From Sulfurovum sp. (GTDB lineage Bacteria > Campylobacterota > Campylobacteria > Campylobacterales > Sulfurovaceae), in NCBI GenBank assembly GCA_020525365.1, contig JAIZOF010000001.1, forward strand, positions 1,139,456 to 1,203,455: DNA of 64,000 bases. The letters are read 5' to 3'. Shown here piece by piece: positions 1 to 64,000 of the stretch. A model generated the notes under the pieces. The model worked only from the letters and a program-made list of their open reading frames with translations. It ran no database searches and was not told the origin of the DNA. The translations under genes and the position numbers were made by a program. Position 1 is the stretch's first letter, and the number at the start of each line of letters is the position of its first letter.

Positions 1-7
1 ACTGTTT

Positions 8-32
8 GTGTGAAAAATGGTGTTTTTCACAC
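8..32. repeat. Perfect 10-bp hairpin
   Basis: Arms GTGTGAAAAA and TTTTTCACAC flank a 5-base loop. No T-run follows on the plus strand. It could be the terminator of a gene to the left of the window, or an operator. Nothing else was recognised in bases 1-109. Confidence 0.45.
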
Positions 33-109
33 TCAAGGGCTAAGGTTTAAAAAAGTAATAAAACCACCAAAAAAGATAAGATCGTACCGAATGTAGCCTA
101 AAATATCAT

Positions 110-146
110 AATATTTATTTGGTTATTGATTAACCAAATAAATATT
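110..146 (-). terminator. 16-bp perfect AT-rich inverted repeat
   Basis: Bases 110-125 and 131-146 are perfect reverse complements around a 5-base loop. The repeat overlaps the stop codon of the minus-strand ORF at 130-447, so it most likely ends that transcript. The stem is AT-rich and has no strong U-run, so it is not a textbook terminator. Confidence 0.45.
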
Positions 147-447
147 GAATAGTTGTATAAAATTCACCGTATTGACCATTGTGGGGTTGGAGATAATAAT
201 CTACAAATTTTTTTGCATCTTCTTCTGATATTTCCTCTGAAATAAATGGTTCAATAGCTTTATTTCGTAATTTATTTAATTCATCTATATTTAATTGTAA
301 TATTTCTATAGTATCCTCTGAATCTTTATCTGTACCCAAAATATAACCATCTGCCGTATATTTGAATTTTGTTTCGCAATCATTATCTAAAGGTGTAATT
401 GGAAGGTTTTCATTATCTTTACTATTGCCACATAGTACCCAATACAC
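130..447 (-). CDS. Hypothetical 105-residue protein
   Basis: An acidic small protein with no signal peptide, membrane segment or family motif that I recognise. The start is a GTG (first residues MYWVLCGN) with no clear Shine-Dalgarno site, so the real start is uncertain. It may be the C-terminal remnant of a longer gene. It lies head to head with dapD. The dapD -10 box (469-474) reads TATACT on the minus strand, so one symmetrical element could serve both directions. The reading frame is well filled and the stop sits inside a long hairpin, which favours a real gene, but function is unknown. Confidence 0.4.
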   Translation of the reverse strand: MYWVLCGNSKDNENLPITPLDNDCETKFKYTADGYILGTDKDSEDTIEILQLNIDELNKLRNKAIEPFISEEISEEDAKKFVDYYLQPHNGQYGEFYTTIQYLFG

Positions 448-468
448 ACTAATTTAAATAAAACCAAG

Positions 469-474
469 TATAAT
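469..474 (+). promoter_or_regulatory. -10 box of dapD
   Basis: TATAAT about 27 bases before the dapD ATG. No convincing -35 box is visible, as is usual for sigma-70 promoters in Campylobacterota. Confidence 0.6.
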
Positions 475-500
475 CACCCTAATTTTTACAGGAGTTTTAC

Positions 501-1694
501 ATGGCACTAGAAGCGATTACATCAACAGATGAGTTCAAAAAATTGGTTACAGAGACAACCTCACAAAAGGGTTACAAAGAACCCATAGCATTTGGTATTG
601 CACGTGTTGATAGAGGTCAAAAGAATGCAGAGAAGGTGCTTCAAGCAAACTTTCCACTAATAAATTGGAAGGAGAATTTTGGTTCTGCAGCAGTCTTTAT
701 TTGTGCACTTCAGAAGGCAAAGATTGATGTTGATTTTTCTAGTTCAGAGTTTGTAGCGACCATTAACGATAACTTTATTGCCAATACTATGGCAGCATTT
801 GCTCCCTATATACCAGAAGCAACAGGTGATGCACACAAAAATGTACAGGTTATCAAAACACTCGCTGCCATGGAGGATGTTGGTAAAAACTTCCGTATTG
901 TCTTTTTGTTTGAAGATACCAATCCACAGTCAGTTGAAGCAGTCTATTTGAAACTCTATGCACTGTCACTCAGAAAAGTAAAATTAAGAGAGGTAAACTT
1001 AAATGGTGCATTTGGTATTCTTAGTAACGTTGCATGGGTAGGTAATGTGCCTTATGAACTTGACTATCTTAGAGAAAATGAAATTGAGATGAAACTAAAT
1101 GGTACATATCCAGCCATTGATGCGGTAGATAAATTCCCACGCTTCCTGCAACATATTATCCCCGATGATAATACACGTATTCTTGAAGCCTCCAAAGTAC
1201 GTATGGGTGCACAACTTGCAGCTGGTACAACGGTTATGCCAGGTGCAAGCTACATTAACTTCAATGCTGGAACACTCGGACCGGTTATGGTTGAAGGGCG
1301 CATTAGCTCTTCTGCTATCGTCGGTTCAGGCTCCGATGTGGGTGGAGGTGCAAGTATTCTTGGCGTCTTAAGTGGCACAGATGGTAACCCAATTAGTATT
1401 GGAGAAAATACTCTGCTTGGTGCTAACTCTGTTACGGGACTACCACTCGGTGATGGTTGCATTGTTGATGCGGGTTTAACAATCCTAGCAGGTACAAAGA
1501 TTAAGATTACAACAGAAGAGCTTAAGAAAATTGCAGTAGCCAATCCCACAGTAAAACTAGACAATAAAACAGTATTCAAAGGGGAAGAGCTTCAAGGACT
1601 TAATGGTATTCACTACCGTCAGAACTCCACTACTGGTGAGATTATTGCACGCAGAAGTACACGTGAAGTAAAACTCAACAAAGACCTACACTAA
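501..1694 (+). CDS. dapD: 2,3,4,5-tetrahydropyridine-2,6-dicarboxylate N-succinyltransferase
   Basis: DapD transfers succinyl from succinyl-CoA to tetrahydrodipicolinate in the lysine/diaminopimelate pathway, feeding peptidoglycan and protein synthesis in the cytoplasm. The protein is 397 residues, the long form found in Campylobacterota and some others. Its C-terminal half has the Gly/Val/Ile-rich hexapeptide pattern of a left-handed beta helix (roughly residues 235-340, with segments such as GTTVMPGASYINFNAG and GSGSDVGGGASILGVL). An AGGAG Shine-Dalgarno site at 490-494 lies 6 bases before the ATG. A small unknown gene follows 4 bases after the stop, so the two are probably cotranscribed. 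Confidence 0.93.
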   Translation: MALEAITSTDEFKKLVTETTSQKGYKEPIAFGIARVDRGQKNAEKVLQANFPLINWKENFGSAAVFICALQKAKIDVDFSSSEFVATINDNFIANTMAAFAPYIPEATGDAHKNVQVIKTLAAMEDVGKNFRIVFLFEDTNPQSVEAVYLKLYALSLRKVKLREVNLNGAFGILSNVAWVGNVPYELDYLRENEIEMKLNGTYPAIDAVDKFPRFLQHIIPDDNTRILEASKVRMGAQLAAGTTVMPGASYINFNAGTLGPVMVEGRISSSAIVGSGSDVGGGASILGVLSGTDGNPISIGENTLLGANSVTGLPLGDGCIVDAGLTILAGTKIKITTEELKKIAVANPTVKLDNKTVFKGEELQGLNGIHYRQNSTTGEIIARRSTREVKLNKDLH

Positions 1695-1698
1695 ACCG

Positions 1699-1938
1699 AT
1701 GAATAATGAAGAACATGAAGTACTAAAGCAGGTAACTTTGTTAGGTATCATGAAGCGTAAACCTAATGAAAGTCTCGATGAAGTACGTACCATGCTGGTC
1801 GATACAGGAATGTACACAATGAAAGAATCCAAGCAGATATTCAAAGAACTTAAGGCAGAAAAATATCTACTCAATGGACAACTAACATTGAAGGGGTTAA
1901 CAGCTGCCAAAGAAGCAGAAGCAATGTTTAAACAATAA
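1699..1938 (+). CDS. Small conserved-looking protein, possible winged helix
   Basis: A 79-residue, charged, helix-rich protein without signal peptide or membrane segment. The order of helices ending in YLLNGQLTLKGLTAAKEAE resembles the recognition helix and wing of small winged-helix proteins, but I do not recognise the family. It starts 4 bases after the dapD stop and is followed 29 bases later by an S4-domain gene, so it sits in a short operon. Function unknown. Confidence 0.6.
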   Translation: MNNEEHEVLKQVTLLGIMKRKPNESLDEVRTMLVDTGMYTMKESKQIFKELKAEKYLLNGQLTLKGLTAAKEAEAMFKQ

Positions 1939-1967
1939 GTAATATTTGTAAAAAGGAAGGTTGTGCC

Positions 1968-2213
1968 ATGCGTGTAGATAAATGGCTTAGTGCAGTTAAT
2001 GTAGTCAAACGGCGTACAGTGGCAACTGATATGCTCAAGTCTGGAGTGGTCTACATTAACGAGCAGAAAGCAAAAGCCTCCAAAGATGTAAAAATTGGTG
2101 ATAAAATTACGATAAAATATCTTAAAGGTTCCAAGTCGTATAAAGTACTACAGATACCAACGACCAAGACAATACCTAAGAGTCAAAAAGAGGAGTATGT
2201 CAAAGAGCTTTAG
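1968..2213 (+). CDS. S4-domain RNA-binding protein (Hsp15/RqcP type)
   Basis: An 81-residue single S4 domain. It opens with MRVDKWLSAVNVVKRRTVA and continues with SGVVYINEQKAKASKDVKIGD, the classic S4 alpha-L fold motif. Relatives bind the large ribosomal subunit and rescue or recycle stalled ribosomes (Hsp15, RqcP), or bind other structured RNAs. A strong AAGGAAGG Shine-Dalgarno sequence precedes the ATG. The downstream trpD frame is open across its 3' end, which suggests cotranscription. Family assignment is firm; the exact RNA target is inferred. Confidence 0.8.
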   Translation: MRVDKWLSAVNVVKRRTVATDMLKSGVVYINEQKAKASKDVKIGDKITIKYLKGSKSYKVLQIPTTKTIPKSQKEEYVKEL

Positions 2214-2241
2214 TTGCTTTGACATAATAATAGTAGATAAC

Positions 2242-3237
2242 ATGAAAGTAATGAAAATGAGTACTAGAAAAGAATTTGAAAAACTTTTTAACAATGAAAT
2301 GCCAGAAGAAGAGGCACGTCAATTCCTAATTGACTTTTACAAAAGAGGGGAAAGCGGAGAAGATATCGCAGTAGCCGCACAAGTAATGCGTAAACATTCC
2401 ATTGAGCTGCCACTCCCTAAGGATTTAAGAGAAAAAGCCATTGACGTAGTGGGAACTGGTGGAGATAGAAGTGGGTCATTTAACATCTCAACAACGGTTT
2501 CTTTATTGCTTGCCTCTATGGGCTGCGTGGTTGCTAAGCATGGTAACCGGTCCATTACCTCTCACTCTGGTTCTGCTGATGTACTTGAAGCATTAGGAAT
2601 AAACCTCAACTTGCCTATTGATGCACAAATTAAAATGCTCGAAGAGACAGGCTTTACTTTTATCTTTGCAATGAATCATCATCCAGCCATGAAACATATT
2701 ATGCCAATACGAAAATCTATTGATCATCGTACCATCTTTAATATTCTTGGGCCATTGACCAATCCTGCTGGTGCAAGAAAATATCTACTAGGTGTTTTTG
2801 ACCCATCGTTTATTAAACGTATGGCAGAAGCACTCCTTGAACTTGATACAGAGCGCGCCTTTGTAGTAAGTTCTCATGATGGTATGGATGAAATTTCACT
2901 TTCTGACAATAGTTCTTTTGCTTATGTGGAGAATGGGCGCATTAGCGAAGGAGAAGTAGATCCTGAGACTTTTGGTTTTCAAAAAGCTTCCAAAGAGGCA
3001 ATTCTTGGTGGTGATGCACAGTTCAATGCACAAATTACCCATGATATTTTTAATATGAAAGAGTTGGGGCCAAAACGAGATATTGTACTTCTAAATACTG
3101 CTTACGCACTCTTTGCAGATGGCAACACAAGAGACATACAAGAAGCAGTTGAAAAGGCAAAAGCAGCCATTGAGAGTGGCAAGGCAGCAGTACATTTAAA
3201 AAAAATAGCCAAAGTGAGTCAAAAACTTACTTTATAG
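2242..3237 (+). CDS. trpD: Anthranilate phosphoribosyltransferase
   Basis: TrpD joins anthranilate to PRPP, the second step of tryptophan synthesis. The PRPP loop VGTGGDRSGSFNISTT and the substrate motif KHGNRSITSHSGSADVLEALG are intact, and the length is normal. The start is uncertain. In-frame ATGs occur at 2197 (overlapping the S4 gene, GAGGAG only one base away), 2242, 2251 and 2257. Homologous sequence seems to begin near MSTRKEFEKLF (2257), and 2242 is used here as a compromise. The gene stands apart from the other trp gene in the window (trpB, 34.4 kb), so trp genes are dispersed. Confidence 0.9.
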   Translation: MKVMKMSTRKEFEKLFNNEMPEEEARQFLIDFYKRGESGEDIAVAAQVMRKHSIELPLPKDLREKAIDVVGTGGDRSGSFNISTTVSLLLASMGCVVAKHGNRSITSHSGSADVLEALGINLNLPIDAQIKMLEETGFTFIFAMNHHPAMKHIMPIRKSIDHRTIFNILGPLTNPAGARKYLLGVFDPSFIKRMAEALLELDTERAFVVSSHDGMDEISLSDNSSFAYVENGRISEGEVDPETFGFQKASKEAILGGDAQFNAQITHDIFNMKELGPKRDIVLLNTAYALFADGNTRDIQEAVEKAKAAIESGKAAVHLKKIAKVSQKLTL

Positions 3238-3319
3238 ATTCTATTTTTCCTATTAGAGGGTGAGAAAGGCTGTCTATTTGTTATCAGATAATAAAAAAAT
3301 AAAGGATTAAAGACACTAT

Positions 3320-3733
3320 ATGCCAAAAGAGATTATCGCATCACTTCATGAAATAGATCAAATTACCTCTTATCTCAGCAAGACGTTACCTTCTGACGCT
3401 ATTATCTTTTTACACGGTGATCTTGCTTCAGGTAAAACAACTCTCACGCAAGCTATTGCTAAAGAAAGAGGTGTGGAAAGCGAAGTAACTTCTCCTACTT
3501 TTTCACTTCAACAATGTTATACCAATAACCTCTACCATTATGACCTCTACCGTCTCAGCCATGAAGCATTTATGCAAATGGGACTTTTTGAAGAGTTTGA
3601 AAAAACAGGTTGGCATATAGTAGAGTGGGGAAGCGATGCACTCAAATCTTTTTTAGAGGGTGTTGGCTATAATGTGCACATTGTAGAAATAGTGCCCCAT
3701 AAAGAGAAAAGAATTTACAGGATATCCAGTTAA
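3320..3733 (+). CDS. tsaE: tRNA threonylcarbamoyladenosine biosynthesis ATPase
   Basis: TsaE is the small P-loop ATPase that works with TsaD and TsaB to make t6A37 in ANN-decoding tRNAs. Walker A is HGDLASGKTTLTQAIA, followed by the family signature TSPTFSLQQCY and YHYDLYRL; VEWG occurs near residue 100. The 137-residue length is typical. Its stop overlaps the lptB start (TAATG), so the two genes are translationally coupled, an order common in Campylobacterota. Confidence 0.92.
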   Translation: MPKEIIASLHEIDQITSYLSKTLPSDAIIFLHGDLASGKTTLTQAIAKERGVESEVTSPTFSLQQCYTNNLYHYDLYRLSHEAFMQMGLFEEFEKTGWHIVEWGSDALKSFLEGVGYNVHIVEIVPHKEKRIYRISS

Positions 3734-4455
3734 TGCATACACTTGAAGCCAAACACCTCTCCAAAACTATCAAAAAGACTAAGATTATTCATAACATTTC
3801 TCTAAAAATACGAAGTAAAGAAATCGTAGGATTGCTTGGACCTAATGGTGCAGGAAAGACCACCTCTTTTTATATGGTTTGTGGACTAATAAGTGCAACA
3901 AGCGGAGAGGTTTTTCTTGATGGAAAAAATATAACAACACTGCCATTAAGCAAACGTGCACAGATGGGGATTGGTTATCTACCACAAGAGTCTAGTATAT
4001 TCAAAGATTTAACAGTTGAAGAGAACCTTTTAATAGCAGCAGAAGCACTGAATCTACCAGAAGAGACAGTGCAACCTCGCATAGAGAGGCTCCTTGAAAT
4101 TTTTAATATTGAACCAATTCGTAATCGTATTGGTATTCGTCTTAGTGGGGGAGAGCGGCGACGTGTAGAGATTGCCCGCGCACTAGTAGGTGAACCAAAA
4201 TTTCTTCTGCTAGATGAGCCATTTGCTGGCGTTGACCCAATTGCAATTCTTGATATTCAAAATATTATCCATCAATTGGTAAAACTTGACATGGGGATAC
4301 TGATTACCGATCATAATGTACGAGAGACACTTGACATATGCGACCGTGCTTATGTGATGCGAAGTGGTGAAATGCTAGCATCTGGAACAAGCAAAGAGAT
4401 TGCCAATAATAAGAATGTGCGTAAACATTATCTTGGTGAACATTTTATCTTTTAA
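3733..4455 (+). CDS. lptB: LPS export ABC transporter ATPase
   Basis: LptB powers extraction of lipopolysaccharide from the inner membrane with LptFG. The 240-residue protein has Walker A (GLLGPNGAGKTTSFYMV), a Q-loop (YLPQESSIFKDLTVEENL), the signature LSGGERRRVEIARAL, Walker B (FLLLDEPFAGVDP) and the H-loop (ILITDHNVRETL). YLPQESSIFKDLTV is very characteristic of LptB. It is coupled to tsaE by a one-base overlap. The other lpt genes are not in the window. Confidence 0.93.
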   Translation: MHTLEAKHLSKTIKKTKIIHNISLKIRSKEIVGLLGPNGAGKTTSFYMVCGLISATSGEVFLDGKNITTLPLSKRAQMGIGYLPQESSIFKDLTVEENLLIAAEALNLPEETVQPRIERLLEIFNIEPIRNRIGIRLSGGERRRVEIARALVGEPKFLLLDEPFAGVDPIAILDIQNIIHQLVKLDMGILITDHNVRETLDICDRAYVMRSGEMLASGTSKEIANNKNVRKHYLGEHFIF

Positions 4456-4503
4456 GAAAGTATTAAATCGTTCAGATTAACCAGTATTTTAGTGCTTTTG
4501 GTG

Positions 4504-4509
4504 TATAAT
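4504..4509 (+). promoter_or_regulatory. -10 box of atpB
   Basis: TATAAT 30 bases before the atpB start, between the lptB stop and atpB, so atpB has its own promoter. Confidence 0.55.
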
Positions 4510-4538
4510 CCAAAAAATTATTTCACGAGGATATTTTT

Positions 4539-5222
4539 ATGGAAGGTGTATTTACTTACCTTGGCGGTATTTTAGGAGAACACAATCATACAGCTGTGAT
4601 TGTCGCACACCTACTACTTGTAGCTGTAATTATTATATTTATTGCAATGTCGGCAACAAAGAGTCTAGGGGCAGTACCAACAGGTACACAGAATGTAATG
4701 GAGGCTTATCTTGAGGGTGTCATTGCCATGGGAAAAGATGTTATTGGTGAAGAGATGGCAAGAAAATATCTACCACTTGTGGCTACTGTGGGTATCTTTG
4801 TCTTTGTTTCTAATGTCATCGGTATTATCCCCGGTTTTGAGTCTCCAACTTCAAATATCAACGTTACGCTTCCACTTGCATTAATGGTTTTCTTCTATTA
4901 TAACTATGAAGGAATCAAGAAGCAAGGTATCATACACTATTTTGCACACTTTGCAGGACCAGTAAAGATACTTGCACCTTTGATGTTTCCTATTGAGATT
5001 GTTTCTCATATTTCTCGCATTATCTCTCTAAGCTTCCGACTCTTTGGTAATATCAAAGGAGATGATCTTTTCTTGTGGGTACTTCTGATGTTGGTTCCTT
5101 TTATTGCGCCACTTCCTGCATACTTGCTGTTGACATTTTCTGCACTATTGCAAACATTTGTCTTCATGATTCTCATCTATGTCTACCTTGCAGGCGCTAT
5201 AGCAGTTGAAGAAGAGCATTAA
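4539..5222 (+). CDS. atpB: F1Fo ATP synthase subunit a
   Basis: Subunit a forms the proton half-channels of the Fo motor against the c-ring in the inner membrane. The 227-residue protein is strongly hydrophobic with five or six membrane helices. The segment [20 protein letters not shown] contains the essential arginine region, and the last helix has the conserved [17 protein letters not shown]. As in other Campylobacterota, atpB stands alone, away from the F1 genes. An AT-rich leader and its own TATAAT box precede it. Confidence 0.94.
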
Positions 5223-5269
5223 AAAGTATCTAATTCTTGGTAATTTTATGGAATACCCTATAAGTTTTT

Positions 5270-5539
5270 ATGCGATTTAAGAGTAAGACACTTCATTTTA
5301 TCATCAACTTTCTTTTGGGTGTATCATGGGCAACAATGCTCACCGGTATGCTCACTGCTTTTCTTGCCTTTTATGAAAATAGTCTTTTTTTTGCTATTAT
5401 CTCTGCATTAATGAGTGCAATACCAGGTCTACTTGGTATTTTATTGTTAGAATATTTTATTATCAACAAAGAGAAACTCGAAGAGATAAAAAAGCAGACA
5501 GAACTATTAAAGAGGCTTGTTGAAAAAAGAGGAGATTAA
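5270..5539 (+). CDS. Small membrane protein with charged C-terminal tail
   Basis: An 89-residue protein with two or three hydrophobic helices (about residues 10-70) and a lysine/glutamate-rich, probably coiled, cytoplasmic tail (KLEEIKKQTELLKRLVEKRGD). It follows atpB by 47 bases. AtpI-like assembly factors are also small membrane proteins near atpB, but I see no AtpI signature and the order is reversed. No good Shine-Dalgarno site is visible. Function unknown. Confidence 0.6.
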   Translation: MRFKSKTLHFIINFLLGVSWATMLTGMLTAFLAFYENSLFFAIISALMSAIPGLLGILLLEYFIINKEKLEEIKKQTELLKRLVEKRGD

Positions 5540-5624
5540 GGTTTTATTGTCTAATTTTTTATATTGGCAAATACAGCCTATCTTCTATATCTTTATTGTA
5601 ATCTCTCTCAAATAACCAAAACGC

Positions 5625-5630
5625 TATAAT
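5625..5630 (+). promoter_or_regulatory. -10 box of gatB
   Basis: TATAAT 41 bases before the gatB ATG, with TTTAAGGAAA (Shine-Dalgarno) between. Confidence 0.55.
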
Positions 5631-5670
5631 ATCTGCCTATAATCTATCTATTTCTTTAAGGAAATTCACT

Positions 5671-7104
5671 ATGTTTGAAACCGTTATCGGTCTTGAAATA
5701 CATGTGCAGCTCAACACAAAAACCAAGCTTTTCTGCTCTTGTCCTACATCATTTGCAGCACATCAAAATAAAAATACTTGCCCTACCTGCTTGGCACTTC
5801 CAGGCGCACTTCCTGTTGTAAACAAAGAGGCAGCAGTGAAAGCAATGCGTCTTGCACATGCTGTAGAGGCTGAGATTAATGAGATGTCACGTTTTGACAG
5901 AAAGTCCTATTTTTATCCCGACTCGCCAAGTGCTTATCAGATTACACAGTTTTATGAGCCCATTTTACGTAACGGAAAGGTAATTATAGACCTTGAGGAT
6001 GGCTCACAAAAGGTAGTGACTATTACAGAAGCACATCTTGAAGCAGATGCAGGAAAAAATATGCATGAGGGAAATATCTCAAAAGTTGATCTTAATCGTG
6101 CAGGAACACCTTTACTTGAAATTGTCTCCGCACCAGATATGCGTAATACAGAGGAGACGATTGCTTACCTAAAGAAGATCCATGCAACAGTACGTTATTT
6201 AGACATTAGTGATGCAAACATGCAAGAGGGGTCATTCCGTTGTGATGTAAACATCTCAGTACGCCCAAAAGGACAAGAAGCATATGGTACACGTGTAGAG
6301 ATTAAAAATATGAATTCCTTCCGATTCATCTCTCAAGCAATTACCTATGAAGTGCAGCGCCAAATTGAGGCATATGAAGATGGCATCTATGAGAAAGAGA
6401 TTGTTCAAGAAACACGTCTCTTTGATGCTGATAAAGGTGAAACCCGTTCCATGAGAGGAAAGGAAGAGGCAGCAGACTACCGTTATTTTCCTGAACCAGA
6501 TATGCGACCACTTGCTATAACAGAGGAGATGAAAGAGAGAGCAAGCCATATCCCTGAACTCCCTGATGAAAAGGCTAAGCGCTATATAAATGAACTTGGG
6601 CTTAAGCGTTATGATGCACTGGTTATCACTGCAAGTAAAGAGATGGCATACTATTTTGAAGAGATGCTTGAGTATGGTGCAGTTCCCAAAACAGCAGTCA
6701 CATGGCTTACTTCTGAATTACTTGGACGTCTAAATAAAGTAGGTTTACATATTGAAACATCGCCAGTAGATGCAAAAACATTGGGGATATTGGTTTCTAA
6801 GATTGCGGACTCCACAATTTCAGGAAAGGGCGCTAAAGAGGTACTTGACCATATGATGGAGAATAAAAATCATGATGTTGATGCAATTATTGATAAGTTA
6901 GGGCTAGTACAAATGAGTGATGATGGTACTATTTTAACGATTATTGAAGAGATTCTTGCTGCCAATACCGAAAAAGTAAAAGAGTATAAAAATGGTAAAG
7001 AAAAACTCTTTGGGTTTTTTGTTGGGCAAACGATGAAGGCAAGTAAAGGTGCGGCCAACCCTGCAAAAGTGAATGAGTTGCTTAAACAGTGTCTTAATGG
7101 ATAG
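5671..7104 (+). CDS. gatB: Asp-tRNA(Asn)/Glu-tRNA(Gln) amidotransferase subunit B
   Basis: GatB is the tRNA-binding kinase/transamidase subunit that converts misacylated Glu-tRNA(Gln) or Asp-tRNA(Asn) with GatA and GatC. It is needed where glutaminyl- or asparaginyl-tRNA synthetases are absent. The N-terminus [20 protein letters not shown] is diagnostic, with zinc-site cysteines at CSCPTS and CPTC. The C-terminal YqeY-like helical domain is present, with [18 protein letters not shown] near the end. Length 477 is typical. It is followed 23 bases later by a potassium channel gene. Confidence 0.96.
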
Positions 7105-7127
7105 ATGATACAAGAGGATGACAATAT

Positions 7128-8663
7128 ATGAATAATCTCGTCCTCTCCTTTGCCCATTTTTTATACAACTCTAAACGATACCGCCATGCCAAGGTAGCCG
7201 TCAAAGACCTACTAACAAACCAAAACAGTCCCTACAAGCGGTACCTTGATATCACAATTATCTTTTTAATTATTACCTCTGTTGCAATTCTCGTGTATGA
7301 GGTAAAACACCCCGTTCCTCCTTGGATTGATCTTTATGATATCTATTTTGTTTCATTTATTTTTGCTATTGAATACCTGCTTCGTCTTTGGATACAAAAT
7401 AATATTTCCGAAGAAGTACTCAAAAGCCATAAAGATGCTATTTTTCTCGACAAACCTTTCAATGCTTTTTTGCCACTAAGGCAAGCACTTAGTGAGAAGC
7501 TTCGGTATATGATTACCCCTTGGGCTATTATTGATTTACTAGCAATTTTTCCTGCATATCGCCCTATTCGTGTACTACGTATTTTTATTCTTTTTAGGGT
7601 ACTAAAATTGTTGCGCTATGCTAAAAGTATGAAACAGTTTGTTGAAGTTCTCGAAAATAAGCGTTTTGAACTCTATACACTACTTTTTTTACTCGCTTTT
7701 ATTGTCATAACTGCTGGTATTGCCATTTATGTGCTCGAAGAAAAACTCAATCCTAATATCAAATCACTTTTTGATGCACTTTATTGGGCATTGGTGACTA
7801 TCTCTACAGTTGGTTTTGGTGATATTTCTCCTGTAACCACTGAAGGGCGTGCCATCTCAATGTTTATTATCATCAGTGGTATTGCAATGATCTCTTTTGC
7901 TACTTCAGTCATTGTTTCCGCATTTTCAGAAAAGCTAAACGAGGTAAAAGAGAGTAGGGCAATTGATCGAATCAACAAGAGTAGTTCTTTTGTGGTCATC
8001 TGTGGATATGGGCAGATGGCTAAAATGTTTTTACGTAAAAGTGGGCTTTCTGTCAATGATTATATTATTCTAGAGAAAAATCCAGAAAGAGTAGAGGCGG
8101 CACGCAAAGAGGGGTATAGTGTTATTCAAGAGGATGCCAGCCACACTAAAGTACTAGAACGATTCAATGTTTCTCATGCAAAAATTACAGTGCTGACCCT
8201 TACAGCAAGTGATGTGGAGAATATTTATATTACCCTCACAGCAAAATCAATTTCACGTAAAATACAGGTAATTGCACGTGCAAGTAATCACCAAATGGTC
8301 AAGAAATTTGAACATGCTGGTGCTGATCATGTGGTTCTCCCTAATGAAGTAGCCAATAATATGATCCACATTGCCATCACGCAACCAACAATGTATAAGG
8401 CACTACATGCGGTTTTGACAGGAAAAGATGCAGCACAGATTTATGAGATACACATCAAGCATTACCCTTCACTTGTGGGAAGAAGTATTGAATCACTCAG
8501 TTTTGCTGACTACAAACTGCTCTTTCTTGGGGTACACAAAAATAAAGAGTTTCTTTTTAATCCTAAAAAAGAGATACTGCTTGAGTTGCATGATGTACTA
8601 CTGGTAATAGGGCGCGAGATTAGCCTAGAGTACTTTGAAAAGAGTTATAAAAGGACACGTTGA
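7128..8663 (+). CDS. Six-helix potassium channel with RCK (TrkA) domain
   Basis: A 511-residue inner-membrane channel. Residues about 40-250 carry six hydrophobic segments. The fourth (RPIRVLRIFILFRVLKLLRY) has regularly spaced arginines like a voltage sensor, and the pore loop TISTVGFGDIS carries the K+ selectivity filter. From about residue 280 a TrkA-N/RCK domain follows (VVICGYGQMAKMFLRKSG), then a TrkA-C domain (about 430-500). This is the layout of prokaryotic Kv/BK-like channels. A second RCK protein follows directly and probably forms part of the gating ring. Confidence 0.88.
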   Translation: MNNLVLSFAHFLYNSKRYRHAKVAVKDLLTNQNSPYKRYLDITIIFLIITSVAILVYEVKHPVPPWIDLYDIYFVSFIFAIEYLLRLWIQNNISEEVLKSHKDAIFLDKPFNAFLPLRQALSEKLRYMITPWAIIDLLAIFPAYRPIRVLRIFILFRVLKLLRYAKSMKQFVEVLENKRFELYTLLFLLAFIVITAGIAIYVLEEKLNPNIKSLFDALYWALVTISTVGFGDISPVTTEGRAISMFIIISGIAMISFATSVIVSAFSEKLNEVKESRAIDRINKSSSFVVICGYGQMAKMFLRKSGLSVNDYIILEKNPERVEAARKEGYSVIQEDASHTKVLERFNVSHAKITVLTLTASDVENIYITLTAKSISRKIQVIARASNHQMVKKFEHAGADHVVLPNEVANNMIHIAITQPTMYKALHAVLTGKDAAQIYEIHIKHYPSLVGRSIESLSFADYKLLFLGVHKNKEFLFNPKKEILLELHDVLLVIGREISLEYFEKSYKRTR

Positions 8664-9397
8664 TGGCAGCTAAAAGGATACTAATATTTGGGTATGGAAG
8701 TCATGGACGATTTATTGCCAAAGGACTACTTGAAGATGGTTATGCACTTCAAATTGTAGAGGCAGATGAAAAACACCATAAAATAGCACTCAATGACGGT
8801 TTTTCCGAAAGTGTCCTTATAGACATCAGTAGTGATGAAGCACTTGAGGCATTAAATCCTCAAAGCTTCGATAAGATTGTCTGTGTAATGAATGATGAGC
8901 ATTTAAATGTTTTTATTACCCTCTCATTAACCTCACTTTTTAAAGACCTCAATATTGTTGCAATCTCCGATTCTATTCATACAACAAGCAAGCTTAAGAT
9001 GGCAGGAGCACAAAAAGTAATAGATCTTTATGAGGTAAGTGCCAACCGTATTTTAAATATACTCAATCGTCCAATTGCAACTGAACTACTCAAAGATTTT
9101 GTCATGAGCAAAACAGGTATAAGCTTTATGGAGATGGAGATACCCGAAGGGTCTTTTTTGCATGGAAAAAAAATAGAAGAGGTGGACTTCTCTTGCTATA
9201 ATGTGCTACTTGTTGGTATGGTTGACATGGAAAGAGGGAGAGGGTTTGAATTTGTGACTGCTGGTCAAGAGCACTGGCTAGATACAGGAGATATTATTGT
9301 GTGTATGGGAGAGGTAACAAAATTACATACATTCAAGAAGATTATTGCACGAAAAGATATCAATCAGTGTCACAAAATAAAGGAGTCTAAAGTATGA
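8663..9397 (+). CDS. Second RCK/TrkA-N regulatory protein
   Basis: A 244-residue cytoplasmic protein starting with a nucleotide-binding Rossmann motif (RILIFGYGSHGRFIAKGLL) and ending in a TrkA-C-like domain. An ATG at 8663 preceded by AAAGGA is preferred; it overlaps the stop of the channel gene (TGATG). The middle (about residues 105-160) resembles the inter-lobe hinge of RCK proteins. It has no membrane segment, so it probably assembles with the RCK domain of the upstream channel. The stop overlaps the gpsA start (ATGA), giving a coupled three-gene run. Confidence 0.82.
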   Translation: MAAKRILIFGYGSHGRFIAKGLLEDGYALQIVEADEKHHKIALNDGFSESVLIDISSDEALEALNPQSFDKIVCVMNDEHLNVFITLSLTSLFKDLNIVAISDSIHTTSKLKMAGAQKVIDLYEVSANRILNILNRPIATELLKDFVMSKTGISFMEMEIPEGSFLHGKKIEEVDFSCYNVLLVGMVDMERGRGFEFVTAGQEHWLDTGDIIVCMGEVTKLHTFKKIIARKDINQCHKIKESKV

Positions 9398-10281
9398 AAA
9401 TTGCAGTTATAGGTGCTGGAAAGTGGGGACAAGCACTGTATCATGCCTACTCACAGAAGAATAATGTAGTAATTCATTCTCGTACAGAAAGAGAGATAGA
9501 GAACTTTGTTCGGCTTGATGAGACGCTAGAACAAGAATATTTGATTATGGCAATCCCAGCACAATATATACGGCAGTGGATGGAGGAGAATTTTATTGAC
9601 AAAGACCAGAAGATCCTTGTGGCAGCAAAAGGTATAGAGGTTTCTACAGGAGCATTTCTTAATGAAATATATGAAACATTTGTTTCTAAAGAACGTCTAG
9701 CATATATTTCAGGTCCCTCTTTTGCTGCAGAAGTGGTAAAATCATTACCCACTGCATTAATGATTAGTTCCCATAATCTTGAGTTGGCACATGTTTTTTC
9801 AGATGCTCTACCTAATTATATTAAGGGGTACGTAAGTGACGATGTTATTGGCGCAGAAGTCTCTGGTGCCTACAAAAATGTTATTGCGATTGCTGGTGGT
9901 GTGTGTGATGGGCTAGGGCTAGGAAACAATGCACGAGCGGCGCTCATATCACGTGGTCTTGTAGAGATGACCCGTTTTGGAGAGGCATTTGGTGCCAAGA
10001 CGGAGACATTTCTTTCACTTGGTGGTGCGGGCGATCTCTTCTTGACTGCTAGTTCTACACTTTCACGAAACTATCGGGTAGGTTTAGGGCTTGCCAAAGG
10101 CAAAAGTATGAAGCAGATACTTCAAGAACTTGGAGAGGTTGCTGAAGGAGTTGGTACTGTACAAGCACTCCATAAAATTGCTGAAGCCAAAGGGCTCTAT
10201 CTTCCTATTGCTACACAAACCTATATGATGGTCAAGAATGAGAAAAGTCCCCATGAGAGTGTTCAAGAACTACTTCGCTGA
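9394..10281 (+). CDS. gpsA: NAD(P)H-dependent glycerol-3-phosphate dehydrogenase
   Basis: GpsA reduces dihydroxyacetone phosphate to sn-glycerol-3-phosphate, the backbone for phospholipids. The N-terminal dinucleotide motif is IGAGKWGQALYHAYS. The catalytic lysine region is GAEVSGAYKNVIAIAGGVCDGLGLGNNARAAL, quoted here in part as EVSGAYKNVIAIAGG. The protein is 295 residues, slightly short as in other Campylobacterota. It is coupled to the upstream RCK gene by ATGA and is convergent with nspC. Confidence 0.94.
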   Translation: MKIAVIGAGKWGQALYHAYSQKNNVVIHSRTEREIENFVRLDETLEQEYLIMAIPAQYIRQWMEENFIDKDQKILVAAKGIEVSTGAFLNEIYETFVSKERLAYISGPSFAAEVVKSLPTALMISSHNLELAHVFSDALPNYIKGYVSDDVIGAEVSGAYKNVIAIAGGVCDGLGLGNNARAALISRGLVEMTRFGEAFGAKTETFLSLGGAGDLFLTASSTLSRNYRVGLGLAKGKSMKQILQELGEVAEGVGTVQALHKIAEAKGLYLPIATQTYMMVKNEKSPHESVQELLR

Positions 10282-10317
10282 AAAGTAACAACAAGGCATA
10301 TAGAGCAGTACCATTCT

Positions 10318-11460
10318 CTATGAAAGTCTATTTTTAAAATCTTTATATCCAAACTCTTTTACAACCTCAATACTTCCATCTACTCTTTTTATGGCAATAC
10401 TTGGTAATTTGATACCATTAAAAGTGGTTGCCTTAACCATGGTATAGTGCATTTGATCTTCAAAAATAATCCTGTCTCCAATCCTGAGTGGCTCATCGAA
10501 GCTGTAATCACCCATGATATCTCCTGCTAAACAAGTATTGCCTGCTAAGCGGTAGGTATAGGGTTTCTCTCCTGTATCTGCTGCACCATACACCTCCGCG
10601 CGGTAAGGCATAATGATAGTATCTGGCATATGTGCCTCTGCTGAAATATCAAGAATAGCAATATCAATACCATTGCGGACAACATCAAGTACAGTAGCAA
10701 CAAGTAAACCAGTCCCCCAACCTATAGCTTCTCCTGGTTCAAGATAGATTTCAACATGATATTTTTTCTTAAATTTTTTAATCAGATAGATAAGTTTCTC
10801 TACATCATAGCCTTTACGGGTAATATGATGGCCACCACCAAAGTTAATCCATTTCATTTGCGAGATATAGTGTCCAAATTTTTCCTCAAAATTTACAAGA
10901 ACTGCTTCAAGAGCATTACTGTCTTGTTCACAGAGAGCATGAAAGTGTAGTCCGTCAAGTAGGGAGAGCAGTGTAATATCAAAACTCTCTATAGTCACTC
11001 CAAGTCTTGAATAGGGGGCACAGGGGTTGTATATCTCTTTAGGGGAGGCTGAATATTCCGGATTAACTCTCAAGCCCAAGGAGAGAAGAGGGTTTACCTC
11101 TTTTGCTATTTGAGCAAAAGATTTAAATTGTGTTAAGGAGTTAAAAACCAAATGATGGGAGATAATAGCTATTTTTTCAATCTCCTCCTTTTTAAACGCA
11201 GGAGAATATGTATGTACCTCTTTTTGAAACTCTTCTGCTGCTAATTGTGCTTCATGTAGTCCACTAGCACAGCAACCATCGAGATAGGGGCGAATACTGT
11301 TGAAACTTTTCCATAGAGCATACCCTTTCAATGCAAGAAGAACCTTGGCACCACTTTGTTCTTTGATATACTGAATTATCTTAAGATTATCAATAAGTTT
11401 CTTCTCATCAAGTAGCCAGTATGGTGTAGAAATGAGGGACTGTAGATTACTTTCTAATAT
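10318..11460 (-). CDS. nspC: Carboxynorspermidine decarboxylase (ATA start)
   Basis: NspC is a PLP fold-III decarboxylase in the carboxyspermidine route to spermidine. The PLP lysine lies in LLALKGYALWKSF, and the motifs NFGGGHHI, YLEPGEAIGW and GNTCLAGDIMG are present. The frame stays open and homologous upstream of the first TTG (11331), including TPYWLLDEKKL, so the protein should begin near 11460. A TTG start would remove the barrel N-terminus and leave the PLP lysine as residue 2. No ATG, GTG or TTG exists in that stretch. The best start is ATA at 11460, 6 bases after GGGAG and about 20 bases after a TATAAT box. This gives 380 residues, the family length. Confidence 0.88.
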   Translation of the reverse strand: MLESNLQSLISTPYWLLDEKKLIDNLKIIQYIKEQSGAKVLLALKGYALWKSFNSIRPYLDGCCASGLHEAQLAAEEFQKEVHTYSPAFKKEEIEKIAIISHHLVFNSLTQFKSFAQIAKEVNPLLSLGLRVNPEYSASPKEIYNPCAPYSRLGVTIESFDITLLSLLDGLHFHALCEQDSNALEAVLVNFEEKFGHYISQMKWINFGGGHHITRKGYDVEKLIYLIKKFKKKYHVEIYLEPGEAIGWGTGLLVATVLDVVRNGIDIAILDISAEAHMPDTIIMPYRAEVYGAADTGEKPYTYRLAGNTCLAGDIMGDYSFDEPLRIGDRIIFEDQMHYTMVKATTFNGIKLPSIAIKRVDGSIEVVKEFGYKDFKNRLS

Positions 11461-11479
11461 TTTCTGCTCCCACTTATAT

Positions 11480-11485
11480 ATTATA
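11480..11485 (-). promoter_or_regulatory. -10 box of nspC
   Basis: TATAAT on the minus strand. With GGGAG at 11467-11471 it frames the ATA start at 11460 and leaves room for only a short leader, so no start further upstream is possible. Confidence 0.6.
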
Positions 11486-11642
11486 ATGCTTAATTAACTA
11501 TTTTACTTAATTTCTACTTTAGTAAAAGTAATATTAATCTCACAACAAAAACAGGGGCATAAGCCAAAAATATCTGTTAAATACAAAGTAAACCCCTTTC
11601 CGCTAAAATACCACTAAAATGCCATCCTCTAAAAGGTTACCC

Positions 11643-12710
11643 ATGAAACTCATCTATCCACTCAATATTAAAAATGAATTCCTCTTTAATGCTTCATCAC
11701 GAGACTTTACTGTTGAGGAGATACCGCTATATGAATTTAGCGGAGAAGGGGAACACCTGGTATTAAAAATACGAAAAAAAGAGATGACCACATGGGAAAT
11801 GCTCGATGCCATCTCAACCCATCTTGGTATCAGACGGCGTGATATTGGATATGCGGGACTTAAAGACAAGCATGCTATGACTATACAGTACATTTCACTA
11901 CCAATAAAGTTTGAAACAAAAATGACAACCTTTACTCACGAAAAGATTAAGATACTTGATACCTTTTGTCATCATAATAAAATACGTATTGGACACCTCA
12001 AAGGAAACTATTTTGAAATACGCCTTAAAAAAGTACTTGGGGTACAAAAAGACAAACTTAACTCCGTACTTAAATGGATCAAAGCCAATGGTGTACCCAA
12101 TTACTTTGGTAACCAGCGTTTTGGTGTCAATGGCAATAATTGGGAAGAGGGTAAAAAGCTACTTGAAGGCACACTCAAAATGCGTGATAAAAAAACATCT
12201 GAATTCCTCATGGGATCCTATCAAAGCTATCTCTTCAATAAGTGGCTTACCAAGCGTATGGAGCTTAATCTCCTACTTGAAAAATTTAGCGAAGTAGAGG
12301 TAGAACAGATTATGAAACTACCCAAAGGATCACTCAATGGAATCAAGAAGCAGCCTCATTTCTACAAGCTCATCGAAGGTGACCTAATGATGCACTATCC
12401 CTACGGTAGGCTCTTTGAGGCAGAAGAGCTTGAAACAGAAGCTCAACGCTTTGTTGTTAAAGATATTGCCCCTACAGGACTCATTGCTGGAAACAAGACA
12501 AAACGCTCTACAGGACTAGCAGGATACTTTGAGCGCATATTTGATGAAGAGATGAAGCTTTTTGGTACCAGACGATATGCATGGGTACAAGTAAACAACA
12601 TTAAAAAACATTATATTGAAGAGCGAGCACACTATGAACTTTCCTTTACGCTGCCTAAGGGCTCATATGCAACAAATGTACTAGATATTTTGAGGGGAGA
12701 TCTCTTGTAG
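11643..12710 (+). CDS. truD: tRNA pseudouridine synthase D
   Basis: TruD makes pseudouridine 13 in tRNA(Glu). The catalytic aspartate motif is GYAGLKDKHAMT, and the family motifs NYFGNQRFG and GSYQSYLFNKWL follow. The ATG at 11643 (MKLIYPLNIKNEF) is preferred to the one at 11619, because AAAAGG lies 7 bases upstream and homologous sequence begins there. Length is 355 residues. It is convergent with murA. Confidence 0.93.
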   Translation: MKLIYPLNIKNEFLFNASSRDFTVEEIPLYEFSGEGEHLVLKIRKKEMTTWEMLDAISTHLGIRRRDIGYAGLKDKHAMTIQYISLPIKFETKMTTFTHEKIKILDTFCHHNKIRIGHLKGNYFEIRLKKVLGVQKDKLNSVLKWIKANGVPNYFGNQRFGVNGNNWEEGKKLLEGTLKMRDKKTSEFLMGSYQSYLFNKWLTKRMELNLLLEKFSEVEVEQIMKLPKGSLNGIKKQPHFYKLIEGDLMMHYPYGRLFEAEELETEAQRFVVKDIAPTGLIAGNKTKRSTGLAGYFERIFDEEMKLFGTRRYAWVQVNNIKKHYIEERAHYELSFTLPKGSYATNVLDILRGDLL

Positions 12711-12782
12711 TAGATAATAGTAATAAATATTAATAATGTTTACCTAGATTAAAAAAACTATACCAGAGTATTAAAATAACTT

Positions 12783-14048
12783 CTACGCTTTTTTACGCAC
12801 AATATCTGCACCAAGAGCAACCAGTTTTCCCTCAAGGTTATCATAGCCCCTATCAAGATGGTAGATACGCCTAATATTAGTCGTACCTTCTGCCACTAGT
12901 CCTGCAAGAACAAGAGCGGAAGAGGCCCTTAAATCAGTTGCCATTACATCAGCACCATGAAGTTTTTCAACCCCTTTAATGGCTGCTGTGTTACCTTTAA
13001 GCCAAATATCAGCACCCAAACGGTTAAGTTCGCTTACATGCATAAAACGGTTTTCAAAAAGACGCTCCTCGATGAGGCTTTCTCCTTTGGCTACAACTGC
13101 AACTGCCATCAGTTGTGCCTGCATATCTGTGGGAAAACCAGGATACTCTACTGTGACAATATTCACCGGACATATCTTCTTGGCAGGATGAATGGTAATT
13201 GTATTCTCCTTTATGGTAAAACCAAATCCCATCGATTCAAGCTTATCGATAGTCGCACGCATATGTTCAGGGTTTACTGCTTCAAGAGTAATTTCAGAAT
13301 TGGTGATAGCGCCAGCACAAAGATATGTTCCTGCTTCAATACGATCTGGAATAATCTCTATTTCAGGAAAGGTCAATGGTATACCGTTGGTACCTTCAAT
13401 AATCAATTCATTTGTGCCTATGCCATCCACTTTTACCCCTGCGGAGGTAAGCATTTTACACAATTGTACTATCTCAGGCTCTTTGGCAGCATTAATAATA
13501 GTGGTAGTTCCGCTAGCAAGGGCTGCCGCCATAAGCGTATTCTCTGTGCCACCTACAGTAATAGTATCAAAAATAATCTTTGTGCCACTTAGTCCACCCT
13601 TTGGTGCTACGGCATGGACGTATCCACCTTTTATTTCAATGATTGCACCCATTGCTTCAAGTGCCTTAAGATGTAAATCTATTGGTCTTTGCCCAATGGC
13701 ACACCCCCCTGGTAGGGAGACTTCACACTCACCAAAACGTGCAAGTAAGGGTCCAAGCACTAAAATGGAAGCACGCATCTGTGCGACAATCTCATAAACA
13801 GCCTTATGGGAATTGATAGTGCTATTATCAACACAAGCAACTGTCTCTTCATGCTTGACTTTTCCTCCAAGCATGTCTAAAAGCTTAAGAAGTGTATGAA
13901 TATCTACTACATTTGGCAAATTCGTAAGCATAACTGGCTTATCGCTAAGTATTGTTGCGGCAATAACTGGCAAGGCAGCATTTTTGGCTCCACTGATGGT
14001 AACCATACTACTGAGTTTTTTACCTCCTCTAATTTGCAAATAGTCCAT
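12783..14048 (-). CDS. murA: UDP-N-acetylglucosamine 1-carboxyvinyltransferase
   Basis: MurA transfers enolpyruvyl from PEP to UDP-GlcNAc, the first committed step of peptidoglycan synthesis. The N-terminus [27 protein letters not shown] is typical; SGAKNAALP carries the active-site lysine. The catalytic loop [14 protein letters not shown] keeps the cysteine that fosfomycin alkylates. Length 421 is normal. GAGGAG precedes the ATG. The upstream gap of 233 bases separates it from a divergent unknown gene. Confidence 0.96.
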
Positions 14049-14281
14049 GGTTACGCTCCTCTATGTAATACTCAAATGGATTCTATCCTAAGATTGGTTA
14101 AGAGGAGGATGATAGAAATAAATATTTGAAAATATTAAAAGTGTTACTCTTTTTACATTAAAAAATAGAAAAATTGATATTATTCACTATAATTTAAAGA
14201 AACTATTATAAAATTTTCTGTACTATATTTTCTAATATTTTATTGCTACTGGTCAGAGATTTACTATAATAAAGGGGGATT

Positions 14282-14857
14282 ATGTCAAGCAGTCTAGATA
14301 AGCTTAAGGCTCTCACAAACAAGTTAGAAGAGGAGATTGGGCAGAAAAAAAGTCAAACAATCATGCCTCATGTCGTTCATGAAAAGAGAGAAGAAACTAC
14401 TGTAGTTTCCATGGTTGCTCCTGTGAATAAATCTAGAAAAAAGAAGACTGAAAAAGCTTTCTCAAACGACATAAGACACAATAATAAAGAGAGGGTTAGG
14501 GTACTTTATGAAAAATTAAAAATTTATGAAAAATCTCCTGATTTTAATAATATTTTTCTCTACAAAGCAATGAATCTTTCAGGAATAGGGCTTAAGGAGG
14601 AGGACTTTGGAGAGGCAAGGGAAGGAAAATATATTCAGGTGATTGCCATCACCTATGAGCCAGACAAGAATGGCAAAAAAAGGGCAAAAAATATCTCTTT
14701 AGGCTATTTTGGAAAAGCGGAGACATTGGAATTTAGGCTGAAAAATGAGATTATTGAGTTTGTACTACGTTGGCGCTATGAAAAGGTTTTCCAAAATGCA
14801 GAACACTATAAGGATCTTATTGCAAAAATTGATACACCTTCAGACACACTTTTTTAG
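14282..14857 (+). CDS. Unknown 191-residue protein
   Basis: An N-terminal lysine/glutamate-rich region (likely coiled coil, residues 1-30) and a basic linker (SRKKKTEKAF) precede a C-terminal domain of about 110 residues with alternating charged and aromatic residues. No signal peptide or membrane segment is seen. The start follows AAAGGGGG closely. It is divergent from murA, with an AT-rich 233-base gap that shows no RNA gene. I do not recognise the family; it may be a lineage-specific DNA- or RNA-associated protein. Confidence 0.6.
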   Translation: MSSSLDKLKALTNKLEEEIGQKKSQTIMPHVVHEKREETTVVSMVAPVNKSRKKKTEKAFSNDIRHNNKERVRVLYEKLKIYEKSPDFNNIFLYKAMNLSGIGLKEEDFGEAREGKYIQVIAITYEPDKNGKKRAKNISLGYFGKAETLEFRLKNEIIEFVLRWRYEKVFQNAEHYKDLIAKIDTPSDTLF

Positions 14858-14938
14858 AATTTTCTAACGCTTCACTAATTTAAATTTTGCTACAATCAAC
14901 TTCTATTTATTAATACAAAAAACCTTAGGATTAGACAT

Positions 14939-15277
14939 ATGCAGTTAAAACTGATACCTGAAGCACTTCTTAAACAACTTGGTTACCCTGCTACAAAACA
15001 GACCCTTGAGCAAATTAACCGTATTTTGAAAAATACACAAGGCTTAGACAAGTTCCTTCCACATATCCCTTCTTTCCTTGATGCATTGGTTGTAGAAAAA
15101 GGCTATATTGCCATGTCAAACTCTGAAGATTATCTTAAAATTAAATGCAATGAAGATACTTCAGCAGACAACTTAACTGCTTTTACTGAGTTGGTCAACC
15201 ACTGGGCAGAAAAATATAAACTTATACTCAAAAAAGTAGATAATAAAAATACCTACTATATCGTCGGTCACAATTAA
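14939..15277 (+). CDS. Unknown 112-residue protein upstream of helicase
   Basis: A small soluble protein (MQLKLIPEALLKQLGYPATK) with helical N-terminal half and a C-terminal segment ending YYIVGHN. Its stop codon directly abuts the GTG start of the helicase gene, so it is translationally coupled to it. A role with the helicase is possible but is only inferred from position. Confidence 0.6.
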   Translation: MQLKLIPEALLKQLGYPATKQTLEQINRILKNTQGLDKFLPHIPSFLDALVVEKGYIAMSNSEDYLKIKCNEDTSADNLTAFTELVNHWAEKYKLILKKVDNKNTYYIVGHN

Positions 15278-17311
15278 GTGCCACTCTCGGCTCTCAATGA
15301 TGAACAGCTGAGTGCTGCCACTGCTCCCCTTGGACACAATCTTATTATTGCTTCTGCTGGTACAGGAAAAACTTCAACGATTGTTGGACGTATCGCTTAC
15401 CTAATCCAAAGTGGGGTAGATCCCTCTAGTATCTTACTACTAACTTTTACCAATAAGGCTGCTGGAGAGATGCTTACTCGCTTGGAACATTTTTTTTCCA
15501 AGAATGTGGTTTCCAAAATAGAATCAGGCACCTTTCATGCTATCAGCTATCGCTGGCTTAAACAGATACATCCCAATCTCACACTTAAGCAACCTAGTGA
15601 ATTAAAAACACTTTTTCGTAGTATCTATGAAAAACGTAATTTTGAACGAATGAACCTCTCTATAGCTCCTTTTTCGGCTACCTATCTGTATGAGATGTAT
15701 TCACTTTATCAAAATGCTTCACTGGATGATTTTGATATATGGTTTTTAAAGAAGTATCCTGATCATGAAAATATTATGGATGTCTATATGCATATTGTTG
15801 ATGAGTTTGAAGAAGAGAAAATAGTCTATGGTTTTGCTTCCTTTAATGACTTATTGTTGCGCATTAAAGCACATTTAGAGACAAATAGTATTCTGTTTGA
15901 TGAAGTATTGGTAGACGAATATCAGGACACAAACACTCTTCAGGGTGCGCTTATAGATTCCCTCAAGCCAAAGTCACTCTTCTGTGTGGGAGACTATGAC
16001 CAAAGTATCTATGCATTCAATGGTGCAAATATTGAAAATATTGCCACATTCTCTAAACGTTATCCTAATGCACAGATTTTCACCCTTAAAACAAACTACC
16101 GATCTACCTCTCCTATTCTTTCACTTGCTAACCGAGTCATTGAGCGCAATAAGCGAATCTACCCCAAAAAACTGGAAGTGGGACGAAAAGACAAATCATA
16201 TCCACCTAAACTACTCATTTATAATGATCTCTTCGAGCAGTATCAAGCAATTGCACACTCCATCAAGCATACCCATATACCCAACAGTGATATTGCTGTC
16301 ATTTTTCGAAATAACTCCTCGGCAGATGGTATTGAGGCAAATTTAAGAGAACTAAAGATAAGTTGTAAGCGCAAAGGAGGCACCAGCTTCTTTGATGCTA
16401 AAGAGATTAAGTTTCTACTTGATGTACTTTCACTGCTTATTAACCCTAAAGATATGATGGCGTTTATTCATATTTTTGAATATGGAGGTGGCATAGGGTC
16501 AGCTCTCTCTAAGGAGATGTTTCAATGTTTTAACTACTTTGGGCGTGGCAATTTTATGGATGGAGTACTGCACCCCATCGAAAAGGATCTTCCCAAACTT
16601 ACTCCCAAAAAAAATATGCAACTTGGACTCTTTGATGATGACCTTGAAGTAGGCTCTGCCGCACGCTTCAAAGAGCTGAATTTACCATCTGAGGTCTATA
16701 GCCACCCACTACTCAAACATCCCAAGCTAACACAAGAGGGAGTAAAATTTTTTACAAACTTCTACCAACTTATACAAACAATTAAAATGGAGCAATACCC
16801 TTCATCTGTACTAAAGAAAATTATCTCATCTAGGCTATACGAAGATATTATAGGAATACTTTCTAAACAACGTGGACGATTAAAAAATGGGGAGATAGAC
16901 GAAGAAAAATATAAAATAGCAAGAGAACGTATTGTCAGAAAAGTACGTCTTCTGCTTGACCTTTCAATGCAATACAAAGAGCTTCGTCGTTTCGTTAATG
17001 CCATGATACTTGGTGGTGGGGAGTTAAGTGAAGGAGAGGGAGTCAACCTACTAACCGTACATGCCTCTAAAGGACTTGAGTTTTCAGAAGTATATGTAGT
17101 CGACCTCGTAGATGGTCGTTTTCCTAATCGAAAGATGATGAGCTCTATAGAGGAAGAGAGAAGGCTTTTTTATGTAGCAGTCACCCGTGCCAAAGATAGA
17201 CTGTATCTCTCACTGGCAAAGTACGATAAGATCAAAAAATTAGAGTACAGACCATCGCAATTCTTGCATGAGGCAGGATTAATTAAGGAAGCGTTTATAG
17301 AAAGAGGATAA
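15278..17311 (+). CDS. UvrD/Rep/PcrA family superfamily 1 DNA helicase
   Basis: A 677-residue ATP-dependent 3'-5' helicase. The motifs run in order: Walker A (ASAGTGKTSTIV), Ia (LLLTFTNKAAGEM), II (LVDEYQDTN), III (CVGDYDQSIYAFNGAN), IV (LKTNYRST), V (LLTVHASKGLEF) and VI (ERRLFYVAVTRAKD). It fits the campylobacterial Rep/UvrD type used in repair and replication restart. The start is a GTG directly after the upstream stop. It shares an operon with the 112-residue unknown gene. Confidence 0.92.
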   Translation: MPLSALNDEQLSAATAPLGHNLIIASAGTGKTSTIVGRIAYLIQSGVDPSSILLLTFTNKAAGEMLTRLEHFFSKNVVSKIESGTFHAISYRWLKQIHPNLTLKQPSELKTLFRSIYEKRNFERMNLSIAPFSATYLYEMYSLYQNASLDDFDIWFLKKYPDHENIMDVYMHIVDEFEEEKIVYGFASFNDLLLRIKAHLETNSILFDEVLVDEYQDTNTLQGALIDSLKPKSLFCVGDYDQSIYAFNGANIENIATFSKRYPNAQIFTLKTNYRSTSPILSLANRVIERNKRIYPKKLEVGRKDKSYPPKLLIYNDLFEQYQAIAHSIKHTHIPNSDIAVIFRNNSSADGIEANLRELKISCKRKGGTSFFDAKEIKFLLDVLSLLINPKDMMAFIHIFEYGGGIGSALSKEMFQCFNYFGRGNFMDGVLHPIEKDLPKLTPKKNMQLGLFDDDLEVGSAARFKELNLPSEVYSHPLLKHPKLTQEGVKFFTNFYQLIQTIKMEQYPSSVLKKIISSRLYEDIIGILSKQRGRLKNGEIDEEKYKIARERIVRKVRLLLDLSMQYKELRRFVNAMILGGGELSEGEGVNLLTVHASKGLEFSEVYVVDLVDGRFPNRKMMSSIEEERRLFYVAVTRAKDRLYLSLAKYDKIKKLEYRPSQFLHEAGLIKEAFIERG

Positions 17312-17344
17312 AAACTTCTCAAAAAATAAAAAATGAATGTCAGT

Positions 17345-18097
17345 CTAACTACTCTCCCACCGCTTATCCCGTATACTCATCTGTTTACTAATTTCATCAT
17401 GGGCAATATCAAAGAGGTCAATCTCCTTAATGAGAGAGCTAAATTTCTTATAGCCATAGTTAAGTGGGGAAAAGGAAGATTTATTATTGATATATTGTCC
17501 GACAGAAGCAAGGTTTGCCCAGCCATAATCATCGGCAGTCTGCTCCACTGCTGTACGTAGCAAATTCACCAACCAACTATCCTGCCTGAGTACTTTCCCA
17601 CTTTTTTTACGTTTTTCTTTTTGTACTGGAGTCTCTGAAATATCTACATCATCACTACTGCCAACAAGATTTTCTGTAAAAATAAACTGAGAGCAGGCAA
17701 CCATAAAAGGCTTGGGTGTCTTTTTTTCTCCAAAACCAAAGACCTTGATACCCTCAGCTTGTACACGCATTACTACCGGTGTAAAGTCACTGTCACTAGT
17801 AGCGAAGGCAAAAGCATCTATATTTTTGGTGTGCAACAAATCGATAGCATCAATGGTCATAAGAATATCTGTAGCATTCTTATTTTTAGAGTAGTCAAAC
17901 TGCTGAATAGGCTTAATAGCAAACTCTAACAACTTATCTTCCCAATTTTTAAGGTTTCCCTTTGTCCAGTTTCCATAGGCCTGACGAATATTCACCACAC
18001 CATATTTACTCAACTCATTAATAATACCCTCAATCGAACGATATGAAATGTTATCGCAGTCAATAAAAAGAGCAATGTGATCTTCTTTTTTAGTCAT
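17345..18097 (-). CDS. NYN-domain nuclease-like protein with LOTUS/OST-HTH domain
   Basis: A 250-residue protein. Residues 1-145 are a NYN (PIN-like) domain, with acidic positions in ALFIDCDNIS and FATSDSDFTPVVMRVQAEGIK. The C-terminal 80 residues (WANLASVGQYINNK... KFSSLIKEIDLFDI) match the LOTUS/OST-HTH fold thought to bind RNA. The family is related to LabA/Limkain and is expected to act on RNA; the substrate here is unknown. The ATG at 18097 is preferred (AAAGAAGA upstream). The longer frame would run into rsmD. Confidence 0.82.
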   Translation of the reverse strand: MTKKEDHIALFIDCDNISYRSIEGIINELSKYGVVNIRQAYGNWTKGNLKNWEDKLLEFAIKPIQQFDYSKNKNATDILMTIDAIDLLHTKNIDAFAFATSDSDFTPVVMRVQAEGIKVFGFGEKKTPKPFMVACSQFIFTENLVGSSDDVDISETPVQKEKRKKSGKVLRQDSWLVNLLRTAVEQTADDYGWANLASVGQYINNKSSFSPLNYGYKKFSSLIKEIDLFDIAHDEISKQMSIRDKRWESS

Positions 18098-18134
18098 GTA
18101 TCTTCTTTTCTTGTTTAAAGTATAATATAGTGAC

Positions 18135-18785
18135 CTATTTGATTGGTCGATAGCACGTAAGTGTTGATCGACCAAATTTTTTCTTTTTTATTTTTGTTAA
18201 AACACCAATTGTTTCAGGCATAGTCAGACTAGTCATATGCTCAACAGCAACCATTTCACATACTTCGGGCTCTATCTGCTCAATAAGTGTAATAGTCTTA
18301 TTGTAGACATTGTCCATACCATCACGAGTAGAAAAGGGGGGATCAAAGTAAAAATAGCTCTTATTGCCTTGTCGTTTAGCAAGCTCATAAACCATTTTGA
18401 AGTTTTCAAAACTATCGCCATAGAAAGTATGACAACGAGATGGATCGGTCTGACCTATATTATTTTCTAGTGAACGAAAGGCAATCCTATTGTACTCCAT
18501 AAAGTAGCACTGAGATGCACCACGACTGAGAGCCTCAATCCCAACCGAACCACTGCCAGCAAAAACTTCAATAAAGTTTCGATCAATAATTTCAAATTGA
18601 ATAATATTAAAGAAAGACTCACGTAAAATTGATTTAGAACTGCGTGTCGTAGAGATATCTGGTATCTCAATACGTTTGCCCTTAAATACTCCAGCAATAA
18701 TGGTAGTAGTAAAGAGCTTAACTTTCTCTCTATCTTTTAGAATATTGGTTTTTCTCATGGGCTGTATTTTAGCAAACTTCTCCAT
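18135..18785 (-). CDS. rsmD: 16S rRNA (guanine966-N2)-methyltransferase
   Basis: RsmD methylates G966 of 16S rRNA using SAM. The SAM motif is FIEVFAGSGSVGIEALSRGA and the catalytic motif FYFDPPF (the NPPY/DPPF box), with IAGVFKGKRIEIP near the start as in the family. An alternative start at MRKTN (18758) is possible because the first nine residues are not family-like. It is transcribed in the same direction as the NYN gene and the NlpC/P60 gene. Confidence 0.88.
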   Translation of the reverse strand: MEKFAKIQPMRKTNILKDREKVKLFTTTIIAGVFKGKRIEIPDISTTRSSKSILRESFFNIIQFEIIDRNFIEVFAGSGSVGIEALSRGASQCYFMEYNRIAFRSLENNIGQTDPSRCHTFYGDSFENFKMVYELAKRQGNKSYFYFDPPFSTRDGMDNVYNKTITLIEQIEPEVCEMVAVEHMTSLTMPETIGVLTKIKKKKFGRSTLTCYRPIK

Positions 18786-18801
18786 AGGAAGGGTTTATCT
18801 A

Positions 18802-20136
18802 CTAAAACTTCACAATTCTTTGAATTGTATTGATCAATCGACTATTTGGGTTGGTATCGTTTTTCTCCTTACCTGGTTCTGTGGTCGTAATAACCGTACG
18901 ACCCATAATCAGCTTACTGCCATCTTTCTTTCGGACACCCCAGTAGCTATGCATAATAACGGGCTCACCTTTGTATTGACCCAAATAGAGTGTAATATGA
19001 CCAGGGAGATACAATAGGGAACGAAAAGGCTTTGCTTTATGAATAATTTGTTGCTTTTTTTCATTTACTGAAAGCCCTCCAATAAAAATAGGCTTCCCGT
19101 CTCGTGCTTGTTTGCTAGAATTGCGTCGTAAGAAAATACCAAATACACCCATAAAATCCCGTGTAGTTGCTGAACAGTCACGGCAGTCATATCCACCTCC
19201 CCAGCCATAGGGCTCACCGTAAAACTCTTTGGCAACCCTTGCAACATTTGGTGCAGTAAAAGGTAGTGGCTTTTTGGCAATAAGGTTCGATACTTTTACT
19301 TGTACCTTTTTAAAAATTGCTTTTCCTGCCACACTACGTGCTGCCGCAAGATAGTGCTTGTTATCTTTAGCAATAGGAAAAAGGGTGCCCAATTTAACAA
19401 AACTAATCTCTTTGCCTTTTTCATTGTAAAGTCGTAGATTATCTTTAATGGTTATGGCATAGTTTCCATTCTTAAACTTTTGTATAAAATTTTTACTAAC
19501 AAATGCAATATCTCGTACCCTAACCCATCCAAATGCATAAGAAGCACGCACAAATGCCCATTTTTTATCCTTAGAGAAATGGGAAACATAAAGTGGGACA
19601 TTCATATGAAGTGCAGAGTTTTGATTGTAATTAAAAGGGAATCCTTCTCCGGTTTTTTTGGGATCAAGGTAGAAAGACTGTAAAGTAGGCAAGGCATGTA
19701 TATTTGTACGCTTAGTCGTGACGGCATAGAGACGTTTAGAGTCTTTGATCTTGTAATTGGCATTTTTAATCCAACGTTTATAGAGAGAACTTGGAATCAT
19801 TTTTCGATTTACTGTATAGAGTTTATTGTTCGTAACAAAATGTATCTCCCAACCAAAATCTCTCAAAGGAATATCAAGTCTCTTCAGGGACCAAGGCTTA
19901 AAATATTTTTTATTAAACTTCTTATCTGCATATTGCTGTTTTGCTTTTGACCATGGTGTAATCTGTCTTGCGTAGTAAGCAGGATCTTGTGGAATCTTCC
20001 GCATATCTGCTACAGTACCTTTTGGCATATGGTCTATTGCACTGGTTTTACGTTTGCTTGGCTTTAGAATATAATCTGCATAGAGCGATGGGAGAAGTAA
20101 TATGAAGAGTAATAAAAAATATCGGTGTTGTATCAT
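18802..20136 (-). CDS. Secreted SH3-domain NlpC/P60 cysteine peptidase
   Basis: A 444-residue secreted cell-wall hydrolase. Residues 1-20 are a signal peptide (FLLLFILLLPSLYADY). Residues about 140-300 hold SH3b-type strands (YAFGWVRVRDIAFVSK). The C-terminal NlpC/P60 domain has the catalytic cysteine in GGGYDCRDCSATTRDFMG and histidines in LPGHITLYLG and IMHSYWG. Such enzymes cut peptidoglycan stem peptides. The gene lies 16 bases upstream of rsmD on the same strand. Confidence 0.88.
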   Translation of the reverse strand: MIQHRYFLLLFILLLPSLYADYILKPSKRKTSAIDHMPKGTVADMRKIPQDPAYYARQITPWSKAKQQYADKKFNKKYFKPWSLKRLDIPLRDFGWEIHFVTNNKLYTVNRKMIPSSLYKRWIKNANYKIKDSKRLYAVTTKRTNIHALPTLQSFYLDPKKTGEGFPFNYNQNSALHMNVPLYVSHFSKDKKWAFVRASYAFGWVRVRDIAFVSKNFIQKFKNGNYAITIKDNLRLYNEKGKEISFVKLGTLFPIAKDNKHYLAAARSVAGKAIFKKVQVKVSNLIAKKPLPFTAPNVARVAKEFYGEPYGWGGGYDCRDCSATTRDFMGVFGIFLRRNSSKQARDGKPIFIGGLSVNEKKQQIIHKAKPFRSLLYLPGHITLYLGQYKGEPVIMHSYWGVRKKDGSKLIMGRTVITTTEPGKEKNDTNPNSRLINTIQRIVKF

Positions 20137-20229
20137 CGAAATCTACTTTTTAATAGATTATAATACACTTTAGTTTAATCGTTTGTATGCAGAAAAGGGA
20201 TTATTCAATACTTCTAACAAAAACAATCG

Positions 20230-20235
20230 TATAAT
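20230..20235 (+). promoter_or_regulatory. -10 box of bioC
   Basis: TATAAT 31 bases before the bioC ATG; a weak GAGG Shine-Dalgarno site lies between them. Confidence 0.5.
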
Positions 20236-20266
20236 ACACCAAAATAAACCCGAGGCATGATTTGTC

Positions 20267-20974
20267 ATGAAAATTCAACGAGCGTTCTCACAAAATGCAA
20301 AAGCTTATGATCAGGTCAATATTATTCAAAAAAAGGTTATACAAAAACTTATTTCTAAAATAGAAGAGTCTCCAATGAGACTGCTTGATATTGGTTGTGG
20401 GAATGGTACTTTTTACAATGCAGTTTGCTGGCCAATAGAAATTTTTGTTGGGATAGACTTTGCTGAAGGTATGCTCTCGTTGCATCCTCAACCTACATCA
20501 GTGAACCTCTTGAGGCGAGATTTTAATATGCCAAATACATTCAAAGGATTGGAAAGTTACCATTTTGACCGTATTGTTTCATCTTCCGCACTTCAGTGGG
20601 CAACCAACCTTAACAAAACACTGGCACAGATAGCCAAACTCAATGTGCCTGTCTCATTCTCTATCTTTACGTCAAATACTTTTAAAACACTTCATGAAAC
20701 TGCAGGACTCTCGCCCATCCTTCGAAGCAAAGATGAGGTTATCTCTTTATTGCAAAAATATTTTAGCGGTAAAATAGAAATTTTACACTACACACTTGAG
20801 TTCACATCGGTGCGTGAGATGTTCCGTTACATGAAACGTAGTGGGGTGGGTGCCAGTAGAAATACCCTATGCTACAAGGAAATGAAAAAACTGATGAGAG
20901 AGTACCCTCTTCATTATTTGGAGTATGAAGTTGTCATACTGCATGAACAAGATATACACCAAAGAACAGTTTAA
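20267..20974 (+). CDS. bioC: Malonyl-ACP O-methyltransferase
   Basis: A 235-residue class I SAM methyltransferase. The N-terminal RAFSQNAKAYDQVNIIQK and the SAM motif LLDIGCGNGTFYNA, together with SSSALQWATNLNK, fit BioC, which methylates malonyl-ACP to prime biotin synthesis. The other bio genes are not nearby, so a different small-molecule methyltransferase is possible. It has its own promoter and is followed by a second methyltransferase gene in the same direction. Confidence 0.75.
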   Translation: MKIQRAFSQNAKAYDQVNIIQKKVIQKLISKIEESPMRLLDIGCGNGTFYNAVCWPIEIFVGIDFAEGMLSLHPQPTSVNLLRRDFNMPNTFKGLESYHFDRIVSSSALQWATNLNKTLAQIAKLNVPVSFSIFTSNTFKTLHETAGLSPILRSKDEVISLLQKYFSGKIEILHYTLEFTSVREMFRYMKRSGVGASRNTLCYKEMKKLMREYPLHYLEYEVVILHEQDIHQRTV

Positions 20975-21032
20975 CTTTAGTTTTCATAAGCGTATAAAGA
21001 GTATTGCCACTATGCCGTATGGTTTTCTCTGT

Positions 21033-21038
21033 TATAAT
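21033..21038 (+). promoter_or_regulatory. -10 box directly before a start codon
   Basis: TATAAT is separated from the ATG at 21046 by 7 bases, which would make the transcript start at or next to the A of the ATG (leaderless). Confidence 0.5.
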
Positions 21039-21045
21039 AGTAACC

Positions 21046-21978
21046 ATGATATTCACAAAAGAACCTATTTCTGAAATACTTTCCAAACTAAGAGAAGTAC
21101 TTAAAGGGCAGAAAAAAGTTAGCTTCCTTGTACTTCATCCAGACCTTATGTTGGGAAGCTATGCTGGCACTATCGTAAAAATAGGAAGCAAAGACTATCT
21201 CTACCGTAGTTTGCGTGCATGGTTTGAGCTTGCAGAACTACTAGAGTGTCGCATGCTTGTACCACAGAGGGTTGATGTATCTCATCTTCAGATAACATTT
21301 GAACGGCTTAAAGAAGATTCCTTTCATGTAGTAGAAGAAGATCAAGAGGAGAAGTATGGAAGCAACTCCTTGTTCTCTTCCATACACAAAATGGAAGAGC
21401 CCACTTTTTACTACTATTATGTCGAGGCACTAAAGCATATCAAGATAGCCGAACGTACACGCATCCTTGATCTTGGCATCAACAGAGGAGATGAGTTTAG
21501 TGTCATTAGGGACATGGTAACACCAGAGCAGTATCAATCCATGGAATTTCTTGGCATTGATCACTCCAAAAGTGCACTCCAAGAGGCACGCATCTCTTTT
21601 CCTGAAAAGAATGTTTCCTTTCATCTTTGTGACATAGATAGACTTAATGAGTATCAACTTGAGCACTTTGATCTACTGATCTCCATTGGGACACTTCAGA
21701 GTTCAGGTATTCGTTTTAAGCCACTACTCATGTATCTGGTGCAGCATTGTCTCAACAAAGATAATGCTGCACTTATTCTTGGTTTTCCAAATTCTAGATG
21801 GAGAGATGGAGAGATGGTCTATGGTGCAAAAGCAACTCACTACAACTTTAATGAAATGGGGGTAGTTCTTGAAGATATTCTCTTTGCAAAACGCTATCTT
21901 CAACAAAAAAAATATCGTGTCATGATCACTGGAAAGCAATATCTCTTTCTATCCGCTGTTCGTATTGAGATCAAATAG
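21046..21978 (+). CDS. Class I SAM-dependent methyltransferase, unknown target
   Basis: A 310-residue protein. The N-terminal 110 residues form a unique domain (FLVLHPDLMLGSYAG... AWFELAELLECRML). The C-terminal half has SAM motifs (ILDLGINRGDEF, LGIDHSKSALQEA, LLISIGTLQSSGI). The ATG at 21046 lies only 7 bases after a TATAAT box; the upstream in-frame ATG at 21004 precedes the box and is unlikely. There is no Shine-Dalgarno site. Substrate unknown. Confidence 0.8.
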   Translation: MIFTKEPISEILSKLREVLKGQKKVSFLVLHPDLMLGSYAGTIVKIGSKDYLYRSLRAWFELAELLECRMLVPQRVDVSHLQITFERLKEDSFHVVEEDQEEKYGSNSLFSSIHKMEEPTFYYYYVEALKHIKIAERTRILDLGINRGDEFSVIRDMVTPEQYQSMEFLGIDHSKSALQEARISFPEKNVSFHLCDIDRLNEYQLEHFDLLISIGTLQSSGIRFKPLLMYLVQHCLNKDNAALILGFPNSRWRDGEMVYGAKATHYNFNEMGVVLEDILFAKRYLQQKKYRVMITGKQYLFLSAVRIEIK

Positions 21979-22052
21979 AGTTTTATAACCTTTTTTCAAA
22001 CAAGAAAGAGAAACCTATTGCTTGAACTGCGTCTATATTAAAGAAATTCCTT

Positions 22053-22058
22053 TATAAT
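22053..22058 (+). promoter_or_regulatory. -10 box of the DUF3365 gene
   Basis: TATAAT 29 bases before the preferred ATG at 22087, followed by an AGGAG Shine-Dalgarno site. Confidence 0.5.
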
Positions 22059-22086
22059 TACACAAATGATCATTAGGAGAATAATT

Positions 22087-22647
22087 ATGAAAAGAATACA
22101 ATTACTTTTAGGTGCAACTTTAATCTTTGGGAGCAACCTCTTTGCTCAAGATAATATCAAATCAGAAGGTATCAACTATATAAAAATGCTTGGTGGCGCA
22201 CTTAAAAATGAACTCAAGGCACACATAAAAAAGGACCCAAGCGGATTGAAGGCATTAACATTTTGTACTGGAAGTGCCAAGAAGATCACTAATGATGTCA
22301 ATGCAAAACTCCCCGCATATGCAAAGGTCAGAAGAACAGCACTAAGAGTTAGAAACAACAAAACCAATACTCCTGACAAAGTTGATAAAGAGGTCATGGA
22401 AGCTTACAAAAAATCCATAGCAGCTAAAACATTTACCTCCAAAGACATTAAAGTCATTAAAGTAGGGGATACAACACGTGTTTACAAACCACTTACAATC
22501 AAAAAGGTCTGTCTCAAGTGCCATGGTACAAATCTCTCACCCAAGATTACAAAGGTACTTAAAGGTGCCTATCCAGACGATAATGCAATAGGTTTTAAAG
22601 AGGGTGATTTAAGAGGAGTGATTGTAGCAGAAATCAAAAAACACTAA
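22087..22647 (+). CDS. Periplasmic DUF3365 (Tll0287-like) haem protein
   Basis: A 186-residue protein with a signal peptide (MKRIQLLLGATLIFGSNLFA) and a C-terminal c-type haem site KVCLKCHGTN. The fold segment from residue 30 on (LKNELKAHIKKDPSGLKALTFC... VRRTALRVRNNKTNTPD) is that of DUF3365/Tll0287-like sensors, which often bind one haem. It probably carries redox or sensing functions in the periplasm. The ATG at 22087 follows AGGAG; the upstream ATG at 22066 does not. Its stop codon lies inside the first inverted methyltransferase remnant. Confidence 0.82.
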   Translation: MKRIQLLLGATLIFGSNLFAQDNIKSEGINYIKMLGGALKNELKAHIKKDPSGLKALTFCTGSAKKITNDVNAKLPAYAKVRRTALRVRNNKTNTPDKVDKEVMEAYKKSIAAKTFTSKDIKVIKVGDTTRVYKPLTIKKVCLKCHGTNLSPKITKVLKGAYPDDNAIGFKEGDLRGVIVAEIKKH

Positions 22648-22720
22648 TCTCTATATACGATCATCAAAAAACAGTAAATTCTCTTTGAGGTTTACTAATT
22701 GCTGATACTGTTTCAAAACA
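22644..22720 (-). repeat. Inverted remnant of methyltransferase 3' end
   Basis: Bases from CTAATCTCTATAT onward are the reverse complement, with scattered mismatches, of the last ~75 bases of the methyltransferase genes at 24172-26437. The TAA that ends the DUF3365 gene is part of this remnant. After 22720 about 70 bases show no similarity. Confidence 0.8.
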
Positions 22721-22788
22721 ATGCAATAAAAAAGCACGATAGACCTATACTAGCATCAAAGTCCATCAATTCCATATTGTAATTAAGT

Positions 22789-23182
22789 TTAATATTCCTT
22801 AATATTTATTTACATATTATTTAATATATTTATATATTTCTTAGTATGGCTACTAATATCATCTAATATAGACTTACGTATTCTTCAATATATCCATATT
22901 TCTTAGTATTATCGTTAGAAAAGTGAGTCTGTTGGCTCATGTTTTATATTTTCCCAGAAATAATCAACATGTTTTTCAAACATTGATTAATATTCCTTAA
23001 TATTTATTTACATATTGGCTAATATATTTATGTATTTCTTAGTATGACTACTAATGTCATCTAATATAGACTTACGTATTCTTCAATATCCATATTTCTT
23101 AGTATTATCGTTAGAAAGAGTGGTCTGTTGGCTCATATTTTATATTTTCCCAGAAATAATCAACATGTTTTTCAAACATTGA
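22789..23182 (-). repeat. Two tandem ~198-bp inverted copies of the tetR-end/promoter segment
   Basis: Copies at 22789-22986 and 22987-23182 are nearly identical (the second lacks 2 bases and has several substitutions). Both are the reverse complement, with divergence in the middle, of the segment running from the end of the TetR gene through the methyltransferase promoter (about 23985-24171). They contain no ORF of note. Bases 23183-23235 are unique sequence. Confidence 0.82.
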
Positions 23183-23235
23183 GACCTGGATGGACTAAAG
23201 AGAGGTGATCCAAGGGGTGTTTGTGAAGTTAAAAA

Positions 23236-23533
23236 TACTAATCTCTATATACGGTCATCCAAAACAGTAAATTCTCTTTGAGGTTTTACTGATTGTTGAT
23301 GCTGTCTCAAGCCTAATATCTCTCTAAAGCCGGCTTCTTTTGCAGTAGTACATTACTTTCAGTCAAATCCATGATGAAAAACCTCTGTTGTCAGAATGAA
23401 AGCTACCATCTTCAATATCCAAATCAGCAATGGCAATAAAACCACATTTCTTAAGCATCTGATAAAATTTTCACAAAGAGTTGATATGTATCCTCTAGAT
23501 GATGAATGAGTCATAGAAGAGATAATCCATCAA
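23236..23533 (-). pseudogene. Decayed inverted copy of the methyltransferase 3' half
   Basis: On the minus strand this stretch matches the C-terminal half of the 201-residue methyltransferase (from the region coding MTIHHLED to the stop). It carries point changes and small indels that break the frame, for example extra bases near 23475 and 23508. It has no start and cannot be translated. It abuts the truncated TetR gene at about 23533, marking a recombination junction. Confidence 0.82.
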
Positions 23534-24054
23534 ATGGCATTAAGCAGAGTGCCCTCTATAACCATTTTCAAAATAAAGATGAGATACTTGCAACACTTAT
23601 CAGTGACCTCACCTCCTCGGCAATAGTGACGTTATTTAGCAACAAAGAGGGTCAAGTGCTCCATAAGCAAGGAAAAGCTCTTTTGATGAGTATTGCCACG
23701 ACCTTTAAGCTTTTAAGCTTTGATAGCCAAAATGAGGCACTTTTTAAGTTACTAATGCAGGAGATATTTAAAAACGACCGTATTAGAGAGATATATAATG
23801 AATATTTTTACCAAGAGAACGTCAAAAAACTCTCTGGTATCTTCTTTTCGATGATGCAAGATGAGATAATATGCTCATCAGACCCCCTATTGCTAGCCAA
23901 TGAGTTTTTTTCACCACTCTTTTTTTACCAGATGCAGATCTCTTTGCTTAAACTAGATAAAAAATCGACCTCTTCTGTGATCTCAATGTTTGAAAAACAT
24001 GTTGATTATTTCTGGGAAAATATAAAACATGAGCCAACAGACTCACTTTTCTAA
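23506..24054 (+). pseudogene. TetR-family regulator lacking its N-terminus
   Basis: The ORF begins inside the inverted methyltransferase remnant; its first ~10 residues are therefore junction sequence. From residue 11 it reads GIKQSALYNHFQNKDEILATL, the end of a TetR helix-turn-helix, followed by a ligand-binding domain that ends DYFWENIKHEPTDSLF. About 30 residues, including helix 1 and most of helix 2 of the DNA-binding domain, are missing, so DNA binding is probably lost. Its last ~100 bases are repeated upstream of methyltransferase copies 2 and 3. It may once have repressed the adjacent methyltransferase gene. Confidence 0.82.
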
Positions 24055-24077
24055 CGATAATACTAAGAAATGTGGAT

Positions 24078-24113
24078 ATATTAAAGAATATATAAGTGTA
24101 TATTCTTTAATAT
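24078..24113 (+). promoter_or_regulatory. 15-bp-arm palindrome in the methyltransferase promoter
   Basis: Arms 24078-24092 and 24099-24113 are perfect reverse complements (ATATTAAAGAATATA) around a 6-base loop. It sits between the TetR stop and the methyltransferase ATG and is repeated at +830 and +1660. It is a good candidate for the operator of the (now broken) TetR protein, or for a terminator of that gene. Confidence 0.5.
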
Positions 24114-24171
24114 TATTAACCAACTAAGAAATATATTAAATAATATGTAAATAAATATTAAGGAATATTAA

Positions 24172-24777
24172 ATGAAAGAGGATATGTTTGCCAATAAATC
24201 AAAAAACTGGGATATGAATTCAAAACGTGTTAGGAATACACGCAATATTACTGAACTAATAGTAAAGAATATAAAACTTAATCACAATATGGAATTGATG
24301 GACTTTGGTGCTGGTACAGGACTATTGAGCTTTCTTATTGCACCGTTTGTCAAAAAAATTACAGCAGTAGATAACTCCCCTTCTATGTTAAGAGAGTTTA
24401 AAAATAAATGTAGTGAGTTTGCCTGTGAAACAGAAATAATAAAAAAAGACCTCTCCGAAGAGGTACTCGAGAGAGTATTTGATGGGATTATCTCTTCTAT
24501 GACTATTCATCATCTAGAGGATACATATCAACTCTTTAGAAAATTTTATCAGATGCTTAAGAAAGGTGGTTTTATTGCCATTGCTGATTTGGATATTGAA
24601 GATGGTAGCTTTCATTCTGACAACAGAGGTGTTTTTCATCATGGATTTGACCGAAAAGTACTTCGTACCATTGCAAAAGAAGCCGGCTTTAGAGAGATAC
24701 AGTTTGAGACAGCATCAACAATCAGTAAACCTCAAAGAGAATTTACTGTTTTTTTGATGACTGCATATAGAGATTAG
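24172..24777 (+). CDS. Class I SAM-dependent methyltransferase, copy 1
   Basis: A 201-residue cytoplasmic methyltransferase. The SAM motif is LMDFGAGTGLLSFLIAPF, followed by ITAVDNSPSMLREF, SSMTIHHLED and a C-terminal segment with FHSDNRGVFHHGFDRK. The protein belongs to the UbiE/small-molecule methyltransferase group; the substrate cannot be named. AAGGA lies 7 bases before the ATG. It follows a TetR-type gene, a common arrangement for inducible detoxification or modification genes. Two further identical copies follow. Confidence 0.85.
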   Translation: MKEDMFANKSKNWDMNSKRVRNTRNITELIVKNIKLNHNMELMDFGAGTGLLSFLIAPFVKKITAVDNSPSMLREFKNKCSEFACETEIIKKDLSEEVLERVFDGIISSMTIHHLEDTYQLFRKFYQMLKKGGFIAIADLDIEDGSFHSDNRGVFHHGFDRKVLRTIAKEAGFREIQFETASTISKPQREFTVFLMTAYRD

Positions 24778-25001
24778 TATTTCTAGATAAAAAATCGACC
24801 TCTTCTGTGATCTCAATGTTTGAAAAACATGTTGATTATTTCTGGGAAAATATAAAACATGAGCCAACAGACTCACTTTTCTAACGATAATACTAAGAAA
24901 TGTGGATATATTAAAGAATATATAAGTGTATATTCTTTAATATTATTAACCAACTAAGAAATATATTAAATAATATGTAAATAAATATTAAGGAATATTA
25001 A

Positions 25002-25607
25002 ATGAAAGAGGATATGTTTGCCAATAAATCAAAAAACTGGGATATGAATTCAAAACGTGTTAGGAATACACGCAATATTACTGAACTAATAGTAAAGAAT
25101 ATAAAACTTAATCACAATATGGAATTGATGGACTTTGGTGCTGGTACAGGACTATTGAGCTTTCTTATTGCACCGTTTGTCAAAAAAATTACAGCAGTAG
25201 ATAACTCCCCTTCTATGTTAAGAGAGTTTAAAAATAAATGTAGTGAGTTTGCCTGTGAAACAGAAATAATAAAAAAAGACCTCTCCGAAGAGGTACTCGA
25301 GAGAGTATTTGATGGGATTATCTCTTCTATGACTATTCATCATCTAGAGGATACATATCAACTCTTTAGAAAATTTTATCAGATGCTTAAGAAAGGTGGT
25401 TTTATTGCCATTGCTGATTTGGATATTGAAGATGGTAGCTTTCATTCTGACAACAGAGGTGTTTTTCATCATGGATTTGACCGAAAAGTACTTCGTACCA
25501 TTGCAAAAGAAGCCGGCTTTAGAGAGATACAGTTTGAGACAGCATCAACAATCAGTAAACCTCAAAGAGAATTTACTGTTTTTTTGATGACTGCATATAG
25601 AGATTAG
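25002..25607 (+). CDS. Class I SAM-dependent methyltransferase, copy 2
   Basis: Identical in protein and DNA sequence to the copy at 24172, with its own copy of the promoter palindrome (24908-24943) and Shine-Dalgarno site. Only the last ~100 bases of the TetR gene precede it. Three promoters plus three genes should raise expression by dosage. Confidence 0.85.
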   Translation: MKEDMFANKSKNWDMNSKRVRNTRNITELIVKNIKLNHNMELMDFGAGTGLLSFLIAPFVKKITAVDNSPSMLREFKNKCSEFACETEIIKKDLSEEVLERVFDGIISSMTIHHLEDTYQLFRKFYQMLKKGGFIAIADLDIEDGSFHSDNRGVFHHGFDRKVLRTIAKEAGFREIQFETASTISKPQREFTVFLMTAYRD

Positions 25608-25831
25608 TATTTCTAGATAAAAAATCGACCTCTTCTGTGATCTCAATGTTTGAAAAACATGTTGATTATTTCTGGGAAAATATAAAACATGAGCCAACAG
25701 ACTCACTTTTCTAACGATAATACTAAGAAATGTGGATATATTAAAGAATATATAAGTGTATATTCTTTAATATTATTAACCAACTAAGAAATATATTAAA
25801 TAATATGTAAATAAATATTAAGGAATATTAA

Positions 25832-26437
25832 ATGAAAGAGGATATGTTTGCCAATAAATCAAAAAACTGGGATATGAATTCAAAACGTGTTAGGAATACA
25901 CGCAATATTACTGAACTAATAGTAAAGAATATAAAACTTAATCACAATATGGAATTGATGGACTTTGGTGCTGGTACAGGACTATTGAGCTTTCTTATTG
26001 CACCGTTTGTCAAAAAAATTACAGCAGTAGATAACTCCCCTTCTATGTTAAGAGAGTTTAAAAATAAATGTAGTGAGTTTGCCTGTGAAACAGAAATAAT
26101 AAAAAAAGACCTCTCCGAAGAGGTACTCGAGAGAGTATTTGATGGGATTATCTCTTCTATGACTATTCATCATCTAGAGGATACATATCAACTCTTTAGA
26201 AAATTTTATCAGATGCTTAAGAAAGGTGGTTTTATTGCCATTGCTGATTTGGATATTGAAGATGGTAGCTTTCATTCTGACAACAGAGGTGTTTTTCATC
26301 ATGGATTTGACCGAAAAGTACTTCGTACCATTGCAAAAGAAGCCGGCTTTAGAGAGATACAGTTTGAGACAGCATCAACAATCAGTAAACCTCAAAGAGA
26401 ATTTACTGTTTTTTTGATGACTGCATATAGAGATTAG
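25832..26437 (+). CDS. Class I SAM-dependent methyltransferase, copy 3
   Basis: Third identical copy, with promoter palindrome at 25738-25773. Its TAG stop overlaps the stop codon of the convergent pyrF gene by three bases: the pyrF TAA is read from the same ATTAG on the other strand. The left border of the locus ends in the same way inside the DUF3365 stop. Confidence 0.85.
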   Translation: MKEDMFANKSKNWDMNSKRVRNTRNITELIVKNIKLNHNMELMDFGAGTGLLSFLIAPFVKKITAVDNSPSMLREFKNKCSEFACETEIIKKDLSEEVLERVFDGIISSMTIHHLEDTYQLFRKFYQMLKKGGFIAIADLDIEDGSFHSDNRGVFHHGFDRKVLRTIAKEAGFREIQFETASTISKPQREFTVFLMTAYRD

Positions 26438-27108
26438 TATATCTCTTCAACTTTGTGTTTTGGGTCATCTGCTTTGTAGACTGGTCTGCCCACTACCGGG
26501 AAATCCACTCCCTCTTGTGCTGCAGCCTGTAGTGTTGCCACACGTTGTTGATCACCCGCATCTTCACCAAAAGGCCTAATACCAGGACAGAGTGTTAAAA
26601 ATGTCTCCGATGTAGCCTGTTTGATTGCCCTGCTCTCAAACGTCGAACAAACCACCCCATCTAATCCACTCTCATAACTCATTTTTGCAAATTGCTTTGC
26701 CTTTTCGTTAATGCTCTTTTCATAAATAGACCCAAAGGTATCTTCATCAAAAGAGGTGAGTGCTGTCACTGCCAATACGATGGGGGGATTCTTATAGGTC
26801 TCAAGGCGCTTCATAACTGCTTGCATTGCCACAGAACCTGCCGAAGCATGGATATTGAACATATCAACTCCCAACTTGGCAATCTCTTCAGCGGCATCTG
26901 CCATGGTATTGGGAATGTCATAAAGTTTAAGATCAAGGAAGATACGAAAATGAGGGTTGATCTCTTTAAGTGCCTCAATCAATAATTTCCCGTCACGAAT
27001 ATAGGTGCGAAAACCTACTTTGATCCAAATATGATAGTGTTTTAGCAGTTTGGCAAGTGCTAAATTTTCTTCTGCAGAAGGCAGGTCAAGTGCAACACAT
27101 AGCTCCAT
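26434..27108 (-). CDS. pyrF: Orotidine 5'-phosphate decarboxylase
   Basis: PyrF decarboxylates OMP to UMP, the last step of de novo pyrimidine synthesis. The motifs LCVALDLPSAEENLALA, FLDLKLYDIPNTMADA (catalytic Lys/Asp) and the phosphate site PGIRPFGEDAGDQQR with VVGRPVYKADDP are intact. The ATG at 27108 follows AGGGG by 7 bases; the TTG at 27114 is an alternative. Length is 224 residues, as in Campylobacterota. Its last codons lie at the edge of the methyltransferase amplification. Confidence 0.94.
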   Translation of the reverse strand: MELCVALDLPSAEENLALAKLLKHYHIWIKVGFRTYIRDGKLLIEALKEINPHFRIFLDLKLYDIPNTMADAAEEIAKLGVDMFNIHASAGSVAMQAVMKRLETYKNPPIVLAVTALTSFDEDTFGSIYEKSINEKAKQFAKMSYESGLDGVVCSTFESRAIKQATSETFLTLCPGIRPFGEDAGDQQRVATLQAAAQEGVDFPVVGRPVYKADDPKHKVEEIY

Positions 27109-27133
27109 AGACAACCCCTAATATAATAGTTGG

Positions 27134-27139
27134 TATAAT
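27134..27139 (+). promoter_or_regulatory. -10 box of the cyclophilin gene
   Basis: TATAAT 37 bases before the ATG at 27176, in the 67-base divergent gap between pyrF and the cyclophilin gene. Confidence 0.5.
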
Positions 27140-27175
27140 CATAACCTAAATTAACTACCAAAGGACTAAACCGAT

Positions 27176-27703
27176 ATGCTTGGAAAACAATCTAAAAGAT
27201 ACGATATCTCACAAGATACAATGAATACCTATCAGTACGCAAAAATACAAACCAATAAAGGTGATATCTGGATCAAACTTCACCCAGATGATGCACCCAA
27301 TACTGTAGCAAATTTTGCACATCTTGCCAATGAAGGTTTTTACAATACCCTTAAGTTCCACAGGGTTATTCCTGGCTTCATGGCACAAGGGGGATGCCCA
27401 CACTCAGGACCTACAGGTAACCCTGCCTTGGCAGGAACAGGTGGTCCAGACTGGCAAATTGACTGCGAGACTGATACGAGCCAACACAAACATGGACGCG
27501 GAAGCCTCTCTATGGCACATGCGGGACCCAATACTGGTGGCAGTCAGTTCTTTATCTGTTTTGCATCTTGTCCACATCTTGATGGTGTACATACAGTATT
27601 TGGTGCCATAGAAAAAGATGACACACAAAGCTTTATGGTACTTGACAATATTGAACAAAATGATATTATTGAAACAATTGAGATTTGTACAAATAAAGAA
27701 TAA
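27176..27703 (+). CDS. Cyclophilin-type peptidyl-prolyl cis-trans isomerase
   Basis: A 175-residue cytoplasmic PpiB-like isomerase that helps protein folding. The cyclophilin core is present: FHRVIPGFMAQGGCP (catalytic Arg, Phe), GRGSLSMAHAGPNTGGSQFF and HLDGVHTVFG. The first 15 residues (LGKQSKRYDISQDT) precede the usual domain start; a second ATG at 27221 would remove them. AAAGGA lies upstream of 27176. There is no signal peptide. Confidence 0.9.
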   Translation: MLGKQSKRYDISQDTMNTYQYAKIQTNKGDIWIKLHPDDAPNTVANFAHLANEGFYNTLKFHRVIPGFMAQGGCPHSGPTGNPALAGTGGPDWQIDCETDTSQHKHGRGSLSMAHAGPNTGGSQFFICFASCPHLDGVHTVFGAIEKDDTQSFMVLDNIEQNDIIETIEICTNKE

Positions 27704-27816
27704 AATTAAAAAATATTAATAGTAGATAGTGTCAGGGATTACTTATTTTATACTAAATAGTATTATTCGATATTAAGGGGTATATAAAGACCTTATACTA
27801 TAAAGGAATAGAGAAG

Positions 27817-29718
27817 ATGTATGGATATTACCGTGTTGCTGCTGCTGTCAATAAAACCATCGTTGCCAACCCGAAGCAAAATGCCAAAGAGGTGTTTGTG
27901 CTCATGAAAGAGGCACACGATCAAAAGATTGGTGTTGTTGTATTTCCGGAGTTAACACTTACAGGATACACTGCTAGCGATCTTTTTCTTAACCAAACAC
28001 TTCTTGTTGCTCAAAACAATTCATTTAAAAAACTTCTTAAAAAGACACGCTTCATTGATACGGTAGCCATTGTTGGTATTGCGATCATGAAGGCAGACAG
28101 ACTCTACAACTGTGCAGCAATCATACAAAATGGCAAAATACTCGGTCTTGTGCCTAAATCCTACTTACCAAACAAAAAAGAGTTCTATGAAAAACGGCAG
28201 TTTGTCAGTGGTCGCAATATTGTCTGTACAACAACGGAGCTATTTGGAGACGAAGTACCTTTTGGGGTAGACTTACTCTTTGGTGATGGTATCAATATGA
28301 CCTTTGGTGTAGAGATATGTGAAGACCTTTGGACCATTACTCCACCAAGTAACCGTATGGCAAGCAGTGGTGCAAATCTACTCTTCAACCTCTCAGCAAG
28401 CAATGAGATTATTGGTAAGCATGCATACCGTGAAGAGTTGGTGCGAACCCAAAGTGCACGCTGTATGGCAGCTTATGTCTATAGTTCTTCAGGGGTTGGA
28501 GAGAGCACAACAGATACTATCTACAGTGGCCATGCAATCATTGCCGAATATGGCACTACCCTGTCACAAAACAAGCGCTTTAGCCTAAAAAGCCATCTCA
28601 TTTCATCTGATGTTGATTTGGAAAAATTACGCTGGCTACGGCTAAATGAGAGCAGCTACAGTGATGAGGAGTGCAAAAAAGCCAGAACCATTAAGTTGGG
28701 TACACTGCCTCCAATAGATACTTTGCAACGCAATATCGACCCTCACCCATTTGTTCCTCCTACTTTTGCAGACACAGAGATGCGGTGCGAAGAGATTATC
28801 CATATTCAAGCACATGGACTCATCAAGCGTATGCAACATACCCATATACACAAAGCAGTTATTGGTATCAGTGGTGGTCTAGATTCTACCCTTGCCCTGC
28901 TCTCAACACATTATGCATTTCAATTGATGGGTTGGAAAAGCAGTGATATCATTGCCGTAACCATGCCCGGATTTGGTACGACCAGCCGTACCAAATCTAA
29001 TGCCTCAAAGCTCTGCAAGGCGTTAAAGGTTACACTCAAAGAGATAGATATCAATAATCTCTCTTTAAAAGAGTTTGAAGCCATAGAGCACGACCCCAGT
29101 GAACACACCACTACCTATGAGAATGTTCAGGCACGTGTGCGCACCTCTATTCTTATGAATATGGCAAACAAAGAGAGTGGGCTGGTTGTTGGTACAGGAG
29201 ATCTTAGTGAAATTGCTTTGGGATGGAGTACCTATAATGGTGATCATATAAGCATGTATGGACTCAACAGTGGTATTCCCAAGACACTTATTAAATATAT
29301 TATTAAATATTACAAAAAAAATAACGCAATAGCTCCCATTATAGATGATATTCTCAATACTCCCATCAGTCCAGAGCTTCTGCCACACAGAGACAATAAG
29401 ATTGCACAAGAAACTGAAGAGATTGTAGGACCATATGAGCTACATGACTTCTTTTTGTATCACTTTATTAAATATGGTGCCACACCACAAAAAATATGCT
29501 ATCTAGCCACCCTCGCATTTGATGGGACATACAGTAAAGAGACCATTATAAAATGGCTTAAAACCTTCTTGGAACGCTTCTTTTCACAACAGTTCAAGCG
29601 AAGCTGTATGCCCGATGGACCTAAAGTAGGAACAGTCTCTCTAAGTCCACGCACTGACTGGCGTATGGCAAGCGATGCAGATGTGCAAGCATGGATAGTT
29701 TCTCTTGATAAGGTATAA
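27817..29718 (+). CDS. nadE: Glutamine-dependent NAD+ synthetase
   Basis: A 633-residue two-domain enzyme that amidates nicotinic acid adenine dinucleotide to NAD+. Residues 1-280 are a nitrilase-type glutaminase with the catalytic triad in VVFPELTLTGYT (Glu), VPKSYLPNKKEFYE (Lys) and GVEICEDLWTI (Cys). From about residue 340 the synthetase domain has the P-loop IGISGGLDSTLALL and the motif GTGDLSEIALGWSTYNGDH. It therefore can use glutamine directly. It stands as a single gene. Confidence 0.93.
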   Translation: MYGYYRVAAAVNKTIVANPKQNAKEVFVLMKEAHDQKIGVVVFPELTLTGYTASDLFLNQTLLVAQNNSFKKLLKKTRFIDTVAIVGIAIMKADRLYNCAAIIQNGKILGLVPKSYLPNKKEFYEKRQFVSGRNIVCTTTELFGDEVPFGVDLLFGDGINMTFGVEICEDLWTITPPSNRMASSGANLLFNLSASNEIIGKHAYREELVRTQSARCMAAYVYSSSGVGESTTDTIYSGHAIIAEYGTTLSQNKRFSLKSHLISSDVDLEKLRWLRLNESSYSDEECKKARTIKLGTLPPIDTLQRNIDPHPFVPPTFADTEMRCEEIIHIQAHGLIKRMQHTHIHKAVIGISGGLDSTLALLSTHYAFQLMGWKSSDIIAVTMPGFGTTSRTKSNASKLCKALKVTLKEIDINNLSLKEFEAIEHDPSEHTTTYENVQARVRTSILMNMANKESGLVVGTGDLSEIALGWSTYNGDHISMYGLNSGIPKTLIKYIIKYYKKNNAIAPIIDDILNTPISPELLPHRDNKIAQETEEIVGPYELHDFFLYHFIKYGATPQKICYLATLAFDGTYSKETIIKWLKTFLERFFSQQFKRSCMPDGPKVGTVSLSPRTDWRMASDADVQAWIVSLDKV

Positions 29719-29805
29719 GCTATATCTATCAGCCCTTTCACTGTTTTTTAATAGAATTTATTAAAAAAATATAATATCTTTATCTTTTATTTAAATTAAG
29801 GTAGA

Positions 29806-29811
29806 TATAAT
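29806..29811 (+). promoter_or_regulatory. -10 box of the DUF302-like gene
   Basis: TATAAT 45 bases before the ATG at 29857; AAAGGAG follows just before the start. Confidence 0.5.
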
Positions 29812-29856
29812 CCCACTACTCTATGACTAAATAGACTACATTCAAAGGAGCTTAAA

Positions 29857-30471
29857 ATGGTGGAATTATTCAAAAAATTTTTAACAGTAGTTGGTGCGAT
29901 TATTGTCTTCGGATTTGCTTTTGCTTTTGTAAAGTTTGATCTTGGTACACGCATTGAACAGGTTATGAAACTCGACCCTCAAGCACTGCCTGAGTATATG
30001 AAGATGTTCGATATAGTCCTCAGTACTGGTGACCCTGCCAAGGGAATGGTTAAACGTGTGAAAATGAGAATTCCCAAAGGAATGAGTAAGGCTGAAGCAT
30101 TTAAAAGTGCAATTGAGGTAATGGATGAAGTTGCTTCAGAACATGGACTCGCAATGGTTGACAGCAAAACCATGCCAAGAGAGGGAAAACTCTTTAGAAA
30201 TGGTGGAATATTAACCCATATCCGTTCATACTGTTCTCCAGCCATTGCAGACAGATTCCTCTCTTTCTCTCCTTATTTTATTGGTTTTATGCCATGCCGT
30301 ATTGGAATTGTAGAAGAGCTAAATGGCGATATCTATCTCTATACAATGGGCCTGGAACTCATGATCAATGGTGGTCAAACTCTTCCCAAAGAGATGCTTG
30401 AGCTTGCGAATGAGGTACGTGAAGGTATGTACGCTATGCTTGAAGCAGGTGCAAATTTCGACGAATACTAA
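29857..30471 (+). CDS. Membrane-anchored DUF302-like protein
   Basis: A 204-residue protein with one N-terminal membrane segment (FLTVVGAIIVFGFAFAFV) and a soluble periplasmic domain. The core (GGILTHIRSYCSPAIADRFLSFSP, ending in a helix) recalls DUF302, a small domain of unknown function common in sulfur-metabolising bacteria. A strong Shine-Dalgarno site, its own promoter and a terminator make it monocistronic. A second DUF302 protein lies at 38.7 kb. Confidence 0.7.
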   Translation: MVELFKKFLTVVGAIIVFGFAFAFVKFDLGTRIEQVMKLDPQALPEYMKMFDIVLSTGDPAKGMVKRVKMRIPKGMSKAEAFKSAIEVMDEVASEHGLAMVDSKTMPREGKLFRNGGILTHIRSYCSPAIADRFLSFSPYFIGFMPCRIGIVEELNGDIYLYTMGLELMINGGQTLPKEMLELANEVREGMYAMLEAGANFDEY

Positions 30472-30499
30472 GTCTCTCTTTTGAGGGGCTTATTTTTTA
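30470..30499 (+). terminator. Rho-independent terminator after the DUF302-like gene
   Basis: A 9-bp stem (AAGTCTCTC with GAGGGGCTT, two G-U pairs) with a TTTT loop, followed by ATTTTTTAA. It begins at the last base of the stop codon region. Confidence 0.65.
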
Positions 30500-30581
30500 A
30501 CTCTCTACCCTTATTTACACACCCAAATAAAAATATTTTCGTTTTTTTTAGTAAATTAATGTAAATCCTAAAAAAAATTGC

Positions 30582-30587
30582 TATAAT
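30582..30587 (+). promoter_or_regulatory. -10 box of the cold-shock gene
   Basis: TATAAT placing the transcript start near 30594 and giving a leader of about 125 bases before the ATG at 30720. The leader holds the self-complementary ATTTAAAT twice (30674-30681 and 30692-30699), able to form a hairpin just before the Shine-Dalgarno site. Confidence 0.55.
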
Positions 30588-30719
30588 GACGGCAATGGAA
30601 GGTGAGGATCGAGTTCATCTTTTGAGTGTTATGTGCGTGTTATAAACCCTGCAAGACCACCGAAAGACTCTCTATTTAAATGTTTTCATAAATTTAAATT
30701 ACATAAAAGGTATATAAAA

Positions 30720-30938
30720 ATGGCAGAACTAGTAAATGGAACCGTTAAATGGTTCAATGATGAAAAAGGTTATGGATTTATTCAGCAAGAAAATGGTGGA
30801 AGTGATGTATTTGTACACTTTCGTCAAGTTAACAACCCTGAAGGTGGTCGTGTAACACTTGCAGAAGGTCAAGCTGTTACATTCGAAATTGGTGAAGGTC
30901 AAAAAGGTCCACAAGCTGAGAATGTTACGGCAGTATAG
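30720..30938 (+). CDS. Cold-shock (CspA-type) protein
   Basis: A 72-residue single cold-shock domain with both nucleic-acid-binding motifs: RNP1-like KGYGFIQQ and RNP2-like VFVHF. Such proteins bind single-stranded RNA and DNA and melt RNA structure. The ATG at 30720 ([13 protein letters not shown]) follows AAAAGG by 9 bases; a longer in-frame GTG start at 30633 lies in the leader and is rejected. The long structured leader suggests temperature or post-transcriptional control. Confidence 0.92.
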
Positions 30939-30946
30939 TCACTTTT

Positions 30947-30984
30947 GGTACAAGCCTCTAGGACTTGTACCATCTTTCTTTTAA
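30947..30984 (+). terminator. Terminator of the cold-shock gene
   Basis: Stem GGTACAAG/CTTGTACC with an inner CC/GG pair, followed by a T-rich tail (ATCTTTCTTTT). It lies 9 bases after the stop codon. Confidence 0.75.
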
Positions 30985-31021
30985 TTTTCCCCTAACTTAA
31001 AATAACTATCTATTCAAATTT

Positions 31022-31381
31022 TTACCTTCTGTTACGATGCGTGTAGATATAAGTTGCATTTTTCTTCTGCAAATAATCGTAAATTACTTTAACCTCCTCA
31101 TCGGTTAGGTAGTAGTGCGGCATCACTGGATGATAAATATTAACACTGGTTATCATCTGTTTCAAGGTATTTAAGCGTATATCGGGTCCTTTTAGTGCTT
31201 TTTTTCCATCAGTATCCCAAAACGAAACAATCACTTTTCCTTCACCACTTTTTCCATGACACTGTGCGCAACTAACACCACGTGGGTTATTGTAGAGCAT
31301 TTGACCATACTCATAGTGTGATATAAAATCCTCTTCGGCTAACAACAATAACGGTAGTACTAAAAAAATATACTTCAACAT
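31022..31381 (-). CDS. Small periplasmic c-type cytochrome
   Basis: A 119-residue monohaem cytochrome c. It has a signal peptide (LKYIFLVLPLLLLAEE), the haem motif CAQCHGKSGEGK and a distal methionine likely in HPVMPHYYLTDEEV, followed by a C-terminal helix. It probably carries electrons between periplasmic enzymes and a terminal oxidase. It is divergent from folD and has no neighbouring partner gene. Confidence 0.88.
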   Translation of the reverse strand: MLKYIFLVLPLLLLAEEDFISHYEYGQMLYNNPRGVSCAQCHGKSGEGKVIVSFWDTDGKKALKGPDIRLNTLKQMITSVNIYHPVMPHYYLTDEEVKVIYDYLQKKNATYIYTHRNRR

Positions 31382-31425
31382 ATGATGTAACTCTTTACGG
31401 GAAAAATACCCTAAACTAATTTGGC

Positions 31426-31431
31426 TATAAT
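31426..31431 (+). promoter_or_regulatory. -10 box of folD
   Basis: TATAAT 34 bases before the folD ATG. Confidence 0.55.
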
Positions 31432-31465
31432 ACTACCCTAAAAATCATTAACAAGGTCATACTCT

Positions 31466-32314
31466 ATGCAACTGATCGATGGTAAAGCACTCGCACAAAA
31501 AGTACAAGAGTCTATCGCCAAAGAGGTAGAGCATCTGAAACAGGAAAAGAACATTGTTCCTGGTCTAGCTGTTATTCTTATTGGTGATGACCCTGCAAGT
31601 CATGCCTATGTCAACATGAAGGCAAAAGCGTGTGAAAAAGCAGGTTTCTACTCCATTACCCATAATATGCCTGATACAATTGGCCAAGATGAAATCATTG
31701 CTACCATTAAGATGATTAATGCCAATCCGCGTATCGATGGCATATTAGTACAACTTCCACTTCCAAAACATATCGATACATATAAAATTCTTGAGGTTAT
31801 TGACCCTCAAAAAGATGTTGATGGTTTCCATGCCTGTAATGTTGGTCGCCTTATAACAGGACTAGAGAGTTTTGTACCATGTACACCACTAGGTGTTATG
31901 AAAATGTTTAAAGAGTACAACATCAGCCTTGAGGGTAAAAATATCTGTGTGGTTGGTGCAAGCAATATTGTTGGCAAACCTATGGCTTCATTGCTACTCA
32001 ATGCCAATGCCACTGTTACAATTACACACATTTTCACCAAAGATCTTAAAGCACACACCAGTCAAGCAGATATTGTTGTCATAGGTGCAGGCGTGCCAGG
32101 TCTCATTAAAGAAGATATGATCAAGGAGGGTGCTATTGTTATTGATATTGGTATCAATAGACTAGAGAATGGAAAACTGGTTGGAGATGTAGACTTTGAG
32201 CCAGTCTCCAAAAAATGCTCCTATATCACTCCTGTTCCTGGTGGTGTCGGTCCCATGACCATCGCTATGCTGCTTTCCAATACACTTAAGTCTGCAAAGG
32301 CACGTACCCTATGA
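31466..32314 (+). CDS. folD: Methylenetetrahydrofolate dehydrogenase/cyclohydrolase
   Basis: FolD interconverts methylene-, methenyl- and formyl-tetrahydrofolate in one-carbon metabolism. Key motifs are YVNMKAKACEKAGF (catalytic Lys), VQLPLPKHID, the nucleotide site GASNIVGKPMASLL and TPVPGGVGPMTIAML. Length 282 is typical. The stop overlaps the lepB start (ATGA), a common campylobacterial pair. Confidence 0.96.
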   Translation: MQLIDGKALAQKVQESIAKEVEHLKQEKNIVPGLAVILIGDDPASHAYVNMKAKACEKAGFYSITHNMPDTIGQDEIIATIKMINANPRIDGILVQLPLPKHIDTYKILEVIDPQKDVDGFHACNVGRLITGLESFVPCTPLGVMKMFKEYNISLEGKNICVVGASNIVGKPMASLLLNANATVTITHIFTKDLKAHTSQADIVVIGAGVPGLIKEDMIKEGAIVIDIGINRLENGKLVGDVDFEPVSKKCSYITPVPGGVGPMTIAMLLSNTLKSAKARTL

Positions 32315-33282
32315 ATAATTTTATTAAAAAACTCTATGCTTTTACCTCCTCCTGGACAGGTACCATAATCATTGTACTTTTCCTTAATTTTTTTATTATA
32401 CAGTCATTTGTTATTCCTAGTGGCTCAATGAAGCGTACAGAACTAATAGGAGATTTTCTTTTTGTTAAAAAATTCTCCTATGGTATTCCTATCCCACATC
32501 TACCATGGTTGGAAATTCCTATATTGCCAGACTTTAATAAAAACGGTCATCTCATAGAGGGATCACGTCCCAAAAGAGAAGATATTGTTGTCTTCCGCTA
32601 TCCTAAGAACAAAAAAATACATTATGTCAAGCGTTGTGTTGCTGTTGGCGGCGATGAGATTCTCTATGCAAATAAAAAACTACTAATCCATTTTCATGAG
32701 GGTGATGACTATATTCGTAAATACTACTCTACAAAGAAAATCAAGAAACTTCAAGATAAACTTTGGGTAGAAAATCCCTATATGGAGAAGTATCCTGGTA
32801 TTCAGTATGCACCAGAAGGAATGAATATCTTTGAGGCTCTACTTAATTACTATGTGTATCATGAAAAGATTGATGTAAGGCCGGTCATGGTAGACGGGTT
32901 TGATGTGCCAACTTATAAACTTAAAAATCGTACAATCAATGCATTTTATGCCAAGGTACCTAAAGATCACTTCTACATGATTGGAGATAACCGCGACAAC
33001 TCCAATGACAGTCGTTTTTGGGGGCCCGTACCCTACTCTTTTGTTGTCGGAACACCGTGGTGTATCTGGACAAGTATTGAGTACCGTTCCTATGATGCAG
33101 TGCTTAATGGCGATAAATTTGGAAGTGGACAAGATCATGCTGGACTGAAGCGTATCTGTGGTGATACTCCCATTGACTCCGAAGCTTGTGAAAAACTTTG
33201 GAACAGACAACGCTATACGGTTCGGTGGGGGCGCGTAGGTAGACGCATTAAAACTCTTGAAAGAGAACAGCCTATTCAATGA
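32311..33282 (+). CDS. lepB: Signal peptidase I
   Basis: LepB cleaves signal peptides of exported proteins at the outer face of the inner membrane. After one N-terminal membrane helix come the catalytic serine (VIPSGSMKRTELIGD) and lysine (RYPKNKKIHYVKRCVAVGGD) and the C-terminal box GDNRDNSNDSRFWGPVP. At 323 residues it carries an insert of about 80 residues between boxes D and E. It is coupled to folD. Confidence 0.94.
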   Translation: MNNFIKKLYAFTSSWTGTIIIVLFLNFFIIQSFVIPSGSMKRTELIGDFLFVKKFSYGIPIPHLPWLEIPILPDFNKNGHLIEGSRPKREDIVVFRYPKNKKIHYVKRCVAVGGDEILYANKKLLIHFHEGDDYIRKYYSTKKIKKLQDKLWVENPYMEKYPGIQYAPEGMNIFEALLNYYVYHEKIDVRPVMVDGFDVPTYKLKNRTINAFYAKVPKDHFYMIGDNRDNSNDSRFWGPVPYSFVVGTPWCIWTSIEYRSYDAVLNGDKFGSGQDHAGLKRICGDTPIDSEACEKLWNRQRYTVRWGRVGRRIKTLEREQPIQ

Positions 33283-33328
33283 ACAGAGTCGACACTATTG
33301 GACTCTTAATATCCTAGAAAGGAATCTT

Positions 33329-33796
33329 GTGGAAAAAAAACATTTTTATATTGCGACTGATCATGCTGGTTACAGCATTAAGGCCTACATCAAAGAGGTT
33401 GTCACTGACCTTGGTCATACAATCACTGATCTTGGTCCTGATAATGCTGACCGTGTTGACTACCCAGACTATGCACACAAGTGTGCGCATGCTGTACTTG
33501 AAAATAAAGGAAGTTTTGGCATTCTTGTTTGTGGCACGGGTATTGGTATCTCCATGGCTGCCAATAAAATAGTGGGTATCCGTGCGGCACTCTGCCACGA
33601 CCACTACACTGCCAAACTAGCTCGCCAACACAATGATGCAAATATTCTCTGTTTTGGAGAACGCGTGGCAGGCAAAGGGGTTGTTGAAGATATAATCAAA
33701 GCCTTTTCAGAAGCAGAGTTTGAAGGGGGTCGCCATGCGGAACGCATCGCAAAGATAGAAGCAGAGATACTCAACTTTAATAGTCATTCAAAATAG
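33329..33796 (+). CDS. rpiB: Ribose 5-phosphate isomerase B
   Basis: RpiB interconverts ribose- and ribulose-5-phosphate in the pentose phosphate pathway. The motifs [15 protein letters not shown] and [15 protein letters not shown] (catalytic Cys) are intact. A GTG at 33329 ([14 protein letters not shown]) with AAAGGA 7 bases upstream is preferred; the longer ATG frame at 33257 overlaps lepB and adds unrelated sequence. It gives 155 residues, the family norm. It lies just ahead of apt. Confidence 0.9.
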
Positions 33797-33842
33797 AAGG
33801 AAATATCAACATTATTTCAATCTACAACAAGGAACATACCTT

Positions 33843-34385
33843 ATGACACTCAATCCTGAAGAGAAAAAAATTATTATTGAAAGTATTCGTGACATTCCAG
33901 ATTTCCCTAAGAGTGGTATTGTCTTTAAAGACATGACCACCCTACTGAATAATCCAATAGCTTATAAAACTTTAATGGATCACCTTGAAGCACGCTATAG
34001 AAGCTATAATCTTGATTATATTGCTGGCATTGATGCACGTGGATTTATTTTTGGTGCGGCACTAGCAGATAGGTTAAATATTGGCTTTGTACCTGTCCGA
34101 AAAAAAGGTAAGCTCCCCTATACTACCATTTCAGAAAAATACCTATTAGAGTATGGCTTTGACGAAGTGGAGATACATATCGATGCTTTTAATAAAAATA
34201 AAGAGGCAAAAGTACTTCTTGTTGACGATCTTATTGCTACTGGTGGTACTGCTAAAGCAGTAACCAGTCTTATCCATAAAGTAGGTGCACAGTGTGTCGA
34301 AGCCTGCTTCATTTTGGAGTTAGCATTTCTTAAAGGTCGAGAGAAATTTTCTATGCCAGTCTACTCTGTACTGCAGGTAGATTAG
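33843..34385 (+). CDS. apt: Adenine phosphoribosyltransferase
   Basis: Apt salvages adenine to AMP with PRPP. The PRPP-binding motif [17 protein letters not shown] and the N-terminal [21 protein letters not shown] are diagnostic. Length 180. It follows rpiB by 46 bases and is probably cotranscribed. Confidence 0.95.
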
Positions 34386-34409
34386 GGCTACCCTTAACGA
34401 CGCATTAGG

Positions 34410-34415
34410 TATAAT
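34410..34415 (+). promoter_or_regulatory. -10 box of trpB
   Basis: TATAAT 28 bases before the trpB ATG, followed by GAGGAAAG. No trp attenuator or leader peptide is visible. Confidence 0.55.
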
Positions 34416-34443
34416 CTTTACAATATTTTATGAGGAAAGTCCA

Positions 34444-35670
34444 ATGGATTTACACCAATCACTTTATATTCCAAAACCCAGTCCATTTGACCCTGATAGT
34501 CATGGTCATTTTGGTAAGTTTGGTGGTCGTTTTGTACCCGAAACCCTCATGCCTGCTCTTGAACAGCTTCGAAAAGACTATGAAACAGTACGTTTTAGTG
34601 AAGATTTTTGGAGAGAAGTTGACTACTACTATAAGCACTATGTTGGACGCCCTTCTTCACTCTATCATGCAGCAAATATCTCTCAAGAAATTGGAGCAAA
34701 GATTTACCTTAAGCGTGAAGACCTTAACCATACGGGTGCACATAAAATCAATCACTGTATTGCTCAAGCGGTATTGGCAAAGCGTCTAGGCAAGAAAAAG
34801 ATTATTGCAGAAACCGGTGCAGGACAACATGGGGTTGCCACCGCAACTGTTGCAGCACTCTTTGGGCTAGAGTGTGAAGTATTTATGGGTGCCAAAGATG
34901 TGGCTCGCCAAGAGCTCAATGTCTTTCGCATGAAGCTGCTCGGTGCGAAGGTACATGCCGTAGAGAGCGGTTCCAAGACCCTCAAAGATGCCATGAACGA
35001 TGCCATACGTCACTGGGTAACGCATGCGCGTGATACCTACTATCTCATCGGTACCGTTGCAGGGCCTCACCCCTACCCTATGATGGTGCGTGACATTCAG
35101 AGCATCATCGGATGGGAAGCGAAACAGCAGCTTCAGGAGGTTGAAGGCACCCTGCCCGACAAGGTCATTGCCTGTATCGGTGGTGGTTCCAATGCACTGG
35201 GTATTTTTAACCACTTCCTCAAAGAGAAAAGTGTTGAATGCATTGGAATCGAAGCAGGCGGTGAAGGGCTTGAGCATAAACATGGTTGCTCACTCGAAAA
35301 AGGAAGCCCTGGTGTATTGCATGGGCAACTTAGCTATCTACTTCAAGATGAGGATGGGCAGATACAGGAGGCACACTCCATCTCCGCAGGACTCGACTAC
35401 CCTGGTATTGGGCCCGAGCACGCCTACCTCAAAGATAATGGTATCGTTACCTACGATCACATTACTGACGATGAAGCAATGGAAGCATTTGTCTGGCTAA
35501 GCCAGAAAGAGGGGATTATCCCGGCATTTGAAAGTTCCCATGCTATTGCCTATCTCAAGAAGATGAAGCCTGAAGAGATCAAAGGCAAAACGATCCTCGT
35601 CAACCTTTCAGGGCGTGGCGACAAAGATATGATGCAGGCGAAGGATATTTTGGCGGAGCAGTTTGTATAA
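34444..35670 (+). CDS. trpB: Tryptophan synthase beta subunit
   Basis: TrpB condenses indole with serine to give tryptophan. The PLP lysine lies in [17 protein letters not shown], with [13 protein letters not shown] and the phosphate loop [11 protein letters not shown]. It is the TrpB1 form, 408 residues. No trpA follows. The first ~450 bases are AT-rich like the neighbours, but from about 34900 to the stop the DNA is clearly richer in GC (for example 33 of 60 bases at 35041-35100 against 21 of 60 at 34561-34620), suggesting that the 3' part came by recombination from a higher-GC relative. Confidence 0.95.
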
Positions 35671-35748
35671 CGGTATTCAATTATGTTCCCCAGTTTTCTC
35701 ATGGGAAAAATCTCAGAAAATCTTTCTAAGAGAAAATACTTTTCTTGT

Positions 35749-35868
35749 TTAGATGATGGTTGTTCTTTTCTTTGCTCCGACAAGCCAATATGCAATAGCA
35801 AGACCGACAATCACAGCAGTTATAATGAGAAGTTCTTCTCCTTTTTCTAAAGAGAGCGAATAGATCAG
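35749..35868 (-). pseudogene. Short transmembrane remnant
   Basis: On the minus strand the frame ends in EELLIITAVIVGLAIAYWLV, followed by a basic tail (GAKKRTTII) and TAA. The frame is open back to about 35888 but has no ATG, GTG or TTG; only a CTG at 35868. It looks like the C-terminal end of a lost membrane-protein gene, or a 39-residue small membrane protein with an odd start. Confidence 0.35.
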
Positions 35869-35976
35869 TACTTTATAAGCACAGTAACCTTAAGTCCCAT
35901 GACGGTAGTACATTTCTTACTAATATTTGGCTATACTCTCCATTATCATAAAAAACCATTAGAAGGACTACAAACC

Positions 35977-37449
35977 ATGAATTTCAATATCACCACCACT
36001 CCCCTCAAAGAGATTAATGCCGACATTGAAATTGTCATTGTCATTGACAAAAATCTCAAACACAAAACCGTCAAGGACAGAAAACTGCTGAAAAAAGCAG
36101 ACTTCTCCGGTGTACAGAACGAGATCTGCCATCTCATTGGCAAGAAGCGCATCTATGTAGGTGCCGACAACCTTAAAGGGGAAGCCATACGTCCTGCAGT
36201 AGCGACTGCTATCCGTTCGCTCAACGGAAAAAAAGGCTACAAAACCCTCAAGATCGCTACCTATCTCAGCCATCCACGCTGTTCTGCCTCCATCAGGGCA
36301 ATGGTAGAAGGGCTGGTGCTGGGAAGCTACACCTTCACCAAATACAAAAGCAAAAAAGCCAAGAACCCTATCAAAACTGTAGAGATTTCTCTTGAGGGCT
36401 ACGAACCACATGAAATTAGCATGGAGGTTGCTACACGTGCGGTACACAATGGAGAGATTACCGGAAGTGCCACCAACTACACTCGCAACATCGTCAATAC
36501 ACCACCTGATGATTTTTACCCAAACAGCATGGCCAAAAAAGCAAAAAATCTGGAAGAAAAACTAGGGCTTGGTTGTGAAATACTTAGCATCAAAGAGCTT
36601 CAAAAAGAGAAGATGCATGCCCTTCTTGCTGTTGCACGTGCTTCACGCCATAAGCCTTGTGTCATTCATCTGAGTCACAAACCAAAAGATGCTAAAAAAG
36701 TTATTACTCTTGTAGGAAAAGGACTTACATATGACTCTGGTGGACTTAGCCTCAAACCCAGTGATTATATGGTCACCATGAAGGCAGACAAGTCTGGAGC
36801 ATCCACAGTCATTGGGATAATGAAAGCGGTTGCCGAAATGAACTTGCCTATTGAGGTGCATGGTTTTTTAGGCATGGTTGAGAACATGATAGGTGGCAAC
36901 GCCTATAAACCTGACGATATACTCAGAGCCAAAAATGGCAAAACGATTGAAGTGCGTAATACAGATGCCGAGGGTCGTCTCGTGCTTGCTGATGTACTTT
37001 GTTATGCACAGCAGGAGGTGAAAGCAGACTATCTTTTTGATTTTGCTACCCTTACTGGTGCTTGTGTGGTCGGTGTAGGACACTATACATCAGGAGTCAT
37101 GGGCTTCTGTGACGACCTCAAAAGCATGGTCAAGCAGCAGGCGAAGATAGCCGGAGAGCTGGTCACACCGCTGGACTTCAACGACTACCTCAAGAAGACC
37201 ATCAAAAGCGAGATCGCCGATGTGTGTAACATCTCTAACACCCGTTATGGGGGCGCCATTACTGCAGGACAGTTCCTTGGTGAGTTTATTGACGAAGAAC
37301 ACAAAGAGAAGTGGGCACATATTGATATTGCCGGTCCTGCATTTATTGAACATGTTTGGGGAGAAAACCCTAATGGGGCTTCTGGTGCAGGGGTACGTAT
37401 GATGCTTAGGCTTATTGAGAGTCTATGTAGGGAAAAAAGTCACCAATAG
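35977..37449 (+). CDS. pepA: Leucyl aminopeptidase (M17)
   Basis: A cytoplasmic two-metal aminopeptidase that removes N-terminal residues from peptides. The metal and catalytic motifs are LVGKGLTYDSGGLSLKP, MKADKSGAS and NTDAEGRLVLADVLCY. The ATG at 35977 (MNFNITTTPLKE) follows AGAAGGA; the frame extends upstream to 35899 but without a ribosome site. That gives 490 residues. GC content is uneven along the gene: 35977-36520 and 37080-37260 are GC-rich, and the middle and end are less so. Confidence 0.94.
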   Translation: MNFNITTTPLKEINADIEIVIVIDKNLKHKTVKDRKLLKKADFSGVQNEICHLIGKKRIYVGADNLKGEAIRPAVATAIRSLNGKKGYKTLKIATYLSHPRCSASIRAMVEGLVLGSYTFTKYKSKKAKNPIKTVEISLEGYEPHEISMEVATRAVHNGEITGSATNYTRNIVNTPPDDFYPNSMAKKAKNLEEKLGLGCEILSIKELQKEKMHALLAVARASRHKPCVIHLSHKPKDAKKVITLVGKGLTYDSGGLSLKPSDYMVTMKADKSGASTVIGIMKAVAEMNLPIEVHGFLGMVENMIGGNAYKPDDILRAKNGKTIEVRNTDAEGRLVLADVLCYAQQEVKADYLFDFATLTGACVVGVGHYTSGVMGFCDDLKSMVKQQAKIAGELVTPLDFNDYLKKTIKSEIADVCNISNTRYGGAITAGQFLGEFIDEEHKEKWAHIDIAGPAFIEHVWGENPNGASGAGVRMMLRLIESLCREKSHQ

Positions 37450-37560
37450 GGTTAACATACCTATATTGTTAACTATGAAAATCAATAATACGTATTAAGC
37501 AACCATCATCTAACCAAGATTTTGATAGAATCACGGCATTATTGATTGAAGGAAAATATT

Positions 37561-38664
37561 ATGGGATTAGGTATTGGACTCGTAGGTCTACCCAATGTTG
37601 GAAAATCGACTACATTTAACGCACTCACGAAAGCACAAAATGCAGAGAGTGCCAACTATCCTTTCTGTACCATCGAACCCAATAAGGCAGTGGTACCTGT
37701 GCCCGATAAACGTCTAGATGGGCTAGCAAAGATTGTTAATCCTGAAAAGATACAGTACTCCACACTTGATTTTGTTGATATTGCAGGGTTGGTTAAGGGA
37801 GCAAGCAAGGGCGAAGGTCTAGGAAATAAGTTTCTTAGCAATATCCGTGAAACAGAGGTAATTTTACAGATTGTCAGATGTTTCGAAGATGAAAATATCA
37901 CTCATGTAGAAGGCTCTATTGATCCGGTACGAGATATTGAGATTATCGAAACAGAACTATTGCTTGCCGATATGGAAGCTTTGGAGAAGCGTATTGCATC
38001 ACTGCAGAAGAAGACTAAAGGCAATGACAGAGAAGCAAAACTCCAAATGCCTATTGCTGAAGCACTACTCAAACATCTTGAAGAAGGTAACCCTGCTTCT
38101 ACCTTTGAAGATCGCAACAATGAAGGATTTTTAACACTATTGCGTGACCTTAGATTACTGAGCAATAAAGAGATTATGTATGGTGCCAATGTAGATGAAG
38201 GGGGACTTGAGTCAGAAAATACATATGTTCAATCACTCAAAGTCTATGCCAAAAAACATAACCGTGAAGTCATTAAACTTTGTGCCAAGGTCGAAGAGGA
38301 GATGATTGATTTTGATGAAGAAGATAAAATAGAGATGCTCGAGTCTCTTGGTGTCAAAGAGTCAGGTCTTGAGCAAATTATTCGAAAAGGGTTTGAAAAG
38401 CTGGGACTCATGAGCTATTTTACCGCCGGCATTAAAGAGGTACGTGCTTGGACTATTCGCCAAGATACTACTGCACCTAAAGCCGCTGCAGTCATTCACA
38501 ATGACTTTGAGAAAGGCTTCATTCGTGCTGAAGTAATAAGCTATGAGGATTTTATTGAATATGGTGGCGAACAGGGAGCCAAAGAGGTGGGAAAAATGCG
38601 TTTGGAAGGGAAAGAGTATATTGTGCAAGATGGTGATGTAATGCATTTCCGTTTCAATGTATAA
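37561..38664 (+). CDS. ychF: Redox-regulated ATPase/GTPase YchF
   Basis: YchF (OLA1 in eukaryotes) is a ribosome-associated P-loop ATPase. The G1 motif is GLVGLPNVGKSTTFNALT, and G3 is FVDIAGLVKGASKGEGLGN. The C-terminal TGS domain contains TWTIRQDTTAPKAA, matching the variant here as AWTIRQDTTAPKAA. The ATG at 37561 is preferred to the one at 37546 (MKENIM), because GAAGGAAA lies just before it. Length 367. Confidence 0.95.
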   Translation: MGLGIGLVGLPNVGKSTTFNALTKAQNAESANYPFCTIEPNKAVVPVPDKRLDGLAKIVNPEKIQYSTLDFVDIAGLVKGASKGEGLGNKFLSNIRETEVILQIVRCFEDENITHVEGSIDPVRDIEIIETELLLADMEALEKRIASLQKKTKGNDREAKLQMPIAEALLKHLEEGNPASTFEDRNNEGFLTLLRDLRLLSNKEIMYGANVDEGGLESENTYVQSLKVYAKKHNREVIKLCAKVEEEMIDFDEEDKIEMLESLGVKESGLEQIIRKGFEKLGLMSYFTAGIKEVRAWTIRQDTTAPKAAAVIHNDFEKGFIRAEVISYEDFIEYGGEQGAKEVGKMRLEGKEYIVQDGDVMHFRFNV

Positions 38665-38701
38665 TTTTGATAAAGTTTAGCAGTACCCAGAAGGTGAAAA
38701 A

Positions 38702-39166
38702 ATGAAAAAATGGCTACTACCCAGTATAGCAATACTGCTTATATTATTTGGTTGCGAAAATAGGCATGGTACATTCCTTGAAACAGTAGAATCAAACAGT
38801 GATGCACCCTCCTCTATCACAAGACTGGTAGAAGCACTTAAGGTCAAAGACCTAACACACTTTGCCACCATAGACCATAGTGCCAATGCCGAGAAGATTG
38901 GTATGTTGCTCAAGCCTGAAACTGTTGTTGTCTTTGGTAGTCCCAAAGTGGGTACCAAACTGATGGTATGTAATGCTTCTATGGGGCTAGATCTCCCGCT
39001 ACGTATACTTTTTACTACAGACTATGAAGGTATAACGCATATCACCTACACCAATCCAGAATATTGGACCCTCAAACACAATATTAAAGATAAGGGTTGT
39101 TTGACTATCATTCAAAAGATGCATATCATGCTAAAACAGCTTGCAGGCAAGGCTGCAGGAAAATAA
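38702..39166 (+). CDS. DUF302 lipoprotein
   Basis: A 154-residue lipoprotein. The signal peptide ends in a lipobox (LILFGCENR), so Cys18 should be lipidated. The domain ITRLVEALKVKDLTHFATID... VVVFGSPKVGTKLM with GLDLPLRIL is the typical DUF302 signature. DUF302 proteins are found with sulfur oxidation genes but their role is unknown. A YceI-like gene follows 21 bases later, so both are exported proteins in one operon. Confidence 0.85.
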   Translation: MKKWLLPSIAILLILFGCENRHGTFLETVESNSDAPSSITRLVEALKVKDLTHFATIDHSANAEKIGMLLKPETVVVFGSPKVGTKLMVCNASMGLDLPLRILFTTDYEGITHITYTNPEYWTLKHNIKDKGCLTIIQKMHIMLKQLAGKAAGK

Positions 39167-39187
39167 TCCCAAGGAAAGGGTTCAACC

Positions 39188-39799
39188 ATGAAAAAGCTGC
39201 TATTTGTCCTGATATCGACAGGAGCTATACTCTTGGCTAAAACAGGATGCACACTCGTACAGTCTGGAAAGCTTAATGTGCTTTGGGAAGCCTACAAAAC
39301 CCCTAACAAGATTGGTGTCAAGGGCAAGATGACCTCTGTAGCATATATTCCCCATCAGAAAGAGGGAAAGAACTTCAAAGAACTCTTTGTTGGTTCAAAA
39401 GTAGCAATAGACACAACCAAAGTCGACAGTGGAAACAGTGTGCGTGACCAGAAGCTGGTAAAGTTCTTCTTCGCACAGATGAGTCAGCCGAAGATCACTG
39501 GGGAGATTCTCTCCATCAAAGCAAACCCATACACCAAAGGAAAGCCCAGAACAGGAAAGATGGAAGTTGCCTTCGCCATGAACAGTAAAACTGTCAAAAC
39601 AGTCCTTGACTACCACTATGAGAAAGAGGAGTTCAAGGCACAGGGAAACATCGACCTACTCGATTTTGCTGCAGGACAAGCCCTTGCAAGTATCAACAAA
39701 GCCTGTTATGACCTGCACAAGGGAAAGACATGGAGTGATATTAGCATTGGCTTTATTACCCATATCAAAGCGACACTTTGTAACGTAGAAAAAAAGTAG
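39188..39799 (+). CDS. YceI-like periplasmic protein
   Basis: A 203-residue exported protein with a signal peptide (MKKLLFVLISTGAILLAKTG). The body has the layout of YceI lipocalin-like proteins: the early GKLNVLWEAYKTPNKIGVKG, a central helix region (SVRDQKLVKFFFAQM) and a late antiparallel strand pattern. YceI proteins bind isoprenoid-like lipids, such as quinones; the ligand here is unknown. Much of the gene is GC-richer than the surroundings. Confidence 0.75.
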   Translation: MKKLLFVLISTGAILLAKTGCTLVQSGKLNVLWEAYKTPNKIGVKGKMTSVAYIPHQKEGKNFKELFVGSKVAIDTTKVDSGNSVRDQKLVKFFFAQMSQPKITGEILSIKANPYTKGKPRTGKMEVAFAMNSKTVKTVLDYHYEKEEFKAQGNIDLLDFAAGQALASINKACYDLHKGKTWSDISIGFITHIKATLCNVEKK

Positions 39800-39989
39800 C
39801 CCTCTTGTGTCTCCACTTACAAAGCATACACTTTGCTGCCCGAAGAGATACTTGAGGCATGCAAGACTTATAAAATATAGAGTGCAGGAATTACAAAAAT
39901 TTTAAACACTCGTCCAATATCCTGCTCGTGGCATTTTTTAAGGGTCTTAAAGGATTCAATTATATGCCAAAAAAATAGAAGGAGATGCT

Positions 39990-40442
39990 ATGGCCAACAT
40001 CTACTACCCTTACAAGACATTTATCAAAGATGTCAAAGCACTTGTGAAACTAACAAAAGATTTCAAGCCAGATGGATTGCTTGGTATTGCACGTGGTGGA
40101 TTGACACTGACCCATGCCTATGCGCAAGCAACAGAAAACCGTAATCTCTTCATTATCAACTCCATTCTCTATGATGGAGAGGTAAAACGCTCCCACCCAA
40201 AACTACTCAATCTTCCAGAGCTAGGGTGCTGCAAGCAGGTACTTATTCTTGATGATATTGTTGACAGCGGGGAGACACTCAAGGCGGTACTGAGAGTACT
40301 ACAAGAACGCTACCCTGACATCGACTTCAAGAGCGTTGTACTCTTTAGTAAACCTAATGCACTCATCGAGCCAGATTACTTCTTGCATGAAACAAATGAG
40401 TGGATAGATTTCTTTTGGGAAAAAGATTTTATGGATAAATAG
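39990..40442 (+). CDS. Purine-type phosphoribosyltransferase
   Basis: A 150-residue type I phosphoribosyltransferase. The PRPP loop QVLILDDIVDSGETLKAVL and the N-terminal GLLGIARGGLTLTHAYA are clear. The size and the ending (WIDFFWEKDF) fit the xanthine/hypoxanthine-guanine group, which salvages purine bases. Substrate choice cannot be read from the sequence. It is convergent with the MotB-like gene. Confidence 0.85.
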   Translation: MANIYYPYKTFIKDVKALVKLTKDFKPDGLLGIARGGLTLTHAYAQATENRNLFIINSILYDGEVKRSHPKLLNLPELGCCKQVLILDDIVDSGETLKAVLRVLQERYPDIDFKSVVLFSKPNALIEPDYFLHETNEWIDFFWEKDFMDK

Positions 40443-40460
40443 ATACTCAGGGTATCTCTT
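40441..40460. terminator. Possible bidirectional terminator
   Basis: AGATAC/GTATCT hairpin with a CTCTTTT tail between the convergent phosphoribosyltransferase and MotB-like genes. The stem is short. Confidence 0.4.
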
Positions 40461-40467
40461 TTGAAAA

Positions 40468-41571
40468 CTATTCCGTATCAAGCACTTTCTCTATCTCTTG
40501 CATAGCATCCTCATTTTTGAGACGGAATTTAATCTCAATACGCCGTGAAGCCTTTTTGTCTTCTATGCCTTCGTGCATAATTCTATCCATATAAGAACGT
40601 CCCGAAGCACTTACAAGAGGCTTAAGGTCATACTTGTGAGCAAGAGGCAACATCATTAAATAGTTCATGACCGCCAATGCCCTCTTTTGTGAGAGATTAA
40701 GGTTATACAGATAGCCGCCATCGCTATCTGTATGTCCCTCGATAATAATCTTCTCCAAATAGGGTCTAATGCGATTGTCACTTACCAAGGTACCAATATA
40801 CTCTTCAAATACCTTTTCAAGCTGCACTTTGGCAATCTCTTTAAGTTGCATACTTCCTTTATCAAAGAGGATATTCGATGCTAATTTCAAAGAACCACTC
40901 TTTTTATCAATATCTATCTTATTACCAAGTTCTGTTTTGAGTATTGCAATAATTTTGAGCTTAATGCCTGTAAGCGACTTAATCCTTGCCTTTTGTTTTT
41001 GTAGCTTGGCAATAAGTGTATCGTATTTTGTTTCTTTTTCATCAATAGCATTGAGTAGCTTGAGTAGTTTTATATTTTTCTCTTTAATCGTTTGATTCAT
41101 ATCACTGACTTGATCAGTCAACACCAATACTTTTCCTTCATAATCTTTCAAACTTTTTTGAAATGTGGCATTGGTTTCATTGAGTATTTGTTGCACAATA
41201 ATAATCTGTTTACTCAATGTACTTTTTTGAGCATTGGCTTTAGCCAACATACGTGTCAACTTAGTAATTTCATCTTCTTTAAATTTGAGTGTCTTTATGC
41301 TGTTATCTAGCTTTAATCTCTTGAGTGTCAGCTCTTTCTCTATTTGGGAAAGAAGCTTTCTGCTCTTTTTAAGTGCAATCTCTTTATCTTGAAGGCTTAT
41401 AGAGAGTTGCGTGAGACGATCTCCTTTTTTATGGAGATTATTCTTAAGAATACTTGACTTAGAGACAATTGCCCCTATAAGAAGAATAAAGACAAAGAGA
41501 AGCCCTGCCATTAAATCTGCATAAGAGATCCAAAAGTTGGTTCCGTTGTCAGTACTTTTATTTTTAAACAT
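40468..41571 (-). CDS. MotB/OmpA-like stator protein with long coiled coil
   Basis: A 367-residue protein. One N-terminal membrane helix carries the MotB-type motif FWISYADLMAGLLFVFIL, with the proton-carrying aspartate in SYADL. Residues about 50-210 are a long coiled coil. The C-terminal OmpA-like peptidoglycan-binding domain has IIIEGHTDSDG and LSQKRALAVMNYLM. It forms a unit with the MotA-like gene 2 bases upstream. The coiled coil is far longer than in flagellar MotB. Confidence 0.82.
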   Translation of the reverse strand: MFKNKSTDNGTNFWISYADLMAGLLFVFILLIGAIVSKSSILKNNLHKKGDRLTQLSISLQDKEIALKKSRKLLSQIEKELTLKRLKLDNSIKTLKFKEDEITKLTRMLAKANAQKSTLSKQIIIVQQILNETNATFQKSLKDYEGKVLVLTDQVSDMNQTIKEKNIKLLKLLNAIDEKETKYDTLIAKLQKQKARIKSLTGIKLKIIAILKTELGNKIDIDKKSGSLKLASNILFDKGSMQLKEIAKVQLEKVFEEYIGTLVSDNRIRPYLEKIIIEGHTDSDGGYLYNLNLSQKRALAVMNYLMMLPLAHKYDLKPLVSASGRSYMDRIMHEGIEDKKASRRIEIKFRLKNEDAMQEIEKVLDTE

Positions 41572-41573
41572 TA

Positions 41574-42692
41574 TTACTGCTTCTCATTTTCTTCTTTGTG
41601 CTGATCTGATATCTTGGATATTTGAGTACTCTGTTCTGCAATCATGCGAGCAAAAGTAGTAAGTTTTTCTACGATCTGACTCACTTCATTATCTATTTTA
41701 TCAAATGTATGTTCAACAGAACCGTCAAAATGCTTCATAGATTCTCGAATCTCTCTAGCATTTTCATTAAAGGTCTCGATATCATTTTTGATAGCATCTA
41801 TTGTACCAACACCCTCTCTTCTGTCATATATTGACTCAAGTGTTTCACGAAGTTCTTGTGAAGCTACCTGCATATTCTTGGTAACCTGAGAAAACCCTTC
41901 GGTTGCATGGGTAACAATTGTCATAAAATTCTTGAGGTATTGGTCGTTCATTGTGTGAATAAAGTCTATATTGAATATCTCTTTAAGTGTCTGCACAACC
42001 TGCTGATCTTTTAGTTTGCTTTGCATATGCTCGTATTTAATTAGATCTACCTGTCTCCAAATACGTGTACGATAGCGCCTTTCAAGATTGTAAAGTTTTT
42101 TATCAATTTTTGTATTACCTCTTTTTTCAAAATAGGTCCAAATAAGTGAAAGTGTAATACCATAGATAGAAGCATAAAATGCCGTACCAATACCAGACAG
42201 CAGTACTGAAATTTCTCGATCGAGTGCATTGGTATCTTTTACAGTAAAATCTGGCATAGAGATGGCAATAGCAATAAAGGTTCCCAAAATACCAAGCATA
42301 GGGAAGATTGAAGTGGCAACACGTGCAAAATGATCATTCCGAATCTCTTTACAGTATGCTTCCATGAAGTCTTTCACATTCAAGGTTGACTTGGTCTCTC
42401 TCATAATAGTCAGCGCATTAGCATCCAGCTCCATTTTCAATCTATTCTCCATATGGGCAGAAGACCTATCTATATAGCAAGCAGTAAAAGTAGCATTGTG
42501 GCGTACAAAAAATGTAAATACTACAAGGATAAATGAGATAATAATAAGTGTATGTGATTCTACTTTCAGTGGAAACAGATTCATATATCCTGCTACAAGC
42601 ACTAAAAGAAGGAATAACGGTATGATACTAATAGCAAGTACCTTGTCAGGACATGAAGGCTGAATAGGGTTGGTTTCTTTGATATTGGTCAT
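41574..42692 (-). CDS. MotA/TolQ/ExbB-like channel protein
   Basis: A 372-residue inner-membrane protein. Two N-terminal helices (residues 20-65) and two further helices around 130-150 and 180-205 carry the channel fold (FPMLGILGTFIAIAISMP, LSGIGTAFYASIYGITLSL). A C-terminal helical tail of about 150 residues follows. With the MotB-like gene it should form a proton-driven stator complex. It lacks the neighbours expected for flagellar, Tol or Zorya systems, so the driven partner is unknown. Confidence 0.82.
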   Translation of the reverse strand: MTNIKETNPIQPSCPDKVLAISIIPLFLLLVLVAGYMNLFPLKVESHTLIIISFILVVFTFFVRHNATFTACYIDRSSAHMENRLKMELDANALTIMRETKSTLNVKDFMEAYCKEIRNDHFARVATSIFPMLGILGTFIAIAISMPDFTVKDTNALDREISVLLSGIGTAFYASIYGITLSLIWTYFEKRGNTKIDKKLYNLERRYRTRIWRQVDLIKYEHMQSKLKDQQVVQTLKEIFNIDFIHTMNDQYLKNFMTIVTHATEGFSQVTKNMQVASQELRETLESIYDRREGVGTIDAIKNDIETFNENAREIRESMKHFDGSVEHTFDKIDNEVSQIVEKLTTFARMIAEQSTQISKISDQHKEENEKQ

Positions 42693-42838
42693 GTAGGGAT
42701 TCCTCCAATGAAGTCAATTTGATAATTATATCCAAACACTCTAATAATTATACCCAAACACTCTAAGTTTATAATCCATTCTTATTAATATTATCCTTAT
42801 AGATATGTATACATAGTGATGTTTAACATTATTTCAAT

Positions 42839-42844
42839 TATAAT
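42839..42844 (+). promoter_or_regulatory. -10 box of recO
   Basis: TATAAT 30 bases before the proposed ATC start, with AAGGAG at 42863-42868 between them. Confidence 0.55.
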
Positions 42845-42873
42845 CAAAAAGAAAAAAGTGCGAAGGAGAGATC

Positions 42874-43491
42874 ATCAAAGGGTTTATACTACAAGTTCGC
42901 AAGGCAAAAGATGAAGACTCTATCGTTCTGATTATCACCTGCAACCATATCCGTACTTACTATCGCTTTTATGGGGCAAGGCACTCCATCCTTCAGCTTG
43001 GCAACCTTGTTGACTTCGAAGTTGAAGGAGAAGATGGTCGTTTTCTGCCTAGACTACGTTCCCTTTCTCATATTGGGTTTCACTGGCAGTTTGACCATAA
43101 CTACTTGATGCTTTGGCACAATTTTATTCAAAAATTTGAGTCCCACCTAAAGGATGCTGACGAACTTAATCCATTCTACTTTGACCTACTGCTTAATGCT
43201 GCCAAGCGCTGGGGAAAACAAAACCCCAAACGCATCATCTGTGAAAGCTATCTTAGTATACTACACCATGAAGGCAGACTCTATCCAAATGGGCATTGCT
43301 ATATCTGTGAACAACCTATTAACGAAGAGATTGCTTTAATGCAGTCCTTTAAACCGGCACATCCTGGCTGTATCTACTCTCCTGCCCTACCAGCAAAAAA
43401 GATATTTGATTTTTTAAAGAGCAAAAAAAGTACTTTCCTAGAAGATAGTGAGGTAGAGGTTCTCTACAGCGTCATCATGAAAGGGTTTTAA
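42874..43491 (+). CDS. recO: Recombination protein RecO (ATC start)
   Basis: Campylobacterial RecO, which loads RecA with RecR. The sequence from KGFILQVRKAKDED through YYRFYGARHSILQLGN to HCYICEQPINEE matches the short campylobacterial form; the cysteines CYIC and a later Cys form a degenerate zinc site. The first ATG in frame is at 43105, deep inside the OB fold. Upstream the frame is open to a TAA at 42841 with no ATG, GTG or TTG. The ATC at 42874, 5 bases after AAGGAG, falls at the methionine position of homologues. This gives 205 residues. Confidence 0.82.
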   Translation: MKGFILQVRKAKDEDSIVLIITCNHIRTYYRFYGARHSILQLGNLVDFEVEGEDGRFLPRLRSLSHIGFHWQFDHNYLMLWHNFIQKFESHLKDADELNPFYFDLLLNAAKRWGKQNPKRIICESYLSILHHEGRLYPNGHCYICEQPINEEIALMQSFKPAHPGCIYSPALPAKKIFDFLKSKKSTFLEDSEVEVLYSVIMKGF

Positions 43492-43499
43492 TAAAAAAC

Positions 43500-43844
43500 C
43501 TATGCTTTCTTCACAAACTCTTGTTTGAGTTTAATCTGACCCACACCAGATACTTTGCAATCAATGTTGTGTCCATCATTACCTTCAACCAAACGAATAC
43601 CCTTTATCTTGGTACCTACCTTAATGCCACTGCTGCTGCCCTTGACTTTAAGATCTTTAATAACAGTCACCGTATCACCGTCAGTAAGAATATTACCGTT
43701 GGCATCTTTAATAGTTAAGCTTGAATCCTCTTCGGTTATCGCATTTTTGCTCCATTCATGGGCACATTCTGGACAGATATAGAGATTGCCGTCTTCATAG
43801 GTATATTCGCTGTTACACTTTGGACAATTTGGTATATTTTCCAC
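43500..43844 (-). CDS. PhnA/YjdM-family zinc ribbon protein
   Basis: A 114-residue cytoplasmic protein. The N-terminal zinc ribbon has [21 protein letters not shown], with four cysteines; the C-terminal part ([20 protein letters not shown]) is the PhnA/YjdM SH3-like domain. Despite the name phnA, the family has no proven role in phosphonate breakdown. AAGGA lies upstream of the ATG. It is convergent with recO. Confidence 0.9.
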
Positions 43845-43978
43845 AGTTTTTCCTTTTTCATTTTATGGTGTATTTTACTCTTTTAAGTTAAAATTACACA
43901 ATCAGATTGATGTAGTTAGGTTATAATATTTAAAAATATGGATATGGTTATTATTGCTATATACTCTTTCAATCATTT

Positions 43979-45856
43979 TTATCCCTTATCCCAAAAAAAA
44001 TAGATAAGATTAGGAAACAGTACCACAATCCCAAGTGCTATAAGTTGTAGCATGATAAATGGTATAACTCCTTTATAGATATCAATCGTGCGTACTTTAT
44101 CCCCTGCTGCCCCTTTGAGATAAAAGAGTGCAAAACCAAAGGGTGGTGTAAGAAAACTTGCTTGAAGATTCATTGCAATAAGGATGGCAAACCAAATGGG
44201 ATCAATGCCAAAACTTGCTACAATAGGTACCAGTATAGGCACTACCACAAAAGCAATCTCAATAAAATCAATAAAAAAACCTAACAGAAATATTACTATC
44301 ATAGCAATAAAAATAAACATCCATTGATCACCAATCTTACCGGTAAAGAAGTGTAATGCCATATCACCTCCTCCAAGCTCATTAAAGACTAGCGAAAAAG
44401 CTGTTGCCCCAATGAGTATCATGAAGATCATTGCAGTAAGTTTAACCGTTTCCACAGAGGCATATCGCAATAATTCATAAGAAAATACCCTATTATAGGT
44501 TGCCAATACTATCGAACCCAATACACCAATTGCTGCAGACTCGGTTGGTGAAGCAATACCAACAAAGATGCTTCCTAGTACCGCACCAATAAGTAATAAG
44601 GGAGGAATGATTGCCTTAAATGCTCCTTTTGCTATCTGTACATAAGGTTGTTCTAGTGTAATGGCAGGTGCTACTGAAGGTTTTATTAAGGCATAGAGCA
44701 GGATATAGAGAACATAAAGTACAATCAGAAGCAGTCCTGGTATCACTGCTGCTTTAAAAAGGTCGCCCACACTCAAATGCATTTGATCGCCTAGTACAAT
44801 CAGTACGATAGAGGGAGGAATTAACTGTCCAAGTGTACCGCTTGCTGCAATGGCACCACTTGCTACGGATGAGGCGTATCCGTGTTTAAGCATCAGTGGT
44901 AATGCAATAAGGCTCATCATTACCACTGAGGCACCGACAATTCCTGTACTTGCTGCCAAAATGGCACCCACCAATATCACCGAAACAGCCACTCCTCCGC
45001 GTACTGGACCAAAGAGTTTCCCCATTGATTCGAGCAATACTTCTGCCATTTTAGATTTTTCAAGAATAAGACCCATTAAAATAAAGAGTGGTATTGCCAT
45101 TAATGTAATGTTGCCCATTATACCATAAGTACGATAGGGAAGCATCTCTAGTACATGCGGTCCCACTTCATCACTAATGAGTGCAAAAAAGAGTGCTGTA
45201 CCGCCAAAAACAAATGCCACCTGAAAGCCTGCTAACAGCAATATGAGTGCCATACCAAACATAAGAAAGACCGGATCAAACCAAAATGTTACACGATTGT
45301 ACCATGCTATATAGACAAGAGTAGCCACAAAAACCACCCCTGAAAAGGTTTTCAAAAGCATTACTTTATTGTCAAGCTTATAGTAGGCTTTAAGTATTTC
45401 ACTTATTGCTTGCAACATCAGCAATACAAAGGCAAGGAGAAGTATGGATTTCACAATCCATCGACTTCCTAGTCCACCTGGATCAGCAGAAATTTCATGT
45501 TGTATGTAACTCTGAAGAGTCATATCGTATGCATACATGATCATCATTGCATTAAAAGGGATGACCAGTAGCATCATCGCAAGAATCTGCACAATCACTT
45601 TGGTGTCATGCGTATAACGTTCGAAAAAAATATCTACCCGTACATGCTTATCATGCTTCAGTGCATAGCTGATCCCAAGAAGAAATACTACATCAAACAG
45701 GTGCCATTCGAGCTCTTGCAATGCAATGGATCCCTCAGAGAAAAGATATCGCATGAGTGCGTCGTAGGAGACGAGCAATGCAAGTACAAAGACAAGTATG
45801 GCTGCTAAAAATCCAGCATATTTTGAAAGTTGTTCAAGTAGATGGGAGTATTTCAC
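43979..45856 (-). CDS. Fused TRAP transporter permease (DctQ-DctM)
   Basis: A 625-residue membrane protein that joins the small and large permease subunits of a TRAP transporter. Residues 1-160 hold four DctQ-type helices (DVVFLLGISYALKHDKHVRVD). The rest is a 12-helix DctM domain with GMALILLLAGFQVAFVFGG, GQLIPPSIVLIVLGD and IASPTESAAIGVLGS. TRAP transporters import organic acids such as C4-dicarboxylates, driven by sodium or protons. No DctP binding protein gene lies next to it. Confidence 0.92.
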   Translation of the reverse strand: MKYSHLLEQLSKYAGFLAAILVFVLALLVSYDALMRYLFSEGSIALQELEWHLFDVVFLLGISYALKHDKHVRVDIFFERYTHDTKVIVQILAMMLLVIPFNAMMIMYAYDMTLQSYIQHEISADPGGLGSRWIVKSILLLAFVLLMLQAISEILKAYYKLDNKVMLLKTFSGVVFVATLVYIAWYNRVTFWFDPVFLMFGMALILLLAGFQVAFVFGGTALFFALISDEVGPHVLEMLPYRTYGIMGNITLMAIPLFILMGLILEKSKMAEVLLESMGKLFGPVRGGVAVSVILVGAILAASTGIVGASVVMMSLIALPLMLKHGYASSVASGAIAASGTLGQLIPPSIVLIVLGDQMHLSVGDLFKAAVIPGLLLIVLYVLYILLYALIKPSVAPAITLEQPYVQIAKGAFKAIIPPLLLIGAVLGSIFVGIASPTESAAIGVLGSIVLATYNRVFSYELLRYASVETVKLTAMIFMILIGATAFSLVFNELGGGDMALHFFTGKIGDQWMFIFIAMIVIFLLGFFIDFIEIAFVVVPILVPIVASFGIDPIWFAILIAMNLQASFLTPPFGFALFYLKGAAGDKVRTIDIYKGVIPFIMLQLIALGIVVLFPNLIYFFWDKG

Positions 45857-45992
45857 TTAAAAATCCTATATAAAAAAGTAAACAAATCAATTGCTTACTT
45901 GGATATCTATTTTTATATGCATAAGGCGTATTCATTATAGGTAAATGGCACAACATTGTCAATATTTAGCAGACACAAAACAACCTCATTAC

Positions 45993-46805
45993 TTATTGCT
46001 TCCAATAGGTATCAAGTCGCTTGAACCACCCCTCTCTCCAACGTACTTCACCACGATTTTGTGGTGCGTTCTTAATACGTTTTTCAAGTATGGATTTGGC
46101 TGAATCAGCAAATGCTTTATACTTATTTGGATGGTTCATATCCATGTGTTCAAGTACTTGTAGCAACCCCCATCCTTTCCCGTGATAACGTTCACTCTTA
46201 AGTGTTCCTTCTCCTTTAAAGTTGGTGTAATCAATCAGAATATAGAGCCCCTGCGCATCCACACTACCCTCTTTTTTGTAAAGAATATGGTTAAAATGCC
46301 TCTGAACCTCTGCTGCTCTTTTAGGGTCATCAATGGTATCAAGGATTTGTGGAAGTGCACCAACCATACGATCTGCCATAAACTCTGCTTGAACTGATTT
46401 GGTACGCCTGAGAAAGTAAAACAGTTCCATATATTTTTTGGTTTTGGTCTTTTTAGCAATAAAGAATTTTTTTGAGGTCTGCCATGGAAAGTTGGCTTTG
46501 GGGTTAAGCCATTTAGGCATTTGTATACCTCGCTTTTTCATAAAAGCAATCACCATCGGAAAGACTTCACGAAACCGTTCCGTATGCCCTTGTGGAAACC
46601 AAATAAAGTGCCCAATACCCAGTGAAGCAAAGTCCTCACCCTTATTCCACCAAATCAAGTACTTATCTTTACCTGCCCCCTCATTTAACCACACTTTTTT
46701 TGCAATATGCTCTGCCTGTTTTGGAGTCATATGTAGTGGCTGTGCAAAAAGTACACCCGAACATAACAAAGCCCATAACCATAACTGTTTTATACTATAT
46801 GCCAT
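45993..46805 (-). CDS. Exported lysozyme-like protein of unknown activity
   Basis: A 270-residue protein with a signal peptide (QLWLWALLCSGVLFAQPLHM). The region KVWLNEGAGKDKYLIWWNKG followed by FASLGIGHFIWFPQG looks like the Glu...Thr/Gly-x-Gly-His part of lysozyme-like folds, so peptidoglycan cleavage is possible. The ATG at 46805 follows AAGGA and is preferred to 46829. Genes for murF and an L,D-transpeptidase lie upstream on the same strand, supporting a cell-wall role. Function is inferred. Confidence 0.65.
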   Translation of the reverse strand: MAYSIKQLWLWALLCSGVLFAQPLHMTPKQAEHIAKKVWLNEGAGKDKYLIWWNKGEDFASLGIGHFIWFPQGHTERFREVFPMVIAFMKKRGIQMPKWLNPKANFPWQTSKKFFIAKKTKTKKYMELFYFLRRTKSVQAEFMADRMVGALPQILDTIDDPKRAAEVQRHFNHILYKKEGSVDAQGLYILIDYTNFKGEGTLKSERYHGKGWGLLQVLEHMDMNHPNKYKAFADSAKSILEKRIKNAPQNRGEVRWREGWFKRLDTYWKQ

Positions 46806-46831
46806 TATTATCAATCCTTGATGTGACAAAT

Positions 46832-48289
46832 TTACACAAAAGAGGGTGCATCATTAGCAAATAAAATAAGATCTCCCACTCTGGTCTGCTCCACTAGCAT
46901 CTCCTCCATCTTTGCCTTACTCTCAAGCTTCACTAGCTTAACAGGATCAACAAGCTGTTTAAAGATAGTATAATTTAGGTCACCAGTAACAACAACTATA
47001 TCAAAAACCTCATTGACACGTTTAGCAACCAGCTCATTAAGCGTATTGTCTGCCTCGATTAAGCCAGGTGTAATAACTATTTTTCGTCCTTTGTAGCTGG
47101 CTGCCAGGTCAAACGCTGCCATCATTCCATCGATATTACCATTAAAGCTATCATCAAGAATCACTTTACCACCTGCATCAATACGCTGGAGACGATGGTT
47201 AACTGCTTTGAGTGTACTCAGTTGTTTTTGAATGGTCATGTTGTCAAGTCCCATCTCTTTGGCTAACAGTACAGCAGCAGCAAGGTTCATAGCATTGAAA
47301 GCACCAAGAATACTTGCCGTATAGCAGGTATCACCTAGAGTAAAACCTGTTCCCTCCAGTGTTGCCTCTACGTCACTGATGATAAACTCCGGCATAGATA
47401 AACTGACATTCTCTTGGATCATCTCTCCCGTACCATAGATATGTACATGTTTATGCTCGGGTTCAACCATCGCACTTTCATGTATGTATGCCTCTTTAAG
47501 TTGCTTTGTCTGCATTATTTCCATCTTGGTATTTCGAATATTCTCCATACTTTTAAAATATTCAATATGTGCAGGACCTATCTTGCCTACAATGACATAG
47601 TGTGGACTAACAAAAGTAGATATTTCTGCAATATCCCCCTCTCCTCTAGCACCCATCTCAACCACATAAATTTCTGTGTTAGGTGGCAAGTCATCATTGA
47701 TATCCTTTATTACTCCACCAAGGGTATTGACTGAACGCGGGGTCGCATAGGTATTGTACTTAGCACTAAGCAGATGGGCGACAAAGTTCTTAATACTAGT
47801 CTTTCCATAGCTGGCAGTGATGCCCACCACTATTAGATTCTCCATGCTTTTAAGTTTTATCTGTGCCTTTTTCCTAAAACTATTAAAAAGTATCTTTTCA
47901 ATAAAACCAGTGATAAAATAGGTAAGAAAAATTGGAATAATCACCCCAAAGTGCCCAAATGCAAACGCAATGAAGAACCCAAAAAATACCATTATCACAT
48001 AGAAACGTTTTACCCGTTCTGTCCATACCAGTGGCTTATCAAGACCTCTGTACCAGCCATAAAGAATCCCCACATAGACAAAAACAACTACAAAGGCATA
48101 ATTGGTAGCATTGTTCATCAGCATATAAAACCCATAAGGGACTAAAAAATAGGCAAAGTGCCACCATCCCTTGGTATGGTGAAAAAGTACACGCTCAAGT
48201 TTGTAACTGTACCATTGAAGATTGGTAATAACATAATACCCCATTGCAAGTAGAAAAATAAAATAGCTTATGAGGTTTAGTGTCTGCAT
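46832..48289 (-). CDS. murF: MurF-type Mur ligase with N-terminal membrane region
   Basis: A 485-residue protein. Residues 1-140 have several membrane helices, and from about residue 150 a Mur ligase follows. The P-loop is VGITASYGKTSIKNFVAHLL, with VEMGARGEGDIAEI and the lysine/aspartate region RIDAGGKVILDDSFNGN. MurF adds D-Ala-D-Ala to the UDP-muramoyl tripeptide. The membrane extension is a known campylobacterial feature. It overlaps the upstream hydrolase gene by 13 bases, so the two are cotranscribed. Confidence 0.85.
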   Translation of the reverse strand: MQTLNLISYFIFLLAMGYYVITNLQWYSYKLERVLFHHTKGWWHFAYFLVPYGFYMLMNNATNYAFVVVFVYVGILYGWYRGLDKPLVWTERVKRFYVIMVFFGFFIAFAFGHFGVIIPIFLTYFITGFIEKILFNSFRKKAQIKLKSMENLIVVGITASYGKTSIKNFVAHLLSAKYNTYATPRSVNTLGGVIKDINDDLPPNTEIYVVEMGARGEGDIAEISTFVSPHYVIVGKIGPAHIEYFKSMENIRNTKMEIMQTKQLKEAYIHESAMVEPEHKHVHIYGTGEMIQENVSLSMPEFIISDVEATLEGTGFTLGDTCYTASILGAFNAMNLAAAVLLAKEMGLDNMTIQKQLSTLKAVNHRLQRIDAGGKVILDDSFNGNIDGMMAAFDLAASYKGRKIVITPGLIEADNTLNELVAKRVNEVFDIVVVTGDLNYTIFKQLVDPVKLVKLESKAKMEEMLVEQTRVGDLILFANDAPSFV

Positions 48290-49017
48290 GAGTGATTATC
48301 CTTATACTGATCTAAAACAGTCTGTGCAATAAAGGGTGCATGCTGTAAAAAAAAGTAGTGGTCACCTTCTAGTGGATAAAGTGTGGCACCAGGGATTATC
48401 TGCACAATCTTCTCTGCTGTCCAAATTGGAGTAGCCGTATCAGATTTGCCCCAAAAGAGTAGTACTTTACCATTTACCTTTAAAAAGTGTTCTTCAAATT
48501 GTTCATTCACTACATTTTTAAAAGTTTCATACATCTCATGGCTCATTCCATCAACATCTTTAGAGGAAAATATCTTACCAAATCTACCAATACCCACTGC
48601 CTTAAACATTTTTGTCAAAGTAATTTTCAGGCGAACAAAAAATGGTTTTGGTATCAATACTCCAGAAGAAGAGAGCAGTACCAGACAGGGAGGATCAAGC
48701 AGTGTAGCCACCTTACCGCCAAAAGAGTGCCCCATAATAATTTGGGGTACGACAGATAGTGTTTCTAAAAATAGTCGTACAATCTGCATATAATCACCTG
48801 TCCGAAGTATTGTATCATTGCTGCTCTTGCCAAAACCGGGCATATCTAGATAAATATGCTTACAATCAGGCAGAAGTTTCCCAAATGCCTGCTTCATAAT
48901 CTCCTTATTGCTTCCCCAACCATGCAAAATAAGTACTGCTCTCTCTTGTGAGGGATTGACTAATTCATAAGAAAGACTAAAAGTATTATTGCTATATTCT
49001 ATCTCTTTAGATGCCAT
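48277..49017 (-). CDS. Alpha/beta hydrolase
   Basis: A 246-residue alpha/beta fold hydrolase. The oxyanion segment LILHGWGSNKE, the nucleophile elbow IIMGHSFGGKVA (Ser), an acid in LLFWGKSDTATP and the histidine in GDHYFFL complete the triad. The ATG at 49017 follows GGTGGGA; the one at 49029 does not. It overlaps murF and belongs to a cell-wall gene group, but its substrate is unknown. Confidence 0.85.
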   Translation of the reverse strand: MASKEIEYSNNTFSLSYELVNPSQERAVLILHGWGSNKEIMKQAFGKLLPDCKHIYLDMPGFGKSSNDTILRTGDYMQIVRLFLETLSVVPQIIMGHSFGGKVATLLDPPCLVLLSSSGVLIPKPFFVRLKITLTKMFKAVGIGRFGKIFSSKDVDGMSHEMYETFKNVVNEQFEEHFLKVNGKVLLFWGKSDTATPIWTAEKIVQIIPGATLYPLEGDHYFFLQHAPFIAQTVLDQYKDNHSCRH

Positions 49018-49059
49018 ATATCCCACCATTTTAAATTAGGATATCTTACCATAAAGTGC

Positions 49060-49752
49060 CTACTCCTTTGCTTCTAAGACTACATAATCACCATTATCTA
49101 TATCCACATAAGGGGGACGCCTTTCAGCCTCAAAATAGTCATACCCCTCTTTAAGTTTTACCCAAAAGTCATACCAAGTATGATTACTGTATTTTGCCAT
49201 TGTCTCATCATTCATACGAAAAGGAAAAATATGTACCGGAACATAATTTTGTCCTGCTTTAAGTGCTGCTTTAACCAGTCCATATATATCTTCTATCTGC
49301 GTATCTGTCATTGCATAACAACCGACAGAACGACAGTCTCCATGTACCATAAGGTATGATCCTGTACGATGCCGAGCACGATCGTAAGGATTGGGGTATC
49401 CAAGATTAAATGACAAATGATATCTACTGTATGGATTGAGATTATTTTTATAAACGCGGTAGAACCCTTCAGGTGATTGCCGGTCTCCCTCTTTTATTTT
49501 GGGTCCAAGGTCTCCCGAATAAGCGCAGATAGGATAATCTTCAAAGTGTACATAGTCGTCTTTCACCTTCATCCAAATCTCTAACACTGCCTCACTTTTA
49601 AAAATACGGATATAGATGGGATTACCCTTTTTACCGCCCATGGCTTTAAGGTGTTTCTTTAATGGTATATGAATATACTTGGGGTCTATTTTTTTCTTCA
49701 CTGTTATATGTGTATTCTTTGACGAAGAGAGTGTTGTATTTTTTTCTGGCAA
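49060..49752 (-). CDS. L,D-transpeptidase (YafK type), separated from its anchor
   Basis: The catalytic domain of an L,D-transpeptidase (YkuD fold): IYIRIFKSEAVLEIWMK, GDRQSPEGFYRV and the active site MVHGDCRSVGCYAMTD (His, Cys). Such enzymes cross-link or trim peptidoglycan, or detach Braun lipoprotein, in the periplasm. The ORF starts with a poor TTG, without ATG, ribosome site or signal peptide, so it could not reach the periplasm alone. The upstream ORF in another frame supplies a membrane anchor and ends with the same PEKNTTL peptide, so the two are probably one gene split by a frameshift or joined by slippage. Confidence 0.8.
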   Translation of the reverse strand: MPEKNTTLSSSKNTHITVKKKIDPKYIHIPLKKHLKAMGGKKGNPIYIRIFKSEAVLEIWMKVKDDYVHFEDYPICAYSGDLGPKIKEGDRQSPEGFYRVYKNNLNPYSRYHLSFNLGYPNPYDRARHRTGSYLMVHGDCRSVGCYAMTDTQIEDIYGLVKAALKAGQNYVPVHIFPFRMNDETMAKYSNHTWYDFWVKLKEGYDYFEAERRPPYVDIDNGDYVVLEAKE

Positions 49753-49796
49753 TAGCGTACGATTTTCCTCTAATACAGTGTTGTATTTTTTTCTGG
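49730..49796 (-). repeat. 20-bp direct repeat with A7 tracts at the frame break
   Basis: The same 20 bases occur at 49730-49749 and 49777-49796, offset by 47 bases. Each holds a run of seven A on the minus (coding) strand. Because 47 is not a multiple of three, the repeated peptide PEKNTTL is read in two different frames. Confidence 0.8.
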
Positions 49797-50189
49797 GGAC
49801 AGTGTCATGTTTTGTATACGATTCCCTTCTGGTGATGGAGATATACTATGATTTTTCTCATTGTATTTATCTAGAATATGAGCCTGCTGAGATACTGATG
49901 GTTTCGATGGATTATAAACAGAATAACCAAACAAAAAGAGTACAAAAAAGAGGGGGAAAATAACAATAAAAGAAATAGCAAGAGTGGCAAACGACATTAG
50001 TCGTTTGCTTCTTACCTGCACTTTCTTGGTTTGCGATCTCCCCTTATGCTTCTCATGATTCTTGTGCTTCTCGTACTTCTCATGCTTCTTGTGTTTTTTG
50101 TATTTTTTGTGCTTCTTGTACTTCTCATGTTTCTCATGTTTCTCGTACTTCTCATGTTTCTTGTGTTTTTTGTGCTTCTTGTGCTTCAT
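49770..50189 (-). CDS. Lys/His-repeat membrane anchor, N-terminal half of L,D-transpeptidase
   Basis: A 139-residue ORF. Residues 2-49 are 16 triplets of the form K-[H/Y]-[K/E], then a basic linker, one membrane helix (SFATLAISFIVIFPLFFVLF) and a periplasmic linker that ends SPEKNTTLY at a TAG. Positive charge before the helix predicts a cytoplasmic N-terminus. The start at 50189 follows GGTAGG; the ATG at 50201 is the alternative. It probably anchors the transpeptidase encoded just downstream in another frame. Confidence 0.7.
   Translation of the reverse strand: MKHKKHKKHKKHEKYEKHEKHEKYKKHKKYKKHKKHEKYEKHKNHEKHKGRSQTKKVQVRSKRLMSFATLAISFIVIFPLFFVLFLFGYSVYNPSKPSVSQQAHILDKYNEKNHSISPSPEGNRIQNMTLSPEKNTTLY
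50043..50186 (-). repeat. 9-bp minisatellite coding K-[H/Y]-[K/E]
   Basis: Sixteen tandem 9-base units (AAR-CAY/TAY-RAG type) inside the anchor ORF. The unit keeps the reading frame, so gain or loss of units changes protein length without breaking it. Confidence 0.85.
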
Positions 50190-50237
50190 TGAACCTACCA
50201 TATTTATTGTATTTTAAAAATCTAGATTAAAAAATAC

Positions 50238-50243
50238 ATTATA
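50238..50243 (-). promoter_or_regulatory. -10 box of the anchor/L,D-transpeptidase gene
   Basis: TATAAT on the minus strand, 49 bases before the ATG at 50189. Confidence 0.5.
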
Positions 50244-50292
50244 ATTTATATACTCTTTCTACACTGTATGTCGATATTAATCATATAATCAA

Positions 50293-50478
50293 TTAGGGTT
50301 TGGTACCAACAATATCTACTATTTCCAGATGAGAAAAGCCTTTTCTTTTGAGATTGAATTGGTAGGTATTATACACTAGTTTTGTTAGATTTTCTTCAAC
50401 AAAACTCACACCTTTTAGGGTATAGATCAAATTTACTTCTATTGCTATTGCATTTATTATATTGAAGCTTATATTTAC
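50293..50478 (-). pseudogene. Unidentified coding remnant
   Basis: On the minus strand a 61-codon open stretch (with NLTKLVYNTYQFNLKRKGFS and ending HLEIVDIVGTKP) has no start codon. It is preceded in the same frame by an amber stop and then 16 more protein-like codons (EAEKRIAPNLGTTCGR) up to about 50530. It looks like the decayed C-terminal end of a gene. I cannot name the family. The rest of 50190-50567 shows nothing else. Confidence 0.35.
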
Positions 50479-50567
50479 CTATCTGCCACACGTTGTACCA
50501 AGATTGGGTGCAATACGTTTTTCAGCTTCTTAGGCTAAATAGCAAACTTTAGGCTTGATTAAGTTAA

Positions 50568-50823
50568 AATATCTCAACATTCTCAATAAACAGGGAAGGC
50601 TTAGTGGGCTCAAAATGTTTTACATTACACTAAGAACAAAAGGCAGGAAGTGTGAATGCTTTTTCCTCTGGCAAACCGAAGCCATCACATTAACTAATAT
50701 CTCAACATTCTCAATAAACAGGGAAGGCTTAGTGGGCTCAAAATGTTTTACATTACACTAAGAACAAAAGGCAGGAAGTGTGAATGCTTTTTCCTCTGGC
50801 AAACCGAAGCCATCACATTAACG
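50568..50823 (+). repeat. 128-bp tandem duplication
   Basis: Two identical copies, 50568-50695 and 50696-50823, non-coding as far as can be seen. Each contains the inverted repeat CTTAGTG...CACTAAG. The right end of the second copy is where the large A-B-C rearrangement begins, and ~45 bases of the same unit recur inverted at 55217-55265. Confidence 0.9.
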
Positions 50824-50922
50824 TCCTGAAGAGTATTTGCATCTGGGTGGATACCCAATCAAGCAATTTAGTTAAAAGAATAGAAGTATGCTTGTAGCAT
50901 AATCAATATTAATTTTATTTGA

Positions 50923-51236
50923 ATATTTGACAAGGGTAGAGAGACGCATGCCAAAAAAGAGATTCTCAATGACAATACAGATGTGATAGCCAATAGCCAA
51001 CAAGTAAAACTTCTCAAAAAATATTTTCTGCAATATTTTAATAAAGACGGCAACTTCATCGTTCATAAGATGGAGGAGATTGTAGGAGAGAGTGGGCTTG
51101 AGCTTTCAAAAGAGAGCTACTCTCTTAACTGGCTAGGAAAGAGCTTGCCAGACTCCTTGCCAACGAAAAACCCCACACACTACTAAAAGAACATAAGCCA
51201 AGTCACACCCTCTTTCGTTATTGGTACCTAATTTAG
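50923..51236 (+). pseudogene. N-terminal remnant of a type III DNA methyltransferase (copy A)
   Basis: The frame reads KKYFLQYFNKDGNF, then SKESYSLNWLGKS, and after a +1 shift near 51140 continues ARLLANEKPHTLLKEH. The motif YSLNWLGKS(Y)ARLLANE is characteristic of the N-terminal domain of Mod subunits of type III restriction systems. There is no ATG in frame, there is at least one frameshift, and the catalytic domain (DPPY) is absent. It is a fragment left from a lost restriction-modification system. Recognised from memory of the family, so moderately sure. Confidence 0.6.
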
Positions 51237-51281
51237 AGATATTTACACACAGCATATTTACATACTATAATCTCAAGAAGT

Positions 51282-52436
51282 CTATTTGATCAATGTATTT
51301 TGAAACATTAACGCTTTGGCACACACATATGCACTTGAAAATGCCCACTGAAAGTTGTAACCTCCAAGACGTCCCGTTACATCTAACACCTCACCAATAA
51401 AAAAGAGTCCTTGTTGTTTTTGGCTCTGCATGGTTTTTGCATCAATCTCACTTGTCAATACACCACCCTTGGTTACCTCGGCTTTACTGTAGCCAAAACT
51501 ACCTGCTGGAGCAAATGTATACCGGTGAAGTGTCTGTAGTTGCTGTAACATCTCTAAAGAGATGGCACTTCCAGATATATCTTGTAATCCCCATTGTGAT
51601 AAAAATGCTTTCGTAACACGTTTAGGCAAAGGCAGTAAAGAGGTGAGCTGTTTTTTACTCTGTTTTAATTTTCCCCAATCAAATTTGGGTAAAAAATCAA
51701 TACTAATCTTTCCTTTTTCCCAGTAAAGTGAAGCATCAAGCACTGCTGGTCCACTGATGCCTTTATGGGTAAAAAGTAGTGAGCCTTGACAGCTGTTTCC
51801 ATTGACATCAATGACCACCTCCGTCGAAACACCACTCAGTTCTTTAAAGAAAAACTGCTCTTTTTGTACGGTAAACCCCACCAGTGCGGGTGCAGTCTTC
51901 TGTATAGTGTGTCCAAAATACTCAGCAATCTCATAACCAATCCCACTGGCACCGAGCCTTGGAAAGCTCAGCCCCCCAGAAGCAACAATGACATAAGCCA
52001 CTTTGATACTTCTACGGTTGGTTTTAACATCAAACATCTCACCTTTTTTGCATACCTCTATGACCTGTTCATTGGCAAAGAACTTCTGCTTTTGACTCTC
52101 CTTGAGCAGTATGCCTAAAAGCTCTTTTGAGGTATGTGGACAGAAATACTGACCCTTCTTTCTTAAAACAGGTTCTAGCCCTCGTTGCTGTAACCACTGA
52201 AGCAACCTCTTTTGGTCAAAACATTCCAAGACCGAGGTGATGAAATTCCAATCTCCCAAAAAGAAAGAGGCATCCATCTTCTCATTAGTAATATTGCACT
52301 TTCCCCCTCCAGAAATATCTATTTTTGCGCCCAAATTTGGATTGGCATCCACTACAATGGCACTACATTTTGGAAGCAAAGAGGCGAGCATCAATGCACT
52401 TGCTCCTCCACCTATGATGAGTATTGGTTGTTTCAT
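51282..52436 (-). CDS. HI0933-family FAD-dependent oxidoreductase, copy A
   Basis: A 384-residue flavoprotein (BaiN/HI0933/aminoacetone-oxidase-like family). The dinucleotide motif is ILIIGGGASALMLASLL, followed by the family signature KIDISGGGKCNITN and the C-terminal GEVLDVTGRLGGYNFQWAFSSA. The natural substrate is unknown. The ATG at 52436 (MKQPILIIGGG) lies 7 bases after a TATAAT box, so the mRNA may be leaderless; the ATG at 52445 overlaps the box. Divergent from the lipoprotein gene. Two identical copies exist in B and C. Confidence 0.9.
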   Translation of the reverse strand: MKQPILIIGGGASALMLASLLPKCSAIVVDANPNLGAKIDISGGGKCNITNEKMDASFFLGDWNFITSVLECFDQKRLLQWLQQRGLEPVLRKKGQYFCPHTSKELLGILLKESQKQKFFANEQVIEVCKKGEMFDVKTNRRSIKVAYVIVASGGLSFPRLGASGIGYEIAEYFGHTIQKTAPALVGFTVQKEQFFFKELSGVSTEVVIDVNGNSCQGSLLFTHKGISGPAVLDASLYWEKGKISIDFLPKFDWGKLKQSKKQLTSLLPLPKRVTKAFLSQWGLQDISGSAISLEMLQQLQTLHRYTFAPAGSFGYSKAEVTKGGVLTSEIDAKTMQSQKQQGLFFIGEVLDVTGRLGGYNFQWAFSSAYVCAKALMFQNTLIK

Positions 52437-52443
52437 AGGTATC

Positions 52444-52449
52444 ATTATA
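52444..52449 (-). promoter_or_regulatory. -10 box directly before the flavoprotein start
   Basis: TATAAT on the minus strand, followed after GATACCT by the ATG at 52436. The same element recurs in copies B and C. There is no Shine-Dalgarno site. Confidence 0.5.
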
Positions 52450-52511
52450 TCAAGAATTAGCAGATACCATACAAATCACAATCATTCTTGACTTTTAAAT
52501 TATTTTATTGT

Positions 52512-52517
52512 TATAAT
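52512..52517 (+). promoter_or_regulatory. -10 box of the lipoprotein gene
   Basis: TATAAT 59 bases before the lipoprotein ATG at 52576, followed by GGAAGGA. The same element recurs in copies B (inverted) and C. Confidence 0.45.
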
Positions 52518-52575
52518 ATATATTGTTTTATTTTAAAATATTACAGAAAAAATCACCCAAAGGAAGGATAAAAAT

Positions 52576-53307
52576 ATGAAAATATACTCAATTTCAACCC
52601 TATCGAGTATAGCAATACTGTTAACCATAATTGGTTGTGGCGGAAGTGAAAAATCAACTGTAACAGTAAAAGGAACTGTGCCTGGCACCCTCATTGAAGC
52701 GTTCTGTGAAGATGGGAGCTATCATTCAGTTAACTCCACGGATAACAATACATCAAAACACCCATTTTTACTGACAATTCCAGCAGATACAAATTGCCGG
52801 ATAGTGATGACCACCAATGAAAATGATCCGACAAATAGGGTCATAACACCTATTGGGTTTGTTGACGCTAACGGTACTCAGGATGTAACATTCTCCTTGC
52901 AAGGAGATATTGACCTCGGGCATATCCCTTTGGCACTTCGTCCAAATGATATTACTGATGGCAATGGTGACCATGTCAGCGATACTCCGTATCGTATACA
53001 CCTCAACCAACTACGCGATCATAACCGCTCCTCTGCTTCTTTGCATGTACGACATGGACGGGTTATGGATAGTAATAACAATGGGATTGTTGATGCCTAT
53101 GAAGATTTAGATGGGGATGGCACCATTGATGCCTATGAGGATGATGATCATGATGGTATTCCCAATATGAGAGATGATGATAATCATGATGGTAGACCTG
53201 ACTACATGGAAGGCAGAGATCATAATGGCACTCGTAACAATAATCGTGAAAATAATCGTGAAAATAATCGTGAAAATGTTTTGATGTATTGTTATCCGTG
53301 GAGTTAA
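52576..53307 (+). CDS. Calcium-repeat lipoprotein, copy A (altered C-terminus)
   Basis: A 243-residue lipoprotein: signal peptide with lipobox (LLTIIGCGGS), an Ig-like N-terminal domain of about 115 residues, and a C-terminal string of Asp-rich repeats (DSNNNGIVDAYEDLDGDG, DDDHDGIPNMRDDD) like thrombospondin type 3 calcium sites, then NNRE repeats. From residue 235 (VLMYCYPWS) it reads into the inverted copy B, so its natural end, seen in copy C, is lost. Surface exposed; function unknown. Confidence 0.85.
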   Translation: MKIYSISTLSSIAILLTIIGCGGSEKSTVTVKGTVPGTLIEAFCEDGSYHSVNSTDNNTSKHPFLLTIPADTNCRIVMTTNENDPTNRVITPIGFVDANGTQDVTFSLQGDIDLGHIPLALRPNDITDGNGDHVSDTPYRIHLNQLRDHNRSSASLHVRHGRVMDSNNNGIVDAYEDLDGDGTIDAYEDDDHDGIPNMRDDDNHDGRPDYMEGRDHNGTRNNNRENNRENNRENVLMYCYPWS

Positions 53308-53461
53308 CTGAATGATAGCTCCCATCTTCACAGAACGCTTCAATGAGGGTGCCAGGCACAGTTCCTTTTACTGTTACAGTTGATTTTTCACTTCCGCCAC
53401 AACCAATTATGGTTAACAGTATTGCTATACTCGATAGGGTTGAAATTGAGTATATTTTCAT
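53278..53461 (-). pseudogene. 5' fragment of the lipoprotein gene (copy B)
   Basis: Only the first 61 codons (signal peptide, lipobox and the start of the N-terminal domain) are present, in inverted orientation. At 53278 the frame runs into the antisense strand of copy A and codes low-complexity His/Asp/Tyr-rich sequence. It cannot make a working protein. Confidence 0.85.
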
Positions 53462-53600
53462 ATTTTTATCCTTCCTTTGGGTGATTTTTTCTGTAATATT
53501 TTAAAATAAAACAATATATATTATAACAATAAAATAATTTAAAAGTCAAGAATGATTGTGATTTGTATGGTATCTGCTAATTCTTGATATAATGATACCT

Positions 53601-54755
53601 ATGAAACAACCAATACTCATCATAGGTGGAGGAGCAAGTGCATTGATGCTCGCCTCTTTGCTTCCAAAATGTAGTGCCATTGTAGTGGATGCCAATCCAA
53701 ATTTGGGCGCAAAAATAGATATTTCTGGAGGGGGAAAGTGCAATATTACTAATGAGAAGATGGATGCCTCTTTCTTTTTGGGAGATTGGAATTTCATCAC
53801 CTCGGTCTTGGAATGTTTTGACCAAAAGAGGTTGCTTCAGTGGTTACAGCAACGAGGGCTAGAACCTGTTTTAAGAAAGAAGGGTCAGTATTTCTGTCCA
53901 CATACCTCAAAAGAGCTTTTAGGCATACTGCTCAAGGAGAGTCAAAAGCAGAAGTTCTTTGCCAATGAACAGGTCATAGAGGTATGCAAAAAAGGTGAGA
54001 TGTTTGATGTTAAAACCAACCGTAGAAGTATCAAAGTGGCTTATGTCATTGTTGCTTCTGGGGGGCTGAGCTTTCCAAGGCTCGGTGCCAGTGGGATTGG
54101 TTATGAGATTGCTGAGTATTTTGGACACACTATACAGAAGACTGCACCCGCACTGGTGGGGTTTACCGTACAAAAAGAGCAGTTTTTCTTTAAAGAACTG
54201 AGTGGTGTTTCGACGGAGGTGGTCATTGATGTCAATGGAAACAGCTGTCAAGGCTCACTACTTTTTACCCATAAAGGCATCAGTGGACCAGCAGTGCTTG
54301 ATGCTTCACTTTACTGGGAAAAAGGAAAGATTAGTATTGATTTTTTACCCAAATTTGATTGGGGAAAATTAAAACAGAGTAAAAAACAGCTCACCTCTTT
54401 ACTGCCTTTGCCTAAACGTGTTACGAAAGCATTTTTATCACAATGGGGATTACAAGATATATCTGGAAGTGCCATCTCTTTAGAGATGTTACAGCAACTA
54501 CAGACACTTCACCGGTATACATTTGCTCCAGCAGGTAGTTTTGGCTACAGTAAAGCCGAGGTAACCAAGGGTGGTGTATTGACAAGTGAGATTGATGCAA
54601 AAACCATGCAGAGCCAAAAACAACAAGGACTCTTTTTTATTGGTGAGGTGTTAGATGTAACGGGACGTCTTGGAGGTTACAACTTTCAGTGGGCATTTTC
54701 AAGTGCATATGTGTGTGCCAAAGCGTTAATGTTTCAAAATACATTGATCAAATAG
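53601..54755 (+). CDS. HI0933-family FAD-dependent oxidoreductase, copy B
   Basis: Identical protein to the copy at 51282-52436 but on the plus strand, within inverted copy B. It has the same -10 box and ATG spacing. Nothing in the sequence says which of the three copies is the original, though copy C keeps the complete neighbouring lipoprotein gene. Confidence 0.9.
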   Translation: MKQPILIIGGGASALMLASLLPKCSAIVVDANPNLGAKIDISGGGKCNITNEKMDASFFLGDWNFITSVLECFDQKRLLQWLQQRGLEPVLRKKGQYFCPHTSKELLGILLKESQKQKFFANEQVIEVCKKGEMFDVKTNRRSIKVAYVIVASGGLSFPRLGASGIGYEIAEYFGHTIQKTAPALVGFTVQKEQFFFKELSGVSTEVVIDVNGNSCQGSLLFTHKGISGPAVLDASLYWEKGKISIDFLPKFDWGKLKQSKKQLTSLLPLPKRVTKAFLSQWGLQDISGSAISLEMLQQLQTLHRYTFAPAGSFGYSKAEVTKGGVLTSEIDAKTMQSQKQQGLFFIGEVLDVTGRLGGYNFQWAFSSAYVCAKALMFQNTLIK

Positions 54756-54800
54756 ACTTCTTGAGATTATAGTATGTAAATATGCTGTGTGTAAATATCT

Positions 54801-55114
54801 CTAAATTAGGTACCAATAACGAAAGAGGGTGTGACTTGGCTTATGTTCTTTTAGTAGTGTGTGGGGTTTTTCGTTGGCAAGGAGTCTGGCAAGCTCTTTC
54901 CTAGCCAGTTAAGAGAGTAGCTCTCTTTTGAAAGCTCAAGCCCACTCTCTCCTACAATCTCCTCCATCTTATGAACGATGAAGTTGCCGTCTTTATTAAA
55001 ATATTGCAGAAAATATTTTTTGAGAAGTTTTACTTGTTGGCTATTGGCTATCACATCTGTATTGTCATTGAGAATCTCTTTTTTGGCATGCGTCTCTCTA
55101 CCCTTGTCAAATAT
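54801..55114 (-). pseudogene. Type III DNA methyltransferase remnant (copy B)
   Basis: Inverted identical copy of the fragment at 50923-51236, with the same missing start and frameshift. Confidence 0.55.
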
Positions 55115-55361
55115 TCAAATAAAATTAATATTGATTATGCTACAAGCATACTTCTATTCTTTTAACTAAATTGCTTGATTGGGTATCCACCCAGATGCAA
55201 ATACTCTTCAGGACGTTAATGTGATGGCTTCGGTTTGCCAGAGGAAAAAGCATTCACACTTCCTGTGAAGAGTATTTGCATCTGGGTGGATACCCAATCA
55301 AGCAATTTAGTTAAAAGAATAGAAGTATGCTTGTAGCATAATCAATATTAATTTTATTTGA

Positions 55362-55675
55362 ATATTTGACAAGGGTAGAGAGACGCATGCCAAAAAAGAG
55401 ATTCTCAATGACAATACAGATGTGATAGCCAATAGCCAACAAGTAAAACTTCTCAAAAAATATTTTCTGCAATATTTTAATAAAGACGGCAACTTCATCG
55501 TTCATAAGATGGAGGAGATTGTAGGAGAGAGTGGGCTTGAGCTTTCAAAAGAGAGCTACTCTCTTAACTGGCTAGGAAAGAGCTTGCCAGACTCCTTGCC
55601 AACGAAAAACCCCACACACTACTAAAAGAACATAAGCCAAGTCACACCCTCTTTCGTTATTGGTACCTAATTTAG
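55362..55675 (+). pseudogene. Type III DNA methyltransferase remnant (copy C)
   Basis: Direct identical copy of the fragment at 50923-51236, with the same missing start and frameshift. Confidence 0.55.
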
Positions 55676-55720
55676 AGATATTTACACACAGCATATTTAC
55701 ATACTATAATCTCAAGAAGT

Positions 55721-56875
55721 CTATTTGATCAATGTATTTTGAAACATTAACGCTTTGGCACACACATATGCACTTGAAAATGCCCACTGAAAGTTGTAAC
55801 CTCCAAGACGTCCCGTTACATCTAACACCTCACCAATAAAAAAGAGTCCTTGTTGTTTTTGGCTCTGCATGGTTTTTGCATCAATCTCACTTGTCAATAC
55901 ACCACCCTTGGTTACCTCGGCTTTACTGTAGCCAAAACTACCTGCTGGAGCAAATGTATACCGGTGAAGTGTCTGTAGTTGCTGTAACATCTCTAAAGAG
56001 ATGGCACTTCCAGATATATCTTGTAATCCCCATTGTGATAAAAATGCTTTCGTAACACGTTTAGGCAAAGGCAGTAAAGAGGTGAGCTGTTTTTTACTCT
56101 GTTTTAATTTTCCCCAATCAAATTTGGGTAAAAAATCAATACTAATCTTTCCTTTTTCCCAGTAAAGTGAAGCATCAAGCACTGCTGGTCCACTGATGCC
56201 TTTATGGGTAAAAAGTAGTGAGCCTTGACAGCTGTTTCCATTGACATCAATGACCACCTCCGTCGAAACACCACTCAGTTCTTTAAAGAAAAACTGCTCT
56301 TTTTGTACGGTAAACCCCACCAGTGCGGGTGCAGTCTTCTGTATAGTGTGTCCAAAATACTCAGCAATCTCATAACCAATCCCACTGGCACCGAGCCTTG
56401 GAAAGCTCAGCCCCCCAGAAGCAACAATGACATAAGCCACTTTGATACTTCTACGGTTGGTTTTAACATCAAACATCTCACCTTTTTTGCATACCTCTAT
56501 GACCTGTTCATTGGCAAAGAACTTCTGCTTTTGACTCTCCTTGAGCAGTATGCCTAAAAGCTCTTTTGAGGTATGTGGACAGAAATACTGACCCTTCTTT
56601 CTTAAAACAGGTTCTAGCCCTCGTTGCTGTAACCACTGAAGCAACCTCTTTTGGTCAAAACATTCCAAGACCGAGGTGATGAAATTCCAATCTCCCAAAA
56701 AGAAAGAGGCATCCATCTTCTCATTAGTAATATTGCACTTTCCCCCTCCAGAAATATCTATTTTTGCGCCCAAATTTGGATTGGCATCCACTACAATGGC
56801 ACTACATTTTGGAAGCAAAGAGGCGAGCATCAATGCACTTGCTCCTCCACCTATGATGAGTATTGGTTGTTTCAT
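55721..56875 (-). CDS. HI0933-family FAD-dependent oxidoreductase, copy C
   Basis: Third identical 384-residue flavoprotein copy, divergent from the complete lipoprotein gene at 57015. It has the same TATAAT-7 bases-ATG start arrangement. Confidence 0.9.
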   Translation of the reverse strand: MKQPILIIGGGASALMLASLLPKCSAIVVDANPNLGAKIDISGGGKCNITNEKMDASFFLGDWNFITSVLECFDQKRLLQWLQQRGLEPVLRKKGQYFCPHTSKELLGILLKESQKQKFFANEQVIEVCKKGEMFDVKTNRRSIKVAYVIVASGGLSFPRLGASGIGYEIAEYFGHTIQKTAPALVGFTVQKEQFFFKELSGVSTEVVIDVNGNSCQGSLLFTHKGISGPAVLDASLYWEKGKISIDFLPKFDWGKLKQSKKQLTSLLPLPKRVTKAFLSQWGLQDISGSAISLEMLQQLQTLHRYTFAPAGSFGYSKAEVTKGGVLTSEIDAKTMQSQKQQGLFFIGEVLDVTGRLGGYNFQWAFSSAYVCAKALMFQNTLIK

Positions 56876-57014
56876 AGGTATCATTATATCAAGAATTAGC
56901 AGATACCATACAAATCACAATCATTCTTGACTTTTAAATTATTTTATTGTTATAATATATATTGTTTTATTTTAAAATATTACAGAAAAAATCACCCAAA
57001 GGAAGGATAAAAAT

Positions 57015-57743
57015 ATGAAAATATACTCAATTTCAACCCTATCGAGTATAGCAATACTGTTAACCATAATTGGTTGTGGCGGAAGTGAAAAATCAACTGT
57101 AACAGTAAAAGGAACTGTGCCTGGCACCCTCATTGAAGCGTTCTGTGAAGATGGGAGCTATCATTCAGTTAACTCCACGGATAACAATACATCAAAACAC
57201 CCATTTTTACTGACAATTCCAGCAGATACAAATTGCCGGATAGTGATGACCACCAATGAAAATGATCCGACAAATAGGGTCATAACACCTATTGGGTTTG
57301 TTGACGCTAACGGTACTCAGGATGTAACATTCTCCTTGCAAGGAGATATTGACCTCGGGCATATCCCTTTGGCACTTCGTCCAAATGATATTACTGATGG
57401 CAATGGTGACCATGTCAGCGATACTCCGTATCGTATACACCTCAACCAACTACGCGATCATAACCGCTCCTCTGCTTCTTTGCATGTACGACATGGACGG
57501 GTTATGGATAGTAATAACAATGGGATTGTTGATGCCTATGAAGATTTAGATGGGGATGGCACCATTGATGCCTATGAGGATGATGATCATGATGGTATTC
57601 CCAATATGAGAGATGATGATAATCATGATGGTAGACCTGACTACATGGAAGGCAGAGATCATAATGGCACTCGTAACAATAATCGTGAAAATAATCGTGA
57701 AAATAATCGTGAAAATCATGGTGGCAAACCACAAAGGTGGTAA
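57015..57743 (+). CDS. Calcium-repeat lipoprotein, complete copy C
   Basis: A 242-residue lipoprotein identical to copy A up to residue 234, but ending ENHGGKPQRW, presumably the natural end. Lipobox at LLTIIGCGGS; the N-terminal domain (TVTVKGTVPGTLIEAFCEDG) resembles carboxypeptidase-regulatory or Ig-like beta domains. The C-terminal Asp-rich repeats (DGDGTIDAYEDDDHDGIPN) should bind calcium. It is convergent with a nine-haem cytochrome, with which it may share the outer surface. Confidence 0.88.
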   Translation: MKIYSISTLSSIAILLTIIGCGGSEKSTVTVKGTVPGTLIEAFCEDGSYHSVNSTDNNTSKHPFLLTIPADTNCRIVMTTNENDPTNRVITPIGFVDANGTQDVTFSLQGDIDLGHIPLALRPNDITDGNGDHVSDTPYRIHLNQLRDHNRSSASLHVRHGRVMDSNNNGIVDAYEDLDGDGTIDAYEDDDHDGIPNMRDDDNHDGRPDYMEGRDHNGTRNNNRENNRENNRENHGGKPQRW

Positions 57744-57809
57744 AAATCATAACAACAGACTAGAATATATAGAAATAATCTAACTATTATCTGGTTATCG
57801 CAAAGAGCG

Positions 57810-57830
57810 GGTACCATCAATCATGGTGCC
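57810..57830 (+). terminator. Hairpin after the lipoprotein gene
   Basis: GGTACCAT and ATGGTGCC pair (one G-U) around a 5-base loop. A weak T-rich tail comes later. It may end the lipoprotein transcript. The rest of 57744-57950 holds imperfect direct repeats (GTGAACCAT...GTCATTGG, twice) that resemble a decayed Asp/His-rich tail of the cytochrome gene. Confidence 0.4.
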
Positions 57831-57950
57831 ACACTCTATGGTAGGTTTTAATCATCATGGTCATCATCCGGGCATGGTCGTCATTGGAATCATGTCATCG
57901 TGAACCATAGTCATTGGGGCTCGTCTGGGGCATGATCGTGAACCATGTCA

Positions 57951-59690
57951 TCATTGGAGCTCATGGTCATCATTATCAACTTCTGGACCATTATGGCAAT
58001 CATAGCAACTAATCTTATGACCTTTTGAAAAATTCTTTTGACCCCATTCGGTTGAGAAAGAGCGTGCTGTCCATGTCTTGGAGAGTACCGTACCTCGATA
58101 GTTCTGACCATGACATACTTTGCACTGTGCCACATTTCTTTCTGCAGCATCTTCATGACGCCTAACCCAGTTTTGTCCTACAGGATGCATACCATGCGGT
58201 CCTCCTTTGACGGTATTAGGCACACTGGCATGACAAGCAGTGCACTCACCAATAGTACCCGCATGCCCTTGAATACCTTTACTTAATAGGTTGTCCGCAT
58301 TATGTGCCGGATAGATTGCATGAGGCGATCCATGACATGCTTCACACTGCAAGTTGCCGTGCCCTTTACTGAAACGATAGAGGCTAACTCCTTGTGTAGG
58401 GGTGTTTGGCATAGTTGCAAACTTACTGTTGACTACAGCCCTAAGTGTGCCATTGGTAAGTACTGCAGAGGTTTCTCTAACAGGATTACCATTAGCATTA
58501 GTGTGGTGACACGCTTGACAGTTTGGTACATCTAGCCATCCTTTTCTGGTACGATCACCTACCGCATGCATATCCCCATGACAACTTTGACACTGCATAG
58601 CATTATTTCCGTTACCATCTTTAGCATCACCCATTGCACCCCTGAGACATTTGGTCTGAGAGCCTGGATGGCAAGCATAACAGGCATTTCGATTTTGACT
58701 ATCACCAAGTAACATGTTGTGATTGGTAGGATCCTTAACCAATGCATGCTTGGCATGAATAGCAGCAGTAAAGGCTTTAATATTTACACCAGGTTCAAAC
58801 CCAATACCAACATTAGGCAATGCATTTGATTTGTGACATGCTGCACAAAGAACTGGTGTACCATTATTGGCAGTTGCTTCAAGTCCTCTAGTATGATAGT
58901 TATACCCTTTTTTTCGAAGCAAACCAATATTGTTCGATACAGCATTTGGTATCTTCTGGTCGTGTAGACGTAGAATATTTAACTTAAAATCCTTTTCTGG
59001 ATTGGCATTATTCACCCACCCTTTTGTGGGTCTTGCATCATTAAGTGTACTGTTGCTGGCATGACAACGTTTGCAATCGAGTTCATCACTCACAGGAAGT
59101 ACGGTCTTGGTGGTTGCGAGTATATTGCCTCGTGTATCTTTTGCTACAACTTTAACCAGCGGATAGTAATTTTTACTTCCATCATCATTATATGGAGTTA
59201 TAGGAATACCTTCTGCCTCCCACCAGCCATGTGTAGCATTAAAAGTAAGTGCCTGAGGTCCCCTGCTTGCTGTTTTGGTGCCAGTAAGTCCTGTATCTGC
59301 TGTCAAGTTAGAATTTGGAAATAGCTTATTGCTAAAGTTCCAAAAGTTTGTTTTGGTACTACTGCTGGTATTGATCTTGCCATCAGTACCTGTGGTAGAT
59401 TCAAAAGTAATGGTCACGCCCCTAGTAACGAGATCTCCATTTTTCTTTTTTAGTTGAGCGTGTAGATTGTTGTAGGGAGGCAAAATAGAAAATACTGAAA
59501 AGTCATTTCCATCCATGCAGTGCATACCCAAATCATTCCACGCAGTTAAGACATAGTTAGATGAAGATTTACCAGCAGTTAAGACATAGTTAGATGAAGA
59601 TGTACCAAATGAGTCATTCTTATCGCTACTTCCGCATCCAGCCATCAAAACAGCAATCATTAGTCCTAAAATCAGCATATGTATTTTCAT
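57951..59690 (-). CDS. Nine-haem c-type cytochrome lipoprotein
   Basis: A 579-residue lipoprotein with lipobox (AVLMAGCGSSDK). An N-terminal beta-rich domain of about 200 residues (WNDLGMHCMDGNDFSVFSIL) is followed by nine CxxCH motifs: CKRCH, CAACH, CYACH, CQSCH, CQACH, CEACH, CTACH, CKVCH, CYDCH. It is likely to carry electrons in the periplasm or at the outer membrane; a catalytic role is possible because many extra histidines are present. GGAGAG precedes the ATG. A 33-base tandem repeat near the start gives the duplicated peptide SSSNYVLTA. Confidence 0.92.
   Translation of the reverse strand: MKIHMLILGLMIAVLMAGCGSSDKNDSFGTSSSNYVLTAGKSSSNYVLTAWNDLGMHCMDGNDFSVFSILPPYNNLHAQLKKKNGDLVTRGVTITFESTTGTDGKINTSSSTKTNFWNFSNKLFPNSNLTADTGLTGTKTASRGPQALTFNATHGWWEAEGIPITPYNDDGSKNYYPLVKVVAKDTRGNILATTKTVLPVSDELDCKRCHASNSTLNDARPTKGWVNNANPEKDFKLNILRLHDQKIPNAVSNNIGLLRKKGYNYHTRGLEATANNGTPVLCAACHKSNALPNVGIGFEPGVNIKAFTAAIHAKHALVKDPTNHNMLLGDSQNRNACYACHPGSQTKCLRGAMGDAKDGNGNNAMQCQSCHGDMHAVGDRTRKGWLDVPNCQACHHTNANGNPVRETSAVLTNGTLRAVVNSKFATMPNTPTQGVSLYRFSKGHGNLQCEACHGSPHAIYPAHNADNLLSKGIQGHAGTIGECTACHASVPNTVKGGPHGMHPVGQNWVRRHEDAAERNVAQCKVCHGQNYRGTVLSKTWTARSFSTEWGQKNFSKGHKISCYDCHNGPEVDNDDHELQ
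59542..59607 (-). repeat. 33-bp tandem duplication in the cytochrome gene
   Basis: Two copies offset by 33 bases, in frame, giving SSSNYVLTAGK then SSSNYVLTAW directly after the lipidated N-terminus. It lengthens the linker only. Confidence 0.85.
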
Positions 59691-59783
59691 GTTCTCTCCT
59701 TTTAGTCTATGATTATTATTAAATATAAGTATATCTTAATATTTTATAGCTTAAAGGGTTTATAGTATCGTTTTAATAGTACA

Positions 59784-60344
59784 TTATAATCGTTGTAGTT
59801 TCTTGAGTCCCTCTTTAACCATGGTTACTGTGTCGCCACCAATACCAGAAAGTGCTTTTTGTATTGCCTCTTTTTTGAAACCAAGACTCTCAAGTGCCAT
59901 CACTGCTTCACCCATTGCACTACTGATGCTGTCTGTTTTGTGATCGATATCAATAATAAAATCTGCCAACTCTACCAATATACGACTTGCTGCCTTGGGA
60001 CCAATGCCTGGAACCCGTTTGAGCATACCAACATCTTTGCTTGCCACCACTTTAGCAAAAGTCTCTGGTGTAAAAGTCGAACAAACAGCCAATCCCACCT
60101 TGGGTCCCACCCCATTAATCTTGATGAGTGTATCGAACATCTTTTTCTCATTTATCTCTTTGAATCCATACAGTGCATTGGTATCTTCACGAATAATCTG
60201 TGTTACATGGAGTCTTACCTTGTTGTCATTGACGGCATTTGAGGTATTGATAGAAACATACACCTCATAGATAAGTCCATTAACATTCATGTGTAAATAG
60301 GTTGGATCTTTTCGTTCCACGACTCCCTCTATACCTACAATCAT
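59784..60344 (-). CDS. ruvA: Holliday junction DNA helicase subunit RuvA
   Basis: RuvA binds Holliday junctions and loads RuvB. The N-terminal OB fold begins [16 protein letters not shown]. Helix-hairpin-helix motifs are [15 protein letters not shown] and [19 protein letters not shown], and the small C-terminal RuvB-binding domain ends [12 protein letters not shown]... LKKLQRL. Length 186. AGGAGAAG lies before the ATG. Divergent from murJ. Confidence 0.96.
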
Positions 60345-60501
60345 ATACTTCTCCTATTTTTAATTTTTACAGTATACTCTCGCTCCATTCCTGTCTACTA
60401 AAAATATGTCATATTGTCATGTTTTTCCTAAATTTTCCATTGGGTTTTACTTCAAACAAAGTTTAGGATAAAATATAGCATCTAAAAATATAAAGGGTTT
60501 C

Positions 60502-61908
60502 ATGCGCCTACGATCTATCTTTACGAACAGCTTTGGTATCCTTCTCTCCCGCATCACTGGCTTAGGGCGCGATGTGCTTATGGCATCTGCATTAGGAGCT
60601 TCAGTTTGGTCAGATATGTTCTTTGTCGCCTTTAAACTACCCAATCTTTTCAGGCGAATCTTTGCTGAAGGTGCCTTTACTCAAGCCTTTATGCCCTCTT
60701 TTATTGCATCTAAACACAAAGGGGTTTTTGCTACTTTTATCTTTGTACGTTTTGTACTTTTTCTTATCTTATTTTCATTAATTATTATGCTTTTCCCCGA
60801 GCCTATGACCAAGTTGCTCGCGTGGGGATGGTGTTGGCACTCTATTGAACAAGCTGCACCATTGACGGCAATTAACTTTTGGTATCTTGATCTTATCTTT
60901 GTTGTCACTTTTTTGTCAACCTTACTACAGTACAAAGAGCATTTTGCCACAACTGCCATGTCAACAGCACTACTAAATATTTCAATGATTTTTGCACTTT
61001 GGATCTATATGAAAGAGGATCCTCGGACTATTGTCTACGCAGTCAGTTTTGCTGTACTTTTTGGAGGAGTGTTGCAAATAGGAGTACACCTTGTCACCCT
61101 GCACCACTTTAAACTTGATCGCCTCTTGCTCGCTGGATGGAAATACCGTAATAAAAAAGATGTTCAAGAAGAGGAGAGGCACTTCAAATCACTTTTTTTA
61201 CCAGGAATCATCGGCAACTCTACACCACAAATCTCTGCTTTTTTTGACACCATGCTTGCCACTTTCTTAATGACAGGGTCAGTCTCTTTTCTCTTCTATG
61301 CCAACCGTATTTTTCAGCTACCGCTTGCCGTCATCGCTATTGCCACAGCAACCGTACTGTTTCCTTCTGTTTCAAAGGCACTCAAGAGTGGCCAAGAAGA
61401 AAAAGCTTATGCTGGTCTAACACAAGCATTTTGGCTTTTGGCATTCTTGCTTGGTATTGCAATGATTGGAGGCATATTATTGGCAGAACCTATCATCTGG
61501 TTATTGTTTGAGCGGGGAGAATTTACCCGCACAGAGACACTACAAACTGTTTTTGTACTTCAGATGTACATGGTAGGGTTGCTTCCTTTTGGACTAGCAA
61601 AACTCTTCTCACTTTTTCTCTACGCTTCTCATAGGCACAAAAAAGCAGCAAAGATTTCTATCTATTCGCTTATCGCCTCTATTGCCACTTCTCTAGTATT
61701 AATACACCCCATGGGTGCAGCTGGTTTAGCACTAGCAGGCAGTATTGGAGGATGGGTACTATTTTTATTTACTATTCAAGAGGTGGGGCTAAAAAGATTT
61801 AAAAGAGTGATTATCGATAAGCGATTATTTTATTTTATTTTATTTATGCTTCTCTTTGCTCTTTTATTCTATTTTGTGAACAATTGGCTACTTTTTTATA
61901 TACGCTAA
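60502..61908 (+). CDS. murJ: Lipid II flippase MurJ
   Basis: MurJ flips lipid II across the inner membrane for peptidoglycan synthesis. It is a 468-residue MOP-family protein with about 13-14 helices. The N-terminus (NSFGILLSRITGLGRDVLMA) and LPNLFRRIFAEGAFTQAFMP are diagnostic; the conserved arginines in these segments are present. AAAGGG precedes the ATG. cysS follows in the same direction, with its own promoter. Confidence 0.95.
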   Translation: MRLRSIFTNSFGILLSRITGLGRDVLMASALGASVWSDMFFVAFKLPNLFRRIFAEGAFTQAFMPSFIASKHKGVFATFIFVRFVLFLILFSLIIMLFPEPMTKLLAWGWCWHSIEQAAPLTAINFWYLDLIFVVTFLSTLLQYKEHFATTAMSTALLNISMIFALWIYMKEDPRTIVYAVSFAVLFGGVLQIGVHLVTLHHFKLDRLLLAGWKYRNKKDVQEEERHFKSLFLPGIIGNSTPQISAFFDTMLATFLMTGSVSFLFYANRIFQLPLAVIAIATATVLFPSVSKALKSGQEEKAYAGLTQAFWLLAFLLGIAMIGGILLAEPIIWLLFERGEFTRTETLQTVFVLQMYMVGLLPFGLAKLFSLFLYASHRHKKAAKISIYSLIASIATSLVLIHPMGAAGLALAGSIGGWVLFLFTIQEVGLKRFKRVIIDKRLFYFILFMLLFALLFYFVNNWLLFYIR

Positions 61909-61943
61909 TATCTTCATTGTTGTCCTTATAATAATTTGTCTGC

Positions 61944-61949
61944 TATAAT
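61944..61949 (+). promoter_or_regulatory. -10 box of cysS
   Basis: TATAAT 31 bases before the ATG at 61975. Confidence 0.55.
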
Positions 61950-61974
61950 CACGCAATTTATTTCAAGGTATTTT

Positions 61975-63378
61975 ATGCAACTCTTTGACAGCATTACTAA
62001 AACCAAATGTCATTTTGAGCCTATTGTTCCAGGAGAGGTTAGCATTTATGTCTGTGGACCAACTGTTTATGATGATGCCCATCTTGGGCATGCTAGGAGT
62101 GCACTTGCTTTTGACCTTCTCTCTCGTACACTCAATACCCTTGGCTATAAAGTTACAATGGGTAAAAATTTTACCGATATCGATGATAAAATTATTCAAA
62201 AGGTCATAGAAACTGGTAAAAGCATGAAAGAGGTTACCCAATACTATATTGACCGTTATCTAACAGAGATGGCGGCTTTAGGTGTACAGCGTGCCGATAT
62301 TGAGCCTAGGGCAACTACGTCATTGGATGCCATAAAAAAAATGATACAAACTCTTATCGACAAGGGGTATGCCTATATAGTTGGTAGTGGTGATATCTAC
62401 TTTGATACATCTAAAGATACTCGTTATGGAAAGCTTTCTCGCAAGGTAGCTCACGATGACAATACATTAAGCCGTATTGAACACAATAGTGAAAAGCGAA
62501 ACCTCAAAGACTTTGCTCTTTGGAAAGCGTGTAAAGATAAAGAGGATATCTGCTTTGACTCCCCATTCTCTCTTGGTCGCCCAGGCTGGCACATTGAGTG
62601 CTCAGCAATGATCGAAACACATTTTAATAGTACTGATGACTATAGTATCGATATTCATGGGGGTGGTGCTGACCTACTCTTTCCTCACCATGAAAATGAA
62701 GCAGCACAGAGTCGTTGTGCTACTGGACGTGAACTTGCTAAATACTGGATGCATAATGGTTTTGTGCAGATTGATGGTGAAAAGATGAGCAAAAGCCTTG
62801 GTAACTCCTTCTTTCTTAAAGATGCCCTTAAAATCTATGATGGCGAAGTACTGCGTTATTATCTTAACTCAATACACTACAGAAATGATTTCAATTTTAA
62901 CGAAGAAGATCTCCAAAGTACCAAGAAGCGTCTAGATAAACTCTATCGCCTAAAAAAACGTCTACTTCCAAGCAAAGCCTCTGTGGTCAATAAAGTATTT
63001 AAACAAGCACTTCTTGATGCCATGAGTGATGACCTCAATATCTCTGTGGCACTCTCTATTATTGATGAGATGATTACGCAAACCAATGATAAACTTGATG
63101 AAAACCCTAAAGAGAAGATACTCAAAGAAGAGACCATTGCCAATATTGACTTTATTGAAAAACTACTTGGTTTTGGAGGAAAGGACCCCTATCGATACTT
63201 TCAAATTGGTGTCGATGAACCCCTTAAAGAGAAGATAGAAACATTGCTTGCAAAACGCATAGAAGCTAAAAAAGCTAAAGATTTTGCTACCTCAGATGCT
63301 ATACGCAGTGAGCTTGCCAAAATGGGTATTGCTATTATGGATACCCCAAAAAATACAATATGGGAGAGAGTACAATGA
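61975..63378 (+). CDS. cysS: Cysteinyl-tRNA synthetase
   Basis: CysS charges tRNA(Cys). The class I signatures are HLGHARSAL (HIGH) in VCGPTVYDDAHLGHARSA and KMSKSLGNSF. Zinc ligands include the Cys in VYVCGPTV (here IYVCGPTV) and GWHIECSAM with HGGGADLLFPHHENE. The ATG at 61975 (MQLFDSITKTK) is preferred; the frame extends upstream to 61936 past the promoter. Length 467. The stop overlaps the next start (ATGA). Confidence 0.95.
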   Translation: MQLFDSITKTKCHFEPIVPGEVSIYVCGPTVYDDAHLGHARSALAFDLLSRTLNTLGYKVTMGKNFTDIDDKIIQKVIETGKSMKEVTQYYIDRYLTEMAALGVQRADIEPRATTSLDAIKKMIQTLIDKGYAYIVGSGDIYFDTSKDTRYGKLSRKVAHDDNTLSRIEHNSEKRNLKDFALWKACKDKEDICFDSPFSLGRPGWHIECSAMIETHFNSTDDYSIDIHGGGADLLFPHHENEAAQSRCATGRELAKYWMHNGFVQIDGEKMSKSLGNSFFLKDALKIYDGEVLRYYLNSIHYRNDFNFNEEDLQSTKKRLDKLYRLKKRLLPSKASVVNKVFKQALLDAMSDDLNISVALSIIDEMITQTNDKLDENPKEKILKEETIANIDFIEKLLGFGGKDPYRYFQIGVDEPLKEKIETLLAKRIEAKKAKDFATSDAIRSELAKMGIAIMDTPKNTIWERVQ

Positions 63379-63965
63379 AACGACAATTTTGGATCTTATT
63401 TTTACCACTATTTTTGATAGCAGAAGGACAATTTAGTTCTGAAGATAAATTTTCTTTTGGAGAACAGTTTGCTTTTATTGGTACGGGCACCTGTTACGAT
63501 AGAGGGTTTGAAACTCAGTGGGATACCTCTCAAAAGGATTTCCGCAATAGAAAAATCAGCTCTATCCATATAGGAAAACAGTCTCTACGCTGGCGAACCA
63601 CTTTTACGCTTCAATATGACAAAAGTAAGACCTATTATGGTAGCACTGGTGTTAACGTTGATTATATCCTGCGTGATGAGCTGTTTGGTACATCGAAGTT
63701 GCGCCCCTACTTTGGAGTAAATCTCAACTACCACTACTATAAGAATAGGCGTAGCCATGGATATGATTATGGAATTCAGGGAGGATTTATTATCTATGCT
63801 ACCGATATTGTCGATATTGACATTGGATACCATTACAATCGTGTGAAGCGGGTAGAATATCTTAACGACATAGGAACTACATCACAAGAAATCATAGACT
63901 ATCTGCGTTTAGATAGTATCGACCTTACACGAGGTGTAACGCTTTCACTTCACTATTTTTATTGA
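63375..63965 (+). CDS. Small outer-membrane beta-barrel protein
   Basis: A 196-residue exported protein. Signal peptide RQFWILFLPLFLIAEG, then alternating aromatic/polar strands typical of an 8-stranded outer-membrane barrel, such as LRWRTTFTLQYDKSKTYYGS and GVNLNYHYYKN, ending in a C-terminal phenylalanine/tyrosine strand (TLSLHYFY) that fits recognition by the BAM complex. It is coupled to cysS by ATGA. No named family recognised. The last 35 bases of the window show nothing. Confidence 0.75.
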   Translation: MKRQFWILFLPLFLIAEGQFSSEDKFSFGEQFAFIGTGTCYDRGFETQWDTSQKDFRNRKISSIHIGKQSLRWRTTFTLQYDKSKTYYGSTGVNVDYILRDELFGTSKLRPYFGVNLNYHYYKNRRSHGYDYGIQGGFIIYATDIVDIDIGYHYNRVKRVEYLNDIGTTSQEIIDYLRLDSIDLTRGVTLSLHYFY

Positions 63966-64000
63966 GATTTGGGTACAATTCTTCCATATCGTAATCATAA

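Follow-up and report, generated by a model that had tools for sequence, protein, structure and literature searches.

A direct-inverted-direct triplication of a flavoprotein and lipoprotein gene pair was delineated to the base in a Sulfurovum genome, and is probably a genuine and recent tandem inversion duplication (TID) that arose by snap-back at a hairpin of the oriT type together with a second switch at 1 bp of homology, and that was tolerated without SbcCD. The triplication lies in the window, i.e. the whole 64,000-nt stretch of DNA that was analysed, inside a 1,458,354-bp contig, and both its structure and its copy number derive from one assembly.

Structure and gene content of the triplication

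Copy A (50827 to 53277, plus strand, 2,451 nt) is identical to the direct copy C (55266 to 57716, plus strand, also 2,451 nt), and the inverted copy B between them (53277 to 55265, minus strand) is the perfect reverse complement of 50772 to 52760, such that the A-B-C arrangement and the identity of the copies proposed in an earlier note on this DNA both hold exactly. In the coordinates of A, copy B reaches 55 nt further left and omits the final 517 nt at the right. There are two sets of inverted arms at 100% identity, one of 1,989 nt (50772 to 52760 and 53277 to 55265) with 516 nt between the arms and one of 1,934 nt (53277 to 55210 and 55266 to 57199) with 55 nt between them, and the identity of A and C breaks off sharply at both ends, as it does at every junction. 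Perfect repeats of these 2-kb-scale sizes cannot be due to chance. The junction from A to B (J1, 53277/53278, with the 516-nt spacer) has 1 bp of homology, the T at 53277, and the junction from B to C (J2, 55265/55266, with the 55-nt spacer) has 0 bp of strict homology, in agreement with the 0-1 bp read earlier. Direct, inverted and direct copies were thus found between intact unique flanks, joined by two new inversion junctions at which homology is short or lacking. With both flanks kept, the centre inverted and the junctions asymmetric, the triplet fits the shape described as TID or DUP-TRP(INV)-DUP, as the earlier note had recognised.

The copied unit contains a gene for an HI0933-like FAD-dependent oxidoreductase, located on the minus strand in A (51282 to 52445; Pfam PF03486, 3.4e-66), on the plus strand in B (53592 to 54755) and on the minus strand in C (55721 to 56884), with identical translations of 387 aa each. 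The lipoprotein gene of A encodes 243 aa (52576 to 53307, plus strand) and has its 3′ end replaced at J1, that of C encodes 242 aa (57015 to 57743, plus strand) and runs into the unique right flank, and that of B is a chimeric fragment of 132 aa (53063 to 53461, minus strand) which crosses J1 into the antisense of A; this gene content matches the earlier description. The triplication leaves the flavoprotein gene in three identical copies and the lipoprotein genes truncated or fused, and its effect is probably neutral or a change in dosage.

A perfect tandem duplication of 127 nt (50568 to 50822, plus strand; units 50568-50694 and 50696-50822 with 1 nt of filler) ends at 50822, 4 nt before position 50827, at which the sequence of C starts. 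This duplication, the 55-nt left overrun of B and a hairpin at the junction, discussed below, are additional to the features in the earlier note. It is conceivable that the tandem duplication and the triplication were one event, in which a single double-strand break at 50822/50827, with loss of GTCC, was filled by a 4,571-bp locally templated insert consisting of t, X (the 127-nt unit), 50823-53277 and the reverse complement of 52760-50772. In the ancestral sequence, the point at which the first X unit stops and the point at which C begins are separated by 4 nt, like a pair of break ends, but slippage at this hairpin may have produced the tandem duplication separately, and the order of events is read from one genome; a single break is considered quite unlikely.

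Single-copy state in relatives

A genus-wide search returned a flavoprotein match in 78 of 78 genomes of the genus, and more than one close flavoprotein gene was found at none of 103 loci from relatives. The closest loci (L005 and L133, probably from the same genome) are single copy, with both flanks of the window represented and the order cytochrome-lipoprotein-flavoprotein-transpeptidase-hydrolase-murF (cyt-lipo-flav-ldt-abh-murF). This single-copy order is the ancestral one and, as none of the 103 relative loci holds more than one close copy, the triplication is derived and arose in the Sulfurovum lineage of the window.

The zero divergence between copies indicates that the triplication is recent, has been homogenised, or is an artefact. 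The last of these is the main rival explanation, under which chimeric molecules, folded back during multiple displacement amplification or in long reads, were incorporated into the contig while the chromosome itself is single copy. An artefact would be consistent with the 100% identity of every copy, with several other perfect duplications in the genome, a 2.4-kb palindrome among them, and with a second, partly masked contig that resembles a eukaryotic contaminant, which suggests that the assembly is probably from a mixed sample. Further, hairpin snap-back generates such fold-back artefacts in vitro too. However, both unique flanks are retained in one 1.46-Mb contig, and chimeras vary by molecule, such that a two-junction consensus would need many identical chimeras. 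In addition, diverged inverted duplications (81-94%) elsewhere in the genome show that inversion duplications arise in this lineage over evolutionary time. An artefact is regarded as unlikely, and a genuine TID remains the preferred explanation.

Breakpoints at the foot of a conserved hairpin

Positions 50772 to 50828 (minus strand) form a hairpin, with 50772:50828 as its outermost base pair, that is described here as a putative fossil oriT of the MOBP/IncP type. Copy B ends at 50772, which belongs to the last hairpin pair and lies directly 5′ of the predicted nick, and C starts at 50827, at most 2 bases from the other hairpin foot. Together with the end of the tandem duplication, three breakpoints (50772, 50822 and 50827) are located at the foot of one hairpin, and the 55-nt spacer of J2 is nearly the whole hairpin, suggesting that J2 represents a turn-around at this structure. 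The folding energy of the hairpin is among the best 1.3-2.7% of local windows, and as 39 hairpins that are similarly closed and stable are found in 11.4 kb, the breakpoint match is suggestive and the hairpin is not unique. At J2, the TCCTG of B aligns with the TCCTG of 50824-50828, plus an extra TG, i.e. the foldback repeat is the 5-bp CAGGA/TCCTG stem of the conserved hairpin at a 2-nt offset, and J1 has no clear repeat. Approximately 5% of random junctions reach as much as the 5-bp match at J2 on its own, and junction homology was rejected as the only evidence for foldback, being not beyond chance.

Sequences with 82-88% identity to the DNA around 50765-50863 occur in three other genomes (G053, G080 and G082, with six elements in all), and the alignment is that of a conserved non-coding element. 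The common fold of the seven aligned copies has 26 pairs, 20 of which are inside the window hairpin; eight pairs are compensatory, having changed on both sides, and the CAGGA/TCCTG foot is invariant. The nic site is predicted on the minus strand between 50772 and 50771 (5′-CTTCCTG^CC). Compared with the MOBP nick consensus, (C/T)ATCCTG(C/T) (PMC3772185), the site is an exact match in elements L149 and L152 (CATCCTG^CC) and one base off in the window copy and L125-L128 (TTCCTG^CC). Three copies of the element, in two genomes, adjoin a divergent gene with a weak match to DUF5338 (E 1.3e-4 and 7.7e-4 in the two genes scanned, below the gathering score), the Pfam family that includes TraK. The other neighbours of these copies vary, and encode a SIR2-like protein, a Thoeris-type TIR protein and a methyltransferase. 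The L149 element is in an island with an integrase gene and a PF03432 relaxase, as well as TrbJ-, TrbL- and TraK-like genes called by reading translations, and an island in genome G012 (L150) contains a relaxase, a TraK-like gene and a type III restriction methyltransferase (mod) gene like one of which a remnant is present in the window. These comparisons identify the hairpin as a predicted oriT-type element with a putative nick site. Rfam gave sub-threshold matches only, from the palindrome or low complexity, and the fossil had no match in the plasmid collection.

The mod remnant is the 5′ part of the gene (50875 to 51196, plus strand), is copied in A, B and C, and has 84% DNA identity to the L129/L150 mod region (76% over 74 aa for the peptide). 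It is apparently cargo of a decayed island, and the oriT-type hairpin and the mod scrap together suggest that the window holds the fossil of a mobilizable island. No TraK-like gene was found in the window and no PF03432 relaxase in the window's genome, as expected of a remnant. The possibility that 50765-50863 is a transposase remnant was rejected, since the homologous elements adjoin TraK-like and defence genes and not transposases. The position of the breakpoints within a decayed mobile island could also be indicative of transposition or site-specific recombination by a mobile element. However, no transposase gene was found in the copied unit, which consists mostly of ordinary chromosomal genes without mobility function, there are no insertion-type direct repeats at the copy flanks, and junction homology is 0-1 bp, making this origin extremely improbable.

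The coincidence between the end of B and the exact predicted nick position raises the alternative that the event was initiated by a relaxase, i.e. that a MOBP relaxase nicked the fossil nic (50772^50771), a site resembling the published consensus (PMC3772185), and that the free 3′-OH at ...CTTCCTG primed the inverted copy. This appears improbable, as the site is one base off consensus (CTTCCTGC), and nic is at the hairpin foot by design, such that the hairpin alone predicts the same breakpoint. Further, the mod gene of the cargo has decayed, in contrast to the recent triplication, and the relaxase and TraK-like genes are missing from the genome and the window, respectively. Given the lack of a PF03432 relaxase and the contrast between a decayed island and a fresh triplication, the hairpin alone is preferred over a nick.

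Proposed mechanism

Under the preferred explanation of a TID seeded by the hairpin, a leftward strand passing through the putative fossil oriT hairpin during replication or repair would stop at its foot (50772). The strand end would fold back on the CAGGA/TCCTG stem and extend rightward from 50827, creating J2, and a second switch with almost no homology (53277 to 52760) would restore the track and keep both flanks, creating J1; either the foldback or the low-homology switch could have come first. The same hairpin may have displaced a rightward strand at 50822, resulting in the 127-nt tandem duplication in the same or another event. The long interrupted palindrome (1,934-nt arms, 55-nt spacer) would escape cleavage in the absence of SbcCD and persist. 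A foldback model for TID has been described (PMC4689423) and, in E. coli, SbcCD and RecA keep down the formation of inverted duplications at an interrupted palindrome of 85 bp (PMC3315005) and small inverted triplications become stable when sbcC or sbcD is lost (PMC13334657). Observations that run counter to the foldback model include the following: a perfect foldback would put the start of C at 50829 and not at the 50827 seen (a 2-nt TG excess), J1 has 1 bp of homology only, and spontaneous inverted duplication at the E. coli palindrome also needed the loss of RecA (PMC3315005).

Repair genes and other inverted duplications

The earlier note had suggested a genome prone to template switching or missing a repair function, with mutS, recG and sbcCD as candidates. 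SbcC and SbcD had no match in the window's genome and no MutS1-like protein was found there (most relatives have one, of ~1,000 aa), whereas RecG is present and its loss was rejected as a cause. Two MutS2-like loci occur in the genome, one of them a partial duplicate, and MutL was found at the cut-off in 0 of 13 genomes, that of the window included. The suggestion is supported to this extent, but SbcCD is also missing from most sampled relatives, which show no such triplication, indicating that its absence is permissive and not explanatory.

Additional inverted duplications, a possibility raised in the same note, were found and were more frequent than in either of two genomes used as controls. 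Three local inverted repeats of at least 100 bp, one at 98% identity or more, were detected in 17 evenly spaced stretches (340 kb) and zero and one, neither at 98%, in two complete control relatives sampled in the same way (400 kb each), the counts being small and the survey covering about one third of the chromosome. The figure from the 17 stretches alone is free of bias, as the finding itself came from the window and its flanks. The 20 kb adjacent to the window contain a perfect palindrome of 2,415 nt with a 3-nt centre (CAA inside ATGCAT-CAA-ATGCAT), and the diverged inverted duplications (81-94%) are at other loci of the genome. The second amplified locus previously reported in the window is present, as three units of 830 bp from 23953.

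Significance and comparison with known systems

Inverted triplications have mostly been studied in laboratory selection or human disease, and a natural bacterial case with base-exact junctions, one on a conserved hairpin, provides a concrete substrate for how triplications start. A tentative generalisation, which may well not hold, is that oriT hairpins left by conjugative or mobilizable islands are fragile sites in the chromosome at which inverted duplications and triplications are seeded when SbcCD is lacking. If true, mobile-element decay would leave rearrangement hotspots in bacteria without SbcCD. The common absence of SbcCD in the sampled Campylobacterota suggests that long palindromes are able to persist.

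The fossil matches the oriT-type element of the L149 island, whose gene set (MobP relaxase, TraK-like, TrbJ/TrbL-like and integrase) resembles that of the IncP islands, or MOBP integrative mobilizable elements (PMC5704250), whereas the window keeps only the putative oriT and a mod fragment. Inverted triplications of this kind have been described before, in laboratory bacteria, yeast and human disease; what is new is the link to the hairpin. The small inverted triplications of PMC13334657 share the DUP/INV/DUP structure and short spacers, with ~150 bp per unit, ~30-bp spacers and 6-bp junctions on average, compared with units of 2.0-2.5 kb and spacers of 516 and 55 nt here. Yeast ODIRA (PMC4689423) also gives an interstitial inverted triplication in which the distal sequence is retained and a junction has an interrupted inverted repeat. 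However, it depends on an origin within the unit and on inverted repeats already in place at the two junctions, whereas here one junction is without a clear repeat and the genes of the unit are an HI0933-like gene, a lipoprotein gene and a mod fragment. In E. coli sbcDC recA (PMC3315005), an interrupted palindrome of tens of bp similarly seeds inverted duplication without SbcCD, although the product is a large inverted chromosome duplication and not a small internal triplication with its flanks kept. As far as it is relayed in PMC4689423, the Salmonella lac TID of Kugelberg et al. (2010) is alike in its direct-inverted-direct structure, retained flanks, asymmetric junctions and foldback at short interrupted inverted repeats; in comparison with that account, the present triplication is found in a natural, unselected genome, is of ~2 kb, and has one junction on a conserved oriT-type hairpin and the other with 1 bp of homology only.

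Further rearrangements in and around the window

Beside the direct-inverted-direct triplication of the flavoprotein and lipoprotein genes, the multihaem cytochrome gene at 57951-59690 is reversed in orientation relative to the lipoprotein gene when compared with relatives, in which the two are encoded on the same strand or as a single fused protein of 746 aa (L133, one of the two closest relative loci). This is an additional local inversion at the triplication locus. Also adjoining the triplication is a gene (49770-50201) for a small protein that contains an array of KHKKHEKYEKHEK repeats with 9-bp coding units. Elsewhere in the window, at 22666-26442, a methyltransferase-like gene is present as three perfect 830-bp tandem copies, immediately preceded upstream by diverged inverted relatives (83-98%), and together these are perhaps an older inverted duplication that was amplified later.

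Next to the window there is a near-perfect palindrome of 2,415 nt (L143:17155-19569, G000:C1:1220610-1223024), with arms of 1,206 nt each and a 3-nt centre (CAA), in which a 236-aa gene is doubled in inverted orientation; a third copy, 85% diverged, lies close by. Two perfect dispersed duplications were observed on the same contig. A 1,770-bp inverted duplication, containing a beta-lactamase-like lipoprotein gene, joins a copy running from L144:18313-20000 into window positions 1-82 with one at G000:C1:1395025-1396794. The other, of 2,327 bp, covers the greater part of mutS2 along with a segment of murC (L211:1782-4108, G000:C1:518782-521108; L210:14039-16365, G000:C1:1399039-1401365), with an additional decayed inverted copy (92%) at G000:C1:1386531-1388823. 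The second contig of the assembly (G000:C2, L142; 7,717 bp) is partly masked, rich in dinucleotide repeats and eukaryotic in appearance, and is probably a contaminant.

Apparent islands with the oriT-type element in relatives

In four loci from relatives (L125, L126, L128 and L129), differing defence-type genes (SIR2-like, methyltransferase, Thoeris TIR and type III R-M) adjoin either the conserved oriT-type element or the TraK-like gene next to it. These loci look like a family of mobilizable islands carrying defence genes in Campylobacterota.
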